The notes beneath the pieces were generated by a model. That model was not told the origin of the DNA. It searched no databases and saw only the letters and a list, made by a program, of their open reading frames with translations. From Bacillota bacterium (GTDB lineage Bacteria > Bacillota > Clostridia > Ch29): a stretch of 64,000 bases of DNA. The stretch covers positions 1 to 64,000 of the forward strand of contig JABVCK010000017.1 of assembly GCA_013540605.1 (NCBI GenBank), given 5' to 3'. This document shows positions 1 through 64,000 of this stretch, piece by piece (the stretch's first letter is position 1; each line of letters starts with the position of its first letter). A program made the position numbers and the translations under genes.

Positions 1-21
1 TTAAATCACCCGCCTTTTTGC

Positions 22-56
22 AAAAAGAAAAACACCGCCTATAAAAGACGGTGTTT
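22..56 (-). terminator. Rho-independent terminator
   Basis: An 8-bp stem (AAACACCG at 30-37 with CGGTGTTT at 49-56) is followed on the minus strand by a T-rich run. It would end minus-strand transcripts coming from the antirepressor gene. Confidence 0.65.
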
Positions 57-81
57 GATTGTTTCCCATAAATGATATAAT
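55..81 (+). promoter_or_regulatory. Possible plus-strand promoter
   Basis: A perfect TATAAT sits at 76-81. A weak -35 (TTGATT at 55-60, 15-bp spacer, or GTTTGA at 53-58, 17-bp spacer) lies upstream. It would drive the small membrane peptide at 118-186. The -35 is poor, so confidence is limited. Confidence 0.35.
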
Positions 82-117
82 ATAGGGTAGTCTTAGGATT
101 TTCCCAAAGGTGATTGT

Positions 118-186
118 ATGTATGGTATTATTTTACTTGCTTTAATAGGCTGGTTTTGTGTAGCAAAACTAAAAAGAAAAATCTAG
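118..186 (+). CDS. 22-residue single-span membrane peptide
   Basis: This very short frame (ATG at 118, TAG at 184-186) has an AAAGGTGAT-type ribosome binding site and a TATAAT box upstream. The peptide is almost wholly hydrophobic with a basic tail (AKLKRKI), as in one transmembrane helix with the C-terminus inside. It runs against the surrounding genes and overlaps the end of the antirepressor gene by four bases. I do not recognise it, and a chance frame remains possible. Confidence 0.3.
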   Translation: MYGIILLALIGWFCVAKLKRKI

Positions 187-1004
187 TTGTTATATATAAC
201 CCGGAATTTACGTTTGGCTGACTCCACCACAGGTGGCTTATTGTTTTCCATTAGCCATTTTTCTATATACCCAAATATATCTTCCTTGTATTTTGTCACC
301 GAACCAGTCCACTTCCCATTTGTCTCTAAAACCTCTATTTTGATTGATTCGGGAATATCCATCTGTTTGATGATAGCGGAGACGGCATTAGCATGTGGTT
401 TTCCGTTCTCGCTCAATATGCCCAACCTTTTGGCGATTGTCTCTAGGTCGTATAGTTTCTGTTCGGTCGGCACTTCAATCGGTATTTCCATGCCGGCGCA
501 TTTATATAGATATTTCACGCAGGCGATGCGGGATTCTAGACTTATACCAGCCTGTTCTGCCAGTGATGTTATAAACTTTGCTTGGTCTACTGCCAGTTCA
601 GGGGATAAAATAGGTTTGTGAGTTATTTGCCGCATTTCTTTGGCGGCGAAATAGTTTTTAACTAATTGACGTTGGACAGCCCAGGCCAACGCCCCGGTCA
701 TTGGCTTGGACATCATGAGATAGCCCGATTCGGTGAATACGGGGATATCTCTTGTGGCATTTAAGGCATAGCGGCTGATTTCGTTGCTCCGAATTAAATT
801 CGCAGCAAGAGCATCCTGCTTGGGGAGGACAAAATAGTCTTCCCCTTCAATAAGATATTGGGCATTGTTTTTGAAGTTTTTTCTTACGCTATCGGTTTCT
901 GCATTATGCAGCCTTGCTATATCCCACAAAGTAACTACCCGCTGCCCATTGTACTCCTTGACTTGAAGTTCCGTCCCGTTGATCACCATGATTTCCTTAC
1001 TCAT
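183..1004 (-). CDS. ORF6N-domain phage antirepressor-like protein
   Basis: This 273-residue protein has an N-terminal ORF6N-type DNA-binding domain (about residues 5-125), recognisable by GQRVVTLWDIARLH and by the FTESGYLMM stretch typical of KilA-N/ORF6N/Bro proteins. The C-terminal part has a predicted helix-turn-helix-like segment (ETIAKRLGILSENGKPHANA). Family members act in the lysis/lysogeny decision by interfering with repressors, usually in the cytoplasm on DNA. Its start overlaps the end of the upstream gene by eight bases (997-1004), so the two are probably translated from one message. It is intact, whereas the Bro/KilAC antirepressor near 49 kb is broken. Confidence 0.75.
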   Translation of the reverse strand: MSKEIMVINGTELQVKEYNGQRVVTLWDIARLHNAETDSVRKNFKNNAQYLIEGEDYFVLPKQDALAANLIRSNEISRYALNATRDIPVFTESGYLMMSKPMTGALAWAVQRQLVKNYFAAKEMRQITHKPILSPELAVDQAKFITSLAEQAGISLESRIACVKYLYKCAGMEIPIEVPTEQKLYDLETIAKRLGILSENGKPHANAVSAIIKQMDIPESIKIEVLETNGKWTGSVTKYKEDIFGYIEKWLMENNKPPVVESAKRKFRVIYNN

Positions 1005-1254
1005 TAATGCTCGCCTCCTTGTTTTTATTGATAAAACCTAGGTCTGACAGCACGAAATTGAAATGATATCCCGATATATATGACTCAAGCGCAAAAGCTG
1101 TATCTATGGCATCATGTCCAATATCAATTTCAATTCCAGCCGCAATCAGTTTATCCATCAATTTGTTATGGGCGTCGACATGTGCATTATAAACCTTGCA
1201 AAAAACAGGGTCATTGAGCATTTCTTCGAATATGATGTTCTTGATTTTGGGCAT
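997..1254 (-). CDS. Small protein of unknown function, hairpin-controlled start
   Basis: An 85-residue acidic, helix-rich protein with no family I recognise. It has a full AAGGAGGT ribosome binding site nine bases or so before ATG. That site is the right arm of a perfect 10-bp inverted repeat in the leader (1261-1293), so translation is probably gated by RNA structure. It sits between a small HTH gene and the ORF6N antirepressor, which suggests a regulatory partner, but this is inference. Confidence 0.6.
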   Translation of the reverse strand: MPKIKNIIFEEMLNDPVFCKVYNAHVDAHNKLMDKLIAAGIEIDIGHDAIDTAFALESYISGYHFNFVLSDLGFINKNKEASINE

Positions 1255-1260
1255 AAAAAT

Positions 1261-1386
1261 ACCTCCTTCTTTTTCACCCTTGCAGAAGGAGGTCTAGTCT
1301 GCTATAATTCATAGCAAAGCTATCCTTCTTCGGAAGGGGTTTTGGTGTAGGAAGTCCGCATGAGTTTTGCCGACCCACGGACTTCC
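1261..1386 (-). promoter_or_regulatory. Structured leader with Shine-Dalgarno-sequestering hairpin
   Basis: Between the HTH gene and the 85-residue gene the message contains three stems. The first is a 9-bp stem (1350-1358 with 1378-1386). The second is a CCTTC/GAAGG tetraloop hairpin (1324-1337). The third is a perfect 10-bp stem ACCTCCTTCT/AGAAGGAGGT (1261-1270 with 1284-1293). Its distal arm is the ribosome binding site of the next gene. In the folded state that site is fully paired with an anti-Shine-Dalgarno sequence. No ligand motif or leader peptide was recognised. Confidence 0.5.
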
Positions 1387-1388
1387 TT

Positions 1389-1562
1389 TCATTTTGTTCC
1401 TTTGTTTTTCTTAATCCATTCAAGAGTTTCTTCTGCCTTAAATCGTACACCCCGACCAAACTTTTCAGATGGCATTCCATCTTGCCGCCATCGATCAATA
1501 GTTGGTATACTGATTTTTAGCATTTTACCAAGTTCTTTCTTGGTCATATACTCATCGCCCAT
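1389..1562 (-). CDS. MerR/excisionase-type helix-turn-helix protein
   Basis: This 57-residue protein is a single winged-helix HTH_17-type domain: TKKELGKMLKISIPTIDRW followed by a wing (GRGVRFKAEETLEWI). Such proteins act as excisionases or small transcription regulators. ATG at 1562 has GGGGGTGA upstream and the gene lies 31 bases below a consensus promoter. It heads the minus-strand regulatory operon that includes the antirepressor, so a control role is likely. Confidence 0.75.
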   Translation of the reverse strand: MGDEYMTKKELGKMLKISIPTIDRWRQDGMPSEKFGRGVRFKAEETLEWIKKNKGTK

Positions 1563-1592
1563 AGTTCACCCCCTTGACATCTATTATAGGTA

Positions 1593-1621
1593 ATCATATC
1601 TAAGCACAACTAATCTGTCAA
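1593..1621 (-). promoter_or_regulatory. Consensus sigma-70-type promoter for the HTH/antirepressor operon
   Basis: On the minus strand TTGACA (1616-1621) is separated by exactly 17 bp from TATGAT (1593-1598). The HTH gene starts at 1562. Confidence 0.8.
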
Positions 1622-1716
1622 GAGGATGCACGAATTAATTTTTAATCGTTATTTTAATATTAAATTTGTTGTTTTCTTCCATAAAAACATTTAATATGGA
1701 AGAAAAAAGGAGGTGG

Positions 1717-2580
1717 ATGAACGTGAGAAAATTAGGATTAATATTCATGGTGTTTTTCGTTTTGCTGTTGCCAGGATGTGGTGATAAGGGACAATCCCAG
1801 CCTGTCAAAGAGCCTTTAAGTTATGACCTTCAGGCTAACCAGAAACCTGCTACTGTACCTAAAGAGCGCATAACTGTTAGTAGCTTATTGAACGAGTTTA
1901 ACGACTGGGAAGGCAAAAAAGACCAAAACCAAGCTATTTACACGCTTAATCTTAGTAATAATACATACATATTAACCATAAATCCACAAACAAACAGCAG
2001 AGAAATTAAATGGGCGGAAATGGTATACATTAAGCCCATTAAAAGCGGGGCAACAATAACAACTGATGAAATTAAGCCTCTGAAAAAACTAGCGTCCGCA
2101 ATATCGCCTTATTGGGGAGAAAATACCAAATGGATGGATAGTATAACAAGTGGGAAAATTCCATACGAAGAATCTGCCGATAATTGGAAGCTAAAGGCTG
2201 ATTATTACTATTACCAAGGAAAAAAGGAAGGGTTATCTTTGACCATATCAACCTTAATTACGGTCACCCAGCCTTCAACAACATATCAGCCCTCAACCCC
2301 TGTCGTACCAGTCACTCCGTCCGCTTCTAAAGAAGATAAAACTAATGCGTGGATATTTGCCCAAGATGCAGTCAAAAGCGCACTAAAAGCACCATCCACT
2401 GCAAAATTCCCATGGTATGACGAATCATATATAACCCCACTCAGCGATGGCCGCTTCCTGGTAAAGGCTTACGTAGATGCGGAAAATTCATTCGGTGCAA
2501 AAATAAGAACTAATTTTTCTGTCAAAATTAGAATAAAAGGAGAATACGACTATACATACTCAGAATTGGTAATTCATTAA
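1717..2580 (+). CDS. Lipoprotein, probable lysogenic-conversion (moron) gene
   Basis: The protein begins with a basic residue pair, a hydrophobic stretch (LIFMVFFVLLLPGC) and a lipobox cysteine, so it is probably exported and lipid-anchored. The start is ATG 1717 or GTG 1723. Both follow AAGGAGG, and the GTG has the better spacing. The C-terminal 90 residues hold a compact module (KAPSTAKFP, then alternating beta strands) that I have seen in uncharacterised Firmicutes proteins. It runs against all neighbouring late genes, has its own leader hairpin (1676-1702) and terminator, and interrupts the tail module. Those are hallmarks of a moron expressed from the prophage. Function is unknown. Confidence 0.65.
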   Translation: MNVRKLGLIFMVFFVLLLPGCGDKGQSQPVKEPLSYDLQANQKPATVPKERITVSSLLNEFNDWEGKKDQNQAIYTLNLSNNTYILTINPQTNSREIKWAEMVYIKPIKSGATITTDEIKPLKKLASAISPYWGENTKWMDSITSGKIPYEESADNWKLKADYYYYQGKKEGLSLTISTLITVTQPSTTYQPSTPVVPVTPSASKEDKTNAWIFAQDAVKSALKAPSTAKFPWYDESYITPLSDGRFLVKAYVDAENSFGAKIRTNFSVKIRIKGEYDYTYSELVIH

Positions 2581-2593
2581 ATATTTTATCTTC

Positions 2594-2618
2594 AAGCCCT
2601 CCCGAAAAAGGAGGGCTT
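2594..2618. terminator. Bidirectional terminator
   Basis: A 9-bp perfect stem AAGCCCTCC/GGAGGGCTT (2594-2602, 2610-2618) with a 7-base loop lies between the convergent lipoprotein gene and the tail chaperone genes. Confidence 0.8.
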
Positions 2619-2627
2619 TGCCGTTTT

Positions 2628-2936
2628 CTACTTTCCTCTGACAAAAGCATCAATCTGACCAATGGTTGGCGCCGTCTCCGCCTCTTTGTATTTATCCTGC
2701 TGCGGCTGCGTACCAGAAGGCCCGATGCCCAGCAGAGGGCACCAGCCGTTGTTGCGTTTAATTTTAATTTCATCAGGCAGATTTTTGAGTATTTCGAGTA
2801 AAAATGGTATGGTGCTATTCAAAATGTCGGTCTTGGTTAATGAAGTATGGGAGAGAAGCATAGTAAAAAACTTGGCCCAATCCTGCGGCTCGTCCTCTCC
2901 CTCACTATTGGATTGAGCCCTGGTCAGCCCGAGATG
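2628..2936 (-). CDS. Tail assembly chaperone, second (frameshift) frame
   Basis: This frame is open from 2936 to 2628 and lies in the -1 frame relative to the upstream chaperone. Its only ATG (2861) has no ribosome binding site. That is the arrangement of lambda G/GT-type tail chaperones, in which the second frame is made only as a fusion by ribosomal frameshifting. The 103-codon extension fits the size of a T-type domain, and it contains LLEILKNLPDEIKIK and a disordered Gln-rich tail. The only stretch where the frames can be joined is the 12 bases between a TGA in the -1 frame (2937-2939) and the TGA of the first gene (2924-2926). No classic heptamer is visible there. The tape measure gene would normally come next, but here a moron and regulators follow. 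Confidence 0.55.
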   Translation of the reverse strand, partial: HLGLTRAQSNSEGEDEPQDWAKFFTMLLSHTSLTKTDILNSTIPFLLEILKNLPDEIKIKRNNGWCPLLGIGPSGTQPQQDKYKEAETAPTIGQIDAFVRGK

Positions 2937-3244
2937 TCAGCCAATTTTCTGATGGCGTTTTTGAGGTCAACAACAGTCCAATCATCATTCATCAAGTCCT
3001 GAACAGTGACGGCCTGCCCCTTGGCTGTTTGGAATTTACGGGCAACCCATTTTTCAAGACTCTGTTTCGCTTCTTCATCAGTAATATTGAATATTTGGGC
3101 GCCGATACTAATCCGGTCGTTCTGAAACTCTGGCACTTCCTTTAGCAAGAGCGGAGCAATCTCATATACCTTTCCGTTTGAGGCCGTAAAAAGTTCGGGT
3201 GCCCCCAGCATTACGCCAAGAGGCACCGCTTTCTTATCACTCAT
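2924..3244 (-). CDS. Tail assembly chaperone (G-like)
   Basis: A 106-residue protein directly downstream of the major tail protein, where siphophages encode the G-type chaperone that coats the tape measure before tail tube polymerisation. It has the usual layout: an N-terminal beta-rich part (LGVMLGAPELFTASNGKVYEI) and a helical C-terminus ending DLKNAIRKLADISG. Identification rests on position, size and the overlapping -1 frame. Sequence similarity alone would not be decisive. Confidence 0.6.
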   Translation of the reverse strand: MSDKKAVPLGVMLGAPELFTASNGKVYEIAPLLLKEVPEFQNDRISIGAQIFNITDEEAKQSLEKWVARKFQTAKGQAVTVQDLMNDDWTVVDLKNAIRKLADISG

Positions 3245-3267
3245 TTTTGTTTCGCCTCCTACTTTTT

Positions 3268-4071
3268 TTAGGAAACCGGGGCCAATTCGTGCTTGGTGTA
3301 AACCGGCGGGAATCCACCGCGCGGTTTAAGTACCCGGAGAGTATACGACCAGCCAGCCGCTTCATCCTGTAAAGGCGGGCGGCTCAAAGATCCAGTGGCC
3401 TTGCAGCAGTCAATTACGATATTCGACCGGTAGGCGTTAATCTGTTTTTCATCCGTTGTTTCGGTTGAAATTATCGCATGTAGCGCCGGCCGTTTAATAG
3501 CCTCTGGCAATTCACCGGTCATAGTCGCAGCAGTGGCGTAGTCATAGGTAACAAGGATTTCTTTTCCGGCGTCGGCAGAGTTAAAAGTCATGAGCCCGGC
3601 AGATACCATAAATTCCCCAGCCGCCGGATCTGCCGATACCTTCTCAAAATCAGACCCGTCTTTTCCAGCCGCCAAAACAATCCCTGTCCCGTCATAAACA
3701 GGATTGAGGGTAACAGTATATGCCGCAGCGTCAATCGTTTTTTCAACTTCAACCATAGTCATGGTATCCGTTTCTTTTTCTTCGATATCTTCGCCGGAAA
3801 GCAGGGCGTGCACAGCCGGCTGGAAGCTGGACATATTGACCGTGTATTCTTCCACCACCCCGGTATCATAGACCCCCATGGGGAACTGGCTGTTGCCGTC
3901 CGGCAATTCACTGGTGTTAAACGTTCTGTTGACCGTGATACTGGCCACCGTCCCATTATTCATGCAGGCGTTGGCCGCATTTTTAGTCAGCGTACCATTT
4001 GTATTGAACTTGAAAAAGATGATCTTGCCTGCTTTTAATGGAATAGTTGCAGGCATGTTCATAGTAGGCAT
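3268..4071 (-). CDS. Major tail (tube) protein
   Basis: A 267-residue beta-rich protein between the tail terminator and chaperone genes, the conserved slot of the siphophage tail tube subunit. It has the family's pattern of an N-terminal tube fold (TNGTLTKNAANACMNNG, then a PMGVYDTGVVEEYTV strand pair) with an inserted Ig-like segment (about residues 105-190). It ends with a strand pair (GWSYTLRVLKPRGG). It would polymerise into hexameric rings around the tape measure. Confidence 0.75.
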   Translation of the reverse strand: MPTMNMPATIPLKAGKIIFFKFNTNGTLTKNAANACMNNGTVASITVNRTFNTSELPDGNSQFPMGVYDTGVVEEYTVNMSSFQPAVHALLSGEDIEEKETDTMTMVEVEKTIDAAAYTVTLNPVYDGTGIVLAAGKDGSDFEKVSADPAAGEFMVSAGLMTFNSADAGKEILVTYDYATAATMTGELPEAIKRPALHAIISTETTDEKQINAYRSNIVIDCCKATGSLSRPPLQDEAAGWSYTLRVLKPRGGFPPVYTKHELAPVS

Positions 4072-4096
4072 TTGTTTTCAACTCCTTTCAGTTGAG

Positions 4097-4522
4097 TTAA
4101 TACGTGCCGTAATATTTAAACCGTATCCCGGCACAAAAATAGCCCGAAGCTGTCGCCAGTTCTCCGAGCTGTCCCGCGAATAAAATTTGTTTGCCATTGG
4201 CCATTTGTTCGTGCAGGGCGTCTTTGACCGCCTTAATTACCCGATAGGCGATCATTGATTCCGCATCCGGTACATGGCAGTCAACCTCTATCATTTCCGG
4301 TGTTACCAGGTTGTTTAATGCTGGTCTGGAAGGTACAAAGTAGATGCACAAGCGGCGCTCAGTATTAGCCAGATCATCGTACTTTGACTTTTTAATAATG
4401 CGCTTAATGATGACCAATTTTGGCTGCCCTGTCAGCCCCATAGCCGCCAGAACAGCCGCATCATTACTCACCTTATCCCAGATCCGTTCCAGGTCGTTTT
4501 CCGGGTCAAACAAAGGCATCAC
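4097..4522 (-). CDS. Tail terminator / completion protein
   Basis: A 141-residue alpha/beta protein between the gp10-like neck protein and the tail tube gene. Size and order match tail terminator proteins, which cap the growing tail tube and contact the neck. The sequence has an N-terminal helix followed by KLVIIKRIIKKSKYDDL, then VTPEMIEVDCHVPD, a common pattern in this group. It overlaps the next upstream gene by four bases. Confidence 0.6.
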   Translation of the reverse strand: MMPLFDPENDLERIWDKVSNDAAVLAAMGLTGQPKLVIIKRIIKKSKYDDLANTERRLCIYFVPSRPALNNLVTPEMIEVDCHVPDAESMIAYRVIKAVKDALHEQMANGKQILFAGQLGELATASGYFCAGIRFKYYGTY

Positions 4523-5097
4523 CTCTTTGTATTGGTCACTTTAAGATATCTCGCCCATGGGAAGGACCGTATTGCCATATTCAAATGCCGCTGAAAACTC
4601 TCCAGCCGCATCCAGCGAAAAGCGATTTTTACGGCATGGGAAGGATATTTGGGAAGAAAATCGTCCACATCATCCTTGATTTTGCCGGCCACAGCCAGCC
4701 TTTCCAGGTTGACGCCCTTGGCCCGACCGCTGGATACCCTTCTTTCACCAAAGATATTGGTATATGGTCCGGCCGGTCGCCCCCTGATGACCAGATCTTT
4801 TCTCACTGGGTTCCAAAACGGGCTATTGCGGTATTCGTCCAGGGCGGGATTGTTTGGGTCCATCAATGAGCCTTTCCCGTATTCGTCCACAATCGCCCAA
4901 GGTCCCCCGGTGATCTGCGCCGTGATGATCCCCGCTGCTGCCTGGATGCCCTCGGCAAATAAATCCTGACGCCCCTCCGGTGTGGTCATGCCGGCCTGGG
5001 CATCATGCAGCAGTTCCATTTGGATTGCCCTGACCGTCTTAACCAAATGACTCTCAAAGGCTTTTACAGCCTTCTCCGCGTCAAACTTGATGGTCAT
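4519..5097 (-). CDS. HK97 gp10-like neck/tail completion protein
   Basis: A 192-residue protein with a helical N-terminus (KAVKAFESHLVKTVRAIQME). The middle contains GGPWAIVDEYGKGSLMD, like the HK97 gp10 family of neck or tail completion proteins that join head and tail. Four-base overlaps with both neighbours show a tightly coupled operon. Confidence 0.6.
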   Translation of the reverse strand: MTIKFDAEKAVKAFESHLVKTVRAIQMELLHDAQAGMTTPEGRQDLFAEGIQAAAGIITAQITGGPWAIVDEYGKGSLMDPNNPALDEYRNSPFWNPVRKDLVIRGRPAGPYTNIFGERRVSSGRAKGVNLERLAVAGKIKDDVDDFLPKYPSHAVKIAFRWMRLESFQRHLNMAIRSFPWARYLKVTNTKR

Positions 5098-5684
5098 GGT
5101 TCCTCATCTTCTTCCAGTTCTCCCAGCCGCAAATCGTCTGAGCATTGAATTCGGAGCAGTCCAAGCAGTCGCAGGCGGTCGATATCCTCGACCTGACACT
5201 TGGTCCCATCCGCAAATTGCAACCGGTCCATTTTTAAGATCGGCACCGCTGAAGAAATATAGAAAATCCATTTGGTATTCGGCAACAGGCCCGGTTCCTC
5301 TCTCAGTAGGGCGGCAGTAATAGCCTCGGCCGTCGCGTAGACATTGGCCGTGATTTCCTGCCATGTCAGAACGATATTTGAGCCGACTACTGTTTCTACC
5401 GCTCGTTGATGAGATAGAACGGCATTTGCCTTGGTCGCCATGAAAGCAATCTGCCCGCACTGCGGGTCAAATGAGACAGAGCGGGTCAGAAATGTCTCTG
5501 CGCCTACGGTGAATACCTCGCCGCCCTGTAATTCGGAATCAGCCAGAATCAGCCCTTCGCGGAACAGTTCCCGGTTATCGGAATACCCTCGCGTCGCCAG
5601 CGTCATACTGACTTTCGAGTCCACAGGGGGAGTCCGCAGAATGGAGCAGGCTTGGCCTTTGGCCTTTATGAAATTGCCTATCAT
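5094..5684 (-). CDS. Head-tail joining (stopper-like) protein
   Basis: The real start is ATG 5684, which overlaps the TGA of the upstream gene as ATGA. The longer frame above it lies in the preceding gene. The 196-residue product lies between the connector adaptor and the gp10-like gene, where head closure or neck proteins are encoded. It has beta-strand-rich sequence (GGEVFTVGAETFLTRSVSF) and an acidic C-terminus (GELEEDEEP). The exact role is inferred from order. Confidence 0.55.
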   Translation of the reverse strand: MIGNFIKAKGQACSILRTPPVDSKVSMTLATRGYSDNRELFREGLILADSELQGGEVFTVGAETFLTRSVSFDPQCGQIAFMATKANAVLSHQRAVETVVGSNIVLTWQEITANVYATAEAITAALLREEPGLLPNTKWIFYISSAVPILKMDRLQFADGTKCQVEDIDRLRLLGLLRIQCSDDLRLGELEEDEEP

Positions 5685-6112
5685 CTGCACCACCGCCTTG
5701 ACGGATGAGTGACGGTGAAGAAGTTGGTCGTAGTGACAGAGCCAGGGGCTAAGGCTTCGCGGACTTTGCCCACATTGCCGTCCCTCTCTGCCGCCAGTTC
5801 CTTCTTCTTCTCCGTCCAATCCGTATCCACGTCGTAGCGGGCATGAGGCCCCTGTGACATTTTAGGCAGTCTCGCGGGCATGCCGGGGCAGAGCAGAACG
5901 GCGCACTCGCACACTACGGCGGCCTCCAGGTACACTCTCGCGTCGCCTGTGGCCGCCGTATAGTCTGGTATTTGCGCTATGATGTTTGCCTCTGCCACGG
6001 TAATGCATTCTGGTTGTTCTAGAACAGAATCGGGGAGGTACGCAATGTCCACCCCGATCTTGTCCCTCACGCGCTGAGTCCATCCTTCTGCCGTCAATAT
6101 GCGGTTAGCCAT
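5681..6112 (-). CDS. Head-tail connector (adaptor) protein
   Basis: ATG 6112 was chosen because it follows GGGGG and lies just after the capsid gene stop. The 143-residue product is mostly helical, as in gp6/gp15-type adaptors that bind the portal ring after packaging. The segment PEC-ITVAEANIIAQIPDY followed by a long helix (YLEAAVVCECAVLLCPGM) fits this. It is coupled to the downstream gene by an ATGA overlap. Confidence 0.55.
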   Translation of the reverse strand: MANRILTAEGWTQRVRDKIGVDIAYLPDSVLEQPECITVAEANIIAQIPDYTAATGDARVYLEAAVVCECAVLLCPGMPARLPKMSQGPHARYDVDTDWTEKKKELAAERDGNVGKVREALAPGSVTTTNFFTVTHPSRRWCR

Positions 6113-6126
6113 AGGGGATACCCCCT

Positions 6127-7254
6127 TTATGCCAGCGCGATTACTCTCCGCGCATCGGGCAGAAATACGCCGAATCCGTTGACTTCGGACACGACAATTT
6201 CTTCCCACTGGCTGGAGATGATTTTTTGAGTCTCAGTGATGTCCGAGCCGATTTCGCTGACCATTTCAATCGAATACCGCTTGTCGAAGCCCACCAACTT
6301 ATCCGCCGTAGCTGTTGGCAGGTAGATGATGCGGTAGTTGTTGAAAATGGTTTGCGCCATCTCGCCCTGCGAGTTCGTCCGGCCAAACCGGAGCTGCTCA
6401 ATCAGGCGGATAGGGTCAACTTCAGGCGCGTCAATGGTCAGGAATTTAACCAATTCATTCACGCCGCCGATTAAAGCGGTCATCTGATAGGGGTAAAACT
6501 TAAACAGGAACGTGGCCCAGCCGGTGTAAGTGAGGGCAGTGGTGTCGCCCAAGTCGGACAGGCTGTAACTGGTAGCGGCGTTGTTGTTGCCGTCACCGCT
6601 TACAAGCGCGGTATAGGCGTCGGCTGCCCGGTCAATACCAGCCTGCTTCATAATTGCCTCAATCATCAGGGAGATTTTGTCCAATCTCTCCCGGCGGATA
6701 GCTTCATAAGTGGCTTTAATCCGGCGGCCGTACTTTTTCAGTTTGATGGTGTTCTCTGAAGTCACCATTTCGGTCGCCGGGATTTCCGCGCCTTCGCCGA
6801 CACGCTTCTTGCTGGCCTTGTCCTCGGTGTGGGTGAAGTAAATCGTTCGGTAGGCATTGGAATCAATCGGCGTTCTAATACCGACGATTTCATTCAGCAC
6901 ATCGTCCGCAACTAGGGCTTGGCGGGCCGTTCTGTTGATCCATTCGGGAAAGATAGCCGCCGATTCCTCAGTTTGGTAAAACGCCTCAACTTTGGAGGCC
7001 CAGAGACCGTCCTTGGGAACAGAGTGCAGGACGATAGGCTGCATCCCCGCGGCAAGCAGACGGTCATTCAGGCACATCATCTGCCGCTGGAAGGCATTGG
7101 TCTTTTCATTCGGCCCGTAATCTTTGGTCGGGTCAAGTTGTTCAAGGTACTGTGACATTGTTAAGCCTAGTTTGGCAGATTCGCGGTACATGGCGAGATT
7201 AAGTTTAATCTCGCCTGCTCTGGATTTAATTGCTTCAACAGTCATTTTGTTCAC
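6127..7254 (-). CDS. Major capsid protein
   Basis: A 375-residue protein in the capsid slot, directly after cement and protease/scaffold genes. The N-terminal 60 residues are helical. The rest has HK97-fold features: an E-loop-like stretch (YFTHTEDKASKKRVGEGAEIP), a spine helix (ISLMIEAIMKQAGIDRAADAYTA is longer than quoted here) and C-terminal P-domain strands (NGFGVFLPDARRVIALA). It shows the GEGAEIP motif often seen before the long loop in these proteins. It should form the capsid shell with the cement protein at 7264-7659. Confidence 0.8.
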   Translation of the reverse strand: MNKMTVEAIKSRAGEIKLNLAMYRESAKLGLTMSQYLEQLDPTKDYGPNEKTNAFQRQMMCLNDRLLAAGMQPIVLHSVPKDGLWASKVEAFYQTEESAAIFPEWINRTARQALVADDVLNEIVGIRTPIDSNAYRTIYFTHTEDKASKKRVGEGAEIPATEMVTSENTIKLKKYGRRIKATYEAIRRERLDKISLMIEAIMKQAGIDRAADAYTALVSGDGNNNAATSYSLSDLGDTTALTYTGWATFLFKFYPYQMTALIGGVNELVKFLTIDAPEVDPIRLIEQLRFGRTNSQGEMAQTIFNNYRIIYLPTATADKLVGFDKRYSIEMVSEIGSDITETQKIISSQWEEIVVSEVNGFGVFLPDARRVIALA

Positions 7255-7263
7255 GCTCCTTTC

Positions 7264-7659
7264 TTAGCTAATCAGCACAATAACGGGTCCGGTCGCACTG
7301 TCACTACCGACACTGACGGCATATGCATTTGTGGCGGTTGCAGTGGCAGATACCGCGCCGGCACCATCTACAACGAGATAATTTCCAGCAGTCGGTAAAG
7401 CGCCGGATACGCCATCAAGCTCGGCATAGCCTCGATATTGTACTGTCATGCAATCCTCGTCTTCATAATGAAGGATTACGCCACGGAGGGGGTCGCCCGC
7501 AGAACCATAACCATACTCATCGTTTCCTGTTATGGTTACCGCCTTTCCCTTAACCGAAGCTGCGCCGCCGGATGCGACAGCAGATACAATGCCGCTATGG
7601 GCATCGAACGTGTCAAATTGAACACCATTTCCCTGGTGAGAATGTCCACTTCTGCTCAT
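7264..7659 (-). CDS. Capsid decoration (cement) protein, DUF2190-like
   Basis: A 131-residue Gly/Ala-rich beta protein between the protease and capsid genes. Short repeated strands (GVVS-type turns, SVKGKAVTITGN, LPTAGNYLVVDGAGAVSATA) match the DUF2190/head-stabilising proteins that bind the outside of HK97-type capsids. It has a good GAAAGGAG ribosome binding site. Confidence 0.6.
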   Translation of the reverse strand: MSRSGHSHQGNGVQFDTFDAHSGIVSAVASGGAASVKGKAVTITGNDEYGYGSAGDPLRGVILHYEDEDCMTVQYRGYAELDGVSGALPTAGNYLVVDGAGAVSATATATNAYAVSVGSDSATGPVIVLIS

Positions 7660-7680
7660 TGATTAATTCACTCCTTTCGC

Positions 7681-8145
7681 TTACTTAATCCCGTATGCCT
7701 CATCGGGCAGTCGGGTAAATGGCTGTTTGTTCAGGTTGCCGGGCACTGTCTTTCTCCCAGCGGGAATCTCGGCTTCGGCCTGTGCCTTGAACGTCTTGCC
7801 GATGTCGCGAATTGCCTGGATGGTCATGGTGGCAAAAGTGTTTTTCCATGTTTCAGCCGAGAAATCGTTGCCCTGCGCCCTCACGCCGTCGGCAATAGCG
7901 GCTTCGATAACCTCCTTACGGAAGGCTTCGCCGTCTTTTGCCAGCGGTTCGAGTTCGGCAATTTTGGCCTCGGCTTTCGCCAGTTTTTCGTCAGTTTCTT
8001 TTTTGTCCGCAATGGGTTCAAGGATGGTATTGACGATAAACCATTGTGCGCCGTCTTTCATAACAAAACCCTGCTCATTCGCTTTGTCGATTTGAGCAGG
8101 GTCGATGTTGGCTTTGCTGAAAATTTCAGCGATTAAAGCATCCAT
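7681..8145 (-). CDS. Nested in-frame scaffold protein start
   Basis: Inside the protease frame, ATG 8145 is preceded by a perfect AAGGAGG (8154-8160) with 8-base spacing, better than the upstream start. Translation from here gives a 154-residue, helical, coiled-coil product equal to the scaffold domain, as in the lambda C/Nu3 arrangement. This is inferred from the start signal, and no product has been seen. Confidence 0.6.
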   Translation of the reverse strand: MDALIAEIFSKANIDPAQIDKANEQGFVMKDGAQWFIVNTILEPIADKKETDEKLAKAEAKIAELEPLAKDGEAFRKEVIEAAIADGVRAQGNDFSAETWKNTFATMTIQAIRDIGKTFKAQAEAEIPAGRKTVPGNLNKQPFTRLPDEAYGIK

Positions 8146-9126
8146 TTTGTGGTCCTCCTTCCGTAGTGATTTGGCCTTTAAGTGGCCTGGCAGGTTGCCA
8201 TCTAAGGCATCTTCGAGATAGTGATCCTGGTGCATAATGAGTTTTTCTACTGCTTCGGTATGCCTTTGGGTAAGCTGTCTCATGCTCATTCCGTCCGGTA
8301 ATCCTTCCGTGTACATCTTGTGATACAGAGAGTGTAATTTGGCTGCGTCTGGTTTGTAGTCTGATCTGGTCAGAATTTCCGTGTGGTTGGCAGAGAATAA
8401 ACAAAAAACTGGTTCCTCTTGAGGAATCAGTTTCAGTTCCAACATATCGTTCACTTTTCGGTACTTGGGCTTTTCAGCCAGCCCCTCCCGGGCCAGGTGC
8501 CCGGCATCTGGATAGGCGCCCACCCCGACCAGGGAGTTTTCCGCCATATATGCCTTACTGTTTTGGGCAGCCGGCTTCGCGATGATGTAACAAAGGTAAT
8601 CTGTCCCCTTTACCTTATAAGTCTGGCCGGGGTAATGAGGGCAGTTCTGATAATCCCTGATGTCGTTGCCGCAGATGGAGCACTCTGAGATATCCCAGGC
8701 AATACCCACGGAACTGTCATGCAGTGTGCCCGCATCAAGCTGCTCGTCGATGTCATCAGTAGTCAGGGGTTCCACATACGTTTTCTGGTTGGCCTTCATG
8801 TACATGTAGCCGTCCAGGTGGGTTTCCCCTCCTTCTTCCGTTAATTCGCCATCAAAAAACCTCCCGAAAGGGAGGGTAATCTTGAACAAGCTTTTTATGC
8901 CGCCCATGGAGTGGTCTGCTATCTGGACCACATCGCCGTTTTTGACATCCTGCAGGTAAACATCCAGCAGGGATTTGTCTATTTTCAGGTAGCGGTCCTC
9001 AATCAGTCGCGTGCCGATCATCCTGAATCCATGCACCAGGGCGTTTTCCTCGGTCAAGGGCTCCTTGGCGAATTTGTTGATAATTTTAAGCTGTTCCGCC
9101 GTAGCTTTTGCCAACGTTATCACCAC
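7681..9126 (-). CDS. Prohead protease fused to scaffold
   Basis: The 481-residue protein has an N-terminal prohead protease-like domain (about residues 25-230). A conserved-type His lies in VVQIADHSMGG and a Ser in DSSVGIAW, the expected spacing for the HK97/S78 serine protease fold. An unusual four-Cys/His cluster (CSICGNDIRDYQNCPHYPG) follows. The C-terminal third is highly charged and helical with a coiled coil (ADKKETDEKLAKAEAKIAEL), typical of a scaffold. It should cut itself and the capsid precursor during head assembly. The start is GTG 9126 after AAAGGTG. A second in-frame start for the scaffold alone is listed separately. Confidence 0.7.
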   Translation of the reverse strand: MVITLAKATAEQLKIINKFAKEPLTEENALVHGFRMIGTRLIEDRYLKIDKSLLDVYLQDVKNGDVVQIADHSMGGIKSLFKITLPFGRFFDGELTEEGGETHLDGYMYMKANQKTYVEPLTTDDIDEQLDAGTLHDSSVGIAWDISECSICGNDIRDYQNCPHYPGQTYKVKGTDYLCYIIAKPAAQNSKAYMAENSLVGVGAYPDAGHLAREGLAEKPKYRKVNDMLELKLIPQEEPVFCLFSANHTEILTRSDYKPDAAKLHSLYHKMYTEGLPDGMSMRQLTQRHTEAVEKLIMHQDHYLEDALDGNLPGHLKAKSLRKEDHKMDALIAEIFSKANIDPAQIDKANEQGFVMKDGAQWFIVNTILEPIADKKETDEKLAKAEAKIAELEPLAKDGEAFRKEVIEAAIADGVRAQGNDFSAETWKNTFATMTIQAIRDIGKTFKAQAEAEIPAGRKTVPGNLNKQPFTRLPDEAYGIK

Positions 9127-9226
9127 CTTTCAAATTCATTGACGGCTTAATCATCGTCGCTAGATTCTTCTTGGCTTCGCTTGCCGCCAACTGCTTTTTT
9201 AAGTTCTTCGCTGATTTTTCGTCCAA
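9086..9226 (-). CDS. Small lysine-rich protein, TTG start
   Basis: A 46-residue basic peptide starting at TTG 9226, with GGAGGGGG eight bases upstream. It overlaps the start of the protease gene by about 40 bases in another frame. Composition is Lys/Ala-rich and helical (AKNLKKQLAASEAKKN). I do not recognise it. The strong ribosome binding site is the main support. Confidence 0.35.
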   Translation of the reverse strand: MDEKSAKNLKKQLAASEAKKNLATMIKPSMNLKGGDNVGKSYGGTA

Positions 9227-9243
9227 TGTTTTCACCCCCTCCA

Positions 9244-9271
9244 ATAAAAAAGACGCTCCGGTGAGCGTCTT
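9244..9271 (-). terminator. Rho-independent terminator after the homing endonuclease gene
   Basis: A 9-bp stem AAGACGCTC/GAGCGTCTT (9250-9258, 9263-9271) with a 4-base loop, followed on the minus strand by six T. It insulates the homing gene from the protease/capsid operon. Confidence 0.85.
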
Positions 9272-9292
9272 AAACCTTTATATAGGCTTGTC

Positions 9293-10534
9293 TTAGCCTG
9301 CAAGAATATCAACCCCTTTTCTCGCGAAGTAATCAAGGAATTTATTGTGCTTACGTTCGAGGATCATGGTTTCAGGAACGCCATCATAGATATAGCGAAA
9401 GAAAATCTCTGCGGCCGCAGGCGAATTGTAGGATAGTTTCCACGCCCCCTTTTTATCAACCGAAACATAGATTTTCAATCCCGTCTGGGCCTGTATTTCT
9501 ACTCCCAATCCCTCAAGAAATTCTCTTGAGCCACTCGCAAATACTATATTTGGGGATAGGCTGTTCTTGAAGGTAATACACCCGTCTCCCTCAAACACAC
9601 CCCTAACAAAATCTCGCAAGTATTCAGGAGGGATAGATGGCATTTTAATTGTCAAAGACTTATTCGGTGTTATTCCATATTCAATCAGCCTCTCCATGAT
9701 ATCCTTGCGGGAGATTGATATGGTCCCCGCCGGGCTATATTTAGCCTCGCTTGGCTTACTCCACTTTCTCAAAGAAACCGTCCACCCATAAGAAAATAAT
9801 GAGAACAATTTTTCTAAATGCTCTATGTCGGTAGAGGTCAACCTAAAAGCGTGCTTGGTTGGCGATATATTGCCATCCGAGGCCATCCATCCCAAGAAAT
9901 ACGCCAACTCATGTGACCACTCCGCAAAGAAATTTTCGTCTGTATAAATCCTGCTGTTACTTGCGTATTTCATGGTGCTTTTTGTGAAATTTGCCCTGCA
10001 TTTTCTTTCCCCATAAGGTTCATAAGCAACCGACAATTCGCACCTTTTAAGGTCGTAGGGTTCTCTGTGGCGAATGTCTGCCTCGGATTTTAAAAGCGCC
10101 GTTCTTACCTTTGTCCTTTTGACCCCAAGCATATCTGCAATTGTTTCCATCGCATGGCCTTCTTCGTATAATTTAAGCACTTCTTCATCAGTAAATAGAT
10201 TATTTCTTTTCTTTGTTTTGATTCCGTGCTTTTTGAGCGCATACAATACAAGCCCTGGCGCGAATCCGATTTCTCTTGCAACCCGGCCTACAGATATGCC
10301 GGTTTTATATAATTCAGCGGCCTTCTCTATCGGAACGTCTCTCCACGTTCCCCTGGCCTGCTTCGTATGTCGGAGTTTAATACCTCTTTTCTTCAGCCAA
10401 CTATAAATTACCGATATGTCTCGACTTTCCTTGTCGGCTATAGCTTGCAAGCAATTTCCTGCTTCGTACATCTTGCGCCAGCGATCAACTTCTTCTGGTC
10501 TTGTTTTTCTCGCCAATTTCATCACCCCTACCAT
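9293..10534 (-). CDS. LAGLIDADG homing endonuclease, free-standing
   Basis: This protein of about 410 residues has two LAGLIDADG-type helices, LAYFLGWMASDGNIS and LRDFVRGVFEGDGCIT. Each ends in the catalytic Asp, so it should act as a monomer cutting a long DN target. The N-terminal 150 residues hold three or four short helix-turn-helix units (for example VGRVAREIGFAPGLVLYALKKHG), giving an HTH array in front of the nuclease. It sits between portal and protease with its own terminator, so it is an inserted gene. No intron or intein boundaries are evident in the flanking genes. The start is uncertain (ATG 10534, ATG 10522 or TTG 10516). Confidence 0.9.
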   Translation of the reverse strand: MVGVMKLARKTRPEEVDRWRKMYEAGNCLQAIADKESRDISVIYSWLKKRGIKLRHTKQARGTWRDVPIEKAAELYKTGISVGRVAREIGFAPGLVLYALKKHGIKTKKRNNLFTDEEVLKLYEEGHAMETIADMLGVKRTKVRTALLKSEADIRHREPYDLKRCELSVAYEPYGERKCRANFTKSTMKYASNSRIYTDENFFAEWSHELAYFLGWMASDGNISPTKHAFRLTSTDIEHLEKLFSLFSYGWTVSLRKWSKPSEAKYSPAGTISISRKDIMERLIEYGITPNKSLTIKMPSIPPEYLRDFVRGVFEGDGCITFKNSLSPNIVFASGSREFLEGLGVEIQAQTGLKIYVSVDKKGAWKLSYNSPAAAEIFFRYIYDGVPETMILERKHNKFLDYFARKGVDILAG

Positions 10535-10579
10535 AAATTATACTCTTTTCTTACTTAAACTGCAATAAGTTTTATTAAA

Positions 10580-10608
10580 TTGACTTACTGTTATTTAAGC
10601 ATTATACT
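10580..10608 (+). promoter_or_regulatory. Consensus plus-strand promoter
   Basis: TTGACT (10580-10585), 17-bp spacer, TATACT (10603-10608). It drives the ribbon-helix-helix gene at 10629. Confidence 0.75.
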
Positions 10609-10628
10609 ATTGGCGGGAGGTGTCTGCG

Positions 10629-10787
10629 GTGAGCGATTTGAAAAACAGGGAGAGGTTTACAAGCACGCTGGATAAGCGGCTATTGATCGAGTTGCAGAAA
10701 TTGTCTGGGGAAACGATGATTCCGATGTCAAAACTTATAGACAAGGCAATCGAACAACTGTTAAAAGATTATGGGAGGCTCAAGTAG
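10629..10787 (+). CDS. Ribbon-helix-helix DNA-binding protein
   Basis: A 52-residue Arc/MetJ-type protein starting at GTG 10629 with GGGAGG upstream. The strand RFTSTLDKRL is followed by two helices (LLIELQKLSGETMIPMSKL, IDKAIEQLLKDYG), the layout of small RHH repressors that bind DNA as dimers. It has its own consensus promoter and a terminator overlapping its stop codon, and it runs opposite to the portal gene. It may be an autonomous regulator or an antitoxin-like orphan. Confidence 0.75.
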   Translation: MSDLKNRERFTSTLDKRLLIELQKLSGETMIPMSKLIDKAIEQLLKDYGRLK

Positions 10788-10801
10788 AGCCTCCTGTTTT
10801 T
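10774..10801 (+). terminator. Terminator overlapping the RHH gene stop
   Basis: An 8-bp stem GGAGGCTC/GAGCCTCC (10774-10781, 10787-10794) with loop AAGTA, then TGTTTTTATTG. The stop codon lies in the loop. The portal gene ends inside the same hairpin from the other side. Confidence 0.8.
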
Positions 10802-12222
10802 ATTGTTCCTTCGCCGCTTCCTGACAGGCTTATGCGTATCTGTTCGGTTGGATTTCCTTTTGCCCTTGGTTCGCCCCATGTATCCTGCGCTGCCCTATCG
10901 TTGTCGATCCAGCCCATCAGCACAGCAAAGGCGTAAATCTGTTCTTCCAAAAGTTGGAGTGTCTTTTTGTCCTTCTCAGACTGATAGTTGACGGGATTGT
11001 GTTGAAAACTCGGGTTAGATTGGAGCCCCCGCACTCTCAGCCATAACCGGGCCATTTCTTCAAATATCCTCTTGCTGCCGCGCTGACACGCCTTAATGCC
11101 CTGTGTGGTGATGAGAAATTCTACCGTGGACCAGGTTTCCGTTTTCGAGTTCGTCCTATTGGCGAAGGTTCCAAGTTGTTTAAGGCCGTTTAGAACCTGT
11201 ATGTCAACCAATTCTGCCACAGCGCGGACATCCATGCCCCGGCTTGTATTCGCCCCCTGTTGCATATTGATTTGGATATTGTCGTAATGAATATAATCGC
11301 TGTCGGGGTCGAGTTCATTCATCATGTCGATGACGTTCTGAAGCTGTGCGGCCAGCCATTCTTCCTGCTCCTCCTGCCCCGCTGCCTTAACCTGCGGCGG
11401 CATTATGTTCATGGTGTTTTCAAGTAGGATAGACAGGTCGTTTCTCGGCCAGCCGGTATGATGTAAAACGGCTTGCAGGTCTTGAAGAATCTGCATCTGG
11501 AAGTCGATCGCCTGAATCGCCGGGGTCAGAATCAACGTCCCTCGCGGGTCGTTAATCAGCGGGTCGGTCGGAACCCAAAAGAAGTTTGCCTTCCCTGGTT
11601 CTAAAGATACTTTCTCAGTAAACTGTCGCTGATACGGTATCCAAATTTTACGCCCTTTGCGCTCCTCGAACTCCCATTCGATAGTCTGTGGAATAACGGG
11701 GTGGACATCCACAATGTCATTTCTGGCGGCGTTGACCTCAACCTCTATCCCCTGCGCTCCGCGCATAAAAGCGGACTGATGGAGTATGTCCACCAGTCCA
11801 TCCATCCCTGCGTTTGATATTTCATTCACCCTAGCAGCAAACTTTGTCCACTCAGATTCTATCTCCGGCGTGCGCTTGTTGGTTCGCGGGTCATAAAAGT
11901 GCATTTCATGGCCTTGGTTCGCCAGTCTTATGAAGTTCCAGACCGACATTGACACATCTGAGTTTTCCTCGCGTAAAAACTCAATGGCATCGGCCTTGTC
12001 ATGAATACGACGGAGACATTCCAGCACATGCCTATTCCGGGAGCGGAGCGGGGAAAGTGTTCGCGTCCCATAATTTAAGCCAGAGATTGTTTTCCTCCCC
12101 GGGGGAATAGGAACTTCTCTGGCTCTGGCTAAATCTTCTTTTTGATTTTGCTCCGGCTCATCCTTTGTTCTGGTCAAGGCCAAGGCCGACTTAAATGATT
12201 CCCAAAAGGCCAATTCCATCAC
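10780..12222 (-). CDS. Portal protein
   Basis: A 480-residue protein of typical portal size in the expected place between terminase and protease. It contains a portal-like wing and stem pattern: NRHVLECLRRIHDKADAIEF near the N-terminus, FWVPTDPLINDPRGTLILTP in the middle. A long helical C-terminus ends in a flexible Gly/Ser tail. It should form the dodecameric ring at the packaging vertex. Confidence 0.75.
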   Translation of the reverse strand: MMELAFWESFKSALALTRTKDEPEQNQKEDLARAREVPIPPGRKTISGLNYGTRTLSPLRSRNRHVLECLRRIHDKADAIEFLREENSDVSMSVWNFIRLANQGHEMHFYDPRTNKRTPEIESEWTKFAARVNEISNAGMDGLVDILHQSAFMRGAQGIEVEVNAARNDIVDVHPVIPQTIEWEFEERKGRKIWIPYQRQFTEKVSLEPGKANFFWVPTDPLINDPRGTLILTPAIQAIDFQMQILQDLQAVLHHTGWPRNDLSILLENTMNIMPPQVKAAGQEEQEEWLAAQLQNVIDMMNELDPDSDYIHYDNIQINMQQGANTSRGMDVRAVAELVDIQVLNGLKQLGTFANRTNSKTETWSTVEFLITTQGIKACQRGSKRIFEEMARLWLRVRGLQSNPSFQHNPVNYQSEKDKKTLQLLEEQIYAFAVLMGWIDNDRAAQDTWGEPRAKGNPTEQIRISLSGSGEGTIKTGGST

Positions 12223-12228
12223 CTTCTT

Positions 12229-12447
12229 TTATAAATCACTCTCTGGATACTGCCAGTCGGCCGGCAGCTCGTCCACCAGCGTCACGCCGGCCGTAGCCTG
12301 TAACTGCGCTAAATCCTCGTCTGCAAACGGGTGACAAATAGCCACCCGGCCATCAATGGAAACCGTTGGGGAGCCAATCATCGTGCCACTTACCAGGTTG
12401 GGCCTAATTGTATCAAAGAGAGCCGCGCTTTGGAATACAGCTATCAT
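12229..12447 (-). CDS. Small virion-module protein, unknown
   Basis: A 72-residue acidic protein overlapping the stop of the LamG-like gene by four bases and ending six bases before the portal start. It has no recognised domain. Operon position suggests a minor structural or assembly role. Confidence 0.55.
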   Translation of the reverse strand: MIAVFQSAALFDTIRPNLVSGTMIGSPTVSIDGRVAICHPFADEDLAQLQATAGVTLVDELPADWQYPESDL

Positions 12448-13697
12448 GCCGCCAACACCACCCCTCTTTGAGCTAGTTGCCGTTTCATGTAATTAAGTAT
12501 TCGCTTATTGTCCGCATCAGAAGTAGCACACTGGTAAACCATGGCCCAGTGTATTGAGGAATTGAAAAAATACTGCGCAGTAGATGCGCCGGAAAATCGG
12601 CAACCAAAGGTTAGTTGATTTAGCGTAATTGGTGCTGCCGGAAGAATAATTAGTTGAGATATTACACCTGAACTGATGTCTTTAAAGAACCCGATTCCAT
12701 TTGCAAATTTGGCAACGAGTAATCTATATCCTTGAGTAACTTGTTCAACTGGAATATATGCATGATTAGTTGTACCATTTACATTAGTGTCAAGCACCCC
12801 AGCATCATTCGTTACGGACCACCCTAATGCTCCTGAGGCCGATTTATACATAGATAGTTTTTGATTACTATAATAATTGTGTGATATACTACAGAAATTC
12901 TCAACAGCACCAGATGGACCTAATACGTTTAACGCTATAAATATAGAAAAATCTTTAGTAGCATCAAAGATTATCGACCCTTTCGTGTAATCATCAGTTG
13001 TAAATTGCAATCCTTGACCGGTCCACGTTGGGTCACTAGTATCAACCCCAGCAGAAGAGCCTAGCTGTCCATTTAAATTCGGTATAGGTAAACTAACTAT
13101 ACCGTCGCGCCACTCTCTGAATATTTCTTCGCACTGAGCAATATTTGGTTCATTGCCTACTCCGAACATAGCGGTCAGGTCATATCCGTGAATATTTTTT
13201 GCTTGAATCATATTCCAACCACTGGTTCTGGTGTCTTTGATAGCTACGCCATTATCGGTGGCCGTTGCAGTGAATATGCCGCGCAACCTCTCGAAATTAC
13301 CGCCGCCTGAATGAAATACATTTGTACCCCCAAAGCTTAGAGCTACAAGGTTGCTGGCTGCCTTAACATCTGCTGCGAAAAAGTATTTATGACCTACTAC
13401 AGCAGCTCCCGGAACCGAATGCGTTGCTAACTGTAAAAATGATCCGTTAGCCGCAGTTGCCGTAAAACTAATAATTCCATCACCAATAGAATTTACTACA
13501 GCAAATAAAGTGGACCAGGCATTAATCCAGGTCTCATCAGCAAAATTCCCATTCACAACCACGTTCTGTGCATTCATAAAAACTCGTCTGTTATTCCAGA
13601 GAGTTTGATCATTTTCGATTTGCTGCTCAAACCTGTACTCAGCTATTAAGCCACGTTTAGGAGGTAGCGTACTTACTAATCGCATAAGTCTCTGCAT
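12444..13697 (-). CDS. LamG/concanavalin-like lectin-domain virion protein
   Basis: ATG 13697 follows GGGGG and the stop of the upstream gene, so the start was set there (417 residues). It has two beta-sandwich regions. The first (about 40-190) resembles carbohydrate-binding jelly rolls. The second (about 225-390) has the LamG order of strands, including KDFSIFIALNVLG and a C-terminal DADNKRILNYMKRQLAQRG helix. Such domains bind glycans or decorate virions. Its location next to a glycosyltransferase and methyltransferase between terminase and portal is unusual. It may be a head fibre or decoration protein. Confidence 0.55.
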   Translation of the reverse strand: MQRLMRLVSTLPPKRGLIAEYRFEQQIENDQTLWNNRRVFMNAQNVVVNGNFADETWINAWSTLFAVVNSIGDGIISFTATAANGSFLQLATHSVPGAAVVGHKYFFAADVKAASNLVALSFGGTNVFHSGGGNFERLRGIFTATATDNGVAIKDTRTSGWNMIQAKNIHGYDLTAMFGVGNEPNIAQCEEIFREWRDGIVSLPIPNLNGQLGSSAGVDTSDPTWTGQGLQFTTDDYTKGSIIFDATKDFSIFIALNVLGPSGAVENFCSISHNYYSNQKLSMYKSASGALGWSVTNDAGVLDTNVNGTTNHAYIPVEQVTQGYRLLVAKFANGIGFFKDISSGVISQLIILPAAPITLNQLTFGCRFSGASTAQYFFNSSIHWAMVYQCATSDADNKRILNYMKRQLAQRGVVLAA

Positions 13698-13714
13698 GTT
13701 GTCATACCCCCTAA

Positions 13715-14128
13715 CTAAGCCAGCACCAGGGTAATAACCCTCTCGGCCTCCTGAGCTGCGCTGGACTTCAGTTTGACGCACATCAGATCAGACAAGACCA
13801 AGGCATTTACCGCTATTGCAATATGCTGGTTTGCCGCAACGGTCAATGCAATAGCTGCCCCGGAATCATCTTGCAGATCACCAAAGGTACCGTCAGAAGC
13901 TGTGGCCGTTTGAAAACTTAAAGTAGCAGCAGTCCAGGCATCCGGCATGATAATTTGGACTATTCGCCGGCCCTCGCAATTTATTGCATTAGATACAGTC
14001 TGACCACTTGAGATCGTGACGGTTACTACTTTGGGATCACTGCCTGCCATTTGAGCATTCACTCTTAACCTTGCGTTTGCCCAATCAATAACTTTACTCA
14101 ACATCTCTTGAACTTGTCTCATAGTCAT
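13715..14128 (-). CDS. Minor structural protein, beta-rich
   Basis: ATG 14128 has GGGGTGAT directly upstream and was preferred over an upstream TTG. The 137-residue protein has a helical start (VQEMLSKVIDWANARL) and then a compact beta domain (VVTVTISSGQTVSNAINCEG, IMPDAWTAATLSFQTA). I associate this pattern with small capsid or neck decoration proteins of Firmicutes phages. The role is inferred. Confidence 0.5.
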   Translation of the reverse strand: MTMRQVQEMLSKVIDWANARLRVNAQMAGSDPKVVTVTISSGQTVSNAINCEGRRIVQIIMPDAWTAATLSFQTATASDGTFGDLQDDSGAAIALTVAANQHIAIAVNALVLSDLMCVKLKSSAAQEAERVITLVLA

Positions 14129-14162
14129 ATCACCCCTTCCCAAGCATCTTTAACAAACCAAA

Positions 14163-14714
14163 TTATTTTGAAGCTAAAACGCACACCAAATATCCCTCGC
14201 TATTCTCTGGCCCGAATCTTTTTGCCCATTCAGCGGCGGAAATACCTTTATCAATCACTGTCAGGCCAGCTTTCTCATGCAGTTCCGCCAGGGTTTCCGG
14301 GGTGAAATCCAATTCATCTTTCCATTCCGCCTTGGTCTTGGCCTTAGCGTTTATATAGGCCGTACAGTTGGTATTCGGTGCATAGGTGAGAACATACTTG
14401 TTGCTGGCCTTAGCCATGCCCTTGAGGACTTTTATTGCATCTTCTTCTGAATAATGTTCAATCAAGCCAGAACTAAATACAAGATCGTACTTCCCCTTGA
14501 ACTGAGGCAATGAAGACAGTTTACGAATATCTCCTTGGCGTACATCTTCTCGCTGCGGCGCCAGGTCAATGCCATCGGCGCCAACAGCATCCATCAATTC
14601 ACCTGATAAGGCGCCGACCTCCAGAATGCTTTTTGCTCCTTCCAGGGATAAAACATAGTTTTTGAATTCCTCGATAAAACTCGGGCAATTAAAGGTTGTC
14701 ATTTTAACCCACAC
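14163..14714 (-). CDS. Class I SAM-dependent methyltransferase
   Basis: A 183-residue Rossmann protein with motif I ILEVGALSGEL and acidic motif II GIDLA. There is a motif IV-like YDLVFSSGLIEHYSE and a helix typical of the ubiquinone/glycan methyltransferase group. No DNA target-recognition motif is present, so a small-molecule, sugar or protein substrate is more likely. It lies six bases after the glycosyltransferase gene, so the two may act together on one glycan. Start GTG 14714 or ATG 14702. Confidence 0.75.
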   Translation of the reverse strand: MWVKMTTFNCPSFIEEFKNYVLSLEGAKSILEVGALSGELMDAVGADGIDLAPQREDVRQGDIRKLSSLPQFKGKYDLVFSSGLIEHYSEEDAIKVLKGMAKASNKYVLTYAPNTNCTAYINAKAKTKAEWKDELDFTPETLAELHEKAGLTVIDKGISAAEWAKRFGPENSEGYLVCVLASK

Positions 14715-14719
14715 TCCTT

Positions 14720-15856
14720 TTAAAATTGGTCAATAATCTGTTTCCAGCGAGCCTGCCAAATCCTGATATCAAAGCATTGGGCTATCTCCCGGTTTCTTTG
14801 ACCCATTATTTTACGCATTTCCTCATTCTGGGCCATTTCGTGGATATATTCGGCTAAATCGTCATGGTTGGGATCAAACACCAAAGCGTTATATCCATCA
14901 ATCACCGCGTCCCCAATGCCGCCGACCGGCGTGGTTATAATGGGGAGCCCGCAGGCCATGGCTTCCAGTAGGGACAAAGACAAGCCTTCGCAGGCTTTCG
15001 TTGGAATCACTGCGATGTCACTCTGCTGATATACCTCTTCCATCCCATCCATTTCCTTGTGAATAAACTTAAGGTGCGGCAGGTTAGCGGCCCAGTTTTG
15101 CGCCTGCCGTTCCGTATCCTCATGCGTCGCTTGCCCCACGGCAAGGTACTGGTATTCAGGATGCGCCTGGCTGGCGCGGATAAACTCATTGGAGCCGCGC
15201 AGCATGGTCAGGCGGCGGGGATATAGCACCTTAATGCCTTCCCACGTTTTCGGCGCGGGCTTGAATACTTCGGTGTCAACGAAATTCGGGATAATGCGGA
15301 TGTTCTTCTCCGCGCCGGGGCTGATTGCCTGAATAACGCGCCTTACGTTAGAATCTACCCCAATGCATAAACTGGTCGTTCCAAAACCATCAATTTGCCT
15401 TCGCATAAATTCCTGTTTGTCATTTGGGGTCATTGTTGCATAAGAACCATGTGAATAATCCCAATAAATTCCATGGCAGATTGATATAGACCTAGGCGGC
15501 GCATAGGGCCAGGACATAAACGTGGTAAAAAAAATCGCTAGGTCTGCATAACCAGCAATTTCATTAAAATCCCTATTCAATTCAGGACAAGTATTGTAGA
15601 TGTTGCTCTTATACCCAACCATGCAAGTAATGGGTATTCCTTGATACTTCTTTTGTATCTGCAAAGGGATGCTTTTAAGGTCAACCCCTGCCGGGGCACT
15701 AATTGGTTGGTACACAGAAACCACATGGCCTTCAGATTGAAGAAATTTGCACAGTTCTATGAGATACCTCTCACCGCCTCCAAATATGATTCTGTCATAA
15801 CCATGAATCTCAGAGATGGCGTGATAGAAGTAACTACTCAATATGTCTATTTTCAT
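14720..15856 (-). CDS. GT-B glycosyltransferase, family 4 type
   Basis: A 378-residue protein with an N-terminal acceptor domain and a C-terminal GT1-type donor domain. The latter holds the EX7E region EGLSLSLLEAMACGLPIITT and GGIGDAV. These enzymes move a sugar from a nucleotide donor. Inside the morphogenesis operon, next to a methyltransferase and a lectin-like protein, it could glycosylate a virion protein or alter the host surface. Nothing ties it to DNA modification. Confidence 0.85.
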   Translation of the reverse strand: MKIDILSSYFYHAISEIHGYDRIIFGGGERYLIELCKFLQSEGHVVSVYQPISAPAGVDLKSIPLQIQKKYQGIPITCMVGYKSNIYNTCPELNRDFNEIAGYADLAIFFTTFMSWPYAPPRSISICHGIYWDYSHGSYATMTPNDKQEFMRRQIDGFGTTSLCIGVDSNVRRVIQAISPGAEKNIRIIPNFVDTEVFKPAPKTWEGIKVLYPRRLTMLRGSNEFIRASQAHPEYQYLAVGQATHEDTERQAQNWAANLPHLKFIHKEMDGMEEVYQQSDIAVIPTKACEGLSLSLLEAMACGLPIITTPVGGIGDAVIDGYNALVFDPNHDDLAEYIHEMAQNEEMRKIMGQRNREIAQCFDIRIWQARWKQIIDQF

Positions 15857-16026
15857 TGTTTCGCCTCCAATATTCTCCTGTAATACTTCCTGTGCTTAAT
15901 GTTCAAAATGGTTCCTTTTGAAACATTAAGGCTTTTCGCAATTGAAAGGTAGGACTCTCCTGCTTTGATTCTTCTGTATATTTCTAGAACCTCATCTGGT
16001 TGGAACTTACAATGCGACGGCGGCAT
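15853..16026 (-). CDS. Small helix-turn-helix protein (homing-gene relic)
   Basis: The likely start is ATG 16026, because the longer frame upstream runs through a GC-rich stem element. The 57-residue product is one helix-turn-helix of the kind found as C-terminal repeats in HNH/GIY homing nucleases (YLSIAKSLNVSKGTILNIKH). It overlaps the glycosyltransferase start by four bases. It may be a truncated homing gene that kept only its DNA-binding repeat. Confidence 0.55.
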   Translation of the reverse strand: MPPSHCKFQPDEVLEIYRRIKAGESYLSIAKSLNVSKGTILNIKHRKYYRRILEAKQ

Positions 16027-16065
16027 CCCTTTTCTTGCCTCATATTGCCTCCCGAAATATAGGTA

Positions 16066-16125
16066 TTGCACGGCCCCGCCCGGAGGCATAGGCGGGGAGG
16101 GCTGCGGAAACCCTTGGCCGTGCAA
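16066..16125 (-). other. Branched stem element 1 (three-way junction fold)
   Basis: A perfect 10-bp outer stem TTGCACGGCC/GGCCGTGCAA (16066-16075 with 16116-16125) encloses two further stems, CCGCC/GGCGG (16076-16080, 16091-16095) and AGGG/CCCT (16098-16101, 16111-16114). It starts ten bases after the terminase stop and ends 40 bases before the HTH gene. No T-run follows, so it is not a normal terminator. Confidence 0.55.
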
Positions 16126-16134
16126 ACTAAATTT

Positions 16135-17928
16135 CTATACTGCTATTTTCTTCTTGATGCCGCCTAAGTACAGCGGCGCCGGAATGATAGTTGATATGTT
16201 GTTAAAGTCCTTGTACAGCATGATCAGGGCCGAAACATAGTCATCCGTCATGCCGCTGGGAGCGGAATAACTAAAGTGACCTGCCTTGGTAATCTTATAG
16301 GTGTACGCCCGAAGTTCGCCCTTCTGAACCTCATCATTAAGCAGAGTAGGGGCTTTTTGTTCCATCAAGACAATATACTTGGCCACCAACTGCTCTTTCA
16401 TGTTGACCGTACCGCCACCTGACCAGTAAATAGGTTCCACATCAAGCCCGCGCATGATCATCGTCGAAGGGATTGTGTCGCCCAGGCCGGTGCAGTCGAT
16501 GTATAAATGAGCATTGTTATATCTCTTGGTGTGCATCTCGACAATATTCATCTGATCCGGCCAGCCGCGCCCGGTCAGGTTAATCGAAAACACCTGCTCT
16601 CCGCGATCATTTCTTACCATAAAGGGAGAATTATCCCCCCGCTGCGCCGGGTCCCAAGATGCCCAATACCGCATTCCGCGGACAGGTTCTTGCGGGTTGG
16701 CGATAGATACCTCATCGACATTGGAAAAAACCTCGCCGCCGCTGGCAATAAAATCGGCCAGCCAGTTTTGCCGGAACAGTTTGTCAGGCATTGTACGTCT
16801 GGCCATTTCAATGGCTTCAGGTTTTATATAAGGGCTGGAATAGCAGTCGAATTTCCAACTCTCCCATTCCGGCATTGTTGGGTCTTGCCCCCATTGGTAC
16901 ATCGTATGAAAGTAGTTCGTACCAATGGGGGAACTATTGAATACGCCAAGCCCACCTTTGCCCTCTGGCCCACGCCCGGCAGATGACAGACGGGCGTAAA
17001 GGTTAGCCCATATAGTTTGCAAGTCCTTTGCTCTCGCCACCTCGGTCATCAAAAGATAATCGAGGCCGACAGCAACAAGACTCTCGGGATTGTCGGCAGA
17101 TTTGACTTCGATTAGACCATCATAAATGGTTTCAATTCGCCTCTCGGCTTCGTTCTTCTTTACAACCCAATCTTCAGGGAAAAACTTTTTAAGGTTACGC
17201 CAGTTGTCATTTGCCAAATCATATGTAGGTGCTACAATCCAGCCCATGACACGGGGAACAAGCGTGGAAGGTCGGTTTTCTGACAACATAGAGGCAAATC
17301 GACGTATCATATCCATAATTGAAGCACGGTCTTTGCCCCACCTATTGGCACAGGCAAGCACACGGAACTGAGCATTGCTGTTATGAAATATCAATTGAGC
17401 AGGGAATGGCTCATAATCAAGCTGGGCCACCTGCTCAATTTTTTGATCTACCGGCGTCGGGCCGTATTTTCCCTCATCCTTCTTCCTTCTGGAATTGTCC
17501 CGGCAGGCATTGCCGCAATATTTCCGGCCCAGGCGGTATTCTTTCCAGGTGCATTCAAAGACTTCTTGGCAATAAGCGCAGCGGACCTTGACCATCTTCT
17601 GATTATCGCTGATCGTGGTCAAGGCGCCGGCCTTTTTCTTCTTGGAGTGGTCAAGTTTCTGGCATTTCGGGCAATATTTTGCTATTTCAGCGTTTTTAGC
17701 CATAAAAATAGCGCCGCAAACGGCGCATTTTACTTTCCCTGCTTTGCTCGGCGCCGGTACATTTTTGTGATAACAGTCCGGGCAACGCCCCTGGTCGACG
17801 CGATTAGTGGTAAATTCCTTGCCGCAAACTACGCAAATTGCCTGCCGATGTAGGCATTCAGGGCAGTATTTGGCCGCTGAATTCTTTGTTTCAAAGGTTT
17901 TTTCGCATTTTTGGCAGGTTCGTTGCAT
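16135..17928 (-). CDS. terL: Terminase large subunit with four N-terminal zinc ribbons
   Basis: ATG 17928 follows GGGGTGATTCT and gives 597 residues. The first 145 residues carry four CxxC...CxxC units: CQKC/CPEC, CVVC/CPDC, CAVC/CPKC and CAYC/CGNAC. The ATPase follows, with a Walker A-like ANRWGKD and Walker B LDYLLMTEVA. The RNase H-like nuclease has acidic motifs WDPAQRGDN and YIDCTGLGD and a late Asp in SGMTDDYVSA. It is the motor and nuclease of DNA packaging. The zinc-ribbon tandem is far beyond the usual terminase layout and may add DNA or small-subunit contacts. Confidence 0.85.
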   Translation of the reverse strand: MQRTCQKCEKTFETKNSAAKYCPECLHRQAICVVCGKEFTTNRVDQGRCPDCYHKNVPAPSKAGKVKCAVCGAIFMAKNAEIAKYCPKCQKLDHSKKKKAGALTTISDNQKMVKVRCAYCQEVFECTWKEYRLGRKYCGNACRDNSRRKKDEGKYGPTPVDQKIEQVAQLDYEPFPAQLIFHNSNAQFRVLACANRWGKDRASIMDMIRRFASMLSENRPSTLVPRVMGWIVAPTYDLANDNWRNLKKFFPEDWVVKKNEAERRIETIYDGLIEVKSADNPESLVAVGLDYLLMTEVARAKDLQTIWANLYARLSSAGRGPEGKGGLGVFNSSPIGTNYFHTMYQWGQDPTMPEWESWKFDCYSSPYIKPEAIEMARRTMPDKLFRQNWLADFIASGGEVFSNVDEVSIANPQEPVRGMRYWASWDPAQRGDNSPFMVRNDRGEQVFSINLTGRGWPDQMNIVEMHTKRYNNAHLYIDCTGLGDTIPSTMIMRGLDVEPIYWSGGGTVNMKEQLVAKYIVLMEQKAPTLLNDEVQKGELRAYTYKITKAGHFSYSAPSGMTDDYVSALIMLYKDFNNISTIIPAPLYLGGIKKKIAV

Positions 17929-17945
17929 AGAATCACCCCGAATAA

Positions 17946-17992
17946 ACAAAAAAGAGCCTACCCGCACCGTATAAACGGTAACAGATAGGCTC
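17946..17992 (-). terminator. Double-stem terminator upstream of terminase
   Basis: Stem GAGCCTA/TAGGCTC (17954-17960, 17986-17992) with a nested ACCGT/ACGGT stem, followed on the minus strand by six T. It would stop transcription from the 18-22 kb genes before terL. Confidence 0.7.
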
Positions 17993-18002
17993 AAAGGCTC
18001 AA

Positions 18003-18134
18003 TCAGATATTCACTTCGACTTCACGCCTGCAGTGTTTGCACCACAGGAATATTTTCCGAGCTGCGCTGTCCGGTTCTATGCGGCAGAGTTTACCTTTGC
18101 CGCAGACGGGGCAAAGAAACCATTTTTTAATCAT
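18003..18134 (-). CDS. Cysteine-rich KTR/Com-type zinc-ribbon peptide
   Basis: A 43-residue protein with CPVCGK and CKHCRREVEV pairs, the conserved size and layout of the cysteine-rich KTR family in Firmicutes phages. A Com-like regulatory role has been proposed for the group. ATG 18134 has a weak upstream site. The upstream gene ends two bases before. Confidence 0.7.
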   Translation of the reverse strand: MIKKWFLCPVCGKGKLCRIEPDSAARKIFLWCKHCRREVEVNI

Positions 18135-18135
18135 G

Positions 18136-18591
18136 CTATATCCTTACTTCTCGAACAGGCAGTCCCGCATCTTTTAATCGGCACCATACATCGAGAAACA
18201 TTCTCCTGTAATATCCTTGGGCATAGCGGAGTGACCCGTCGCCATAATCACAATATAGTTCCATCCTTAGTGTATCAATCGGTTCAATTCCCTTGACACG
18301 GATACAACCGGGACGCTCATTGGCGACAACATAATCTTCGCCATCTCCTAAAGCTAGATTAATGCAATGCACAAGGGTTCGTCCTGTTCTTCTATTTCTA
18401 GCATAGCATCTCTTTCCGTCGAACCGATATTCGCAATCCCTTCTAATATTCTGTTTATCGGGCAGGTCAAGCAAGCAGGGGCAAATATCAGGAAATTGCG
18501 TCCCATTGACCAACCATTCTCTTTGCCATGGGAATAGCTTCAGACCTAGCGCCGCCTCAATCGCCGGGATAATTGCCTCGTTTATTTGCAT
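18136..18591 (-). CDS. Phage protein with degenerate P-loop-like motif
   Basis: A 151-residue protein. LGLKLFPWQREWLVNG resembles the Q-motif region of packaging ATPases and helicases, and NRRTGRTLVHCINLAL resembles a Walker A (RTGRT instead of GKT/S). The rest is too short for a complete ATPase. It may be a relic or a regulator derived from a terminase N-terminus. I have no firm family. Confidence 0.5.
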   Translation of the reverse strand: MQINEAIIPAIEAALGLKLFPWQREWLVNGTQFPDICPCLLDLPDKQNIRRDCEYRFDGKRCYARNRRTGRTLVHCINLALGDGEDYVVANERPGCIRVKGIEPIDTLRMELYCDYGDGSLRYAQGYYRRMFLDVWCRLKDAGLPVREVRI

Positions 18592-19121
18592 TAATACTCA
18601 CCCCAGCACTGCATAAGGTGAGCCCGGATGCCTTCGCCCGGGTTATAGGCTGGGTAAATTTGCATCATTTCGGATTCGGCTTCGTCGAAGGTGGTTCCGC
18701 TGATAATGCCGTGTTTAACTAAATACAGCAGGCATAATGATGCCGCTCTGCTTTCCCCGATGTTGCAATGTACTAAAACATTAAATCCTTCACCTAACTT
18801 TTGTTCGATAAAGGATAATGCTTTCTTAATCATGCTTTTATCGAAAAATTCCTGTTTTGGAGCGTCAACCATGTTCAAAGCAAGTCTATTGCCCATTCTT
18901 TCGGACCAGAGATAATCAGGATGGTCCTTCGGCGCTCCTTTACTTGTATACCCTAGAGCCATACGGTGATAAGGTTCCTTCGCTGCGTGAACTACCGCCC
19001 ATCCTTCCGGCATACACATAAGCAATTCCATTTCTGACCTTGGCGGATCGTCCAGACAAAGCAAACTCCGATAAAAATCCATGTCGTTCCCGCAAAATAG
19101 ATTTTTCGCCACTTCTTTCAT
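18591..19121 (-). CDS. Dual-specificity phosphatase-like protein
   Basis: ATG 19121 overlaps the HNH gene stop as ATGA and follows GGGAGGCGG. The 176-residue protein carries the Cys-phosphatase signature VHCNIGESRAAS, with catalytic Cys and Arg in the HCxxGxSR form, after a long alpha/beta domain. Such enzymes remove phosphate from proteins or nucleotides in the cytoplasm. They are frequent in phage genomes, where the substrate is unknown. A one-base overlap couples it to the next gene. Confidence 0.75.
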   Translation of the reverse strand: MKEVAKNLFCGNDMDFYRSLLCLDDPPRSEMELLMCMPEGWAVVHAAKEPYHRMALGYTSKGAPKDHPDYLWSERMGNRLALNMVDAPKQEFFDKSMIKKALSFIEQKLGEGFNVLVHCNIGESRAASLCLLYLVKHGIISGTTFDEAESEMMQIYPAYNPGEGIRAHLMQCWGEY

Positions 19122-19861
19122 AATTCCGCCTCCCAAATATTCATATTTTTATTAAGATAATTAATTATCTTTTGCTCCCTTTCTTGGCTGTAAAACTCCT
19201 GTTTGGGATACCATTCTGAAAAATCGTTTTCCCTTTTGCTGCAATTACAAGACTTACATGCAGGAACAATATTACTCCTAATTAGTCCACCACCGCTTAT
19301 GACAGGGATAACGTGATCCATAGTAAGCAGTTCGCTAGCGATCCCGCAATATGCGCAAACATTTTGCCCGCGTTTATTTATGAAACTGTTTTTACACGTA
19401 GCCCAATCGTCGGCAGTAAAGTAATTTTTAAGTCCTGCCTCCATGTTTCTTCTCTTTTCTGAAAGAACCTTTCGTACATCTCTCCCGCGCTCACTTTTGC
19501 TGTATAGACTGTTTCTCAATAGTACTTTTTCTTTATCTTTGGCGTATTCTTCGCGTTTTCTCTGTCTATGAAAATCAGCCCTCTTGTAATATAGGGATTT
19601 GAGGTATGCTTTATAGCCCTCTTTGCTTCCGAATTTTTGTCTGTGGGTTTCTCTGTATGTTTGCATTTTACCTGGGTTCCTTTTGTAAAACTCTTTTCTA
19701 TGCCTTTCGATTTTATCTTTATTTTTCTCTCGATACTTAGCCATTTTTTCTCGTTGACAATTCTTACAGCGTATATTCAGTCCATCCTGTTTTAGTGACG
19801 ACTTATAAAAATACTCAATCGTTGCAGGAAATTCTTGTCTACACGCAAAGCATACTTTCAT
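19118..19861 (-). CDS. HNH homing endonuclease with zinc-ribbon N-terminus
   Basis: A 247-residue, strongly basic protein. An N-terminal Cys4 ribbon (CFACRQEF, CKNCQREK) is followed by a Lys/Arg-rich helical linker. A C-terminal HNH domain follows: CAYCG, MDHVIPVISGGGL, NIVPACKSCN, with the catalytic Asp-His pair. It probably nicks or cuts DNA and promotes its own spread. A branched stem element lies 30 bases upstream of its start. The 3' end is fused by ATGA overlap to the phosphatase gene, so insertion was precise. Confidence 0.85.
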   Translation of the reverse strand: MKVCFACRQEFPATIEYFYKSSLKQDGLNIRCKNCQREKMAKYREKNKDKIERHRKEFYKRNPGKMQTYRETHRQKFGSKEGYKAYLKSLYYKRADFHRQRKREEYAKDKEKVLLRNSLYSKSERGRDVRKVLSEKRRNMEAGLKNYFTADDWATCKNSFINKRGQNVCAYCGIASELLTMDHVIPVISGGGLIRSNIVPACKSCNCSKRENDFSEWYPKQEFYSQEREQKIINYLNKNMNIWEAEL

Positions 19862-19892
19862 AATCCACGCACCTTTCTCGCACCTTTAAAAT

Positions 19893-19952
19893 GCATAGGA
19901 AAAGCGAGGCAAACGCACCTGCCTCGCTTACAACCCGTCGGTCGCCCTATGC
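19893..19952 (-). other. Branched stem element 2
   Basis: Outer stem GCATAGG/CCTATGC (19893-19899, 19946-19952) encloses a 9-bp stem AAGCGAGGC/GCCTCGCTT (19902-19910, 19921-19929) and a short third stem. It lies ten bases after the upstream gene stop (19962) and 31 bases before the HNH start. On the minus strand four T follow the inner stem, so a terminator role is also possible. Confidence 0.5.
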
Positions 19953-19961
19953 TCAAAGCTA

Positions 19962-20357
19962 TCACTGAACAGCCCCCTTCACCTGCAGGGAATCAAGCCA
20001 CATATGCCCCTTTCGCATTAACTCTTTTTGCTTTTTCCCCCAGTTTTTCTGGTATTTGAAATTGAGGAAGGGCTGAACTTTCGCCCGGGAGATGATCGGG
20101 GAGCACAAAACCGCGGCTAAAATAAATAATGCCCCCTGCTGCAAAGTGGCGAATCGATCTTCGGTATTAATCTCTACTCTTTGGCCGGCCAGGCCAAAGC
20201 CAACCGGCCCGCCCTGCAGGTATGGAGTAATGATTTTCTTCATGGCCCCGATATTGATATCGGCATCAATCATGGTATTGGTGCAGATTTTATTGTCGGC
20301 GCCGAGCAATTTCCTGACCTTATCGTGATAACCTTCGCCCAGGTATTCCTCATGCAT
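19962..20357 (-). CDS. Phage protein of unknown function
   Basis: A 131-residue protein, basic at the C-terminus (KYQKNWGKKQKELMRKG), with a hydrophobic helix (ALFILAAVLCSPIISRA) in the middle. It overlaps the upstream gene by eight bases. No domain recognised. Confidence 0.55.
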   Translation of the reverse strand: MHEEYLGEGYHDKVRKLLGADNKICTNTMIDADINIGAMKKIITPYLQGGPVGFGLAGQRVEINTEDRFATLQQGALFILAAVLCSPIISRAKVQPFLNFKYQKNWGKKQKELMRKGHMWLDSLQVKGAVQ

Positions 20358-20658
20358 GGTCAGGACACCTCACAATCACAAGTTTTGAGATATTGCAGAC
20401 TTTTTGATTTGCCCAAAACAGTAATTTTACTAAAAACTTCATCCAGTAAGGCAAGCCATAATCTGGGTACAAGAATGTTTTAAAGCCTCGATTAGCGCAC
20501 CAATTGGCATAGTTGACTATAGATTCGAAATCTTTCCCTGGCGATTCGTGGAATTCTCGATACTGAAGAAAGTCATCCAAAGACATGCCCACGGTTTTTA
20601 CAACTACGATATCATCACAAATAACAGTAACGCCTTGGTATTTTTCATCATTCCGCAT
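20350..20658 (-). CDS. Phage protein of unknown function
   Basis: A 102-residue protein with an alpha/beta composition and an amphipathic, aromatic-rich segment (LPYWMKFLVKLLFWANQ) that may touch membranes. GGAGGCG precedes ATG 20658. It overlaps the next gene by eight bases. I cannot assign a family. Confidence 0.55.
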   Translation of the reverse strand: MRNDEKYQGVTVICDDIVVVKTVGMSLDDFLQYREFHESPGKDFESIVNYANWCANRGFKTFLYPDYGLPYWMKFLVKLLFWANQKVCNISKLVIVRCPDHA

Positions 20659-20686
20659 GTTTTTCGCCTCCGTAAAAATTTTTATA

Positions 20687-20710
20687 TAAAAACACCCCTC
20701 CGCAGGGGTG
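20687..20710 (-). terminator. Terminator after HNH gene
   Basis: Stem CACCCCT/AGGGGTG (20693-20699, 20704-20710), loop of four, then a T-run on the minus strand. Confidence 0.8.
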
Positions 20711-20718
20711 AATTATGG

Positions 20719-21270
20719 CTATTGCTTTCTTGGCTTATATGCTTTCCGCATTTTCTTTGTATTTTTCTTCTTGCGCTTTTTAGGCTTGGCCGCTTCTTTT
20801 TGCTTTCGCCGTTCCTTTCTCGCTTGCCTTTTCGCCTCTTCTTTCTGTGCCCACTCTTCAAATTTCTCTTGTTTTTTAATCAACTTCGCGATTCGCTTCG
20901 GTTCTACTTTTAGTTCTTTAGCAGTGGGTTCTCTTCCAGGGAAAACCGCCCAGCAGTCGCGGCAAATCCATGTATATTCTATCTCTAAGCCAACTTCAAA
21001 ACTTCCTGGGACAATATTCAGATGTCTACAAATTCGGCCATACATGCCATGCTCTTTCATATGGCACTCTTTACACAGTATGGTAACATCGGAAAGTTCT
21101 TCGCAACCAAGACGTTCGTAGGTCAAATGGTGGACATTAAGTGACGTTTTCCGTCCACAATAACTACATTTTCTCCCGTAGTGATCGAGGGCAGCTTGCC
21201 GAAACTCCTTCCAATGGTCTGTTTGCAGATAGTCATGGTAGCTCATGCGTTCTGCCAGTTCTTGATTCAT
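20719..21270 (-). CDS. HNH endonuclease
   Basis: ATG 21270 (with AAGGAG upstream) gives 183 residues. The HNH core is CSYCGRKTSLNVHHLTYERLG (quoted in part: CSYCGR and NVHHLTYE), then TILCKECHMKEHG, a Cys4-stabilised beta-beta-alpha nuclease. The C-terminal 60 residues are an extreme Lys/Arg tract suited to DNA binding. It has a branched stem element 42 bases upstream and its own terminator, which suggests a self-contained inserted unit. Confidence 0.85.
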   Translation of the reverse strand: MNQELAERMSYHDYLQTDHWKEFRQAALDHYGRKCSYCGRKTSLNVHHLTYERLGCEELSDVTILCKECHMKEHGMYGRICRHLNIVPGSFEVGLEIEYTWICRDCWAVFPGREPTAKELKVEPKRIAKLIKKQEKFEEWAQKEEAKRQARKERRKQKEAAKPKKRKKKNTKKMRKAYKPRKQ

Positions 21271-21311
21271 TATAAAATCACGCTCCTTATGATTTTTTGC
21301 TCCAAAATTTA

Positions 21312-21365
21312 TTGGCGGCAACTCAGTGGAGCTACTGAGCTTTCGGGGGCCAGCCTAGCCGCCAA
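21312..21365 (-). other. Branched stem element 3
   Basis: Outer stem TTGGCGGC/GCCGCCAA (21312-21319, 21358-21365, extendable with bulges) encloses CTCAGT/ACTGAG (21322-21327, 21334-21339). It begins seven bases after the upstream gene stop at 21372 and ends 42 bases before the HNH start. No T-run follows. Confidence 0.55.
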
Positions 21366-21371
21366 AATAAA

Positions 21372-21962
21372 TTACTTTTTCTTGTCGGGGGTTTTCTTGT
21401 AATCGATATACTTTGTTGGCTCATATGGGCAGGTCTTGAAAACATCCAAATGGGTAGGATCGTCGATTGTCTTCCCATAAAACGCCACATTCGGGTTGAT
21501 CATGTAATGATTAGACCGTCCGTTGCCGTTAATAACCTTGCTTATCATTCCTTTAGCAATTAATCTTTCGAGCAAGTCAAAAACATGTTTTCGGTCCCGG
21601 CCCAAAAAGTCCGCAATCTCACTGCAACTCATCAACTTATAAGTATCTGGGTTAACGATATATGGCGTTTGCCATCCGGCAACCGAAAATAGTAATAAAA
21701 AAAGGCCCGCCTCATCAAGCGTCAGCCTTTTTTCCTTTGCCCTCTCAGTTGCAATCTGGATTAAGTTTGGTTTATATAATTTCACAAAGTAGGTTGAATT
21801 TAAGTTAGCTTTATCTGGAGGCCGACCTGATTTTTTATCTGACTCATTAAGCCATCGTTGGGAGATAATTTCGCTGGTTTCTGCGTCAGTAATAATCATC
21901 AATGTTGAATTTCCTGACCGTTCGTAACTGATTATTACCTCTCTCTTTTGTGCCTTCCTCAC
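21372..21962 (-). CDS. RepL-like winged-helix replication initiator
   Basis: A 196-residue protein. The central and C-terminal part resembles RepL-type plasmid initiators: a winged helix (SEIADFLGRDRKHVFDLLER, LIAKGMISK) followed by NHYMINPNVAFYGKTID, like the family's terminal ...Y.INP...KG pattern. Start GTG 21962 has GGAGGTGATT upstream. Two 22-bp repeats lie directly before the ribosome binding site. This is what one expects of an initiator with iterons or of a self-regulated DNA-binding protein. Its place between the two terminase subunits is odd. Confidence 0.55.
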   Translation of the reverse strand: MRKAQKREVIISYERSGNSTLMIITDAETSEIISQRWLNESDKKSGRPPDKANLNSTYFVKLYKPNLIQIATERAKEKRLTLDEAGLFLLLFSVAGWQTPYIVNPDTYKLMSCSEIADFLGRDRKHVFDLLERLIAKGMISKVINGNGRSNHYMINPNVAFYGKTIDDPTHLDVFKTCPYEPTKYIDYKKTPDKKK

Positions 21963-21977
21963 GGAATCACCTCCAAA

Positions 21978-22022
21978 ACCTGGGGGGAAATGACCCCAGC
22001 ACCTGGGGGGAAATGACCCCAG
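21978..22022. repeat. Two tandem 22-bp palindromic repeats (iteron/operator-like)
   Basis: ACCTGGGGGGAAATGACCCC plus AG occurs at 21978-21999 and again at 22001-22022, a 23-bp period. Each unit holds the inverted repeat CTGGGG/CCCCAG. The second extends to an 8-bp arm ACCTGGGG/CCCCAGGT. Confidence 0.85.
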
Positions 22023-22391
22023 GTCGAAAACACCATCTAACCCTTGCGGCTCTAAGCGCGAAGTGCTATTTTTAAAAAGATACTATCTTGATCTATGGTT
22101 TTTCTTTTGGGTAGATGAGACAGGTATTATCAACCCGAGGAAGTTGGTCACTCCTGACAAATCCGCCTGTGTGCATAAGCAAACCTCCTTGGAAGGGGCC
22201 ATTTGTTTTAAAAATAGATCGGAGCAAGTCTCCGCGCCCCCAAGCGACCACCCCCCCCCGGGGTCCGCGCCGGTCATCCAGAGGGGACCAGGCCGGCACC
22301 GAACGGGAAAGCCCGCGCCTGTGTCCGTGATGAGTGGACACGACTCCGAAAACACCCATATAGATGCACGGAACTATACAAAAGCGTGCAT
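22023..22391. other. GC-rich intergenic region, possible packaging (cos) site
   Basis: This 370-base stretch has no convincing gene. It contains a run of nine C followed by GGGG (about 22250-22263), an inverted repeat GTGTCC/GGACAC near 22320-22341, and a 17-bp sequence (22284-22300) repeated exactly at 22816-22832 inside the small terminase gene. Position beside terS is where cohesive-end or pac sites are found. I cannot identify the cut. Confidence 0.35.
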
Positions 22392-22991
22392 TTAGTCGTC
22401 TTGTCGTATTTCGATAGCTCCCTCGCCCTTGAAAATGGCGCGTAAACGCAGGTTTCCACCACCAGAGCGGGGGCCGAGTAGCTCCTTGCGCTTGTCGGAG
22501 AATATGCCTGCTGCTATGGCCAAGTCCTTGACTCCGGCCTTGTCCAGTTTGTTTTTATTAATCGCCATGGCAATCTCTTCCAATTTGTCCCCGAACAATT
22601 GAGAGAGTCTTAGATCCAATAATTGGGAATTAATTTCCACTTCCTCCCGCATCTCAGCAATATACGTTTGGACTGCTGTACGTGATATGCCATATCGCTT
22701 GACTATGACCGGCACACTCTCTCCCTGCTCTATGGCTGCCTCAAGTACGGCAATCTGCCTCTCAATGTCGGGACTGGTCTGAGGTCCTCCTCTCGGATAG
22801 TCAATTGGGAGAGCAGGGACCAGGCCGGCACCATCAGAACCGGGCTTTGCCTGGGGCTCCTCCTCCCGTCGTGTAGGTGACTGATCAGTATGTGGCCTGG
22901 CGCGATCAACATTCTTCAGCCAGGCCGGCTTTGCCTGGTCTTTCTGCGCTGCAATCAGGCCAGAGAAATCGGGCGTAATTTTGAGCATCAT
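22392..22991 (-). CDS. terS: Terminase small subunit-like DNA-binding protein
   Basis: ATG 22991 follows AGAGGTGG and starts a 199-residue protein. A disordered Pro/Arg-rich N-terminus is followed by a helix-turn-helix (SVPVIVKRYGISRTAVQTYI). The helical domain (QLFGDKLEEIAMAINKNK, then KDLAIAAGIFSDKRKELLG) resembles the oligomerisation domain of small terminases. It would recognise the packaging site and recruit TerL. It is separated from terL by 4.5 kb of inserted genes, which is unusual. Confidence 0.6.
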   Translation of the reverse strand: MMLKITPDFSGLIAAQKDQAKPAWLKNVDRARPHTDQSPTRREEEPQAKPGSDGAGLVPALPIDYPRGGPQTSPDIERQIAVLEAAIEQGESVPVIVKRYGISRTAVQTYIAEMREEVEINSQLLDLRLSQLFGDKLEEIAMAINKNKLDKAGVKDLAIAAGIFSDKRKELLGPRSGGGNLRLRAIFKGEGAIEIRQDD

Positions 22992-23004
22992 AATACACCA
23001 CCTC

Positions 23005-23034
23005 TTGCATGTGCTGTGCTGTATGTGATATACT
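23005..23034 (+). promoter_or_regulatory. Plus-strand promoter
   Basis: TTGCAT (23005-23010), 18-bp spacer, TATACT (23029-23034) with an extended -10 TG. It drives the gene at 23055 and is divergent from terS. Confidence 0.65.
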
Positions 23035-23054
23035 CCTTGCCAGGAGGTGCAAAA

Positions 23055-23225
23055 ATGAAGGAGAAAAAACCAAAGGTTAGGATAGTCCTGGAAGCCGATA
23101 TTGACAGCTACACTTGGCACCAGGAGCTAGTCGAGGCAGCCGGCGCAAAGACGAAGGCGGAACTTTTTTGGAAGCTCCATGAAGAGCTTGCAAAACAAAT
23201 TGGATTCAAACCCCGACCAGAGTAA
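23055..23225 (+). CDS. Small basic protein, possible RHH-type regulator
   Basis: A 56-residue protein with AGGAGG eight bases before ATG. The strand KVRIVLEADIDSY is followed by two helices (WHQELVEAAGAKTKAELFWK, LHEELAKQIG), compatible with a ribbon-helix-helix fold. It has its own promoter and terminator and is first in the plus-strand island, so a regulator of that island is plausible. Confidence 0.55.
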   Translation: MKEKKPKVRIVLEADIDSYTWHQELVEAAGAKTKAELFWKLHEELAKQIGFKPRPE

Positions 23226-23277
23226 GCGCCGGGGAACTTTTTTGATCTTTTCAAAAAATTTTTTAAAATATTTTTTC

Positions 23278-23306
23278 AATGTCCTTGTATTGAGGACATT
23301 TTTTCT
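23278..23306 (+). terminator. Rho-independent terminator
   Basis: Stem ATGTCC/GGACAT (23279-23284, 23294-23299), followed by six T and a further T-rich run. Confidence 0.8.
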
Positions 23307-23367
23307 TTTTTCGGCCCTTTTTGTCCGTCTATTGTGGACTCCGTAAAAATAAATGCACGAAAAACTA

Positions 23368-23397
23368 TTGACGGCATGTACTGTGCCGTGTTATACT
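23368..23397 (+). promoter_or_regulatory. Promoter with internal inverted repeat
   Basis: TTGACG (23368-23373), 18-bp spacer, TATACT (23392-23397) with TG extension. The arms ACGGCA (23371-23376) and TGCCGT (23384-23389) lie in the spacer and could be an operator. Transcription would begin near 23404, just before the ribozyme. Confidence 0.7.
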
Positions 23398-23431
23398 TAA
23401 AGAAAGAAAGCACACCTGCCGGAGTAGTGGA

Positions 23432-23483
23432 GACCGTCGCCGGATACCGGCCTGACGAGCCCCTGAGACGGGGCGAAACGGTC
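23432..23483 (+). ncRNA. Hammerhead ribozyme (candidate)
   Basis: All invariant hammerhead parts are present in order. Stem III is GACCGT/ACGGTC (23432-23437, 23478-23483, six pairs including the U16.1-A15.1 pair), and the cleavage-site C is at 23438. Stem I is GCCG/CGGC (23439-23442, 23448-23451). The core is CTGACGA (23452-23458). Stem II is GCCCC/GGGGC (23459-23463, 23470-23474) with loop TGAGAC, and then GAA (23475-23477). It lies about 30 bases after a predicted start site and 60 bases before a duplicated gene, so it would trim the 5' leader. Confidence 0.8.
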
Positions 23484-23543
23484 AGAAAAAAGGGTCGTGA
23501 CCGTCACGAGAGCGGGCCAATGCCCGCAAAGGAGGTCTTGAAA

Positions 23544-23792
23544 ATGTATCAATTGACTGATGCCGCGAATGTCACGGCAAAAAATCTTATTATCGCCGGC
23601 CTAGTCGCAAAAGCTGAGGCCGGCATGCTAAATGACTATGACTACATGCTGATGAATGAACTATATATCACGCAGGAAGTTGAATCGAAACTATATCTTC
23701 GTAGCGGTTGTGAGCCAAACGAAGACGAAGAATTTTTCGCCGAGTGCTTCCCCGATTTGGACACAAAAAAATTGCCTTGGGAAACGGACTAG
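23544..23792 (+). CDS. Small acidic protein, copy 1
   Basis: An 82-residue protein with AAAGGAGG upstream of ATG 23544. The first half is helical (NVTAKNLIIAGLVAKAEAG), the C-terminal third very acidic (EPNEDEEFFAECFPDLD). I do not recognise it. Its leader holds the hammerhead motif and a hairpin just before the ribosome binding site. Strong acidity and location near anti-CRISPR-type genes would fit a DNA-mimic or anti-defence protein, but that is speculation. Confidence 0.65.
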   Translation: MYQLTDAANVTAKNLIIAGLVAKAEAGMLNDYDYMLMNELYITQEVESKLYLRSGCEPNEDEEFFAECFPDLDTKKLPWETD

Positions 23793-23928
23793 GAGAAAGT
23801 CAAGCGGGTACTGAGAATTGAGAAGTTTGAATGCAGAGTGACGCCGGCACCGCCGGCGGTAATGCCCTCCCGGGAAAACCGGGAACCGTCACGAGAGCGG
23901 GCCAATGCCCGCAAAGGAGGTCTTGAAA

Positions 23929-24177
23929 ATGTATCAATTGACTGATGCCGCGAATGTCACGGCAAAAAATCTTATTATCGCCGGCCTAGTCGCAAAAGCT
24001 GAGGCCGGCATGCTAAATGACTATGACTACATGCTGATGAATGAACTATATATCACGCAGGAAGTTGAATCGAAACTATATCTTCGTAGCGGTTGTGAGC
24101 CAAACGAAGACGAAGAATTTTTCGCCGAGTGCTTCCCCGATTTGGACACAAAAAAATTGCCTTGGGAAACGGACTAG
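23929..24177 (+). CDS. Small acidic protein, copy 2
   Basis: Identical to the gene at 23544-23792 including its ribosome binding site and upstream hairpin, but without its own promoter or hammerhead motif. It is produced by the 385-bp tandem duplication and would be read from the same message. Confidence 0.65.
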   Translation: MYQLTDAANVTAKNLIIAGLVAKAEAGMLNDYDYMLMNELYITQEVESKLYLRSGCEPNEDEEFFAECFPDLDTKKLPWETD

Positions 24178-24285
24178 GAGAAAGTCAAGCGGGTACTGAG
24201 AATTGAGAAGTTTGAATGCAGAGTGACGCCGGCACCGCCGGCGGTAATGCCCTCCCGGGAAAACCGGGAGCCGTCACAAGGCGGC

Positions 24286-24381
24286 GCAGACTTTATAAGG
24301 AGGCGGTTTTATTATGTCGTCAGTGTTATTTATACAAGGATGGGAAAAGGTTTTTTATCCGTAATATCGTCTTACCTCTTA
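24286..24381 (+). pseudogene. Truncated duplicate of the next gene's 5' end
   Basis: Bases 24286-24336 repeat 24382-24432 exactly (ribosome binding site, start and first seven codons). Bases 24337-24381 repeat 24501-24545. The copy is therefore the same segment with 68 bases deleted. The residual frame (ATG 24314 to TAA 24364) is only 16 codons. Confidence 0.8.
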
Positions 24382-24409
24382 GCAGACTTTATAAGGAGGC
24401 GGTTTTATT

Positions 24410-24871
24410 ATGTCGTCAGTGTTATTTATACATGGCGATCCTGTAATCAGAAGTTACGGCCTTTCAAGTACAGGCGAATATACTCCCGTAATTATGGTAA
24501 AGGATGGGAAAAGGTTTTTTATCCGTAATATCGTCTTACCTCTTAAAGGTGATGCATATTCCAAACTTAACCACCAAAAATCAATCGACGACGCCGAAAG
24601 AGCAAAGGCCCAGTTGATTGAGACAGACGGGAAATTCTGTTGTTTCTATTCCCGAGAAAATGACCCTTTTAAGTTTCTTGATTGGGTCAAAGAAAATAAT
24701 TACACCATTGAAATCCACGGGGAGTTATTTGAACCGGGTCAAGATTTCACAGATTTTCACGGCAATTTATGCGAGTATTCAGCGGCTTTCATGTACCGGA
24801 TTTATGATCCTGAAATGCTTAACAGTATCAAGGAGATAGTCAAAGAAATTCCGCAAAACAAATGCTATTAA
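24410..24871 (+). CDS. Protein of unknown function in the plus-strand island
   Basis: A 153-residue mixed alpha/beta protein with AAGGAGG before ATG 24410. It contains strands KDGKRFFIRNIVLPL and GKFCCFYSREN, then FKFLDWVKENNYTIEIHGEL. No family recognised. Its 5' end is duplicated just upstream. Neighbours suggest an accessory or anti-defence role only by association. Confidence 0.6.
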   Translation: MSSVLFIHGDPVIRSYGLSSTGEYTPVIMVKDGKRFFIRNIVLPLKGDAYSKLNHQKSIDDAERAKAQLIETDGKFCCFYSRENDPFKFLDWVKENNYTIEIHGELFEPGQDFTDFHGNLCEYSAAFMYRIYDPEMLNSIKEIVKEIPQNKCY

Positions 24872-24952
24872 GTAGCCTCAAAAATAAATTTAAGGGGGTC
24901 TTTATTCAGGATACATTATGGGTGGCGGCCTAACGCCGGAAGGAGAATGATC

Positions 24953-25483
24953 ATGTTAGAAAAACTCAGGGAAATTACAGGGAAAATCGAAGAAATCCAA
25001 GCCGAGCTGTCGCGAATCGAGGCAAAAGCCAACGACATGGACAAAGCCAGACTTGACGAAGCGATCAGTGTTTGCATGAAGGGCCTGAAGTTTGAGAAAA
25101 TCTACTCCCAACATGTCGCGAAATCCCGCTATGCCGACGACTACGAATACCTCGACGGCATGAGGGGAATTAAACTGGCCGAAAAAAACGTGAAATTCTC
25201 AAGCGGTCAATACGGGAAAGATTATGCCGATCGGGAATTGTTCCTTATGGCTGATGGCACTTTCAAAGTATTTTATTTGGTCGCCGACATCAGCTACTGG
25301 CAAGACCAAAACGATGTTTACGAGCGCCAGGTATCCAAAAATCAGGATATATTCCAGTTTGACTTTGACGAGGCATTGGAAAACCTGCTGAAAGCCCTTG
25401 AAAAGCGCCTGATCAATTTGGGCGAACGCACCAAAGCCCAGCAAGCCCGAATCGAAAAACTCCGGGCAATGCAAGCGCAGTAG
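24953..25483 (+). CDS. Coiled-coil protein of unknown function
   Basis: ATG 24953 follows AAGGAGAATGATC. The 176-residue protein has coiled-coil heptads at both ends (LEKLREITGKIEEIQAELS; LKALEKRLINLGERTKAQQ) around a 90-residue core rich in Tyr and Asp (KSRYADDYEYLDGM). No domain match recognised. It is probably an oligomer. Confidence 0.55.
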   Translation: MLEKLREITGKIEEIQAELSRIEAKANDMDKARLDEAISVCMKGLKFEKIYSQHVAKSRYADDYEYLDGMRGIKLAEKNVKFSSGQYGKDYADRELFLMADGTFKVFYLVADISYWQDQNDVYERQVSKNQDIFQFDFDEALENLLKALEKRLINLGERTKAQQARIEKLRAMQAQ

Positions 25484-25518
25484 GCCGCCGGCAAAGCAAT
25501 CCTACTGCGCGAGAGTGA

Positions 25519-25644
25519 CAACCGGAGCCGTCGAGTACATTATACCAGGCGGCTTCGGGATACAGCCTTGAATATGAGGCTGACAACTTCGCCTTTGACC
25601 AGGAGTCTATCGGCGAACAACTGCGGGACTTGTTCGCTCAGTGA
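25519..25644 (+). pseudogene. Remnant frame without a start codon
   Basis: This 42-codon open stretch looks protein-like (YQAASGYSLEYEADNFAF, then QESIGEQLRDLFAQ) but has an in-frame stop just upstream and no usable start. It is probably the 3' end of a lost gene. The TGA lies 15 bases before the next start. Confidence 0.35.
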
Positions 25645-25658
25645 AAGGAGAAATAAAA

Positions 25659-26117
25659 ATGAATGATGACTATTATCTTTGGGGAGTTTCTTTCTATTGT
25701 CCAGTTTGCGGACGGAGCCAGATCCCCGCCGAAGAAATGACGGGGATGTTCCCAAATTATATTTGTAAAAATTGTGAAAAAAAGGAGAGGGAAATGAAAA
25801 AATTAGCCATCCTCAATACATCTATCATCACTGCTGAGGGAGATTATTCCCTGCGGCAAATCTCCTTGGAGCAGGCGCAGAAGCTTGCTCAGGAAAACGA
25901 GATCCTATCCGCCGTCGGGCACCAGTCCACAGCGGATATTCTGACCGAGATTCTCGGCGTCCCTGTCCCACTCAATCGGATCGTATTTGAGCAGGAGTTG
26001 GGGCAAAAGGCCCTAGTGTTTAAGCTCAACGGGCGCCCTCCGGAGGGGAAAATCCTCTCCAGAGCAGAAATTGAACAGATTGGATACAAATTCCAATTAC
26101 TAACAAGGGAGGGGTAA
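25659..26117 (+). CDS. DUF1874/AcrIII-1-type ring nuclease with N-terminal zinc ribbon
   Basis: The 152-residue protein has two parts. Residues 14-39 form a Cys4 ribbon (CPVCGR, CKNCEK). From Met46 on, the sequence follows the DUF1874 family: a LNTSI strand start, GHQST at 87-91 with the His in the position catalytic in AcrIII-1, NR at 106-107, and RPPEGKIL at 126-133. AcrIII-1 proteins cleave cyclic tetra-adenylate and switch off type III CRISPR signalling. ATG 25659 follows AAAGGAG. An internal ATG 25794 has AGGAGAGGG eight bases before it and would give the 107-residue stand-alone enzyme. Both products are likely. Confidence 0.8.
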   Translation: MNDDYYLWGVSFYCPVCGRSQIPAEEMTGMFPNYICKNCEKKEREMKKLAILNTSIITAEGDYSLRQISLEQAQKLAQENEILSAVGHQSTADILTEILGVPVPLNRIVFEQELGQKALVFKLNGRPPEGKILSRAEIEQIGYKFQLLTREG

Positions 26118-26120
26118 ATT

Positions 26121-26438
26121 ATGGGAAACATAAGAAAGTACTGGATTGGCGAAAGTCTTAAGACGCCAACAGGCGACTATACGCCATCAGGATTTATTAT
26201 GTCCATCGACAAGGAAAATCAAACTGCTACAATTGAAGTCCCAAGCGACCTACCGGGCGATGATTCTATCATATACGTAGAAGAAATTATATTGGTCAAA
26301 GGGAAAAGAAATTTTTTCCAGGCGAAATACAACCCAGCTTATCGCAGCGGCGGGGCGTGGTATCCTTGGCGCGTTGAGGTTGCCGATGCCAAAAAATTGG
26401 GCACCCCGGCAGAAGAATACTATGCACAATTCCGGTAA
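26121..26438 (+). CDS. Protein of unknown function downstream of the ring nuclease
   Basis: A 105-residue beta-rich protein (GFIMSIDKENQTATIEVPSD, YVEEIILVKGKRNFFQAKYN) three bases after the ring nuclease stop, so almost certainly co-translated. The fold looks like a small beta barrel. No family recognised. Its coupling makes it a candidate accessory to the anti-CRISPR gene. Confidence 0.6.
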   Translation: MGNIRKYWIGESLKTPTGDYTPSGFIMSIDKENQTATIEVPSDLPGDDSIIYVEEIILVKGKRNFFQAKYNPAYRSGGAWYPWRVEVADAKKLGTPAEEYYAQFR

Positions 26439-26446
26439 AACAGAAA

Positions 26447-26465
26447 GGACCGCATAATGCGGTCC
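26447..26465 (+). terminator. Hairpin ending the ring nuclease operon
   Basis: GGACCGCAT/ATGCGGTCC with a one-base centre (26447-26465), nearly a perfect palindrome. There is no T-run on the plus strand, so it may be a weak terminator or a protein-binding site. Confidence 0.45.
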
Positions 26466-26530
26466 CTCTGCCCCTTATAGGTAAGCTATTTTTGAAACCA
26501 TAATCCCTAGAAAACTAGAGAAAACAAATG

Positions 26531-26559
26531 TTTCAATCCCTTGCTAGGTACGCTATAAT
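26531..26559 (+). promoter_or_regulatory. Promoter for the excisionase-like gene
   Basis: TATAAT (26554-26559) with TTTCAA 17 bp upstream (26531-26536). A short inverted repeat CTAGAAAACTAG precedes it (26507-26518). The -35 is weak. Confidence 0.5.
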
Positions 26560-26599
26560 AATAATACCATAATAACAACAATTGTCAAGGAGTGGTTCA

Positions 26600-27016
26600 A
26601 TGGCTATCTGTCCAATCTGCGGCAGAGAGACAAGAGGCAAAAACCGCATCTGTGATTCGCCAATCTGCCGGAAGGAGTTGCAAAACTCCTGGTATGAATC
26701 ATCTATCGCCATACCAGAGGGATATCTCTCTGTTACCGAATTTGCCAAAAAGCGGAATATCTCTGTCCAGGCCGTAGCAAAGAACTGCCGCGCAGGGAAA
26801 TACCCTGGCGCTGTCCAAGAACCCCAATCCGGTCGATGGTATATCCCGGAAGACCTGGAGGGGACCATCCCGCTTGCGGAGTTTGTCCGGCGCACCGCCC
26901 GGATGAAGATCAAGGCCACGGACAAGGAGTGGCAAAAGATCGTCGAGCGCGCAGCTGCGACAAAATACTCAGTCAACGAATATCTGATCAGGCTCGGCCT
27001 GGGAAAATCGGTTTAA
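26600..27016 (+). CDS. Zinc-ribbon plus excisionase-like HTH protein
   Basis: ATG 26600 follows CAAGGAG. The 138-residue protein has an N-terminal Cys4 cluster (CPICGR, CDSPICRK). A MerR/Xis-type winged helix follows (LSVTEFAKKRNISVQAVAK, wing GRWYIPEDLEG). A C-terminal helix pair (KEWQKIVERAAATKYSVNEY) resembles ribbon-helix-helix proteins. Its position two genes before the recombinase suggests a recombination directionality factor or island regulator. Confidence 0.65.
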   Translation: MAICPICGRETRGKNRICDSPICRKELQNSWYESSIAIPEGYLSVTEFAKKRNISVQAVAKNCRAGKYPGAVQEPQSGRWYIPEDLEGTIPLAEFVRRTARMKIKATDKEWQKIVERAAATKYSVNEYLIRLGLGKSV

Positions 27017-27036
27017 AAGAAGGAGGTTGATTAAAA

Positions 27037-27267
27037 GTGGGGAACTATATCGCGTCAAAAATTCTGTTTAAAAATCTGGACGTGGAGAAATATACCGTTC
27101 AGATCGACGGGAAAATCTATCATTGGTACGGCGACGACGATCCCGAATATCTGGATGATGGGGTATTAGATATTAGTTATTGGGATCTATTTGACGCCGA
27201 CGGTAAACCTACAAACATGGTGCTGGCCTTTGACCGTCGCGAAGATATGGATGATCCGCAGGAATGA
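27037..27267 (+). CDS. Small acidic protein
   Basis: A 76-residue protein, GTG start with AAGGAGG upstream. About a third of residues are Asp/Glu (YGDDDPEYLDDGVLD; FDRREDMDDPQE). This composition is seen in DNA-mimic inhibitors, but no family is recognised. It lies between the excisionase-like and recombinase genes. Confidence 0.55.
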   Translation: MGNYIASKILFKNLDVEKYTVQIDGKIYHWYGDDDPEYLDDGVLDISYWDLFDADGKPTNMVLAFDRREDMDDPQE

Positions 27268-27334
27268 AGCGATAAATATGACAGCAAGAATCCTATGATA
27301 TTGGCATTTAACTAAGCTAGGAGGCTTGAGTCTT

Positions 27335-29005
27335 ATGAACCCTAAATCCCATCTTGACTATTACAGCCAGGTTTATCCTGATGCCTGGAAGCAGATAGAC
27401 AACATGCGGGCCGACCGGGGCAAGGAACTCCCCTTCTGGCCGGAATGGTGCTTCCTTCCTTTATCCGGGGCCTATGCCATTGTGACCGCAGAGGCAGACG
27501 CACAAGGGGTGGATATACATAATCCGGAATACGTCTGGGTTGTCAATGATGTCGGTGTAATCGGTGCCCTAGCCGCCTGGCGCGTCACCCAAGGAGTTTA
27601 TCGGTTTGACCCCGATGTCTATAAAGCGGTCATTGATACGCCCATCACCGGCGACCTGCCGCATGACGTGCTATTTAACCTGCCTGAATGGTGCATCTAC
27701 ATCGAGGCACCGGGCCTATCGTATATGGGCGCCGACATTTCCGGATTTTACGCCTATCTGGAGTATGATGCCAGAACCTACCGCAAGGAACTGCGGTTTG
27801 TCATGGACATGGTTACGCCCCCGGATGTCAACCGGCCTATGCTTATCTCCCAGGCGCTCCACTTGGGAGACTGGTCGCTCCTGGAGTCCGTGGACCGGGC
27901 CGCGCAAGAAGCGCAAAAACATGCAACGACCAAACTATGCGAGGAGGTTTATGCCAGCGCTGTATCAGCCCTGCAAGCGGAACTTATGCCTCTTGTGTCG
28001 CTCCTGCTGTATATCTGCAGCGTCAACGGCGATATAGGCAACGGCAAAAAGATGCCGACTAGGCCAACTCCTGTTAATACCCGGAAGGGGCTGCGTTTAT
28101 TCCCGCCGTCGAAGGCGACTACATGGGACGTAGGGGTCCGCATGGGGGCCGCGCTCAGACAGGCGCAAGAAGTCGCCCGGGAAGCCGAAACCCAAGAACA
28201 GGTCGAAGGCAAACATCGTTCTAGCCCCAAACCACATGTACGCAGAGCGCATTGGTCAACCTATTGGACGGGGCCGAAAAGCGGCCAGCAAAAAGCAATT
28301 TTAAAATGGCTCTCGCCTATGCTTATCGGCGAAGGGGACATACCGGTCACAATAAGGAGGCGCATAAAATTGGCTGAAAGAAAGCGGCAGCCTAAGAAAT
28401 TGCCTAAAATAATCAGCCGCGAAGATATGCGGAAAATCCTGGATATACCTAATGTCAAGTGCATCACGGGATTAAGGAACCGAGTCATTTTGCAGATCTT
28501 ATACCGCGGAGCCTTACGAGTTGAAGAATTATGCAACCTATCACTGCAAGATATTATCCTGCCGCCACCGGGCGTGGATGCCCAGGAGGGCTATATTTAC
28601 GTCCAGCAGGGCAAAGGCGCCAAGGACCGATACGTGGTTATTGATGCCGAAACGGTTGCTTGGCTCCGGCTGTGGATGGATAAACGCCTGCCGGGGGAAT
28701 ACCTGTTCAACTCTCACCGGGGGGCAAAGTTAGATCAATCCTATGTTCGCAAATTGGTTTATATGTGCGCCGAAAAAGCCGGAGTATGTCTTCAGGATGG
28801 CAAAGAAAAGGCGCGGGTACATCCTCATACCCTACGGGCTTGCTATGCCACGGAACGGCTTGAGGAAGGCAAAAATATCATCTACATTCAGGAACAACTA
28901 GGCCATTCCAGCCTAGCCACAACCAGAATTTACACCCAGATCAGGCCAGCCCTGCGCCGCCAGATTGCAGAAAATATTGAACCGATTGGGGGCTTCCCGG
29001 TATGA
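27335..29005 (+). CDS. AcrVA2-like domain fused to a tyrosine recombinase
   Basis: ATG 27335 (AGGAGG ten bases upstream) opens a 556-residue frame. Residues 1-335 follow the AcrVA2 anti-Cas12a family: WCFLPLSGAY near 38, WRVTQGVYRF at 82-91, NLPEWCIYIE at 115-124 and KPHVRRAHWSTYW near 299-311. Residues 345-556 are a tyrosine recombinase catalytic domain with Arg395 (ALRVEEL), Lys near 427-430, HTLR at 498-501, His524 (LGHSS) and Tyr533. The usual core-binding domain of integrases is absent, and the Acr domain takes its place. TTG 28370 (residue 346) has AAGGAGG nine bases before it, so the recombinase could also be made alone. AcrVA2 is known to reduce Cas12a production. The recombinase is the only intact integrase candidate here. 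Confidence 0.85.
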   Translation: MNPKSHLDYYSQVYPDAWKQIDNMRADRGKELPFWPEWCFLPLSGAYAIVTAEADAQGVDIHNPEYVWVVNDVGVIGALAAWRVTQGVYRFDPDVYKAVIDTPITGDLPHDVLFNLPEWCIYIEAPGLSYMGADISGFYAYLEYDARTYRKELRFVMDMVTPPDVNRPMLISQALHLGDWSLLESVDRAAQEAQKHATTKLCEEVYASAVSALQAELMPLVSLLLYICSVNGDIGNGKKMPTRPTPVNTRKGLRLFPPSKATTWDVGVRMGAALRQAQEVAREAETQEQVEGKHRSSPKPHVRRAHWSTYWTGPKSGQQKAILKWLSPMLIGEGDIPVTIRRRIKLAERKRQPKKLPKIISREDMRKILDIPNVKCITGLRNRVILQILYRGALRVEELCNLSLQDIILPPPGVDAQEGYIYVQQGKGAKDRYVVIDAETVAWLRLWMDKRLPGEYLFNSHRGAKLDQSYVRKLVYMCAEKAGVCLQDGKEKARVHPHTLRACYATERLEEGKNIIYIQEQLGHSSLATTRIYTQIRPALRRQIAENIEPIGGFPV

Positions 29006-29106
29006 TCCTGGCCGCCCTCCTGCTTATATCGCTTATCTTCTTTCCCAAGGCGTTTGTCTTTATGGCATTGGGTATTTTATTGTTGGCCTTGGTTGGTCAC
29101 AATTAA
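29002..29106 (+). CDS. 34-residue membrane peptide coupled to the recombinase
   Basis: ATG 29002 overlaps the recombinase stop as ATGA. The product is two hydrophobic stretches around FFPKAFVF, so a small membrane peptide. A strong terminator follows at once. Function unknown. Confidence 0.45.
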   Translation: MILAALLLISLIFFPKAFVFMALGILLLALVGHN

Positions 29107-29132
29107 AGGGGCCGGTTGCGGCCCCTCTTTTT
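29107..29132 (+). terminator. Terminator ending the plus-strand island
   Basis: Stem AGGGGCC/GGCCCCT (29107-29113, 29120-29126), then CTTTTTC. Confidence 0.9.
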
Positions 29133-29164
29133 CTCTTGGGTATTATAGAGTATAATATTTATTT

Positions 29165-29213
29165 TAAACCATCCCGCCGCCTATAGAGGCGGGGGATTTT
29201 GAAAGAAGTTTGG
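29165..29213 (-). mobile_element. Right-end hairpin of an IS200/IS605-type element
   Basis: The minus strand just after the TnpB remnant has a hairpin CCGCCT/AGGCGG within a CCCCCGCC...GGCGGG palindrome (29171-29196), then GGATGGTTTAAAAT. This is the usual shape of the IS605 right end, which in complete elements is also the 3' part of the omega RNA. Confidence 0.55.
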
Positions 29214-29837
29214 TCAAACAACCCTTATTCTTTCAGGCTGGTCTAAGCAGCCCCTAGCCTGTAAGACCATGAGGTCTATCAAGTTACTTTTCCGAAGTAT
29301 ATTCAACGCTCCATTGGCATCCGCGTTGATGATTGCTCCGCTTGATGTGCGGTATTGTCCTCTTGAAATTCTTTTCCCGCTGAAAGCATATTCTTTTGGA
29401 TTGTCGGCATTGTAGACAGGCAGGGCATCGTTTGCGAAGAAATCGGATTTGGAAGTGTAGCTTTCCTCTTGCTCAATGTAGTTGATTCCGTAACGCTCAC
29501 AAAGGGATTGGAGTTTCAAGCGGAGATTTCCATGCGGTATCTGAGTAAACTTTTGATTGTTGCTTTTGCCGATGTTGATATTACGTTTCCAGTCTGGATT
29601 GTAACCGACAACGATGTTGCCGATGCGATACTCAAGGCAGTAGTTGACGATGATTCTTGCGGTTTTATTCATGTAGTAGTTTACCCGGTTGTTGCGGTTG
29701 ACGAGATTCGCGTATTGCAGATTGGTAATGCTCTTAAAGCCTTGTTTGTCTTTGATGGATTGAAGCCTTGCATTCTCTTTGTTGTACCACTGGTTAATTG
29801 ATTTGAGTTTCTTTCCGTCCACAATAAAGGACGCCAT
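29214..29837 (-). pseudogene. tnpB: TnpB (IS605 OrfB) C-terminal remnant
   Basis: The 207-residue frame matches the C-terminal half of TnpB. It begins with FIVDGKKLKSINQWYNK, has the second RuvC acidic motif in IEQEESYTSKSDF and the third in INADANGALNILRK. The N-terminal domain and first RuvC Asp are missing, so it cannot be an active nuclease. The Cys4 finger normally after SYTS is also absent, as in one TnpB subgroup (DNDALPVY-type insert). It is the relic of an insertion that ended downstream of the recombinase. Confidence 0.85.
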
Positions 29838-29927
29838 GGACGGCTTAATTTATTTGACAGATATTATTATACTAATTTTGGGGTTTTTTTTGGCTCTTGT
29901 CAAGTCCCCTGTGTGGTCAATAAACGT

Positions 29928-30141
29928 TCAATTTTCGTTCAATTTTTGTATGGGAAAAGTATGGCGAATCGCCTCGCTTTCCACCACTTCAATTAATTGT
30001 TCAGCCTCTGCACGGCTTAGATGATGTCCACCGTCAGCCGGCTTTTTGGTATATCGAAAACATAAATTGTAGATGCTCCAGGTAAATCCTTGTCGGTCTT
30101 TAATTCCATAGTGTCTTTAGGAAACAGATATGTAGCTCCAT
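29928..30141 (-). pseudogene. Frameshifted small gene
   Basis: ATG 30141 with GAGGAGGG upstream starts a frame that stops after 13 codons (MELHICFLK...). A +1 shift at the AAA run joins it to a 60-codon protein-like frame (DRQGFTWSIYNLCFRYTKK, then HLSRAEAEQLIEVVESEA) ending at 29928. A single extra base would explain it. Product unknown. The rest of 29838-30153 holds no other gene that I can support. Confidence 0.5.
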
Positions 30142-30153
30142 TACTAACCCTCC

Positions 30154-30570
30154 TCAGCACTCCAAATAACCCAACACTTTGGCGAGTTTCTCAATGGCAG
30201 GGTTATAATCTGCATAAAATGTCGCCTTGGCTATCTGCATCCCTTCGTAAATCTCCTGGTCCCGCTTCCCCTGCTTGAATTTAAGTTCTATTATCTGCTT
30301 TTCCCTTGGTTCAAGGGCTTCCAGGCTGGCATCGATGGCTTTAAGTTTGGTCTGCTTCATCTCCAGTTCAACTTCCAGGGGATTGATCTCATCCGGATTC
30401 TGGCCGGCGCCGGTCGTCATCCCGTAATTGGCGATCACCTTCGCATCAGGCCCGGCGTTTCTTCTGAGCATGATTTCGATTACCTCGATTCGCCTTATCA
30501 ACACCCGGTATTCCCGCAGCTCGGCCACTGTCTTTCTGAACCACTCTTGATCCTGTATGCGGTCACTCAT
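30154..30570 (-). CDS. ArpU/RinA-type late transcription regulator
   Basis: ATG 30570 lies inside the end of the upstream gene. The 138-residue protein has a long N-terminal helix and a C-terminal sigma-70 region 4-like HTH (LEPREKQIIELKFKQGK, then IYEGMQIAKATFYADYN). Proteins of this type close the early operon and activate late (terminase and structural) genes in Firmicutes phages. Its position at the end of the early block fits. Confidence 0.7.
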   Translation of the reverse strand: MSDRIQDQEWFRKTVAELREYRVLIRRIEVIEIMLRRNAGPDAKVIANYGMTTGAGQNPDEINPLEVELEMKQTKLKAIDASLEALEPREKQIIELKFKQGKRDQEIYEGMQIAKATFYADYNPAIEKLAKVLGYLEC

Positions 30571-30754
30571 TTGGCACCTCCCGTTCCCAGCAGTCATAGC
30601 AGTCAGGCTTTATGGTAGCATGCCGTGATTCCTGGCAACATTCAGGCCGGGGCAATGTCTTGATTAATATGTCCGGGCAAGATGCTTCGACAATATCATC
30701 TAGGCTAAGACCTAATTGAGGCCATCTTTCCTTGATTTTCTCCCAAGCCTTCAT
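30563..30754 (-). CDS. Cys-rich small phage protein
   Basis: A 63-residue protein with a probable zinc site made by CC, H and CYDC in its second half (RPECCQES, KPDCYDCWERE). It overlaps the late regulator by eight bases. Function unknown. Confidence 0.55.
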   Translation of the reverse strand: MKAWEKIKERWPQLGLSLDDIVEASCPDILIKTLPRPECCQESRHATIKPDCYDCWEREVPNE

Positions 30755-30763
30755 TAACCCACC

Positions 30764-31126
30764 TCATTTCAGCGGTTCAAGATTAGCAAATTCGTCCGGG
30801 ATATATATATCGAAAACCGTATCATTCCAATACCTTGCCCCGGCAAGCGTCTCGTTTACGCTGATAATCGTCGTTGTTAAAGCGGCCCGTTCAACCTCAC
30901 TTAAATCGCTTATTCTGGCTTCTTCAATTGTCCGCTTAATAGCAGAGTATTCCTGTATATGTGCCATGTTTGAGTAGTACGACACTGGCCAAAAGACTAA
31001 GGCCATGAATAAAGTTGCGCCTCCTATTACTACTGTAAAGAAACCAACATCTCCACCCCATAGCTGTTTTTGAGCAATGATGTATCCTGCGACTATTAAT
31101 AAAACCAAAGATAGAAGAATAATCAT
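30764..31126 (-). CDS. Two-helix membrane protein
   Basis: A 120-residue protein. Two transmembrane helices lie in the first 50 residues (IILLSLVLLIVAGYIIA; FFTVVIGGATLFMALVFW), then a soluble helical tail. No family recognised. It belongs to the string of small early genes. Confidence 0.55.
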   Translation of the reverse strand: MIILLSLVLLIVAGYIIAQKQLWGGDVGFFTVVIGGATLFMALVFWPVSYYSNMAHIQEYSAIKRTIEEARISDLSEVERAALTTTIISVNETLAGARYWNDTVFDIYIPDEFANLEPLK

Positions 31127-31127
31127 C

Positions 31128-31418
31128 CTAATTCACCCCCGTCATTTTTACCCTACCAGTTAAGATGTCAACATAGAGAAAAGATAACCTATATGAGCCA
31201 CGGAATCCTATTCTATTCTGAGCAATCAGTTCTACAGTAAAATGGTTCTCGTCTTTTTGAACTATTCTGGCCAGACGTTCTCGCTGTCTCCCCTTACCCT
31301 CCTTGTCTTTGGTGTAGAAATTATATTCGCAATCATATGAAATACTGATTTTTCCACCCGTGGGCGGGAGACTATCGTAAACGTCATAAAGACTGGCCGG
31401 GGCGTATATCCTCTCCAT
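31128..31418 (-). CDS. Phage protein of unknown function
   Basis: Best start ATG 31418, inside the end of the upstream zinc-ribbon gene, giving 96 residues. It is beta-rich (GGKISISYDCEYNFYTKDKE, HFTVELIAQNRIGFRG). No family recognised. Confidence 0.45.
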   Translation of the reverse strand: MERIYAPASLYDVYDSLPPTGGKISISYDCEYNFYTKDKEGKGRQRERLARIVQKDENHFTVELIAQNRIGFRGSYRLSFLYVDILTGRVKMTGVN

Positions 31419-31578
31419 TCTGTCGTTCCCCCCAAACTCCCAATATAGCCACTTCCCCAGGCCGGGGAATACTCTCAATTTTTGTTTGTTCCCAGTCGCC
31501 AGCAATACAGATCAACCTGGTCTTGCCGGCCTCTTTAACTTTAATCAGGGGCTGTCCGCATTTTGGACATTCCTTCAA
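31384..31578 (-). CDS. Zinc-ribbon small protein
   Basis: A 64-residue protein starting at TTG 31578 with AAAGGGGG upstream. It has CPKCGQ near the start and a lone later Cys (LICIAGDWE). It overlaps the next gene by 35 bases. Confidence 0.45.
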   Translation of the reverse strand: MKECPKCGQPLIKVKEAGKTRLICIAGDWEQTKIESIPRPGEVAILGVWGERQNGEDIRPGQSL

Positions 31579-31593
31579 GATTAAACGCCCCCT

Positions 31594-32094
31594 TTAAATC
31601 GGATGCGGGAGCTGTTTTCTCGCCAACCCACCAGCCGGCAAACACCCGACGAAATTTTCCATGGCCTTTTGTTTGTTTATTGCCATGAGTGCAGCCCGGC
31701 ATATTGCCAAAGGTGCTGTTTCCGCCCATACCGTGACTTGTGGTGGCTCAGTAAAAAAGCATCCGTAAGATCCATCTTGAAATAACCGCATATATAGTTC
31801 TTTGTTTTTCATTTGCTCAACTACTTCCCATGCAGCCGCTATGTCATCTGAAAACTCATACGCTGATTTCCAATCAGGTATTTCGTACTGTCTGCCTTCT
31901 TTCCTAATATCTCCCCAGTCAATATTTATTTTCCACCACCCGCTAGGTGATGTTATACTCCAGCATCCATAATTACCGCCATCCTCTTGTTCTAGCTGGG
32001 CAAATGTTTTTATGTTTACCGGCTTTTCTTCCATGATTCTGCACACCAGATCATCAATTTCCGGGCCGGCTGGCATGTCTTTAATGTCCATCAT
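31594..32094 (-). CDS. Phage ABA-sandwich domain protein
   Basis: A 166-residue protein with the pattern of the BC1872/phage ABA sandwich family. It starts DIKDMPAGPEIDDLVCRIM, has DDIAAAWEVVEQMK in the middle and APLAICRAALMA near the end. The family is common in early regions of Firmicutes phages. Function is unknown. It overlaps the upstream gene by four bases. Confidence 0.65.
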   Translation of the reverse strand: MMDIKDMPAGPEIDDLVCRIMEEKPVNIKTFAQLEQEDGGNYGCWSITSPSGWWKINIDWGDIRKEGRQYEIPDWKSAYEFSDDIAAAWEVVEQMKNKELYMRLFQDGSYGCFFTEPPQVTVWAETAPLAICRAALMAINKQKAMENFVGCLPAGGLARKQLPHPI

Positions 32095-32504
32095 TTCCGA
32101 TCCCCTTTCTGTTGTAATATCCAGAGTAAAGCTTGACCTGCGGCATCTTCAGGCGTTCTCGCCCGAAATGATTTTCTCTTAAAATCTAGTTCGTCTCCTC
32201 CTCTCACAATAATGCATTTGTAAAATCTGCCGGCCGGTAGGTGCTCCATCCTATATCCACGGCCTTCTAGTTCAATATCGGCCAGCAGTTGATCAAGGCG
32301 GGGTAGCCAGATACATTCATCGCAATGCTGCCTTACTACGCTTGGAAAGGTTGTTACTACTTCATCATCTAAGCCAAATGGCATCCAATCAAGATGGACA
32401 ACACACGGATTCCAGACTCGAAAAGTAAACCAATCCCCCTCTTTCGGTTCCTCCCACTTCATCCCAGCTTCTTTGAGTTTCTTGGCTAAATCAAGGCTGA
32501 TCAT
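32091..32504 (-). CDS. Phage ABA-sandwich-like protein
   Basis: ATG 32504 is preferred because GGATGGAG precedes it and the sequence above lies in another gene. The 137-residue protein (SLDLAKKLKEAGMKWEEP at the start; RTPEDAAGQALLWILQQ at the end) has the same helix-sheet-helix layout as its neighbour. Function unknown. Confidence 0.5.
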   Translation of the reverse strand: MISLDLAKKLKEAGMKWEEPKEGDWFTFRVWNPCVVHLDWMPFGLDDEVVTTFPSVVRQHCDECIWLPRLDQLLADIELEGRGYRMEHLPAGRFYKCIIVRGGDELDFKRKSFRARTPEDAAGQALLWILQQKGDRK

Positions 32505-32748
32505 CTGCAATCTCCATCCTTCTTTTCTTGTGTATAAATAACAACCAGTCCGGGCACTCCACAAATTCAAACTCATCAGGCTTAACCCCGAGCAATTCAC
32601 CGTTATTTGATACCACGGATATAGCCCCATTTCCGTTGGTAGTAGCATCGTAAACCCGGCCGGCATTCGCAGCGGTACCCGGCTTCGCCAAGAACAAAAA
32701 CTCTGGTCTGACTGTTTTGGTCATTACAACACGGATTTTTTCATCCAT
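32491..32748 (-). CDS. Small phage protein, SH3-like
   Basis: An 85-residue beta-rich protein (RVYDATTNGNGAISVVSNNG, then ELLGVKPDEFEFVEC), like small barrel proteins of early regions. It overlaps the next gene by 14 bases. Confidence 0.5.
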   Translation of the reverse strand: MDEKIRVVMTKTVRPEFLFLAKPGTAANAGRVYDATTNGNGAISVVSNNGELLGVKPDEFEFVECPDWLLFIHKKRRMEIADDQP

Positions 32749-32763
32749 TCCCCTATCCCCTTT

Positions 32764-33165
32764 CTAAACCTCGCTTATCTCCACTTCAACCCGCTCCTGC
32801 TCCTTGGGGCAGGAATATATATCCACCCTGCCGCCCTTGAATTGTTTATCATTCCTACATACCACCCCTTGGAGCGCATCACAGATCGATTTACCGTAAT
32901 TGTCCCAGTCTCCATCCGGCCCAGCAGTATACACATCTATTTCGATTCTCATTTTCTTTTCGCTGTATGGTACCCGCTGGCTTTTGGCCGTCCAGGCCAC
33001 ATGATCTTTGTAGTCCAAATACCGCTTTATCCGGTCATATTTTTGTTGCAGGTTTTTATTCGTTGGGTGCCTGCCGTACCGCATTAACTTAGCTTCATTC
33101 TGCGTCATTCTGACCGCTGGAATCGGGTGGCCGGGAATAATTATAATGCCCAGTATGAACTCCAT
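32764..33165 (-). CDS. rusA: RusA-type Holliday junction resolvase
   Basis: A 133-residue protein of RusA length. It has GHPIPAVRMTQNEAK near the N-terminus and the acidic active-site stretch GPDGDWDNYGKSICDALQG (PD..DN form). It resolves branched DNA during recombination-dependent replication and before packaging. Its first 71 bases overlap the end of the reductase gene, a long overlap in a different frame. Confidence 0.85.
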   Translation of the reverse strand: MEFILGIIIIPGHPIPAVRMTQNEAKLMRYGRHPTNKNLQQKYDRIKRYLDYKDHVAWTAKSQRVPYSEKKMRIEIDVYTAGPDGDWDNYGKSICDALQGVVCRNDKQFKGGRVDIYSCPKEQERVEVEISEV

Positions 33166-34129
33166 TGGATCGCTCCCCCTCTGTGAACATTGTTTCTTGT
33201 GCTGGATTCTTCCATGGTACGCCGATATATTCCAATACTTCTTTAAGTCCTAATTGGTTCATACAGTAGGACCATTGTTTGGGATGGGTGAGTTCCATTC
33301 GTTGAAATCGATTCGGATCTCCTTCGAGATGAACGCCGAACATGCAAAACATACAGCCTGTACGAGTTGCGCCCATATCATAGATTGATGAGTACTTAAC
33401 ATCAAACCGTCTGACATAATCCCAAACATCTTGTTCAGTCCAAAACATCATCGGTCTTGATTGAGGCCGTTTTACCTCATAGGCATTGCAGCCATGTTCT
33501 AGTAACCCTTTCCGCCTTTGCCACCCTTCGTCTGCCATCAGTCCAAGGTATGGGTGTTTGCCACTTCCCTTCTCGTACTTCTTAACTGGTCTTTTTTTCA
33601 TCACCTCACAACATTTATGAGATATTTTGAACCGCGCATGAGCAAGGTACTGCCATCTGTTGCTTATTGCTCCTTGTATAAATCCATTATCAAGCACCTT
33701 GCCTTTAAGCCTTTTCTGCCGTAACGCTTCGCTTTTAGTTCGTCTCAACTCATGCAAATACTTGGATTGTTCTTTACTGATCACTGGATACCCATACTTC
33801 TCAATCACCTTATGAAACGGCATCTTCGGCCTCAACCACTCCACATTTTCAACCGTTTTCACAAACTGCCGAATCTCTGGATATTCCAGCCCAGTATCCA
33901 CAAATACCGCCGGAACATCCGGGTATATTGACCGCACTAGGTGAAGCAGTACCGTAGAATCTTTGCCGCCGCTGAAACTGACGTACACTTGACCATCCCA
34001 GTGCTCGTACCACTCCCGGATACGTTGCAGGGACATTTCAATCTTTCGTTCCAATGGTTGGGCCTGTTGCATTTTAAGTACCTTTGCCCGTAGTTCAGGA
34101 CTTACATCAGTTATACAAAGGTCTTTCAT
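33095..34129 (-). CDS. PAPS reductase / PP-loop superfamily enzyme
   Basis: ATG 34129 gives a 344-residue protein. The PP-loop SGGKDSTVLLHL binds the adenylate phosphate, and VDTGLEYPEIRQF follows as in PAPS reductase and DndC-like proteins. A late Cys pair (TGCMFCMFGVH) could bind a cluster or metal. Phage members are widespread. Proposed roles include sulfur metabolism or interaction with phosphorothioate-type DNA modification, but the substrate is not shown here. Confidence 0.8.
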   Translation of the reverse strand: MKDLCITDVSPELRAKVLKMQQAQPLERKIEMSLQRIREWYEHWDGQVYVSFSGGKDSTVLLHLVRSIYPDVPAVFVDTGLEYPEIRQFVKTVENVEWLRPKMPFHKVIEKYGYPVISKEQSKYLHELRRTKSEALRQKRLKGKVLDNGFIQGAISNRWQYLAHARFKISHKCCEVMKKRPVKKYEKGSGKHPYLGLMADEGWQRRKGLLEHGCNAYEVKRPQSRPMMFWTEQDVWDYVRRFDVKYSSIYDMGATRTGCMFCMFGVHLEGDPNRFQRMELTHPKQWSYCMNQLGLKEVLEYIGVPWKNPAQETMFTEGERSNGVHTGHYNYSRPPDSSGQNDAE

Positions 34130-34133
34130 TGTA

Positions 34134-34406
34134 TCAATCCTTGCTCCACATATCATCCAAAATCTCCCGGATAGCGACCTCGCTGTTGATTATGTCCGTC
34201 AGTTGTAGTTCAATCGTGTTCATCCTGGCATTAACCTGATTGATCCGTTCTACGCCGGCGCTGGCCTCTACTGCGGTTAGGCGGGTGTCCAACTCCATCA
34301 AATCTAAGGCCATCCACGTCATACCCAGCATTACAAAAAACATCCAGGCAAGCATAAGATGCACAACCAGTGGCGTGTCTTTAATGTTTTGGATTATTTG
34401 CTTCAT
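34134..34406 (-). CDS. Single-span membrane protein with coiled coil
   Basis: A 90-residue protein. One transmembrane helix (VVHLMLAWMFFVMLGMTW) is followed by a helical coiled-coil tail (LTAVEASAGVERINQVNARM). Four-base overlap with the upstream gene. Function unknown. Confidence 0.55.
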   Translation of the reverse strand: MKQIIQNIKDTPLVVHLMLAWMFFVMLGMTWMALDLMELDTRLTAVEASAGVERINQVNARMNTIELQLTDIINSEVAIREILDDMWSKD

Positions 34407-34672
34407 TGGTCTTCCTCCTTGGTTTCCGCCTCAACAATTTTCACCCCAGCAAGGATATGGGCATAATCAGCGGCTTTCTTCAAGTCCTCAATATTTTGCG
34501 TCCACTTAAATCGCACCGCATACTTAACAATATTGCCAATACAAAAATCCTCTGTCATACCTTTAGCGATAATTAGGTCAAACGGTTCTAACCCACCGTC
34601 TTTATAATGTTGTGACCCTTCTGTTTGGCAGACTTCGATTCCGCGTTCCCTATATTCATAAAGATTTTTCAT
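34403..34672 (-). CDS. DUF3310-type phage protein
   Basis: ATG 34672 overlaps the upstream stop and follows GGAGGG. The 89-residue protein has the DUF3310 pattern: SQHYKDGGLEPFDLIIAKG, then FCIGNIVKYAVRF and EDLKKAADYAHIL. These are nucleotide-kinase-associated small proteins of unknown function, common in phages. Confidence 0.75.
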   Translation of the reverse strand: MKNLYEYRERGIEVCQTEGSQHYKDGGLEPFDLIIAKGMTEDFCIGNIVKYAVRFKWTQNIEDLKKAADYAHILAGVKIVEAETKEEDQ

Positions 34673-34923
34673 ATCCCGTACCCTCCAATCACTTCCCACA
34701 TTTTCCGTTTTTCGGAGTGCCATTGGTCTGAAGTAAGCTTTGATTTTACAGGCTTGGGCGGATTAGCAAACACGCCAAACCCAGGGCCATTCGCCGCTAA
34801 CCCTAATTTTTTGCGGCGGTGCCAGATTGTTGTTTCATGTACGCTCAATGCCGTCCCAATAGCCTTATCAGACATCCCCTTGTGATATAATGGCAGCCAT
34901 TGCTCATCACTGATTTTTGGCAT
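34669..34923 (-). CDS. Small helix-turn-helix protein
   Basis: An 84-residue protein with one HTH (GMSDKAIGTALSVHETTIWH) and a basic linker, similar to the DNA-binding repeats of homing-type genes. Overlaps both neighbours. Confidence 0.6.
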   Translation of the reverse strand: MPKISDEQWLPLYHKGMSDKAIGTALSVHETTIWHRRKKLGLAANGPGFGVFANPPKPVKSKLTSDQWHSEKRKMWEVIGGYGI

Positions 34924-35041
34924 TGGCCTCCCTCCGTTCCAGTTCCTTTAAGGCTTCAAGTAATCGCTTACACCGGGCGATCTCCCGCTTTATTATCAAT
35001 TCCTCTTTCATCGGCTTTAAAATATCGCTGATATGTTGCAT
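34907..35041 (-). CDS. 44-residue helical protein
   Basis: AAAGGAG precedes ATG 35041. The product is a charged helix (MKEELIIKREIARCKRLLEA), probably a coiled coil. It overlaps the HTH gene by 17 bases and is two bases from the helicase stop. Confidence 0.5.
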   Translation of the reverse strand: MQHISDILKPMKEELIIKREIARCKRLLEALKELERREANAKNQ

Positions 35042-35043
35042 TA

Positions 35044-36396
35044 TTACCACTCCTTTGGCAAGTTTTCAGGGGGGACCTCTCTCCCCAATTGGTCACTAGT
35101 TAAGTCGGCGAACCGCATTTGCTCCTTGCGAAAACTGCACTCAAAATTTCCAACCGGTCCCATCTTCTGCTTAGCTATGATTATTTCGGCGATTCCCTTT
35201 TTGTCGGTGTTCGGGAAGTAATATTCTTCCCGGTAGATAAACATAACAATGTCGGCATCTTGCTCTAAGGCTCCTGATTCGCGCAAGTGGCTCAGGGTCG
35301 GTTTTTTGTCCGATGTCGCCTCTACTGACCGATTAAGCTGGGATAACGCCAGTACTGGGATATACAACTCTTTAGCCAATAGCTTCAGTCCTCGGGATAT
35401 CTCTGCTACTTCCTGCTCCCTCTGGCCACCCGACTTGCTACCAGACATCAGTTGTAAGTAATCAACCACCACCAGTGCCAAACCAACCTTCCGATTCATC
35501 CTCCGACACCTACTTCGCAATTCCTGGATAGTCAGGCCCGGCGTATCGTCAATATACAGCGGAATCCCCATCAGTCTTGCTCTGGCATCCGATATGCGCT
35601 GCCGTTCGTTCTGGCTCAGCCGGCCGGTCCGTACCCGGAAACTGTCTATCATTGCCTCGCTAATTAAGATTTGATCAATACATCTTTCCTTGGCATCCTC
35701 CAGGCTAAACAGCGCCACGGGTAGTCCCGTCTTGGCCGTATCTTTGGCTATCTGTCGGGCTAGACTGGATTTACCCATGCTCGGTCTAGCGGCTAGAATA
35801 ATAGACTGCCCAGGCTGCATCCCACTGGTAGCAATATCTACTCTGTTTATCCCCATTGGCAGTCCCGTAACTCCGTTCGATTCGCCGCGGCTAAATATAT
35901 CATCGACCCGCTGATCAACCAGATCGTCAATCTGGAGAAAGTCTGTTTTGACCGTGCCATCTACTACGGCCGCTATATCTCGCTCTGTCTCGGCTAGTAC
36001 ATCTTCGATGGGCTTATCATCGGCCTGGGCATTGACCAACTGCTTTTGTAAGACTCCAATCGCGTTGCGCCTAACTGCTTTGCTTTTGACCTCCTGGGCA
36101 TATTCAGACACCGCAGAAGACGAAGGAACCATGTCCGGCAAAAAAGTGATGTACTCGATGCCGCCGACTTTTTTAAGCGTATCGGACTTCCTAAGTTCTT
36201 CGTGTAGAATAACTATATCTACAGGCTTACCTTGAATATGAAGGGCCACAATTGCCTTAAAGATTGTTTGGTGCCTGAACATGTAAAAGTCTTCAGGCTT
36301 TAAAATTTCTATGGCTGTGTCCCTGGCCTCTTCATCCAGAAGCATAGCTCCTAGCGTAGCCTGTTCTGCCTGTTCGCTATATGGTGGTTGCGCCAT
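35044..36396 (-). CDS. dnaB: Replicative DNA helicase (DnaB)
   Basis: A 450-residue protein of normal DnaB length. The N-terminal helical domain starts YSEQAEQATLGAMLLDEE. The RecA-like ATPase has Walker A (ARPSMGKSSLARQ), Walker B region (LALVVVDYLQLM) and ALSQLNRSVEA. It should form the hexameric helicase loaded by the adjacent replication protein. It overlaps that gene by one base. Confidence 0.95.
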   Translation of the reverse strand: MAQPPYSEQAEQATLGAMLLDEEARDTAIEILKPEDFYMFRHQTIFKAIVALHIQGKPVDIVILHEELRKSDTLKKVGGIEYITFLPDMVPSSSAVSEYAQEVKSKAVRRNAIGVLQKQLVNAQADDKPIEDVLAETERDIAAVVDGTVKTDFLQIDDLVDQRVDDIFSRGESNGVTGLPMGINRVDIATSGMQPGQSIILAARPSMGKSSLARQIAKDTAKTGLPVALFSLEDAKERCIDQILISEAMIDSFRVRTGRLSQNERQRISDARARLMGIPLYIDDTPGLTIQELRSRCRRMNRKVGLALVVVDYLQLMSGSKSGGQREQEVAEISRGLKLLAKELYIPVLALSQLNRSVEATSDKKPTLSHLRESGALEQDADIVMFIYREEYYFPNTDKKGIAEIIIAKQKMGPVGNFECSFRKEQMRFADLTSDQLGREVPPENLPKEW

Positions 36397-37244
36397 CAGC
36401 CATCATCCTGTTCTTTGAGAAATTCATCAACGTATCGGCCCGCATCATTTGGGGCACGTGAAGGAGGTTGAAAATTAATAATATCCCAAGGAGACGGTTC
36501 TTTGTTTCCCATAAATTTTTCAATGTTATCTAGGATTTCTAATTCTGTCTTAAAGCCAGAGACAATAGCCTCCTTGAATTTTTCTCTTGCCTTGACGGTT
36601 CCACCAATCCCAAAATGCTTACATTGATTTGGAAATTTTTTATTATATGCCCGTACAATTCCGTCAAGCGCACTATCTATATTTATATCTGTCTCTGTCT
36701 CTGTCTCTGTCTCTGTCTCTGGGGGCGTCACATCACCGTTTCTGTGACGTTTCTGTGACGTCACATCATTTATATCTGTCTCTGTCTCTGTCTCTGTCTC
36801 TGTCTCTGGGGGCGTCACATCACCGTTTCTGTGACGTTTCTGTGACGTCACATCATCTTGTTTTTTTCTTGATCTATATTGCTTTGTGCGCTCTTTACTT
36901 GTATCACTGTCGTAATTGCGCTTATCCCAATTTGTAACAACAAGTACCCCTTCTTCTTCGTGAAGCATGAGTAATTCTGTTTTAAATTTTTCTATCGCAG
37001 CGTTAACATCTTTAATCGGAGCATTAGCTTCGTCGGCAATATCATTTAAAGTAGCCGGTACTTGTTCGGATAAAAACAGTTTTCCTTGGACTGGACTTTC
37101 CTTAGCTATACAAAGAATTGCTATCCATATCCAACGGAACGAAATCGGAATTCTTCTGAGTTTCAGATCTCTAGTGATTTCCGTATAACATCTAAACCAT
37201 ATCTTATTAGCCGTACTACACCACCCCTTTGTACTGCTCCCCAT
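36396..37244 (-). CDS. Replication initiation (DnaD-like) protein, start created by duplication
   Basis: A 282-residue protein. The winged-helix N-terminus is typical of phage DnaD-like initiators (RIPISFRWIWIAILCIAKES; SEQVPATLNDIADEANAP). The linker is low complexity (TETETETETET), and the C-terminal DnaD-type helical tail is YNKKFPNQCKHFG to WDIINF. It would recruit DnaB to the origin. ATG 37244 exists only because a tandem copy joined the upstream sequence. In the undisturbed copy the same position has ACG after AAGGGGTGG. A 29-residue block is itself doubled within the linker. Confidence 0.7.
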   Translation of the reverse strand: MGSSTKGWCSTANKIWFRCYTEITRDLKLRRIPISFRWIWIAILCIAKESPVQGKLFLSEQVPATLNDIADEANAPIKDVNAAIEKFKTELLMLHEEEGVLVVTNWDKRNYDSDTSKERTKQYRSRKKQDDVTSQKRHRNGDVTPPETETETETETDINDVTSQKRHRNGDVTPPETETETETETDINIDSALDGIVRAYNKKFPNQCKHFGIGGTVKAREKFKEAIVSGFKTELEILDNIEKFMGNKEPSPWDIINFQPPSRAPNDAGRYVDEFLKEQDDG

Positions 37245-37753
37245 ATGCCCGTACAATTCCGTCAAGCGCACTATCTATATTTATATCTGTCTCTGTCTCT
37301 GTCTCTGTCTCTGTCTCTGGGGGCGTCACATCACCGTTTCTGTGACGTTTCTGTGACGTCACATCATCTTGTTTTTTTCTTGATCTATATTGCTTTGTGC
37401 GCTCTTTACTTGTATCACTGTCGTAATTGCGCTTATCCCAATTTGTAACAACAAGTACCCCTTCTTCTTCGTGAAGCATGAGTAATTCTGTTTTAAATTT
37501 TTCTATCGCAGCGTTAACATCTTTAATCGGAGCATTAGCTTCGTCGGCAATATCATTTAAAGTAGCCGGTACTTGTTCGGATAAAAACAGTTTTCCTTGG
37601 ACTGGACTTTCCTTAGCTATACAAAGAATTGCTATCCATATCCAACGGAACGAAATCGGAATTCTTCTGAGTTTCAGATCTCTAGTGATTTCCGTATAAC
37701 ATCTAAACCATATCTTATTAGCCGTACTACACCACCCCTTTGTACTGCTCCCC
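36645..37753. repeat. Tandem duplication of the replication gene's 5' part
   Basis: Unit 36645-37242 (598 bp) is repeated at 37243-37753 (511 bp). The 87-bp difference is an extra in-frame block in the first unit. Both carry a CTGTCT hexanucleotide array. Confidence 0.9.
37216..37725 (-). pseudogene. Truncated second copy of the replication protein gene
   Basis: The upstream copy encodes the same N-terminal domain and linker and then runs into GEQYKGVV and a stop, losing the C-terminal domain. No ATG, GTG or TTG starts it. The expected start position is ACG 37725 after AAGGGGTGG. An internal ATG at 37479 could make only a fragment. Confidence 0.7.
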
Positions 37754-37908
37754 TTGGAATTTATTAAGTTCCCCGGAGGCGCTAGGTGCGCCCCCAGGGT
37801 TATCCAGTTTACCGAAGCAATTTCTTCTCTCCAAGTTCTCTACACATCCCGCCGCTTAATTTTGGAAATGATCCCGGTAAAGCTCCACAATTTATTAGCC
37901 CCCTCCCC

Positions 37909-38364
37909 CTAGTCCTTTATAAAAACAAGCCAATGCGTCTTGCTTCTGCGATTCCCGAATAACGGTTCCTTATTAAGTACCTTAAGAAGTTCCTTTAGTT
38001 TTACTTGTTCCTCGTTCCACTTAAAAATAAGTGTCCCATTAGGCTTTAAAACTCTCATACATTCCCTGAAACCTTGTGAAATATCTTGTTTCCAGTTTGA
38101 AGAAAGTAGCCCGTATTTCTTGCTCAGCCAGGAGTTTTTGCCAGCGGATATCAAATGGGGGGGGTCGAATATCACTAAGTAAAATGAATTATCCTCAAAG
38201 GGCATGTTCCGAAAATCGGCAACCACATCAGGGTTTACATTCAATGTTCTGCCGTCGCACAAAATATCTGTCAATTGCCTATTATCCATGTATAAAACGT
38301 CTTTGTTTTCTGGGTTAAACCATATCATTCTACTCCCTGCTGTAGCATCTAAAATACGTTGCAT
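37909..38364 (-). CDS. SAM-dependent methyltransferase, DNA-type
   Basis: A 151-residue protein with a DPPH motif (LVIFDPPHLISAGKNSW), as in adenine/cytosine-N4 methylases, and a degenerate motif I (LDATAGSRMIW). ECMRVLKPNGTLIFKW is a typical class I strand-helix. It is very short and has no target-recognition domain. It is probably a phage DNA or RNA methylase of narrow specificity, or an inactive relative. Confidence 0.7.
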   Translation of the reverse strand: MQRILDATAGSRMIWFNPENKDVLYMDNRQLTDILCDGRTLNVNPDVVADFRNMPFEDNSFYLVIFDPPHLISAGKNSWLSKKYGLLSSNWKQDISQGFRECMRVLKPNGTLIFKWNEEQVKLKELLKVLNKEPLFGNRRSKTHWLVFIKD

Positions 38365-39011
38365 CAGCCGTCACCTCCCAAGACCTCGTATAAGGCGCGT
38401 GCCACTTCTCCCCATTCGCCGGCGGCCATAGTCTCACCGGAATCTACTAGCCGCTTATAATGGCCAGCAATGGTTGGATATGCCTTGTTTATTGCCTCCC
38501 GATATCGCTGTACCTCTGCTTCTGCGGCTTCGCGTTTGCTGATTAACTCAAATACAGGGTGCTGTTCGTACTCATTTAGTTTTAAATTCATTTCTCCGAT
38601 GATAAATCGTGAATGTTCGTTTTCTATGTTGAGTTCAGCACATTTGTCGCGTTCGTCATGGTATCTTTTTTGCCAGTAATTTATTTGGTCCTCAGCGACT
38701 GAAATCTTATTGCGGAGAAGGGTTTTGTCTTTTTCAAGAAGATCATCAATTGTGCGGTCCTGTTCAAACTCCTGAGCCCGTTTAATCCAGTACGGCAGAG
38801 CTTCACGGGACATGGCGATAAACTCAGCATCCTTCCCATGCAGGATCATATCGGCAACAATCTTATCCTTGTTCGCGGCATGCTCACTTTTGACAAGATA
38901 AAATGTCGCTGAAGGGCCGCTATTGTCGTGGCTGTCTATTTTGTCAATGTACCAGGGGCCTTCGGTGGTCAGTTCGCACAGTCCCAGATCATGCTTCGCA
39001 TCTCTTTCCAT
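38364..39011 (-). CDS. Ead/Ea22-like helical protein
   Basis: A 215-residue protein. A small N-terminal alpha/beta part (PSATFYLVKSEHAANKDKIV, then ILHGKDAEFIAMSREALP) is followed by a long coiled coil. This layout is common in early phage proteins that carry information-poor helices. One-base overlap with both neighbours. Function unknown. Confidence 0.5.
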   Translation of the reverse strand: MERDAKHDLGLCELTTEGPWYIDKIDSHDNSGPSATFYLVKSEHAANKDKIVADMILHGKDAEFIAMSREALPYWIKRAQEFEQDRTIDDLLEKDKTLLRNKISVAEDQINYWQKRYHDERDKCAELNIENEHSRFIIGEMNLKLNEYEQHPVFELISKREAAEAEVQRYREAINKAYPTIAGHYKRLVDSGETMAAGEWGEVARALYEVLGGDG

Positions 39012-39241
39012 TACCCCGCCAGCCTCCCCGTTTCCTTCAGATGGCCCCAGTCATTGATGCTTACTTGGGTATTCTTATGCTGGATACCCTGCTTCTGGCT
39101 AATTTCGCCCTCTTTGCGGCTTTTCCAACCGTTGTCCTTTTTGTAATCAACGGCATCGTCGAAGGTTTCAAAGAATTCACTCGATGAACAGCAAAAGTCG
39201 CAATATAGGAGATACTTGCTCTTTTCCCGCTCGATTGTCAT
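39011..39241 (-). CDS. Small phage protein with Cys pair
   Basis: ATG 39241 with GGGAGCG upstream; 76 residues. KYLLYCDFCCSSSEFFETFD and the basic middle suggest a zinc-knuckle-like protein. Unknown function. Confidence 0.5.
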   Translation of the reverse strand: MTIEREKSKYLLYCDFCCSSSEFFETFDDAVDYKKDNGWKSRKEGEISQKQGIQHKNTQVSINDWGHLKETGRLAG

Positions 39242-39278
39242 TGGATGCGCTCCCTTCATCCCATTGTTATGTTCAAGG

Positions 39279-39473
39279 TTAATCAAGAAATTTTTCCATC
39301 ACCGCTGCCACAACGAAAGTTACGATTAGTACCACAGGCAAAACAAAGAGCGGACTTAGCACCCAGAACCAGGACCATGTAATATATCCGGTCAGTTTCA
39401 GGACGATAAAAACTATGGTTAACATCCCAAAAAATCCGATGCCGCCAGAAGATGAATCACCAGACACGCCCAT
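39279..39473 (-). CDS. Small two-helix membrane protein
   Basis: Start ATG 39473 or GTG 39467 after AAAGGAG. It has about 64 residues with two transmembrane helices (GMLTIVFIVLKLTGYI; WVLSPLFVLPVVLIVTFVV). Function unknown. Confidence 0.5.
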   Translation of the reverse strand: MGVSGDSSSGGIGFFGMLTIVFIVLKLTGYITWSWFWVLSPLFVLPVVLIVTFVVAAVMEKFLD

Positions 39474-39480
39474 TCTCCTT

Positions 39481-40189
39481 TCATTCCGCCATAATGACCG
39501 GCTTCCCGGTCGCCGCTTGAATCGTCCACTTGATCCGCTCCCAATTGGCATTCCCTTCTGATGAATGAATCACCCAGATGCCCTTGACTCTTTTGAGATC
39601 GCAAGCCCGAAGAAATTTGACCGCGTTCTCCAGGGAGAAATGGCTTCGCAAAAGACGGTTTCTTAATTCCACCGGCACCATCCCGGCCGCCACATTCTCG
39701 TTCAGCGTCTGGATGTCATAGTTTATCTCAAGCATTATGTGGGTGAGTCCCTGGAATACATAGCGGCTATAGAAAGAGTCAGTAAGGTAAACAAGGCGCT
39801 CGCCGGTTGCCGTACTATGGAGTAAAAATCCGATAGAGCCGTCTATATCATGCTCGGCCTTGAACGCCTTTGCTACCCATGAACCAATCTGCACCTGCTC
39901 CCCCGCTTCAATATGCCGCATACGATGCCCGGACAGGCCCAAGAATGAGGCTGTAGGTGAGGATAGGTAAATATCCATCCCCGCCTTCATAACCTCCTTG
40001 ACGGCCTTACAGTGGTCCCCGTTAATGACCATGAGAGATCAGGCAAGCCTGAATCTCATGGAGACGAAAACCACATCCTTCCTGTATCTTTTTTATAGGC
40101 AGACCGCATTCGACCATTAATTTTGTATGGCTATCATCAATCACATAACAGTTGCCGGAACTACCGGACCCAATTGCGCTAATATTCAT
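39481..40189 (-). pseudogene. Metallo-beta-lactamase-fold hydrolase, split in its metal motif
   Basis: ATG 40189 (GGAGGCGG upstream) encodes 55 residues (GSGSSGNCYVIDDSHTKLMV is near its start) ending ISHGH and TAA at 40022. The next frame resumes at once with GDHCKAVKEVMKAG and runs to 39481 with GHRMRHIEAGEQVQIGSW, a TDSFYSRYV strand and RSHFSLENAVKFL, all family features. Removing four bases (TAAC) restores HGHGDH, a perfect HxHxDH site. It is either a 4-bp insertion mutant or a recoding site. Confidence 0.8.
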
Positions 40190-40249
40190 ATAGCCCGCCT
40201 CCTTACAAATTGTTCTTGGCGCGGCGTTTCCAACGCTCTTGTTTGCCCA

Positions 40250-41365
40250 TTACTTTCTTGCCCAGTTCGGTCCGCGCTTCTGCTCCGGTTGCGGTTGCGG
40301 CGGGTCGGGGAACAATTCGCCCGTAGTAGTGTCCACTTGCCCCGCTGGAGGATCTTCTGTGGCAGGGGTTTCGGGGGCAGGGCCTTCTTGCGGCCCTGGC
40401 TCATCGTCCACATATTCAGGCTCAATGTCAATGACTTCGCTGTTGGCATATTCCGCGATCTCAGCGGCTACCTTAGCATCGGCAAGTGACTCCTCCATTT
40501 GTTTCAGGCGCAGGTAATCGTCATCAATCTTCTGGCTGTCGATGGTGATATCGCTGTAGGCGGCGCGGTAAATGGTTTTCCAGCACATTTTTTCGTACCA
40601 GCCCTCAACCTTCTCTTTCTCGCCGGTCTTGACATTCTTCTGCTTCTTCTCATCCCATTTCCAGACGTCTTTTTCTCCGCCCCAAAACTCCGTAGATGCA
40701 TAAGGTGGCTTGCGTTTCTCAATGTCCTTCTTAGTGAACGTGACCAATTTATTTTTCTCAGGGGAACCTTTAAAAAGGTGATAATAAAAGCCGCCGACAA
40801 TCTCTCCCCGATCAAAGGGATTCTCAACATCAAATTCAAAAGTTTCGTACTCATGCCGATGGTCTTTTTTGATAGGTTTGAATTTGTCTTTGGAGTATAC
40901 CAGTTCGACAATAACGTGGTCAGGCTTAGCCTCATCTAGGCCGTATTTAACCGCCTTTAACTCAAGGCCCCGGTAACCCTCGACAAAACCGATGTCATAT
41001 TTATTGGTGGCGCTGTTTTTATATGGGACCATGTTGATGTGATTCTTCTGCGCCGGGTCAAGGCCGATGCGGGCATACGCCACGACGTTGCGGGCAAGGG
41101 CCTCCATATTCACGTTTGCCCACACGACAGGCAGCGCGTCGCGGTATTTTTCATCCTTCTTCTTCCGCTTCTCTTCGGCGACTTTCAAGGACGCATCAAG
41201 AGAGATAAAATAGTTCTGCGCCAACCGCTTCTGGAAGTTCGTCAAGGCAATCTCCCCGACGCCGCTGGTAAACTCCAGCATGACCTTATTCATAAACCGT
41301 TCCGACATGGATTGTTCCTTTTTAGCTATTTCTTTGGTTTCAGCCTGTTTCGCTTGTTCTGCCAT
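40250..41365 (-). CDS. recT: RecT single-strand annealing protein
   Basis: ATG 41365 after GGAGGG; 371 residues. Residues 20-270 follow RecT: a Lys-rich start, NPQ-like ALARNVVAYARIGLDP, and NKYDIGFVEGYRGLELKA. VIVELVYSKD and EGWYEKMCWKTIYRAAY come later. The C-terminal 70 residues are acidic and Pro-rich. It anneals homologous strands and would work with the SbcC-like ATPase encoded nearby. Confidence 0.9.
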   Translation of the reverse strand: MAEQAKQAETKEIAKKEQSMSERFMNKVMLEFTSGVGEIALTNFQKRLAQNYFISLDASLKVAEEKRKKKDEKYRDALPVVWANVNMEALARNVVAYARIGLDPAQKNHINMVPYKNSATNKYDIGFVEGYRGLELKAVKYGLDEAKPDHVIVELVYSKDKFKPIKKDHRHEYETFEFDVENPFDRGEIVGGFYYHLFKGSPEKNKLVTFTKKDIEKRKPPYASTEFWGGEKDVWKWDEKKQKNVKTGEKEKVEGWYEKMCWKTIYRAAYSDITIDSQKIDDDYLRLKQMEESLADAKVAAEIAEYANSEVIDIEPEYVDDEPGPQEGPAPETPATEDPPAGQVDTTTGELFPDPPQPQPEQKRGPNWARK

Positions 41366-41371
41366 TTTCAC

Positions 41372-41563
41372 TTAACCCTCCACTCTTTTTAAGAATTCGG
41401 TTGCAAAGCCGCCGGCCTTGCCCTGGAGTTTTACTACCTCACTGCTACATAAATCCCACGGATCAGAGACAACAGTCCAGATCTTATCCTTGTTGGCCTC
41501 AAGCCTCGCCTCGTAGCAATCGACCATGACAACCTTATCGCCGATTTTTAAACCCTCTGCCAT
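41372..41563 (-). CDS. KOW/SH3-like small protein
   Basis: A 63-residue beta-barrel-like protein (GLKIGDKVVMVDCYEARLEA; KIWTVVSDPW). It has a good ribosome binding site and lies six bases from recT. Function unknown. Confidence 0.55.
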   Translation of the reverse strand: MAEGLKIGDKVVMVDCYEARLEANKDKIWTVVSDPWDLCSSEVVKLQGKAGGFATEFLKRVEG

Positions 41564-41626
41564 TTTCTCAACCTCGCTTCGCTTAATCGTTGTGTTCGCT
41601 CAGGCATTTACACCCATGTCGCCCCC

Positions 41627-41941
41627 CTAATCGCAATAGCTTCTATTGCAGTGAGGGCACCCTGTTACAAGTTCTTTGCCGGCCTTTTCGACTGTAATGC
41701 CGCTTATATAGTCGGCTTCTTCGAGCAGGCAATTCTCGACGCTCCGGTATCCAGTTCTGCCTATCCAAGAAGCAGATTGTCCGCGCTTATATCCGAGCGG
41801 CTTATATATATTGTTTTTACAACAATGGCACCTTCCGTCATACGGTGCAAAATGCGGGGCTCCCTTCTGTTCGCAATACTCTTTCTGCGCAGCGATGCTT
41901 TTATCAACATCGAACTTAGTAATATCAAATTGCTTATCCAT
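41627..41941 (-). CDS. Zinc-binding small protein
   Basis: A 104-residue protein with CHCC in the middle (GRCHCCKNNIYKPLG) and CPHC at the end, likely one or two zinc sites. It shares these features with its upstream neighbour. Function unknown. Confidence 0.55.
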   Translation of the reverse strand: MDKQFDITKFDVDKSIAAQKEYCEQKGAPHFAPYDGRCHCCKNNIYKPLGYKRGQSASWIGRTGYRSVENCLLEEADYISGITVEKAGKELVTGCPHCNRSYCD

Positions 41942-41943
41942 TT

Positions 41944-42480
41944 TTACCTAGCCCCCAATTCTTCTTTAAATTTCGCGCCACATTCATGGCATACGGTTTT
42001 GTTTCCTTTATCCGTAAAAATCACGCTTATTTTCTCATCGTCCTGAAAATGCTTTCCACAAGAAAAACACTCAAAACCCTGATATTTATGATCAGCGCGA
42101 ATGCGACGGAAGTTTTCGTTAAAGACCATCATGTCAAGGTAAACGTGGGATATTCTGTAAGTGGTAGTTCTTGTTTTAGTGATAACTGGATTAATGACTA
42201 GGCCACCTCTAGCCACAATTTCAAACTGCACCGAGTTAAATCGTTTCCCGGGGACCTCTTCGAGATAAAACTTGGCATGCCAACCGTGAATTTCGGGATC
42301 TTTTGCCAAGGTGTAAATCTCGCCTATGGTTAAATAATCTTTTGCAGAGTCGTTATTGCCCCACCTTGATTGGAATTCATCAACGCTTACGCATCTGATC
42401 TTGGCACCTTTTTTGACTGTTAATATAGGAGATTTATCGACGCCATGAAAAAATAGTGCATCTAAAGCATTTACGTCCAA
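41944..42480 (-). CDS. Protein with C-terminal zinc ribbon
   Basis: A 178-residue protein ending in a treble-clef-like ribbon (CFSCGKHFQDDEKISV, then VCHECGAKFKEE). The N-terminal 120 residues look like a small beta domain (PGKRFNSVQFEIVARGG). It lies directly after the ATPase gene. Function unknown. Confidence 0.55.
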   Translation of the reverse strand: MDVNALDALFFHGVDKSPILTVKKGAKIRCVSVDEFQSRWGNNDSAKDYLTIGEIYTLAKDPEIHGWHAKFYLEEVPGKRFNSVQFEIVARGGLVINPVITKTRTTTYRISHVYLDMMVFNENFRRIRADHKYQGFECFSCGKHFQDDEKISVIFTDKGNKTVCHECGAKFKEELGAR

Positions 42481-44475
42481 CTACGCCACCTCCACTTGTA
42501 ATTTATCCACGCCCTCAACCGCTTTCAGCCGTATCACTTGCGCCTTCGTCTCCACCGGCTCCGTCAGGGACTCTGCTTCATCCAGGAAGATCGGCGCGAT
42601 AATGCCAAAATGCTGTTGCAGGCGGTTAATGATATCCACGCCCACCCGCATTTTCTCCCCATGACTGCCGCCGCTGTTCCAGCCGGCCCCGCTGGGAATT
42701 ATGACCTCGCAGCACTCCACAACCGCTCCGTTAACCAGGACATCGAACAGTTTAAATCGCGCTAGTTTAAAATTGCTGTTGATGCCGTCCGTGATCAGTG
42801 AACACTTAGCGCGCGTAAACTCTTCTAACAAGAACAACTCGCTCTCGCATTTCTCGTATTCCTTCGCCAGCCGCTTTTCATCGGCGCCCAGTTCGGCAAT
42901 CCGCTTTTGCCCCCGGTCAAAGGCCTCAATATTCTTCTTGGTTCCCTCCAGGGCGTCAATCTCGGCCTGGATTGCGTTGATTTCCCCATGGACCGTCGTA
43001 ATGGCCTCTTGGTTGTTACCTTCCAGATCGGATATGGCTATTTCCAGATCGAAAATCCGGCTTTGCACTTTGACTATTTCGGGGTTGGTTCCTGGGAAAA
43101 GGTCTTGCGGTAAGTTCTTTAGATTGGATATTCCTTCTTGAATCGCGGCGTATTCCTGGCGTGTCTGCTGTAACTTCTCGTTGAGGGCGTCAATTTCTGC
43201 CTGTAGCTTCGTATTGGCGGCGACCAGTTCGTCGATTTCGTCAGCCGCGGCCTCGCCCTTTTTGTTTATTTCTTCAAGTTTCTGAGCCTTATTCAGGTTG
43301 AACGCTTCCTCAGCCTTCTGCCGGGCCTCCTGGAGTTGCTCCTCCGGGATGGCCTGACCGCAGATAGGGCAGACGGCCTCTTGTTCAAAGACAAACTGAT
43401 TTCCGTCAACTGATTGCCACGTCTGGGACAACAACTCCAGGCCTTTAGTCCGTGATTCAATCACCCGGTTATTGGCGGCTATATCCGCCTCTTTCTCCTT
43501 AATCTGTCTATTTAGATCATTGCCCCTGTCGGCTGTCTCGTCCAAAAGGCGTTGTTTTTCTTGGATAGCCCTCCTTACCTCAGCCCCGGCCTCATTCTGC
43601 GCCTTAATTAATTCCGCCTGGGCTTCGGCCAGCGCCCGCTTAAGCTCCGCAGCCTGGCCGCCGGATTGAATCCGCGCTAGTTCCTGCTGCTTCTCCTGGA
43701 GGCGATACTTGGCAGTTGAAATATCGGCTGTCACCTTGTCGATTTTTAAGCCGGTCACGTCCGGCAAGCCTAACTGGGCCTCGCTGATCCGTATGGGGAT
43801 TTGTTCGATCTCGTCCTTGATTTTCTTTAACTGTGACTTGACCACTGCTTTGTGATCCTCAATATCGCGGCCTTTCAAAATCCCCGGCAGAGCGGCCAGT
43901 TTCGGCGTAGCGGCGATAATTTCCCCGTCCGTCATACTGCCGCACATTTCAAACAGCAGAGCACGCCTGGCCCTCCAGTCGAATTTATCGCCCTTGCGAT
44001 CCTGAGCGAAAAACAAGGGATCAATCAACAGCCGCCAGGTCCGCTCATCGGCAATCCGGGCTAGGCGGGCCTGATATTCTTTTTCTGTCTTGGGAACACC
44101 ATCTACATAATGATCCGTCTCATGGCCGTCAAATATCTTATCGTTCGTGCCTCGTTTCCTGGTCCACTTCTCCTTATAGACTTTCTTGAAACTCATTTCC
44201 CTGCCGTCAATATCCAAGACAACCTCGGCCTCGTGTTCCAGGCCGTGCAGGAACTCGTGATTTTCATCCCTGGTTTTGATGGGGAATGCCGGTCCAGGAG
44301 AATTGCCCAGGCTATCCTTGCCGGTCAGCACGAAAAATGCGCTATCTACAAGGGTCGTTTTACCCCGCCCGTTGCATGCCGAAACGGTTACGTCTTTCCC
44401 ATTGGCAACAAGTTTAAACTCGCGCAAGCCCGCGAAATTACGGACACGGAGGGACTGAAGCACAACCTTAGTCAT
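42481..44475 (-). CDS. SbcC/RecF-like ATPase
   Basis: ATG 44475 follows GGGGGGTGA; 664 residues. It has an N-terminal Walker A (ACNGRGKTTLVDSAFF) and two coiled coils flanking a zinc hook CPICGQ. The C-terminal Walker B is IFLDEAESL. This is the SMC/SbcC layout, at about two thirds of SbcC size. With RecT it forms a phage recombination pair and may remodel DNA ends. No separate SbcD-like nuclease is seen here. Confidence 0.85.
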   Translation of the reverse strand: MTKVVLQSLRVRNFAGLREFKLVANGKDVTVSACNGRGKTTLVDSAFFVLTGKDSLGNSPGPAFPIKTRDENHEFLHGLEHEAEVVLDIDGREMSFKKVYKEKWTRKRGTNDKIFDGHETDHYVDGVPKTEKEYQARLARIADERTWRLLIDPLFFAQDRKGDKFDWRARRALLFEMCGSMTDGEIIAATPKLAALPGILKGRDIEDHKAVVKSQLKKIKDEIEQIPIRISEAQLGLPDVTGLKIDKVTADISTAKYRLQEKQQELARIQSGGQAAELKRALAEAQAELIKAQNEAGAEVRRAIQEKQRLLDETADRGNDLNRQIKEKEADIAANNRVIESRTKGLELLSQTWQSVDGNQFVFEQEAVCPICGQAIPEEQLQEARQKAEEAFNLNKAQKLEEINKKGEAAADEIDELVAANTKLQAEIDALNEKLQQTRQEYAAIQEGISNLKNLPQDLFPGTNPEIVKVQSRIFDLEIAISDLEGNNQEAITTVHGEINAIQAEIDALEGTKKNIEAFDRGQKRIAELGADEKRLAKEYEKCESELFLLEEFTRAKCSLITDGINSNFKLARFKLFDVLVNGAVVECCEVIIPSGAGWNSGGSHGEKMRVGVDIINRLQQHFGIIAPIFLDEAESLTEPVETKAQVIRLKAVEGVDKLQVEVA

Positions 44476-44728
44476 GCTGCGATTCACCCCCCCTGGTGAG
44501 CATATCCTCAAGCGAATACGCCTTAACTTGCGGGTATCTTTCGAGGATGTTATTTATCATCTGAGCGAGTTCGTGACTTTTAACATTGTGGAGAGCCTCT
44601 TGATTTCTGAAGCCGTTGTCGTTTCGTTCGTCTATACCCAAAAACACAACGCCCTCATATTCGCCCTTAACAAATTCCTCGCCATCCTCAGTGATAATTG
44701 TCACCTTTATTTTCCCTTGGTTTTCCAT
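44468..44728 (-). CDS. Small phage protein
   Basis: An 86-residue protein with two beta strands (IKVTIITEDGEEFVKGEYEG) and a helical end. It overlaps the ATPase start by eight bases. Function unknown. Confidence 0.55.
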   Translation of the reverse strand: MENQGKIKVTIITEDGEEFVKGEYEGVVFLGIDERNDNGFRNQEALHNVKSHELAQMINNILERYPQVKAYSLEDMLTRGGESQHD

Positions 44729-44743
44729 TTAACTTTGCCTCCT

Positions 44744-45010
44744 TTAATTTTTTGTTCCCGTTCCGCCGCAAGCGGGACACCCCACATCGTTTGCGTCCAA
44801 CCCGGTCCCGCAGCAGACCGGGCAAATAGTTTCCTGTTCCTTGGTGAAGCAGGCATCACAGAGCGTGTCGCCTGTAACTAACGAATTTTTCCGGCCAAAA
44901 TCGCCACAGGCAACGCATCGGGAATGAAATGGGTCAACCCGCTGGCCGGCCTGATGAGAGTTGGCCAGCCGTGGATCAAACAAAGAACAATATCTGGTCA
45001 CCAGGAACAC
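44744..45010 (-). CDS. DnaJ-type zinc finger protein
   Basis: An 88-residue protein starting at GTG 45010 with AAAGGAAGG. Two CxxCxGxG-like units at the end (CPVCCGTG, CPACGGTG) and an upstream CVACGD/CDACF pair match DnaJ zinc modules. Small phage proteins of this type have no known role. Confidence 0.6.
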   Translation of the reverse strand: MFLVTRYCSLFDPRLANSHQAGQRVDPFHSRCVACGDFGRKNSLVTGDTLCDACFTKEQETICPVCCGTGLDANDVGCPACGGTGTKN

Positions 45011-45461
45011 CTTCCTTTGGGTTCTTAAGGGATAGGGGAGCCCCCGGCCCGGCTGCCGGCCCCCCAGTTCGTTAAATTATCATCGTTTATCATTTAAAGC
45101 GGCGCCACCCTCGTCCGGGCTGAGTAACCAACTCATCGGGTATCGCCTATTGGTTCAATTGGATGGGGTGGGCAGGATTAAACCTGCATCGGTTTGCATC
45201 ATAGTTTATACTCGCCAATCTCGGAGTAACTTTACCGCAAAGAATACATTGGATTTTACAATCGCCTCATATGCGATAACTTAAACGCCGGGCTTTGCAC
45301 CCTACTTCTAGTCCACAGGCGTTGCGTCTTTTATTCCGCCACCACCCCAAAGCCTGTGCAGGGTGGGGGATTGGCTACCCCCGATATGCGCTTGGTCTTG
45401 GCGCTATTCCACCTCTATCGCTCACCGGGTCTCAACCGGATACCCTGCAAAACTTGCATAA
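45011..45461 (-). other. 450-base non-coding region with strong secondary structure
   Basis: No convincing gene on either strand. The minus strand has several stems: GGGGGTAGCC...CCCCC near 45361-45382; AACGCC/GGCGTT enclosing GGG/CCC near 45284-45325; ATCGC/GCGAT near 45260; GCAGG/CCTGC near 45172-45187. There is also TGAGT/ACTCA near 45120-45135 and a GC palindrome near 45044-45065. In a genome with few gaps this could be a structured RNA. I cannot name a class. Confidence 0.4.
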
Positions 45462-45911
45462 TTACGCTTCCACCACTGGCGCATACTCACTTTTGGTCTT
45501 GTTAAATGTCCATCCGACTGCCGTCCATACATCTTTGATGTCCGGTGGCACACACAGCATATACTCGCGTTCTGTGGAGTGGCAAATAACGTTGACAAAC
45601 TGCAGATGCTCTCCCGCAATAGGGTCAATCTCACGACTGCGATACAGGGCAGCCTCCTTTTTGTTGACGCCTATCCCAACGTAATCCCGATCAACCTCGA
45701 TAACATCGAGTAATTGCGTGAATCTGCCGGTGCCGAGCTTTTCCATTTCAACATAGTCATACCCGTACCAGTCAATACTAACTCCGCATGGGCAATATCG
45801 GTGGTTAGGATGCACTCCGTATGCCCGGCATCCTGGGCCATGTAGTTGCCGGCCGGTCTTAAATTCGCTTGCGGGAAATACTCCTCCGCACTTGTGACAA
45901 CGATAGTACAT
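45462..45911 (-). CDS. Zinc-binding phage protein
   Basis: A 149-residue protein. CHKCGGVFPASEF, then CRAYGVHPNHRYCPCGVSI, give six to seven metal ligands in the first 45 residues. The remainder is an alpha/beta domain (ALYRSREIDPIAGEHLQFVN). Function unknown. Confidence 0.55.
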   Translation of the reverse strand: MYYRCHKCGGVFPASEFKTGRQLHGPGCRAYGVHPNHRYCPCGVSIDWYGYDYVEMEKLGTGRFTQLLDVIEVDRDYVGIGVNKKEAALYRSREIDPIAGEHLQFVNVICHSTEREYMLCVPPDIKDVWTAVGWTFNKTKSEYAPVVEA

Positions 45912-45915
45912 TGGC

Positions 45916-47192
45916 TTATTCCTCCGCTTTAACGACTTTTCCGGCTTTCAGCCGGTACCAAGTATCAGCCTTGATTTTCTCGCCATCTACTAATACAGCC
46001 TTGTACTTTCGGTTTCATTCCATTGTTCGTCTGCATCAGCGAAACGAGTTGCCCCGGTGCCTTTGCCTTTGGCGCATGCCATAGGCAATAGCAGCACGCC
46101 CTTCTCGCCAACAGTTACTTCCTTCGTGCCTTATATGGCAGCGCCATAGTTCCAGCATTAATAGCGCCACAGAGTCCCAGCATTGGCAGCGCCATAGTTC
46201 CCAGCATTGGCAGCGCCATGGTTCGTTAGCGCCCTTGTGCCAACATTGGCGCCGGCGCAGCGTTGGCGGCGCCATGGTTCAACGTTAGCGGCGCCATGGT
46301 TCCCAGCATTGGCAGCGCCACGATCCCCAACGTTGGCAGCGCCACCGAAATCCCCAGCATTGGCAGCGCCATGGTTCCCAGCATTAGCAGCGCCACCGTC
46401 CCAACATTGGCAGCGCCAGTTCCCCAGCATTATGGCAGCGCCATGGTTCCAACATTGGCAGCGCCCTTGTACCCAGCATTGGCAGCGCCGTCCCAACATT
46501 AGCAGCGCCAAGGTTACAGCATTGGCAGCGCCATGGTTCCCAACATTGGCAGCGCCACCGTCCCCAGCATTGGCAGCGCCATGGTTCCCAGCATTGGCAG
46601 CGCCATGGTTCCCAGCATTGGCAGCGCCATGGTTCCCAGCATTGGCAGCGCCACCGTCCCCAGCATTGGCAGCGCCATGGTTCCCAGCATTGGCAGCGCC
46701 ACCGTCCCCAGCATTGGCAGCGCCATAGTTCCCAGCATTGGCAGCGCCATAGTTCCCAGCATTGGCAGCGCCCTTGTACCCAGCATTGGCAGCGCCACCG
46801 TCCCCAGCATTGTTGGTATCAGCAGAGGATATTTTCTTCTGAAAATCGAACTTCTCAAAAAACACTCTCACGGCTGCTTGCACTATTGACTTGACGCTTA
46901 TCTCGGCTCCAAAAGTAATCTTTTTAGCACAAACCTTACTATCGTCCGAATGGCCTTGGATCTCGCCGTCAAGTTCGACCTCGAAAAAACGGCTTTGTCC
47001 AGGACTGTAGTAACCAAAACACTCATGCGGCAGTATGCAGGCGTGGAATCCGCCCTTACCTTGCTGTTTAGCTTCTCGTTCTGTAGGGCAACATTTAACT
47101 TCCCCAGGATGGACATATGATCCGCCTAGTTCATACTGAAATCCTTGGCATTTCATATCTTTGTCTGTTCCCTTGGTAGCCTTTTCAGACAT
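45916..47192 (-). pseudogene. DUF7666-like protein with 8-residue repeats, multiply frameshifted
   Basis: ATG 47192 follows AAGGAGG. Residues 1-115 are a DUF7666-type head (GEVKCCPTEREAKQQGKGGF is typical). A repeat domain of GAANAGNH/GAANAGDG units follows. The frame changes several times in the repeats (runs such as CWNHGAAIMLGNW) and again after them. The expected C-terminus appears in two other frames (VTVGEKGVLLLPMACAKG, then YKAVLVDGEKIKADTWYRL), ending at 45916. An intact ancestor would have had about 420 residues. Confidence 0.7.
46186..46815. repeat. 24-bp coding repeat array
   Basis: About 25 copies of a unit close to CCCAGCATTGGCAGCGCCAT (24-bp period, alternating ATGGTT and ACCGTC ends). 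Several copies carry 1-10 base indels that break the frame. Confidence 0.9.
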
Positions 47193-47209
47193 TTGTCTTT
47201 CCTCCTTGA

Positions 47210-47530
47210 TTAAAACAATTCCCCTGTTTCAACAAACTCCTGAAGAATAGGCAACAATTGTTTGGCCTGTTCCCTTGTTAAATGCATCCTTGTCGCCAAT
47301 AATACATCTTCTGGTATAGGGTATTTAACCCAACCAACTCCGTTCTCCTGAACCTTAGAAGCCATAATCTTAGGGTCTGCATCATCAACCCCAAACCATA
47401 TTGCATCATCTGTTGCTAAAGAAGATTTTTGAATACTACATCTTGATCCGTAAAGATCCTGAAAATGAATAATTTTGAAACCTCTGCTTGTGTAGCCTTC
47501 TTCCAATTCCAAATCGTGCCCCCCTTGCAT
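47210..47530 (-). CDS. Conserved phage protein of unknown function
   Basis: A 106-residue protein. FQDLYGSRCSIQKSSLATDD, then IWFGVDDADP and RMHLTREQAKQLLPILQEF, form a pattern common to small phage proteins whose function is not known. Confidence 0.65.
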   Translation of the reverse strand: MQGGHDLELEEGYTSRGFKIIHFQDLYGSRCSIQKSSLATDDAIWFGVDDADPKIMASKVQENGVGWVKYPIPEDVLLATRMHLTREQAKQLLPILQEFVETGELF

Positions 47531-47621
47531 AAACTCAAATAACTAGTTATAATAGACATGAGGATTAACTTATCACATCCTTACCAGCCCATTGACCGGT
47601 TCCAGCGGTCAGGGGCTTATT

Positions 47622-47921
47622 TTATTTCAGGATTTTCCGTTCTCCAAGTTCCTCCCGCAACCGGCCGGACAGCGAATCGAGCTGCTCATTGTTCACTCTC
47701 ATTAAGAAGGTCGCTGCAAAAATAAACTCAGTTATCGTTGTGGCTGCAGCTTCCTTGTTAACTCCACTGGTTGAGCTAGGCTCACTTGCTGATACAGCAC
47801 CATTAAGTCTGGCGATCAGCCCGGTGCAGGTGGTCACCGAATCAATTAATTCCTGTAAAGCCTGTTCCACAGGCGATGCTTGTTTTGCCGAAATCGCTGC
47901 ACAATCTTTGTCGTACATCAT
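47622..47921 (-). CDS. Small helical phage protein
   Basis: ATG 47921 with GGGAGGTG upstream; 99 residues, helical (SPVEQALQELIDSVTTCTGL; EQLDSLSGRLREELGERK). No family recognised. Confidence 0.55.
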   Translation of the reverse strand: MMYDKDCAAISAKQASPVEQALQELIDSVTTCTGLIARLNGAVSASEPSSTSGVNKEAAATTITEFIFAATFLMRVNNEQLDSLSGRLREELGERKILK

Positions 47922-47923
47922 TT

Positions 47924-48203
47924 TCACCTCCCTTCTCTCCCAAATGCCCCAGTCCGCCGCCTCTCGATCATCCCGCACCTGGCCTGGTCGATTATCAGGA
48001 TCGCTACCTCATCCGGGTCCCTGTTTAATGCTTCGCCTATCTCCCATACGCTATACCCGCTTCTCCAGAGTTCCTGGACGGTCGCAACATCAGCCAAGTC
48101 CCAAGAGAAGCCCATATCCAAACAGGCGATATACTGCTCTGAGATGGGGCGCAAACCTGCCGGCATACCTCGTTTTGAACCGTTCCCCCCCGGTTCTCGC
48201 CAT
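47924..48203 (-). pseudogene. HTH protein, frameshifted at a seven-G run
   Basis: ATG 48203 has AAGGAG at good spacing and reads MARTGG. At a run of seven G the frame must drop one base to continue into the protein-like part (ISEQYIACLDMGFSWDLADV, then WRSGYSVWEIGEALNRDPDE, an HTH) ending at 47924. Without the shift the product is a 37-residue peptide. Slippage, mutation or sequencing error are all possible. Confidence 0.6.
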
Positions 48204-48225
48204 GGTATCAGTCTCCTTGACCCCC

Positions 48226-48381
48226 TTAGTAACATGCCAGCACCAGGTAGAGCAGCACAACCCAAACGACAAACATCAGGATAACCATAGCCGGACTGTG
48301 CTCTAGGTTCCACTTCCTGCGGGGTTTGTATGATTCTCTGACAGCCTCGTCTGTCACCTTATAGGTCTGAATACCTGCCAT
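48226..48381 (-). CDS. Small membrane protein
   Basis: ATG 48381 (GAGGGATG upstream); 51 residues with one C-terminal transmembrane helix (AMVILMFVVWVVLLYLVLA). Overlaps the upstream gene by 28 bases. Confidence 0.5.
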   Translation of the reverse strand: MAGIQTYKVTDEAVRESYKPRRKWNLEHSPAMVILMFVVWVVLLYLVLACY

Positions 48382-48575
48382 ACAACATCCCTCACTTTCG
48401 AGCCTTCTGTTTTTTCCGCTAGCTCCCGCAGTTGCAGTTCCCCTATTTCCTCCCAAATGCGGTCAGCCTCCCTGTGCAGGATTTCGCTGGCCCCCTCCAG
48501 AGTGTCTATCACCCCTTTGACTTCCGCCAATCGCCTATACAACACTGATAATTTAATCTCGATTGAGTTATCCAT
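48354..48575 (-). CDS. Coiled-coil small protein
   Basis: A 73-residue helical protein (KLSVLYRRLAEVKGVIDTLE) with a good ribosome binding site. Function unknown. Confidence 0.5.
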   Translation of the reverse strand: MDNSIEIKLSVLYRRLAEVKGVIDTLEGASEILHREADRIWEEIGELQLRELAEKTEGSKVRDVVWQVFRPIR

Positions 48576-48590
48576 GTTTCGCCTCCTTCC

Positions 48591-49305
48591 TTAACTCGCC
48601 TTCTCCTTCAGTAACTTCGCAATATAGTCAACGCCTTTGGAAGTGACCAGCGTCTGTGGCTTATTAATTGCCTCGCCGCCCATGATGATTGGTTTTTCCA
48701 CTACCTTAAAATAGCCACGGTCTATATATTCCTGATATGGTGTGTTGTTGTACATCAAGATCTTGCGGTCCCGGAGTACCTTAAAGAGGATGTTTCGGCC
48801 AATGCCAAGTGATTTAGCGACAATGTTCATACTCTGGCAATTGTCTGCTGAAAGAAATAGATCGTGTAGCTCGGCTTTGGGTAGCAAGACCGCATTCTGT
48901 TCGGCCAGGAGCTGCTTTTCTTCGCGCTCCTTCTTTAGCTCAGTCAGAAAATGCGGTCTAATACGTTGTCGGTCATATATGCGCCGTGTTTTCGGATAGA
49001 CGGCAACACCTCGTGGTTTACCCACCGCTGGAACGGCCTTGCCTCAGGTTTACGACTACCTTGGATTAGAGCATAAAACCTGGTTCGCTTATGATATTGG
49101 TTACCTGAAATCTTCCTAGTGAATCGCTGACCTCAATTGAACTGACCTCATCCAAATCCAATCTTTTCAATGTTTCGTGTGGATTGGCAAATCCAAGAAC
49201 AGAGCAAACATCAATTGCCACAAACCACGGTTCATCGTTTAAAACAACTGTCCTAACTTGGTTACCACCATAATTAAAGACTTGCAGTAGGTTTAATTGC
49301 TCACT
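48591..49305 (-). pseudogene. Bro-N/KilAC antirepressor, broken by frameshifts
   Basis: Three frames together make one Bro-N antirepressor. The N-terminal part (RTVVLNDEPWFVAIDVCSVL; TNIISEPGF) stops at 49066, with no proper start. A middle part (QGSRKPEARPFQRWVNHEVL) lies in the next frame. The C-terminal KilAC/ANT domain (DNCQSMNIVAKSLGIGRNIL) is read in a third frame to 48591. One lost T after GGTTTT explains the first break. A functional ORF6N antirepressor remains at 183-1004. Confidence 0.75.
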
Positions 49306-49382
49306 CCCTTACAGGAATTTCCTCCTTTGGTGTCGAACTGGTAGTTATTGGACTAAAATTTGACGAGAGGAGGTGGATTTGA

Positions 49383-49613
49383 ATGTATACTTTTAAGTTT
49401 TACTACGCAGACAATACCTTCCTAACATTTGAACACATAATCAAAGTTAAATACGGTAGCGCCAGCACCGCCGTTGAAGTACCAGAAAACGAAATACTGA
49501 GCCATAAATTTCCTATAAGTTACGACCTGCATCTTTTTTCCGAAAAGGCAAGCCATGCAGTATCAAGCAAAAACCTAAAGACCATATCCATTACTAAAGA
49601 AAATCCGCGCTAA
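49383..49613 (+). CDS. Small plus-strand protein of unknown function
   Basis: A 76-residue protein with AGGAGGTGG upstream. Beta-strand-rich start (YTFKFYYADNTFLTFEHI) and a SYDLHLFSEKASHAVSS segment. It is convergent with the next gene and the two stops overlap. Function unknown. Confidence 0.55.
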   Translation: MYTFKFYYADNTFLTFEHIIKVKYGSASTAVEVPENEILSHKFPISYDLHLFSEKASHAVSSKNLKTISITKENPR

Positions 49614-49747
49614 TTAATTCCAACCTCGGCATTCACGACAATGTCGGGGTATTCTTTTTTTAGTTCTGCTCGAATGTCGGCTATTTTTATGAGGTATTCG
49701 CGCAAATCTTGAAGTGAGCAGTTGTTAATTTTGATGGTTATTGTCAC
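49610..49747 (-). CDS. 45-residue phage protein
   Basis: GTG 49747 follows AAGGAGGGAGAG. The strand-helix-strand product (TITIKINNCSLQDLREYLIK; YPDIVVNAEVGIN) resembles small ferredoxin-like phage peptides. Confidence 0.5.
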   Translation of the reverse strand: MTITIKINNCSLQDLREYLIKIADIRAELKKEYPDIVVNAEVGIN

Positions 49748-49827
49748 GCCTCTCTCCCTCCTTCCTTGGCGTTGTGGTTATAGCCCTTTTTGTTGCGTTT
49801 CGTAATATCAGTATAAAACCGTGGTGA

Positions 49828-50073
49828 TATACTGTCAATGACTTTCGCAATATTTTTTATAAGATTCTTCGTGAAACCATAAGAGACAAAAACCCATGTA
49901 AATATGTAGAGCTGCCAACAAAAAAGAAAAGCTCTCGTAGGGTTCCCACGGATGAGGAGTTTTTACAAATCCACCAAGCCGTCCACGGAACAATAGATGA
50001 AATGATGGTCCTATTGGGCGGATGGTGCAGTATGAGGATTGGAGAAATTTGTGCGATAGCACCAAATGACGTT
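49828..50073 (+). pseudogene. Tyrosine integrase remnant
   Basis: A plus-strand open stretch without start encodes the end of an integrase core-binding domain and the first catalytic helix. It reads IRDKNPCKYVELPTKKKSSR, then PTDEEFLQIHQAV and LLGGWCSMRIGEICAI, with the box I Arg. It breaks off where a minus-strand PIN gene remnant begins, so two damaged elements meet near 50070. Confidence 0.6.
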
Positions 50074-50271
50074 TTCGAATTTATGTTTTTTTCTAAGTGT
50101 CATGCTGATAATGGCAAAATAAAACTCGTCTATAACTAAGGGTGAAATATAAAAACGGGTTCCCTTTTGAGACAACTTACTAACTAGGTCCCTACAAGCT
50201 TTATGATAACGATGATTAGAACCTTCCATAGCCAACAAAAAATTAGCATCAATAAAAGCCTTGGAAGGCAT
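50011..50271 (-). pseudogene. PIN-domain toxin, 3' truncated
   Basis: ATG 50271 starts a PIN nuclease (KAFIDANFLLAMEGSNHRYH; SPLVIDEFYFAII) with the first two acidic ligands. After about 70 residues the frame enters the integrase remnant and ends, so the last acidic residues are missing and the enzyme is probably dead. Confidence 0.6.
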
Positions 50272-50310
50272 GATGCTTTGTTCCTGAAGTCCTAAAACTG
50301 ATGCCAATTA

Positions 50311-50571
50311 TTATCCCCTTCTTGCATAATTATCATAATCTTCGGCGCTAAGGGAACTGTCGCAAGGTAGCTCGTCAACCCAATTGGCATTATTTCTTTT
50401 TAACCCCATACCAAAAAAGCCTAAAATTCCGAATAAAAAAAGTAGGGGTTTAGCAAATAAACCACTGTGCCGAACTATGCTTTCCATTTTCCCTTTATCC
50501 TCCTTACATCGGGGGTTCTTGCCCCTCCCAGTATTTATTTCTATTATCCTGGTATTTCTTCTCTTCGACAT
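50311..50571 (-). CDS. Possible antitoxin partner of the PIN remnant
   Basis: An 86-residue protein with AGGAGGAG upstream, 40 bases before the PIN start. It has a basic N-terminus, a hydrophobic segment (KPLLFLFGILGFFGMGL) and an acidic end (SSLSAEDYDNYARRG). The operon order suggests an antitoxin, but no DNA-binding fold is obvious. Confidence 0.4.
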   Translation of the reverse strand: MSKRRNTRIIEINTGRGKNPRCKEDKGKMESIVRHSGLFAKPLLFLFGILGFFGMGLKRNNANWVDELPCDSSLSAEDYDNYARRG

Positions 50572-50915
50572 GATCTAGGATACTCCTCCTGGTTTTAGAA
50601 ATTTTTTTTACAAAGTTTATCCATTTTTCATATTCTTACCAGTGGTATCCATCTATATGCGGCTATTGACGCTGATATACCATTTATCATATAACAAAAA
50701 CAAATACCTTGTCACTATAACTTATCGTAAAAATATTTGGCTTACTTTAGGAACAAGAAATTATCCTTTCATTATTATGCTGCTTTCGTAGGACAAAAAT
50801 AAAAAAGGGCGGCCGAAGCCGCCCCATAAATCGAATAAAAGCAAGTTATTAATAAAAACAAAAAACACCCATGAGAGTGGCTGAATCCTGGAAACAAAAA
50901 AGAGCCTCTCGGCTC
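50572..50915. other. AT-rich intergenic region with two terminators
   Basis: No gene seen. A bidirectional hairpin GGGCGGC/GCCGCCC lies at 50807-50824 and a minus-strand terminator at 50900-50917. The block around 50790-50825 (TTTCGTAGGACAAAA and the hairpin) recurs in diverged form at 51890-51945. Confidence 0.6.
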
Positions 50916-50917
50916 TT
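50900..50917 (-). terminator. Terminator after DUF2283 gene
   Basis: AAGAGCC/GGCTCTT with a 4-base loop, followed by a T-run on the minus strand. Confidence 0.85.
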
Positions 50918-51176
50918 AATTGACTTCGTAATATATTTTATCTAAATCTATATCTATTGGCAAAGATATCTTTTCTTTTTGTTTGATTCTCCTCTTAAAA
51001 TCCCAAATATCTACGCCTACAAGTTTTTTCGTATTAAGATCGTAGTTCAAAACAATACCGTAATCATCTTCATGACCATATGATTCATCTGTATCACATA
51101 GTTTGATATAAAGGATGTCAAACATTGGATTGTATTCATAATTAAGACTCTGATTTAGTATACACAATGTCTCCAC
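50916..51176 (-). CDS. DUF2283 protein (antitoxin-like)
   Basis: An 86-residue protein with the DUF2283 pattern: YEYNPMFDILYIKLCDTDES, then GIVLNYDLNTKKLVGVDIWD. These proteins often lie beside small toxins. It overlaps the gene upstream by 35 bases, which suggests coupled production. Confidence 0.7.
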   Translation of the reverse strand: METLCILNQSLNYEYNPMFDILYIKLCDTDESYGHEDDYGIVLNYDLNTKKLVGVDIWDFKRRIKQKEKISLPIDIDLDKIYYEVN

Positions 51177-51501
51177 CCCCTACCATTTTATCGGATGGCC
51201 ATGCAGTAATAATGGTGCCATTAGTAACACTATTATACTCTACAACAACGGCCATGTACAGAGAAGACCTCGTCGAATCTGCTCCTAGGCAATATATTCT
51301 TTCCCTATTTCCGTGATCTTTATCCTTATAAGCTATATCGTGATTTTCAATTGCATACTTTACGGCATCTATCCTTTTCGCCATATCAGGCCTTCTGCTT
51401 ATTATATGCGCTTTGCCAAAATAAAGATTCCCTTCTAACAATGTAATTGTAAGGTTTCTTTCTTCGTGATATGCAGTAAAAACGGTATCAGTTTGGCTCA
51501 T
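51142..51501 (-). CDS. Small alpha/beta protein, possible toxin
   Basis: A 119-residue protein. A helix (RPDMAKRIDAVKYAIENHD) is followed by antiparallel strands (RIYCLGADSTRSSLYMAVVV; GTIITAWPSDKM), which recalls RelE/BECR-type ribonucleases. With the overlapping DUF2283 gene it would make a toxin-antitoxin pair. Fold assignment is inference. Confidence 0.45.
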   Translation of the reverse strand: MSQTDTVFTAYHEERNLTITLLEGNLYFGKAHIISRRPDMAKRIDAVKYAIENHDIAYKDKDHGNRERIYCLGADSTRSSLYMAVVVEYNSVTNGTIITAWPSDKMVGGGDIVYTKSES

Positions 51502-51768
51502 TTATTCTACCTCTTTATTTTCTTTTCTCTGCTTATCATGTTGTTCTATGTGTTTAATAAGGTATTCCGAAAACTTTTTTACTGTGTCATATGTCATAAT
51601 AATTACACCTTGTTCCTCAGCCTCCATAAGAAACTGGCCGCTTTCATTGGTCGCGTGTGTTCCATCGGCACTTACTATTGGGCGTCCTAAAATAAATGTA
51701 ATTTGAGTTTGATTGTCACGAGAAAACATCCAAAAGCCATCAACAAATGTCCTAAATGGAGAAGCCAT
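51502..51768 (-). CDS. DUF3467-like small protein
   Basis: An 88-residue protein: a beta half (MFSRDNQTQITFILGRPIVS) and a C-terminal helix after VIIMTYDTVKKFSEYLIKHI, like DUF3467. It is adjacent to the possible toxin. Function unknown. Confidence 0.5.
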   Translation of the reverse strand: MASPFRTFVDGFWMFSRDNQTQITFILGRPIVSADGTHATNESGQFLMEAEEQGVIIMTYDTVKKFSEYLIKHIEQHDKQRKENKEVE

Positions 51769-51952
51769 AATATAACCTCCCTTTAATTAAGTGGCTAATT
51801 ACTTCTACATAAACCATCTTTTTCCTGCCATATTTTTCATTTTTTGCAAAGGAAGTGCCCGTTAAAAATAATCTAATTTAGCTGTTCACTAATAAGGCTG
51901 TTTTCGTATGACAAAATAAAAAAAGGAGCGACCGTAGCCGCCCAAGGAATAG

Positions 51953-52381
51953 TTACAAGTTAACTCTTTTGGGTTTACCCATAGGACAAACTTCGTGGTC
52001 CCTATCAAACCAAATCAGATGAAATATCCTGCCACCCCTATATCCAATAATGCGCCTTCTATCGTCAACCTTTATTTCTTCCACCGTTACATCTGGAGGT
52101 ACATTTGGGGGCAATGGGAATGTGCCATGATCAATTGGCTTTAAATTCAATCCCTTGTGTTTTCTTACGTCTTTCCAGATTAATGATTCCATTATTTTAA
52201 AACAGTTAACTAGTAAAGATAATTCCTTGTTCTGCCATTCGGATAATTGGCAATGATTGCTGCATGTGCATTTAAAAGAAAAAACAGGAGTTTCATCATC
52301 TGTTGATTGCTTTAATTCCGTAGCTCCTGAACTTATTTTATTAGCCTTTTGGTTTTTAGGACGATTGATTTTTTTACTCAT
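51953..52381 (-). CDS. Probable toxin of a Panacea-type pair
   Basis: A 142-residue protein, four bases into the end of the Panacea gene. A disordered basic N-terminus, a CTCSNHC cluster and the ending RRRIIGYRGGRIFHLIWFDR, then DHEVCP, resemble the C-terminus of small proteins paired with Panacea antitoxins. The toxic activity is not inferable from sequence alone. Confidence 0.5.
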   Translation of the reverse strand: MSKKINRPKNQKANKISSGATELKQSTDDETPVFSFKCTCSNHCQLSEWQNKELSLLVNCFKIMESLIWKDVRKHKGLNLKPIDHGTFPLPPNVPPDVTVEEIKVDDRRRIIGYRGGRIFHLIWFDRDHEVCPMGKPKRVNL

Positions 52382-52841
52382 TATTAACGAATCGCGAATA
52401 GTACTCCTTCATAGAAGTAGTACTAATTACATTTGAACAATGTTCGCCAGGATCAAATCCTCTTCTGGCGTTTACCCACGGATCTTCTTGGTGGGTCAAA
52501 TCTTCTAGATACTTACCATCATATTGACCGTAAGTCTCCCACACTTCGTCCAATGCTTCTATTTGCGGCCTTGTGAAAACGCTAAGGTCGCTATTCTCCT
52601 CATCTATTGGCTCAATATTTCGCCATCCATTGTCCTTATATTTGTTCCATAAATCAGGGCAAGCGGGCCCGTGAACCCAAGCTTCAAAACGCTCGTCAAA
52701 CAACGGTTCGTTATTAAAAACCATATTCCAAGCTTGGGCATAATAACATAATTTTTGCAATTTTAAATGAGTAATCGAAGATCCTGCGGCTGCATCAACA
52801 CAGGAAAGAAAATATTTAGCTACATCAAAAACACTTGCCAT
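52374..52841 (-). CDS. Panacea-domain (DUF4065/SocA-like) antitoxin
   Basis: ATG 52841 with AAGGGGGAA upstream; 155 residues. Panacea signature: VFDVAKYFLS, THLKLQKLCYYAQAWNMVF, FEAWVHGPACPDLWNKY. The domain is a chaperone-like neutraliser found with many unrelated toxins, often on phages as anti-phage or maintenance modules. The overlapping downstream gene is the natural toxin candidate. Confidence 0.8.
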   Translation of the reverse strand: MASVFDVAKYFLSCVDAAAGSSITHLKLQKLCYYAQAWNMVFNNEPLFDERFEAWVHGPACPDLWNKYKDNGWRNIEPIDEENSDLSVFTRPQIEALDEVWETYGQYDGKYLEDLTHQEDPWVNARRGFDPGEHCSNVISTTSMKEYYSRFVNNE

Positions 52842-53184
52842 TTTCTTTTCCCCCTTGCTTCTAAACTCATAAAGCAATACCATCCAGTTCACCGCCTTTT
52901 GCTTTTATCCTATAATATTCCCATTTTTTAGGAAAAAGCACATAAGAGTTAATGGAAAGTATTGCATTTTATTGCTAAATTAATGTTACACAATAATTGG
53001 TAAAATGTCACCTATAATTTTGTAAAAAACAAAAAGGGGCCAGACGGCCCCCTAAACACAAAGCAAAAGAGAGGCTTCCCTCCCTTCAAATTAAATTACC
53101 CACAAAATATTTCGCCACTGAAAACCGCTACCGACCATAGACCACCCCCAGTAGTCAAGGATTAATTGACAACTTTCATGATAA
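52842..53184. other. Intergenic region
   Basis: AT-rich. It contains the terminator at 53036-53051 that ends the lysis transcript, and otherwise no gene that I can support. Confidence 0.6.
53030..53051 (-). terminator. Terminator after the lysis module
   Basis: GGGGCC/GGCCCC stem (53036-53041, 53046-53051), loop AGAC, then a T-run on the minus strand. Confidence 0.8.
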
Positions 53185-53364
53185 TTATTTTGCTCTGGTC
53201 GCGTCTACCACGGCTTCGCCGAAGATATAGGCTGCGATCAGGGCAACAATCTGCCAGTAAGCATCTTCTGGGATGCCCAGATCAAACCCCTCATTGGCAA
53301 TAACTAGAGCTGCGCCGGCTAAGGCCATCAAAAACTTGCGGCTCATAAGCTTTTGTTTTAACAT
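53185..53364 (-). CDS. Small holin-like membrane protein
   Basis: A 59-residue protein, AGGAGA before ATG 53364. Two hydrophobic helices (FLMALAGAALVIANEG; WQIVALIAAYIFGEAVV) and a basic N-terminus. Position next to the lytic enzymes and size fit a holin or antiholin. This pattern recurs in Firmicutes phages. Confidence 0.6.
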   Translation of the reverse strand: MLKQKLMSRKFLMALAGAALVIANEGFDLGIPEDAYWQIVALIAAYIFGEAVVDATRAK

Positions 53365-53365
53365 G

Positions 53366-53437
53366 TCAAAATCTCCTTCCTACAAAATACACAATTAAAT
53401 AAACCCATCCTACGATTAAAAAAACACAACCAATCAT
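53366..53437 (-). CDS. 23-residue membrane peptide
   Basis: One hydrophobic helix (MIGCVFLIVGWVYLIVYF) and a GRRF tail. Its stop is one base before the holin-like start, so they would be coupled. The ribosome binding site is weak. Confidence 0.35.
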   Translation of the reverse strand: MIGCVFLIVGWVYLIVYFVGRRF

Positions 53438-53465
53438 CTCTACAGTGGGGGCACATCATAACCAC

Positions 53466-54011
53466 CTACCTTAGTCTGTATAGCATGGTCCAGACCTGCT
53501 CGCGAGTCACCTCTTCCTTTGGCGACTTGCCGTCTGACACGCCCTGATTTATTGCCCATGCCTGGGCATCTTTGGCCCATTCACTTGGAAGATATTCAAC
53601 GGCGCCGACTTCATTTTTGATTCCCAGATAGTCAGCAATGTTGATCGTGCTGTAGGGATCGTAATAGGTTTGCTCCAGTTCGATGTGCAGGTGACTACCC
53701 GTTGAATTGCCTGTGCTGCCCTCCTGGCCGATAACCTGTCCCTGGGCAACATAATCACCGCAGGCGACATCCCGCCTGCTCAGGTGGGCATAGACGCAGT
53801 ATAAGCCATCCTCTTGCTGCACTACGATGAAGTTACCCCAAGCTCCGTAAAGTTGACTTCTAATCACTTTACCTGAAGCAATTGCCGTGATTAACTTCTC
53901 GCCGTCTGAAACAAAATCAAGGCCAGTGTGGTAGCCGGCAGTATAGGAGGCGTCTATTTTGCCGTAAGGGTTGGTTATGCGCAACTTTGATTGGTCTAAA
54001 TAGGGAAGCAT
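53466..54011 (-). CDS. M23 peptidase endolysin with SLH-like tail
   Basis: A 181-residue protein. The LytM/M23 zinc site is His28 and Asp32 (HTGLD) with HLHIE (His107, His109), plus His76 (YAHLS). The C-terminal 45 residues (DAQAWAINQGVSDGKSPKEE, then VTREQVWTMLYR) are a single S-layer-homology-like module. It should cut peptide bridges in peptidoglycan. It has no signal peptide, so the holin is needed. Confidence 0.85.
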   Translation of the reverse strand: MLPYLDQSKLRITNPYGKIDASYTAGYHTGLDFVSDGEKLITAIASGKVIRSQLYGAWGNFIVVQQEDGLYCVYAHLSRRDVACGDYVAQGQVIGQEGSTGNSTGSHLHIELEQTYYDPYSTINIADYLGIKNEVGAVEYLPSEWAKDAQAWAINQGVSDGKSPKEEVTREQVWTMLYRLR

Positions 54012-54013
54012 AA

Positions 54014-54859
54014 CTACGCCTCCTTAAGCAGTTTCCAGAACCGATAAAGCATTGTCCACAGTTCTTCTCGGGTAACATTGCCTTTTGGGTTGGTCCCGTC
54101 TGAGATACCGTTTGTAACGGCCCAATCTTGAGCTTCGATTGCCCAGCTTGACACATTGGTAGTGTCGAACATTGATTTCACCTCCAGTGTTTCTTTCCAA
54201 CAAAAAAGTCCGTAACCGCTACGGACGTCCTTCCCAGATTCGTACAAGTCCTCGCTATTTCGCCCCAGGAAGGCTCGGAATCCCTCTGTACCTCCCATAG
54301 GGTTCGCCTGCTTCCACAAGGCCGCCACAGACGAAATTACAGGGGCCGCTCCAGACGTTCCTGGAAACGTCTGCTTCTGGTTTCTATAGACAACCTCCCA
54401 ATTGGTGTAGGTCAAGACGTCCAGTTTCTTACCCCAGTTTGAGTAGCCTTGTTTATATGCCCCGACTGCTATGGTTGAATCGTAGGCTGCCGGATGATCA
54501 ACGTAGTCGTGCGAGTCGTTTCCAGCGGCGCAGGGGATGATGCAGCCCTGGGCGGCTAACTGGTCAAAAAGGACTTCTCGCGTTTCTGCGTGTGGCCAGT
54601 CTGCAGATATGTTGACTACCTGAATATCGTTGTCCAGGCACCACTGCAACGCCTCCAGACTGGTCAGCATATCCTCCCCGGCCTCCCTGACATTGATCGA
54701 GTGAATCTCGGCTTCCGGGGCCAGGTACTCAATGATCTGGCGAACACATGATCCGTGGTATGATGTCGGCCGCTGGTCCAGGATAGCAACCTTAACCCCG
54801 CGCCCAGTGAGGTTGGCCGGCCAATTCAGCAATTGTTTGTACTCTTCGTTTCGGGTCAT
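54014..54859 (-). CDS. Subtilisin-like serine protease (S8) with SLH-like tail
   Basis: A 281-residue protein. Asp28 (VAILDQ), His35 (SYHGSCV), Asn114 (AAGND) and Ser169 (PGTSGAAP) give a full S8 active site, in a short core without prodomain or signal peptide. Residues about 236-281 repeat the SLH-like tail of the M23 enzyme (NGISDGTNPKGNVTREE). It sits between the M23 gene and a YvrJ-like gene in the lysis cassette. It probably digests a proteinaceous wall layer (S-layer or SLH-linked outer proteins) during release. Confidence 0.85.
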   Translation of the reverse strand: MTRNEEYKQLLNWPANLTGRGVKVAILDQRPTSYHGSCVRQIIEYLAPEAEIHSINVREAGEDMLTSLEALQWCLDNDIQVVNISADWPHAETREVLFDQLAAQGCIIPCAAGNDSHDYVDHPAAYDSTIAVGAYKQGYSNWGKKLDVLTYTNWEVVYRNQKQTFPGTSGAAPVISSVAALWKQANPMGGTEGFRAFLGRNSEDLYESGKDVRSGYGLFCWKETLEVKSMFDTTNVSSWAIEAQDWAVTNGISDGTNPKGNVTREELWTMLYRFWKLLKEA

Positions 54860-55059
54860 TGCCGCCTCCCCTCTACCAATGCCTTAGCCTCGTCATAATC
54901 CACGCCATTCGTCTTGGCCACTACCACCGTCAAAACAGTGATGCTCTGTTGCAGGCTTTTAATCAACGGCTCCAACCTAACCAAAACATAAATCGCTACC
55001 ACCATGGGGAATCCATAATTTGCAATGAGTTTAAATAGTTCCTCCAAATTAACCACCAC
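54856..55059 (-). CDS. YvrJ/BhlA-like holin
   Basis: A 67-residue protein. One transmembrane helix after LEELFKLIANYGFPMVVAIY, then LVRLEPLIKSLQQSITVL, follows the YvrJ pattern and is similar to BhlA holins. It overlaps the protease gene by four bases. Confidence 0.7.
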   Translation of the reverse strand: MVVNLEELFKLIANYGFPMVVAIYVLVRLEPLIKSLQQSITVLTVVVAKTNGVDYDEAKALVEGRRQ

Positions 55060-55101
55060 CCCTTCCTTAAAATAAAAAAAACGCCAATTATGGCGGAAAA
55101 T

Positions 55102-55284
55102 TTATTTTATTGTCCTCTCAAATTTTGATAACCGCTGCTCAAGTTTCGCTTCGACGCTGGCCGCCTGCTTATCCAGCAAGTCCCGGATGTGCTTATACTT
55201 TTTATCTAACACTTTCTGGTACCGCTCTTTCTCGTCCTCATCCAGAACAAAAGACAGCCTATAACCTTCCCGGTCTACCCTCAT
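55102..55284 (-). CDS. Small coiled-coil protein of the tail/lysis junction
   Basis: A 60-residue charged helix (SFVLDEDEKERYQKVLDKKY; AKLEQRLSKFERT). Overlaps the upstream gene by four bases. Role unknown. Confidence 0.5.
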   Translation of the reverse strand: MRVDREGYRLSFVLDEDEKERYQKVLDKKYKHIRDLLDKQAASVEAKLEQRLSKFERTIK

Positions 55285-55751
55285 GCTGGTATCACCTCCA
55301 GCGTTACCATATTGCCGATAAAGAAACTGAAGTCGGGTCGGATAGTAAGTGCCACCGGATCGGCGCTGGTCAGTTCCACGCTGCCCACTCCATCAACGAT
55401 AGCGATATCCTGATAAACCCCATTAAAGGAGACAGCCACCGTTTCTACCGGGTAGAGCGGGTGGCTATCTAATACTTCTACGGTCAGGATGGCGACATCA
55501 TTTGTCAGGATAGATTCATCATTCAGCGATAAATTAACTACAGTCTTCTTAATAAATCTTACGGGATTTCCGGTTTCATCGAATATAAGCATATAATCCC
55601 TTGGTTTATTAAGAACATCTTGGTAATCCTGGCAAATATACTCTGCCAATACTTTGCCGGGATATTCCATATTAAGTGTCTCCGCTTGCGGCACATATCC
55701 TGAGTAGAAAGCCACAACCGCCTTTGATTCTACATCGTACACGAATACCAT
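55281..55751 (-). CDS. Tail accessory protein, Ig-like
   Basis: ATG 55751 with AAGGGGTG upstream; 156 residues. An N-terminal MVFVYDVESKAVVAFYSG element often found in small proteins after tail fibres, then an Ig-like domain (VAVSFNGVYQDIAIVDGVGS). Probably part of the tail tip or adhesin. Confidence 0.5.
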   Translation of the reverse strand: MVFVYDVESKAVVAFYSGYVPQAETLNMEYPGKVLAEYICQDYQDVLNKPRDYMLIFDETGNPVRFIKKTVVNLSLNDESILTNDVAILTVEVLDSHPLYPVETVAVSFNGVYQDIAIVDGVGSVELTSADPVALTIRPDFSFFIGNMVTLEVIPA

Positions 55752-55764
55752 TGCCAAACACCCC

Positions 55765-58700
55765 TTAGCAAATAACAATATACTGAAATGTTACAGGGCC
55801 ATAACTATCTTCAAAATCATATGCTCCGTGAGTATATCCAATCACCTTAAAACGTCCATTTACAATATCTATTGTATCTAACTGTAAAATAAGCTCTACT
55901 AGAAAAAGGGACGATTGAAATTCTACAACAGAAAGAGCTACTGAAAAATCCTTACCTTTAAACCGATCTGGCAGTTGTACCCAACAAGGATAACGTGTAT
56001 CGAATTCTCCAACATATGTTGTGGCAATCCCATATAATCGATCATGTAAATACTCTTTTGAGTATTGAGACTTATTAATGCCCACTTGCAAATATGTTAC
56101 AGGGTTTGATTCAAATACAATATCATCAAAATAGGTTGTGGCCGAGGTTGATGATGCTGTATAATTTAATTCAATTCTGTGCAATCCTGGGCCAAAAGTG
56201 TCGGAACAAACCCATTGTACCCATGTTCCTGTCGGAGTTACGCTTGCACTATAAGTTTTATCATCTATCATTACCCCGATGCTTCGTGTATATGATTCTG
56301 GCCGGTATAGCCATAGAGATATATTAGATTGCTTGGTAATTTCAAATTCCTTGGTTGCAGATCTATTGCCACTATCAGAGAAATATAGCGAATAACTCCC
56401 GCTATGGGCATATGATGTCGAGACAACGCCACTCCAGCCATTAAGATTCCCGCCCTCAAAGGTATCCTGATTGGGCACGCCGGTCGGTATCTCTTTGTAT
56501 ATTCTTTCAGCGAAATATCGAGTCATACCCTCTGAAGTAATTTCCGTATAATCTCCAGTTATGCTATGTTTGGCGATCATCCCGAATTTACGGATCGTTT
56601 GTTTCAAGGTATTGTCGAAATCCAGTTTTAGGGTAGTGTATTCATCCGGGCCGATAGAAAGACCGGTATTGTAGTTAGCCTGGATTTCCTCGGCTGATCT
56701 GGCGATATTAGAAATTCTAATTTGTGATATGGGAGAATTACCGTATCTTCCCGAATCATTAGGATGATAACCCACAGCGAGAACCCCGGCAACAGTAGGT
56801 ATCCTATCTATTGCTAAATCTGCTTCATCTTCTTTTACTCCGTTAATATATAAAGAGAATTTGACCCCCGCCTTCCAGGTTGCTGCAATATAATAGCTAT
56901 TTCCAGTTACAAAATCTGTTGTCGATTGAACCGCACTATAAAATCCCCCCGCCCACTGAGAACTATTATTACTTAGAGCAAAATTTATTTTAGTAGTTCC
57001 AGACCCTCTAAATAACTGCAATTCATTTGTATTCATTGCAGTTGAATGACCAATGACCCTATTCCAGTTTCCAGCGAGAAATCCAGCCGTTGGAGTAAAA
57101 ATACATTCGATAGTCCCTTCGCTAAAACTCAAAATGTTGGTTGGATCAATAGCGAATGTTTCTAGGGCTCTTGTGCCATCATGGGGTGATGTGGCAAAGG
57201 CTTTTTGTTCAAACTGTACCATGTCAAAAACATAATCAACAACATAGCCTACATTCACGTATAAATAAACACTTGCGTTACCAGTAGCCGGTGCTACACC
57301 TGTTACTGAGTATTGCTTGTATTTCCCAACTGGAACAAAATAACTACTAGTCTGAGTCCAACCAGGCCATAGTATTATTAGGGAAACATCTGCCGTGCCA
57401 CTAATATTTTCAATCATGGCAGATAGAGTATACGTTAATCCAGATGTTACAGGGATATTTTGTTGATAAATTCTGTTATGGTCTGCCTCTTCTCCCGTAG
57501 TATGTATTCTACCACGCCAATCCCCGTTCCAGCCTGCTACATTTTCGATTGCTCCAGCAGCAGTTAAAATCCATCCTGTTGATCCAGACTCAAAGCTCGG
57601 ATTTGTAACCAAATTCGTCGTTCCTTCTTCCACCAGCAGTCCCTTGGTTACTTGGTAGACCGCAAAATCCAATACCCTAAATGCTGTTGCTGAGTAGTTC
57701 CATAGACCTGCCATCCCACCAGATATTGAAGAATCACTAACGCTCAATAGCTTTACATCATCAATAACTACTTCTAGTAAATTACCTTTACACGCAAATT
57801 CTATCTTCTTTGATGTTCCTCTTGTCCAGGCAATATCTATACTACCTAGTAAAGTAAATGTCCCTGCAACACGTTTGGAAACCGCAATATTCGATGGCAT
57901 CAGGCCATCATCGTCAGATAATGCAACTAAATAGTAATTCTTATCATCCTGATAGTTTAAAACAACCCCTCCGCATCCAGCCTGATCAGAATGAATTACA
58001 ATGCTGGAGTTTTTTGTAAGCAGGTCTTTCTTAATAAGTATAGCATTCGTTCCATGGGTACCACTTAAGACCCCATTGGCTATAGCCCACGTCGCTTGGG
58101 TATCTCCGCATGAAGTATATTTGTCCAAATTATCAGTATCAAAAGTATCTTGCCACACCGGAGCCGGGAAACGGGCGTACTCATACCTCGGCTGATCCGC
58201 AGCGTATAGGTTCCCCAGGCTGTCATATGCCGTTGATTCTCTGTCAAAGGTGCCTACTTCTGATTGCAGAGTTTCAAAATTCCCAAACATCCCCGTCCGG
58301 TCGCCATCACGATTGAACACTTCTACCCCGTGTCCTGTCATCTTCGTATACCCATCTTCCGCTGTCAGGGCGTACAGGTCGGCCACCTCAATCTTGTTCG
58401 CCTTAACATTGGCAATCTTAGCATCAGTTACGGCAAGCTCATCTATATGAGCCTCTTTTATGGCCGCATCAGCAATAAACAAAGATCCGATAAACTCCCT
58501 AGCCGTGGGCGCGTTCCATACCAGGTCATGCAGGCCGCCATTGTTGACCCCGATGTAAAACTGTCCATCGCTCAGCTCCGGCGTTGTAGCGCTGCTTAAA
58601 TATGTGCTGCCGCCGGCCCAATAGATATATTTGGCGCTGGCATTGCCGGCGGTTATGGTGTACTCTATCCCGTTGTAATACAACTTGTGCTGGTTCCAGG

Positions 58701-60015
58701 AAACAGACCCGGCCGCCGGCGTGTTGTCGGTCCATACGTCTCCCAACAGGATCACCGTCTTGGTATTGAGCTTGGTCGCGTCCACCGCCGCTTGCGCCAG
58801 GGCATCCTTAGTCACGCTTTCATCGACCAATTTATAGCCAGTGATTTGATTCCTGGAAGTTTTGATATCCTTGACAAACTGCGCCACCGCCTGGGTGTCT
58901 GCCATTTGCGCCTCGATCTTTTTCAGCGGGTCTCCGACTTCGAGTTCGCACTGCCACGGCTGAAAAACATTATATCTGTACCGCAGAATCCGGGCGGTAT
59001 CGTTAATGTTTGCCTCTTCGTCAATCAAATCGACAATATGTCCAATGTCGTAATCCTCGTGCTGAAAACCGCTCTGCAGCCTCCTATCAACCTGCGTAAC
59101 AGTATAATTATGCCGTGGCCGGCACACCCCTTCTAAATACTTAATCGCGGCATCCTTTAGTTCCTGCGGGTCGGCAATATCCTGATTAACCCAAATCTCC
59201 GTTAAAACCTTATCAGTATAACTGTTGTTGGTCAGATAAATAACGCCGCCATTGACCGACCCAATATCCAGGTCGTCCTTGCCGAATGGGTACAATTTGG
59301 TCACGATGTTGTAATCGCTAGTACGAGTAATGTTTTTCAAGTTCTTAGCATACCGCACCTGATATCCGGTATATATTGCCCAGGCGGTTTCGTCCCGCAG
59401 GGAAACAGTCTTGTTGACCGAATCCCAAACCAGATACCCGCCCCACGTTTCCTGGATCTGCTGAATATTGGCCAGAATAGACTCTTTTTCCGTCTCCAGG
59501 TCATGAATGCCAGTAACATCGACCGTGCCAACAGTCCAGCCAGTCCCCTGTAGCACCGCATACAAGGCGTGGGCGGCGGAGCCAACCTCATAGATATAGC
59601 CGGGAGAAAGATTGGTACCGCCAGATACGATTATCACGGCCAAGGCTGGGGGATCTGGCATTTGCGGATCATTGGAAACCCCGGAATCAACATAATCCTT
59701 CCCCAACTCTATCCATGACTCGTGGGCCGTCACTACTCCCCAAACCTTTTTCCCTTCCCGCGTCACGCTGATGGCGTCTGGATTGAGAATGATAAATTCT
59801 TTGCCGCTGGCATAAATGTAGTAGTTATCAGTCAGGTATTGCCACTTCTCCGAAGTAGCTGGCAGGGCAAAAGTAAGTGTACATTCCCCATTCAGTTCGT
59901 TCTCAATCCAGCAATCTTTCAGGCCATCAACTTCAGGGGATAGCAGAGCGGCCGGTGCACTGGCCGCTGTCTTGATTTCGATATATTCAGGAACGGTTAA
60001 TGGCACACTTATCAC
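55765..60015 (-). CDS. Tail-tip/adhesin protein with lectin-like domains
   Basis: A 1416-residue protein. The first 380 residues follow the Siphovirus ReqiPepy6 Gp37-like/Tal baseplate protein (KEFIILNPDAISVTREGKKV; NYTVTQVDRRLQSGFQHEDY). Then a helical linker (IADAAIKEAHIDELAVTDAK). Several beta-sandwich modules follow: a DUF1080-like one at 620-790, a carbohydrate-binding one with NLVTNPSFESGSTGW, a LamG at about 965-1090, and another jelly roll near 1170-1290. It attaches the tail tip to the host surface and is probably receptor-binding. Start GTG 60015 or 60006. Confidence 0.8.
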   Translation of the reverse strand: MISVPLTVPEYIEIKTAASAPAALLSPEVDGLKDCWIENELNGECTLTFALPATSEKWQYLTDNYYIYASGKEFIILNPDAISVTREGKKVWGVVTAHESWIELGKDYVDSGVSNDPQMPDPPALAVIIVSGGTNLSPGYIYEVGSAAHALYAVLQGTGWTVGTVDVTGIHDLETEKESILANIQQIQETWGGYLVWDSVNKTVSLRDETAWAIYTGYQVRYAKNLKNITRTSDYNIVTKLYPFGKDDLDIGSVNGGVIYLTNNSYTDKVLTEIWVNQDIADPQELKDAAIKYLEGVCRPRHNYTVTQVDRRLQSGFQHEDYDIGHIVDLIDEEANINDTARILRYRYNVFQPWQCELEVGDPLKKIEAQMADTQAVAQFVKDIKTSRNQITGYKLVDESVTKDALAQAAVDATKLNTKTVILLGDVWTDNTPAAGSVSWNQHKLYYNGIEYTITAGNASAKYIYWAGGSTYLSSATTPELSDGQFYIGVNNGGLHDLVWNAPTAREFIGSLFIADAAIKEAHIDELAVTDAKIANVKANKIEVADLYALTAEDGYTKMTGHGVEVFNRDGDRTGMFGNFETLQSEVGTFDRESTAYDSLGNLYAADQPRYEYARFPAPVWQDTFDTDNLDKYTSCGDTQATWAIANGVLSGTHGTNAILIKKDLLTKNSSIVIHSDQAGCGGVVLNYQDDKNYYLVALSDDDGLMPSNIAVSKRVAGTFTLLGSIDIAWTRGTSKKIEFACKGNLLEVVIDDVKLLSVSDSSISGGMAGLWNYSATAFRVLDFAVYQVTKGLLVEEGTTNLVTNPSFESGSTGWILTAAGAIENVAGWNGDWRGRIHTTGEEADHNRIYQQNIPVTSGLTYTLSAMIENISGTADVSLIILWPGWTQTSSYFVPVGKYKQYSVTGVAPATGNASVYLYVNVGYVVDYVFDMVQFEQKAFATSPHDGTRALETFAIDPTNILSFSEGTIECIFTPTAGFLAGNWNRVIGHSTAMNTNELQLFRGSGTTKINFALSNNSSQWAGGFYSAVQSTTDFVTGNSYYIAATWKAGVKFSLYINGVKEDEADLAIDRIPTVAGVLAVGYHPNDSGRYGNSPISQIRISNIARSAEEIQANYNTGLSIGPDEYTTLKLDFDNTLKQTIRKFGMIAKHSITGDYTEITSEGMTRYFAERIYKEIPTGVPNQDTFEGGNLNGWSGVVSTSYAHSGSYSLYFSDSGNRSATKEFEITKQSNISLWLYRPESYTRSIGVMIDDKTYSASVTPTGTWVQWVCSDTFGPGLHRIELNYTASSTSATTYFDDIVFESNPVTYLQVGINKSQYSKEYLHDRLYGIATTYVGEFDTRYPCWVQLPDRFKGKDFSVALSVVEFQSSLFLVELILQLDTIDIVNGRFKVIGYTHGAYDFEDSYGPVTFQYIVIC

Positions 60016-60082
60016 CTTCTTGTTGTTTCAGGATAAATCAAGTAAAATTTATACAAATAAATTTTTTGAAGGGGGTTATTTT

Positions 60083-60292
60083 ATGCCTGGTCAATGGTCG
60101 AGCAGTATCCATAATCACGCTAAATTCTGGATACTTAGAGAAAACGACACTTCCAATAATTATGTCCTCATGAAAAAGCCCGCAAATTTCCCTGGTAATG
60201 GGCAAGCCTTAGAATATTTCGCCGCTACATCACAGGAAGATGCATCTACAAAAGGGTTGGAACTAGCGAAAAAACACGGGTTAATATCTTGA
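60083..60292 (+). CDS. Small plus-strand gene inside the tail module
   Basis: ATG 60083 with AAGGGGG upstream; 69 residues (KFWILRENDTSNNYVLMKKP; TSQEDASTKGLELAKKHG). It runs opposite to its neighbours between the adhesin and Dit genes. Compact basic domain, no family recognised, probably a moron. Confidence 0.5.
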   Translation: MPGQWSSSIHNHAKFWILRENDTSNNYVLMKKPANFPGNGQALEYFAATSQEDASTKGLELAKKHGLIS

Positions 60293-60324
60293 CTTAGAAC
60301 TGGTTTTTGTATTTATAAAATTAA

Positions 60325-61035
60325 TTAAATCCATCTCGAATACCAAGTCAAAGTTGTGATGCCGGCTGCCGCAGCAGTCACGGCATTATTACCTGGTTGA
60401 AGCGTGGGAAATACCCTATTATAGGTGCCTAAAGCGTTTGTTTCCCCGATTTTAACTGTCAATTTCTCAGTGTCAATGGTCAATGTCTGGCCAGCCTCAA
60501 CCGTCCCGGTATAGGCCATTGTATAGTTGGCCACCACCACGCTGGGGTTAGTCACAGGCCCGGCAACTGTCAGCAGAAAAGGAGTTTCTGCATTGCCGCC
60601 ATTAGCAGCCGTTCCAGTCCCGATTAAAGAAGTTGTCGTCGCGCTCATAATAAACGGGTTTGTCATCTTAAATGGAATGGTAAATTCAATCCAGGAAGCA
60701 TTGCGCGTTACCTCGATAGTACCAGAGCATTTGACAAAATAGACCTTGCCCGGGTCGTCGGCAAATGTCAGTGTTGACACGCCGGCGGCAGGATTAAGAT
60801 AACTGGCTATTTCCCTTATCTTAGCCGGCTGCTGGCTGGCCAAAATCTCCAAAACACAATGCAATTCCAGAACTCTTGCCTTAAATTCGGACCCAAAATC
60901 AATCTCCCCGTCAAGGCCAGGGATTTCCTCTGTGTATTCCCTGACCCCGGGGAGAAGTTCGTAACGGCTATCCCCAGCAACAAGAACGCCAATGGGCTGT
61001 AAAACTCCGTTTGCGTCAACCAAAAACGTGCTCAT
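60325..61035 (-). CDS. Distal tail protein (Dit)
   Basis: A 236-residue protein directly after the tape measure. The beta-rich N-terminus includes YTEEIPGLDGEIDFGSEFKA, and the galectin-like C-terminal domain starts GTAANGGNAETPFLLTVAGP, both as in Dit-type (phage tail family) proteins. It forms the hub at the tail tip to which the adhesin binds. Four-base overlap with the tape measure gene. Confidence 0.8.
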   Translation of the reverse strand: MSTFLVDANGVLQPIGVLVAGDSRYELLPGVREYTEEIPGLDGEIDFGSEFKARVLELHCVLEILASQQPAKIREIASYLNPAAGVSTLTFADDPGKVYFVKCSGTIEVTRNASWIEFTIPFKMTNPFIMSATTTSLIGTGTAANGGNAETPFLLTVAGPVTNPSVVVANYTMAYTGTVEAGQTLTIDTEKLTVKIGETNALGTYNRVFPTLQPGNNAVTAAAAGITTLTWYSRWI

Positions 61036-64000
61036 GCCCGGCTCACCCCCTTGGCCACCGACAGGCTCCTAACAGCTCTGCCCATCTTCCGGGCAAATAT
61101 ATCCATATCGGCCTCATCTTCAAAACCAACATTCTCAGCATTAAATAAAGTGCCAATAGAGACATTACCACCTACTGCCGCCAGTTTATTAACTATCCGG
61201 TCAGCCAGGGTTTCAAAAAAGCTAAAGCCAGGCATAGACGTACCTGCGCCTGAAATGGCGGGGGCGACGGCCTTGGTCATATACTGGATGGATTTACTGA
61301 TATCCTCGGGCAAAACCATCTCCTGCCGCTTAAGGATCGACAATTCCTCGTCCGGCGCCAAGAAGCCATTGTGGGCCACCGGGATACTTCCGGCAATGCC
61401 GCCCTTATGGTATGCCCTCGCTCCGTTCGGCCAGTACCATATACCTGTATCGTCATCGTAGGTTAGACCAATACTTTTACCTAGCGCCCGATTTTCCTTC
61501 TCTAAGTCCTTCCGTTCTTCGGTAGAAGCATCCCACCAGGCTTTGCTATTTTTCTTCATCTGCCTGATTATTGCGTCTGGATTCCTGGTATCACTTGAAA
61601 TACTACCAAGCCGGGCCACATCCTCCATGATAGTACTAATTGGGTCCCCCGCCTCCCAGCCTTCAATTATCTGCTGGGTCAGATTGTAAAACTCTTCATA
61701 ATATTTTGGTTCATAAACGGACAACAAAGATAGGTTATCGGACAATCCGGCGTCAATGGCCTCTTTCAGTATTGCATACTCATCTTCGACGGCCTTTTTT
61801 TTATCCTTGGCCCCATCCTGAATTACGTCAATTTCATCCTCTTTTTCTTTGACCTGTTCATCAATCAGATCATCATTCAGTTTCTTTTGCCAGTCGAGAT
61901 TTTCTTGGGCGATCTCCTCGTTAATTCGCTTGATTTCTTCCTGATGTTCCCGACCGGTTCTGAGCTCGTGATATTGGCGTTCTTCCTGCAAGTCGGCAAT
62001 TTTTTGATTATGCTTTTGTAGTTCGTCTTCCTCTTCCGCATCAGACTTTTGCCCTTCCAGAGCGTCAATTTCAGCCTGGATAGCCTTAACCCTAGCGTCG
62101 GCCTCTTCTTCGATGGCCGTAATCCGCTTATCCTTGGCCTCCTCAATCCTGCCCAGTTCCTGGTCGATTAGGTCTTTGTATTTTTTCTGCAGTTCCTCGG
62201 TAGATTTGCCGACTTCTTTCTGCTGAAGTTCAAGCTGCCACCATTCCTCCTGAAGATCCCCAACCTGTGTCCGGCAGTTCTCAATCTCCTGCGTTAAATT
62301 GTCGTAAGCGTCCTTGCCCTCCTCAGTCGATGTATTAAGCGACGCCTGTCTGGTTTCTAACTGAGTTATCGCCTCCCGCAGCGCATCGGCCTCCTGGCTG
62401 ATACCCTCCTGCTTTTCTTCGTACAAAGCAATAAGGTGGATCTGCTCCTCCATGCCGTTCTGCAGATCTTCCATCGTGGCCCCTTCCCTGGAATAATACT
62501 CAATCCTGGCTTGGGTCAGATTTATGCCCCGCTGAACGCCCTCATTCAAATACCCCTGAGCGGTCGATAGAGCCAAGGTGTCTTTAATGAAATCAGAAGT
62601 TATTTCGCTCAGTTTTTTGCTTTTGTCTCCGCCCCCGGTTGAACCGCCACTGGTTTGATTAGTAGCAGCAGGTATAGTCACTTCCGGTCGGTTAATACCT
62701 AAATCCAATGCTCCACCAGCAACCATTTCCGAATATTTATTTACCTCAGCATTAACCTTTTCCAGTTCTTTATTTAATTCAGCTATCCGATTTTGATCCC
62801 TGAATCCTCCCACCCAGGCCCCTATGCGGCTTGCCTCCTCCGGGGCGATCTCCTTAGCCATTTCTGCAGCAATTTGCTTTTCAATATTTAGTTTCCGGGC
62901 AACAGCGTCGCCCAAACTTTCAGAGGCAGCGGCCACTTTTGATTGCTTGGCCAAATCTATATATTCTCGTAGTTTGTCATTATTCAAGGCAATAGCATTT
63001 CCCTGAGCATCCCAGGCTAAGGTAAGCTCCGGCATGATCTCTGCAATAGAATTCATGACTTCAGTTAGTTGTTTGTTCAATTCGGCGTATTCCGCAGTTC
63101 CAACATTTGTATTTGATATTTTAGCGTTTATCTCTTCGTATTGCTGGCTTAATGGTTCAAGGGACTTGTATGCTTCTTCCGCCTGCTGCGCCTGGGCATT
63201 CATATGACGATTGAAAGCAATCAGCCCGGTGACTGCCGTGGTCAACGCGAGGCCCCATGGACCGCCAAAAAGTCTGAGTCCTGCTGCGCCAACATTTCTC
63301 AAGACTGTTACTAATAGCGTCCCGGCGCTGGCCAAACTCCTTATAGCGGCGCCGCTGGCCGCTATCGGCACGACCCAGCCTGTCAGCAGTTTGGCGCCCC
63401 CGGCCAGGCCAGCCATGCCAAGCAATGATCTAATGATTTTTAAAGCGGCTGCTACTTCCACAAAAGTAATAAGTAACCGTTTAGAACTATCATCCAAATC
63501 ATTGAACGCCTCAATCGCTTCTCTTGTGCCCTTTACCAATCCGGTCAGGTCATTTAATAAGCCGGCTTCCCCAATCTCCACCGCTAATTCCTGGGCGGCT
63601 GCTTTTAAAGCATTGTACTGCTTTTCCAGCGTCTCCATAGTCCGTTCGTTTTCACGCATGGAGTATCCGGAGGCGTCCATCATATTATTGAGCACGCCCT
63701 GGGAATTGGTGAGACGCTCGATCATGCCAATGAAATAATTCCGCCGGTAAACGCCGGCGGCCGACTGAGCAATATCCCTCTGCTGCAGGTCATTCCATTT
63801 GTCCTGGATGCCGATGGCGTTAGCCAACTCTTCACTGTATAAACCGGCTTCATCAGCCGCCGCAACGAACGCATCCTGGATTTCTTTTGATAGGGCAGGC
63901 CATTTGGCGGCGATATCCTGGAATATAAGCATGACATTGCGGAACTGGGTCTTGGCCGCATCCGCAAAAACTTGAATACCGAGGCCCTCAAGCGCATTAA
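61032..64000 (-). CDS. Tail tape measure protein, TP901 type (5' end outside window)
   Basis: The frame is open across the window edge, so at least 989 residues are seen. The start is out of view. Near the edge, EGLGIQVF and RNVMLIFQDIAAKWPALSKE are the TP901 core signature, and AAGVYRRNYFIGMIERL follows. Hydrophobic helices at about residues 160-235, long coiled coils (about 600-760) and a C-terminal domain with RAYHKGGIAGSIPVAHNGFL complete it. It sets tail length and may be delivered with DNA. The tail chaperones that should lie before it are at the opposite end of the window. Confidence 0.9.
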   Translation of the reverse strand, partial: NALEGLGIQVFADAAKTQFRNVMLIFQDIAAKWPALSKEIQDAFVAAADEAGLYSEELANAIGIQDKWNDLQQRDIAQSAAGVYRRNYFIGMIERLTNSQGVLNNMMDASGYSMRENERTMETLEKQYNALKAAAQELAVEIGEAGLLNDLTGLVKGTREAIEAFNDLDDSSKRLLITFVEVAAALKIIRSLLGMAGLAGGAKLLTGWVVPIAASGAAIRSLASAGTLLVTVLRNVGAAGLRLFGGPWGLALTTAVTGLIAFNRHMNAQAQQAEEAYKSLEPLSQQYEEINAKISNTNVGTAEYAELNKQLTEVMNSIAEIMPELTLAWDAQGNAIALNNDKLREYIDLAKQSKVAAASESLGDAVARKLNIEKQIAAEMAKEIAPEEASRIGAWVGGFRDQNRIAELNKELEKVNAEVNKYSEMVAGGALDLGINRPEVTIPAATNQTSGGSTGGGDKSKKLSEITSDFIKDTLALSTAQGYLNEGVQRGINLTQARIEYYSREGATMEDLQNGMEEQIHLIALYEEKQEGISQEADALREAITQLETRQASLNTSTEEGKDAYDNLTQEIENCRTQVGDLQEEWWQLELQQKEVGKSTEELQKKYKDLIDQELGRIEEAKDKRITAIEEEADARVKAIQAEIDALEGQKSDAEEEDELQKHNQKIADLQEERQYHELRTGREHQEEIKRINEEIAQENLDWQKKLNDDLIDEQVKEKEDEIDVIQDGAKDKKKAVEDEYAILKEAIDAGLSDNLSLLSVYEPKYYEEFYNLTQQIIEGWEAGDPISTIMEDVARLGSISSDTRNPDAIIRQMKKNSKAWWDASTEERKDLEKENRALGKSIGLTYDDDTGIWYWPNGARAYHKGGIAGSIPVAHNGFLAPDEELSILKRQEMVLPEDISKSIQYMTKAVAPAISGAGTSMPGFSFFETLADRIVNKLAAVGGNVSIGTLFNAENVGFEDEADMDIFARKMGRAVRSLSVAKGVSRA

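Follow-up and report, generated by a model that had tools for sequence, protein, structure and literature searches.

An AcrVA2-family domain in one frame with a short tyrosine recombinase in a siphophage: probably a recent merger of neighbouring genes

Does a phage gene that reads from an AcrVA2-like domain straight into a tyrosine recombinase couple the inhibition of host defence to integration, or does it record the running together of two neighbouring genes? The question is raised by a single frame in a window of 64,000 nucleotides, the whole stretch of DNA analysed here, which makes up nearly all of contig C20 (64,951 bp), a siphophage genome without host flanks. An earlier note on this DNA had read the frame as an anti-Cas12a domain fused to an integrase, and had proposed that the fusion links the two activities. 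The contig encodes a terminase, portal, major head protein, tape measure, Dit, DnaB-like and DnaD-like proteins and an antirepressor, and no terminal overlap that would prove its circularity was found. It also carries two pairs of direct repeats, each a real duplication or an assembly artefact, at 36768-37242 and 37279-37753 (475 bp, 100%), overlapping the DnaD-like gene, and at 23500-23900 and 23885-24284 (401 bp, 99%), and a tandem array of imperfect units of about 24 bp at 46136-46812, inside the ORF 46158-47192. The features around the fused frame are collected in Table 1.

Table 1. Features of the gene run that ends in the fused frame (positions in the window).
Feature	Position	Strand	Remarks
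AcrIII-1/DUF1874-like ring nuclease	25641..26117	+	PF08960 E=1e-27; domain begins at or near ATG 25794
Small DNA-binding protein, possible excisionase or regulator	26582..27016	+	weak Cox-like match, phrog_575 E=2.7e-4; NikA-like C-terminus, PF21983 E=1.3e-8
Small ORF	27037..27267	+	76 aa; GTG start with AGGAGG; between excisionase-like and AcrVA2-family genes
AGGAGG, Shine-Dalgarno site of AcrVA2-family gene	27319..27324	+	10 nt 5' of ATG 27335
AcrVA2-family domain, then tyrosine recombinase catalytic domain, in one frame	27335..29005	+	556 aa
AcrVA2-family domain	27335..28369	+	residues 1 to about 341-345; phrog_6160, 7ci1, Foldseek, C-termini of standalone relatives
AAGGAGG, putative internal ribosome-binding site for recombinase	28354..28360	+	9 nt 5' of TTG 28370
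Short tyrosine recombinase, catalytic domain only	28370..29005	+	211 aa from TTG 28370; PF00589; RKHRHY complete

On translation, all 556 codons of the frame are stop-free, and nothing interrupts it between its AcrVA2-like and recombinase halves, as had been claimed. A TTG at 27326 is an alternative start for the same frame, but it lies too near the Shine-Dalgarno site.

The N-terminal half belongs to the AcrVA2 family. Residues 9-332 match phrog_6160, an unnamed phage family (E about 1e-57 to 5e-57), residues 76-332 match AcrVA2 in PDB entry 7ci1 (phmmer, E=1e-16), and 33 residues are invariant across 10 homologues. An AlphaFold2 model built on a 39-row alignment reached a pLDDT mostly above 85 across residues 1-334, and a Foldseek search with the model bore out the likeness to AcrVA2, the significant PDB matches being 7ci1 (E=1.4e-16) and 7ci2 only, with TM-scores to the target of 0.68-0.75. 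In standalone relatives the protein terminates at a conserved 'PVxIRxV', which puts the end of the AcrVA2 part near residue 341-345; the assignment of residues 1-335 thus stands by sequence and fold, while its end has to be moved somewhat downstream.

The remainder of the frame, from residue 346, is a tyrosine recombinase. PF00589 matches residues 360-537 (E about 5e-31 to 4e-30), XerA/XerD structures match as well, and the catalytic residues R395, K427, H498, R501, H524 and Y533 are all present in invariant alignment columns, which confirms the complete R-K-H-R-H-Y set. Residues 346-556 contain no core-binding domain, again as the earlier note had it, whereas XerA, XerC and XerD (4a8e, 5hxy, 1a0p), which have the catalytic domain and residues in common with this protein, carry an N-terminal core-binding domain of their own. 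The gap might be taken as a sign of domain replacement, yet the two best matches in the phylum (about 400 genomes) are free-standing proteins of 191 and 187 aa, in G048 and G171, that also have no core-binding domain. Recombinases of this kind thus ordinarily lack the domain, and a replacement by the AcrVA2 domain was rejected. The G048 and G171 proteins have the same N-terminus and a common 'PNxKxxTGLRN' motif, and they are 38-39% identical over the catalytic domain, but they do not adjoin an AcrVA2-like gene; with nearest relatives this distant, the original pair of genes did not come to light. No close relative was confirmed in IMG/VR, and a recombinase tree meant to show descent from the short proteins had long branches that did not settle the sister relation. 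A single-sequence structure model of the recombinase was unusable (pLDDT 33), and the C-terminal part of the joint AlphaFold2 model is poor because the alignment is thin there. The contig yielded no further tyrosine recombinase and no serine recombinase.

The junction DNA reads ACA ATA AGG AGG CGC ATA AAA TTG GCT GAA, in which the in-frame TTG is the codon of residue 346. The spacing of its Shine-Dalgarno site resembles that of genuine starts of the contig (7-10 nt), and in-frame internal combinations of AGGAGG and a start occur only twice in 11,886 codons of its 61 predicted genes, the junction being one of the two. As a start codon TTG is weak; RNA folding around the junction is unremarkable (z=-0.5) and gives no sign of hiding it. 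Read from this codon, the recombinase begins MAERKRQPKKLP and aligns with the standalone starts MAKRKPRRLP and MARQRLP. At the equivalent place, AcrVA2-family relatives at 55-57% identity have ATAAGGCCGGTAAAATAG (L105), ATTAGACCGGTTGAATAG (L104) and ATCAGGCCGGTAGATTAG (L056); these standalone proteins end '(ATA/ATC/ATT)(AGG/AGA)CCGGT...TAG', with the stop at about the recombinase start. The internal start aligned with short recombinases, together with the position of the relatives' stop, points to two adjacent genes that have merged, the recombinase keeping its own start. A recombinase dependent on the fusion is hard to reconcile with the Shine-Dalgarno site and TTG, which sit right at the junction, at the point where standalone short recombinases have their start.

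IMG/VR supplied 50 AcrVA2-family loci and about 85,000 species genomes supplied 79, along with 81 phage and 707 plasmid records. In the loci that were scanned with our own HMMs, 117 of them unique, no second frame held both domains, within the reach of a recombinase HMM that was made ad hoc and that divergent integrases may escape. None of the approximately 123,000 phage and plasmid records covered at least 80% of the fused query, and exact and degenerate junction patterns were absent from IMG/VR. In the literature three papers contain the terms for an anti-CRISPR fused to a recombinase, but judged by titles none deals with such a fusion. The join is a singleton, the fused gene is a variant built of known parts, and, as the architecture was found nowhere else, there is no support for selection having linked inhibition to integration. 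Proximity is another matter: of the 18 recombinases within 5 kb of an AcrVA2-family gene in the 117 loci, 17 lie at most about 2.5 kb away. In the IMG/VR phage L056, an AcrVA2-family protein 57% identical over 342 aa is followed on the same strand by an HTH excisionase-like gene and a recombinase of 181 aa that lacks a core-binding domain, although the genes there are separate and the recombinase is of another lineage (24% identical). The raw material for a merger thus exists. In an uncultured Desulfovibrio (L158:1514-3538), the frame of a full-length tyrosine recombinase starts 13 bp past the end of an AcrVA2-family gene in the same orientation, a near-merged pair. On a conjugative Thioflavicoccus plasmid (L044:1-5014), an AcrVA2-family gene lies immediately 3' of BREX genes (PglZ-domain, brxL).

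The plus-strand gene run that ends in the fused frame also encodes, 1.2 kb upstream, a ring nuclease with the 'GHQSTA' motif kept, which matches AFV3-109 (2j6b, E=7e-17) as well as STIV B116 (2j85) and AcrIII-1 (6scf). This CRISPR-inhibitor family differs from the AcrVA2 family in targeting type III signalling, and its member here is a neighbour, not within the fusion. AcrIII-1 removes cA4, the type III signal (PMC7293037), and the host genome has a type III-A Cas10 (G000:C34:14231-16588), so the ring nuclease fits this host. Cas1b and Cas4 are present too, and an array at G000:C34:19686-30344 holds 161 repeats (GTTTCAATTCCTCATAGGTAGGCTAAAATC). The longest match of its 160 spacers to the phage is 15 nt, like that of shuffled controls, and self-targeting was rejected. 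Convergent with the fused gene is a C-terminal TnpB fragment (PF01385, PF07282; 29214-29837, minus strand), probably a truncated IS605-type insertion.

Whether the N-terminal half should be called anti-Cas12a is another question. Cas12a (TIGR04330) was matched neither in the host and 40 relatives nor in any control genome, the latter meaning that the search had no positive control, and Cas12a is unlikely to be the target in this host. AcrVA2 of Moraxella prophages recognises the nascent N-terminus of Cas12a, upon which the Cas12a mRNA is lost (PMC13131331). The plasmid fertility inhibitor FinQ is described as ending the transcription of F tra prematurely (PMC8744291). FinQ of an IncI plasmid (finQ, L054:3908-4837) is homologous both to AcrVA2 (7ci1, E=2.3e-17, phmmer) and to the window domain (28% identity), and no paper naming AcrVA2 and FinQ together was found in the open literature. 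Since the family also contains FinQ, anti-Cas12a activity should not be assumed, and the label does not hold as it was given. The Moraxella proteins (7ci1, 7ci2) resemble the window domain in sequence and fold and are likewise phage-borne, close to prophage ends, but identity is about 26%, and the window domain reads into a recombinase and belongs to a host without detected Cas12a. FinQ differs again in acting on F tra expression and in standing alone, without a recombinase. By analogy with these two, the AcrVA2 family may consist of nascent-chain-guided silencers with different targets.

We think it probable that an AcrVA2-family gene and a neighbouring gene for a recombinase without a core-binding domain, part of what would be an anti-defence and integration cluster of the siphophage, were joined in frame when the first gene lost its stop codon. 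Translation from ATG 27335 would then give the 556 aa AcrVA2-recombinase fusion, and translation from the AAGGAGG-N9-TTG signal at 28370 a free 211 aa recombinase. On this reading both starts would be used and the recombinase would be active; the free form would likely serve the phage as its integrase or resolvase, with a further copy carried as a C-terminal passenger on the AcrVA2-family part. As in its relatives, that part probably recognises a nascent protein and causes loss of its mRNA, which would lower the expression of a specific gene of the host or of a rival element. If ATG 27335 is the sole start in use, the product is simply a fusion protein. As none of the other sequences searched contains the join, two adjacent genes have probably merged recently here, and a long-standing weapon with two functions is the less likely reading.

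A rival origin is that these are two ordinary separate genes, and that an error in base calling or assembly, or a private mutation of one isolate, has removed the stop between them. The joined architecture is a singleton, an internal Shine-Dalgarno site with a start is what a normal second gene would have, the stop of standalone relatives sits at the junction position, and perfect or near-perfect repeats of 401-475 bp on the contig could strain assembly. However, the genome is well assembled (99.55% complete, 36 contigs), the junction lies in non-repetitive sequence, and the relatives differ from the junction at several bases, not one, so that a single miscall would not explain the open junction; we regard this origin as unlikely. 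Decay, with the fusion a by-product of degradation and neither half functional, would agree with the close AcrVA2-like relatives in G388, which are interrupted by stops, and with the truncated TnpB that adjoins the fused gene. More than 550 stop-free codons, the full catalytic set, strongly conserved AcrVA2 motifs and good ribosome-binding sites at both starts make it very improbable.

At the other extreme, the fusion would be obligate and bifunctional, with the AcrVA2-family domain serving the recombinase in targeting, dimerisation or timing and with counter-defence coupled to integration, the link that the earlier note had proposed. The uninterrupted frame, the completeness of both domains with their conserved motifs and the frequent presence of recombinases near AcrVA2-family genes are all in keeping with it. 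Nevertheless, neither the 117 unique loci nor the approximately 123,000 phage and plasmid records held a second fused member, the recombinase possesses a start signal of its own as well as free-standing relatives, and DNA binding is not known for any part of the AcrVA2 fold, which leaves such a fusion quite unlikely. A bolder form would make the 556 aa protein a working bifunctional enzyme, whose AcrVA2 domain silences a defence gene through nascent-chain-directed mRNA loss while its recombinase integrates or resolves the phage genome, the internal start adding free subunits for mixed assemblies. We hold this to be decidedly doubtful; if true, it would be the first dual product of an anti-CRISPR family and an integrase from one gene.

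Should both starts of the merged pair be used, one phage gene would yield a fusion of a counter-defence family with a recombinase and a free recombinase besides, and the locus would be a simple natural gene fusion caught soon after its formation. The wider consequence concerns the family, which unites AcrVA2 and FinQ with a very broad range of proteins from phages and plasmids and extends far beyond the hosts of Cas12a. The grouping makes it testable whether mRNA loss triggered by a nascent peptide is the common silencing route of all members, and whether the 'transcription termination' of F tra genes ascribed to FinQ in the 1980s is the same mechanism.
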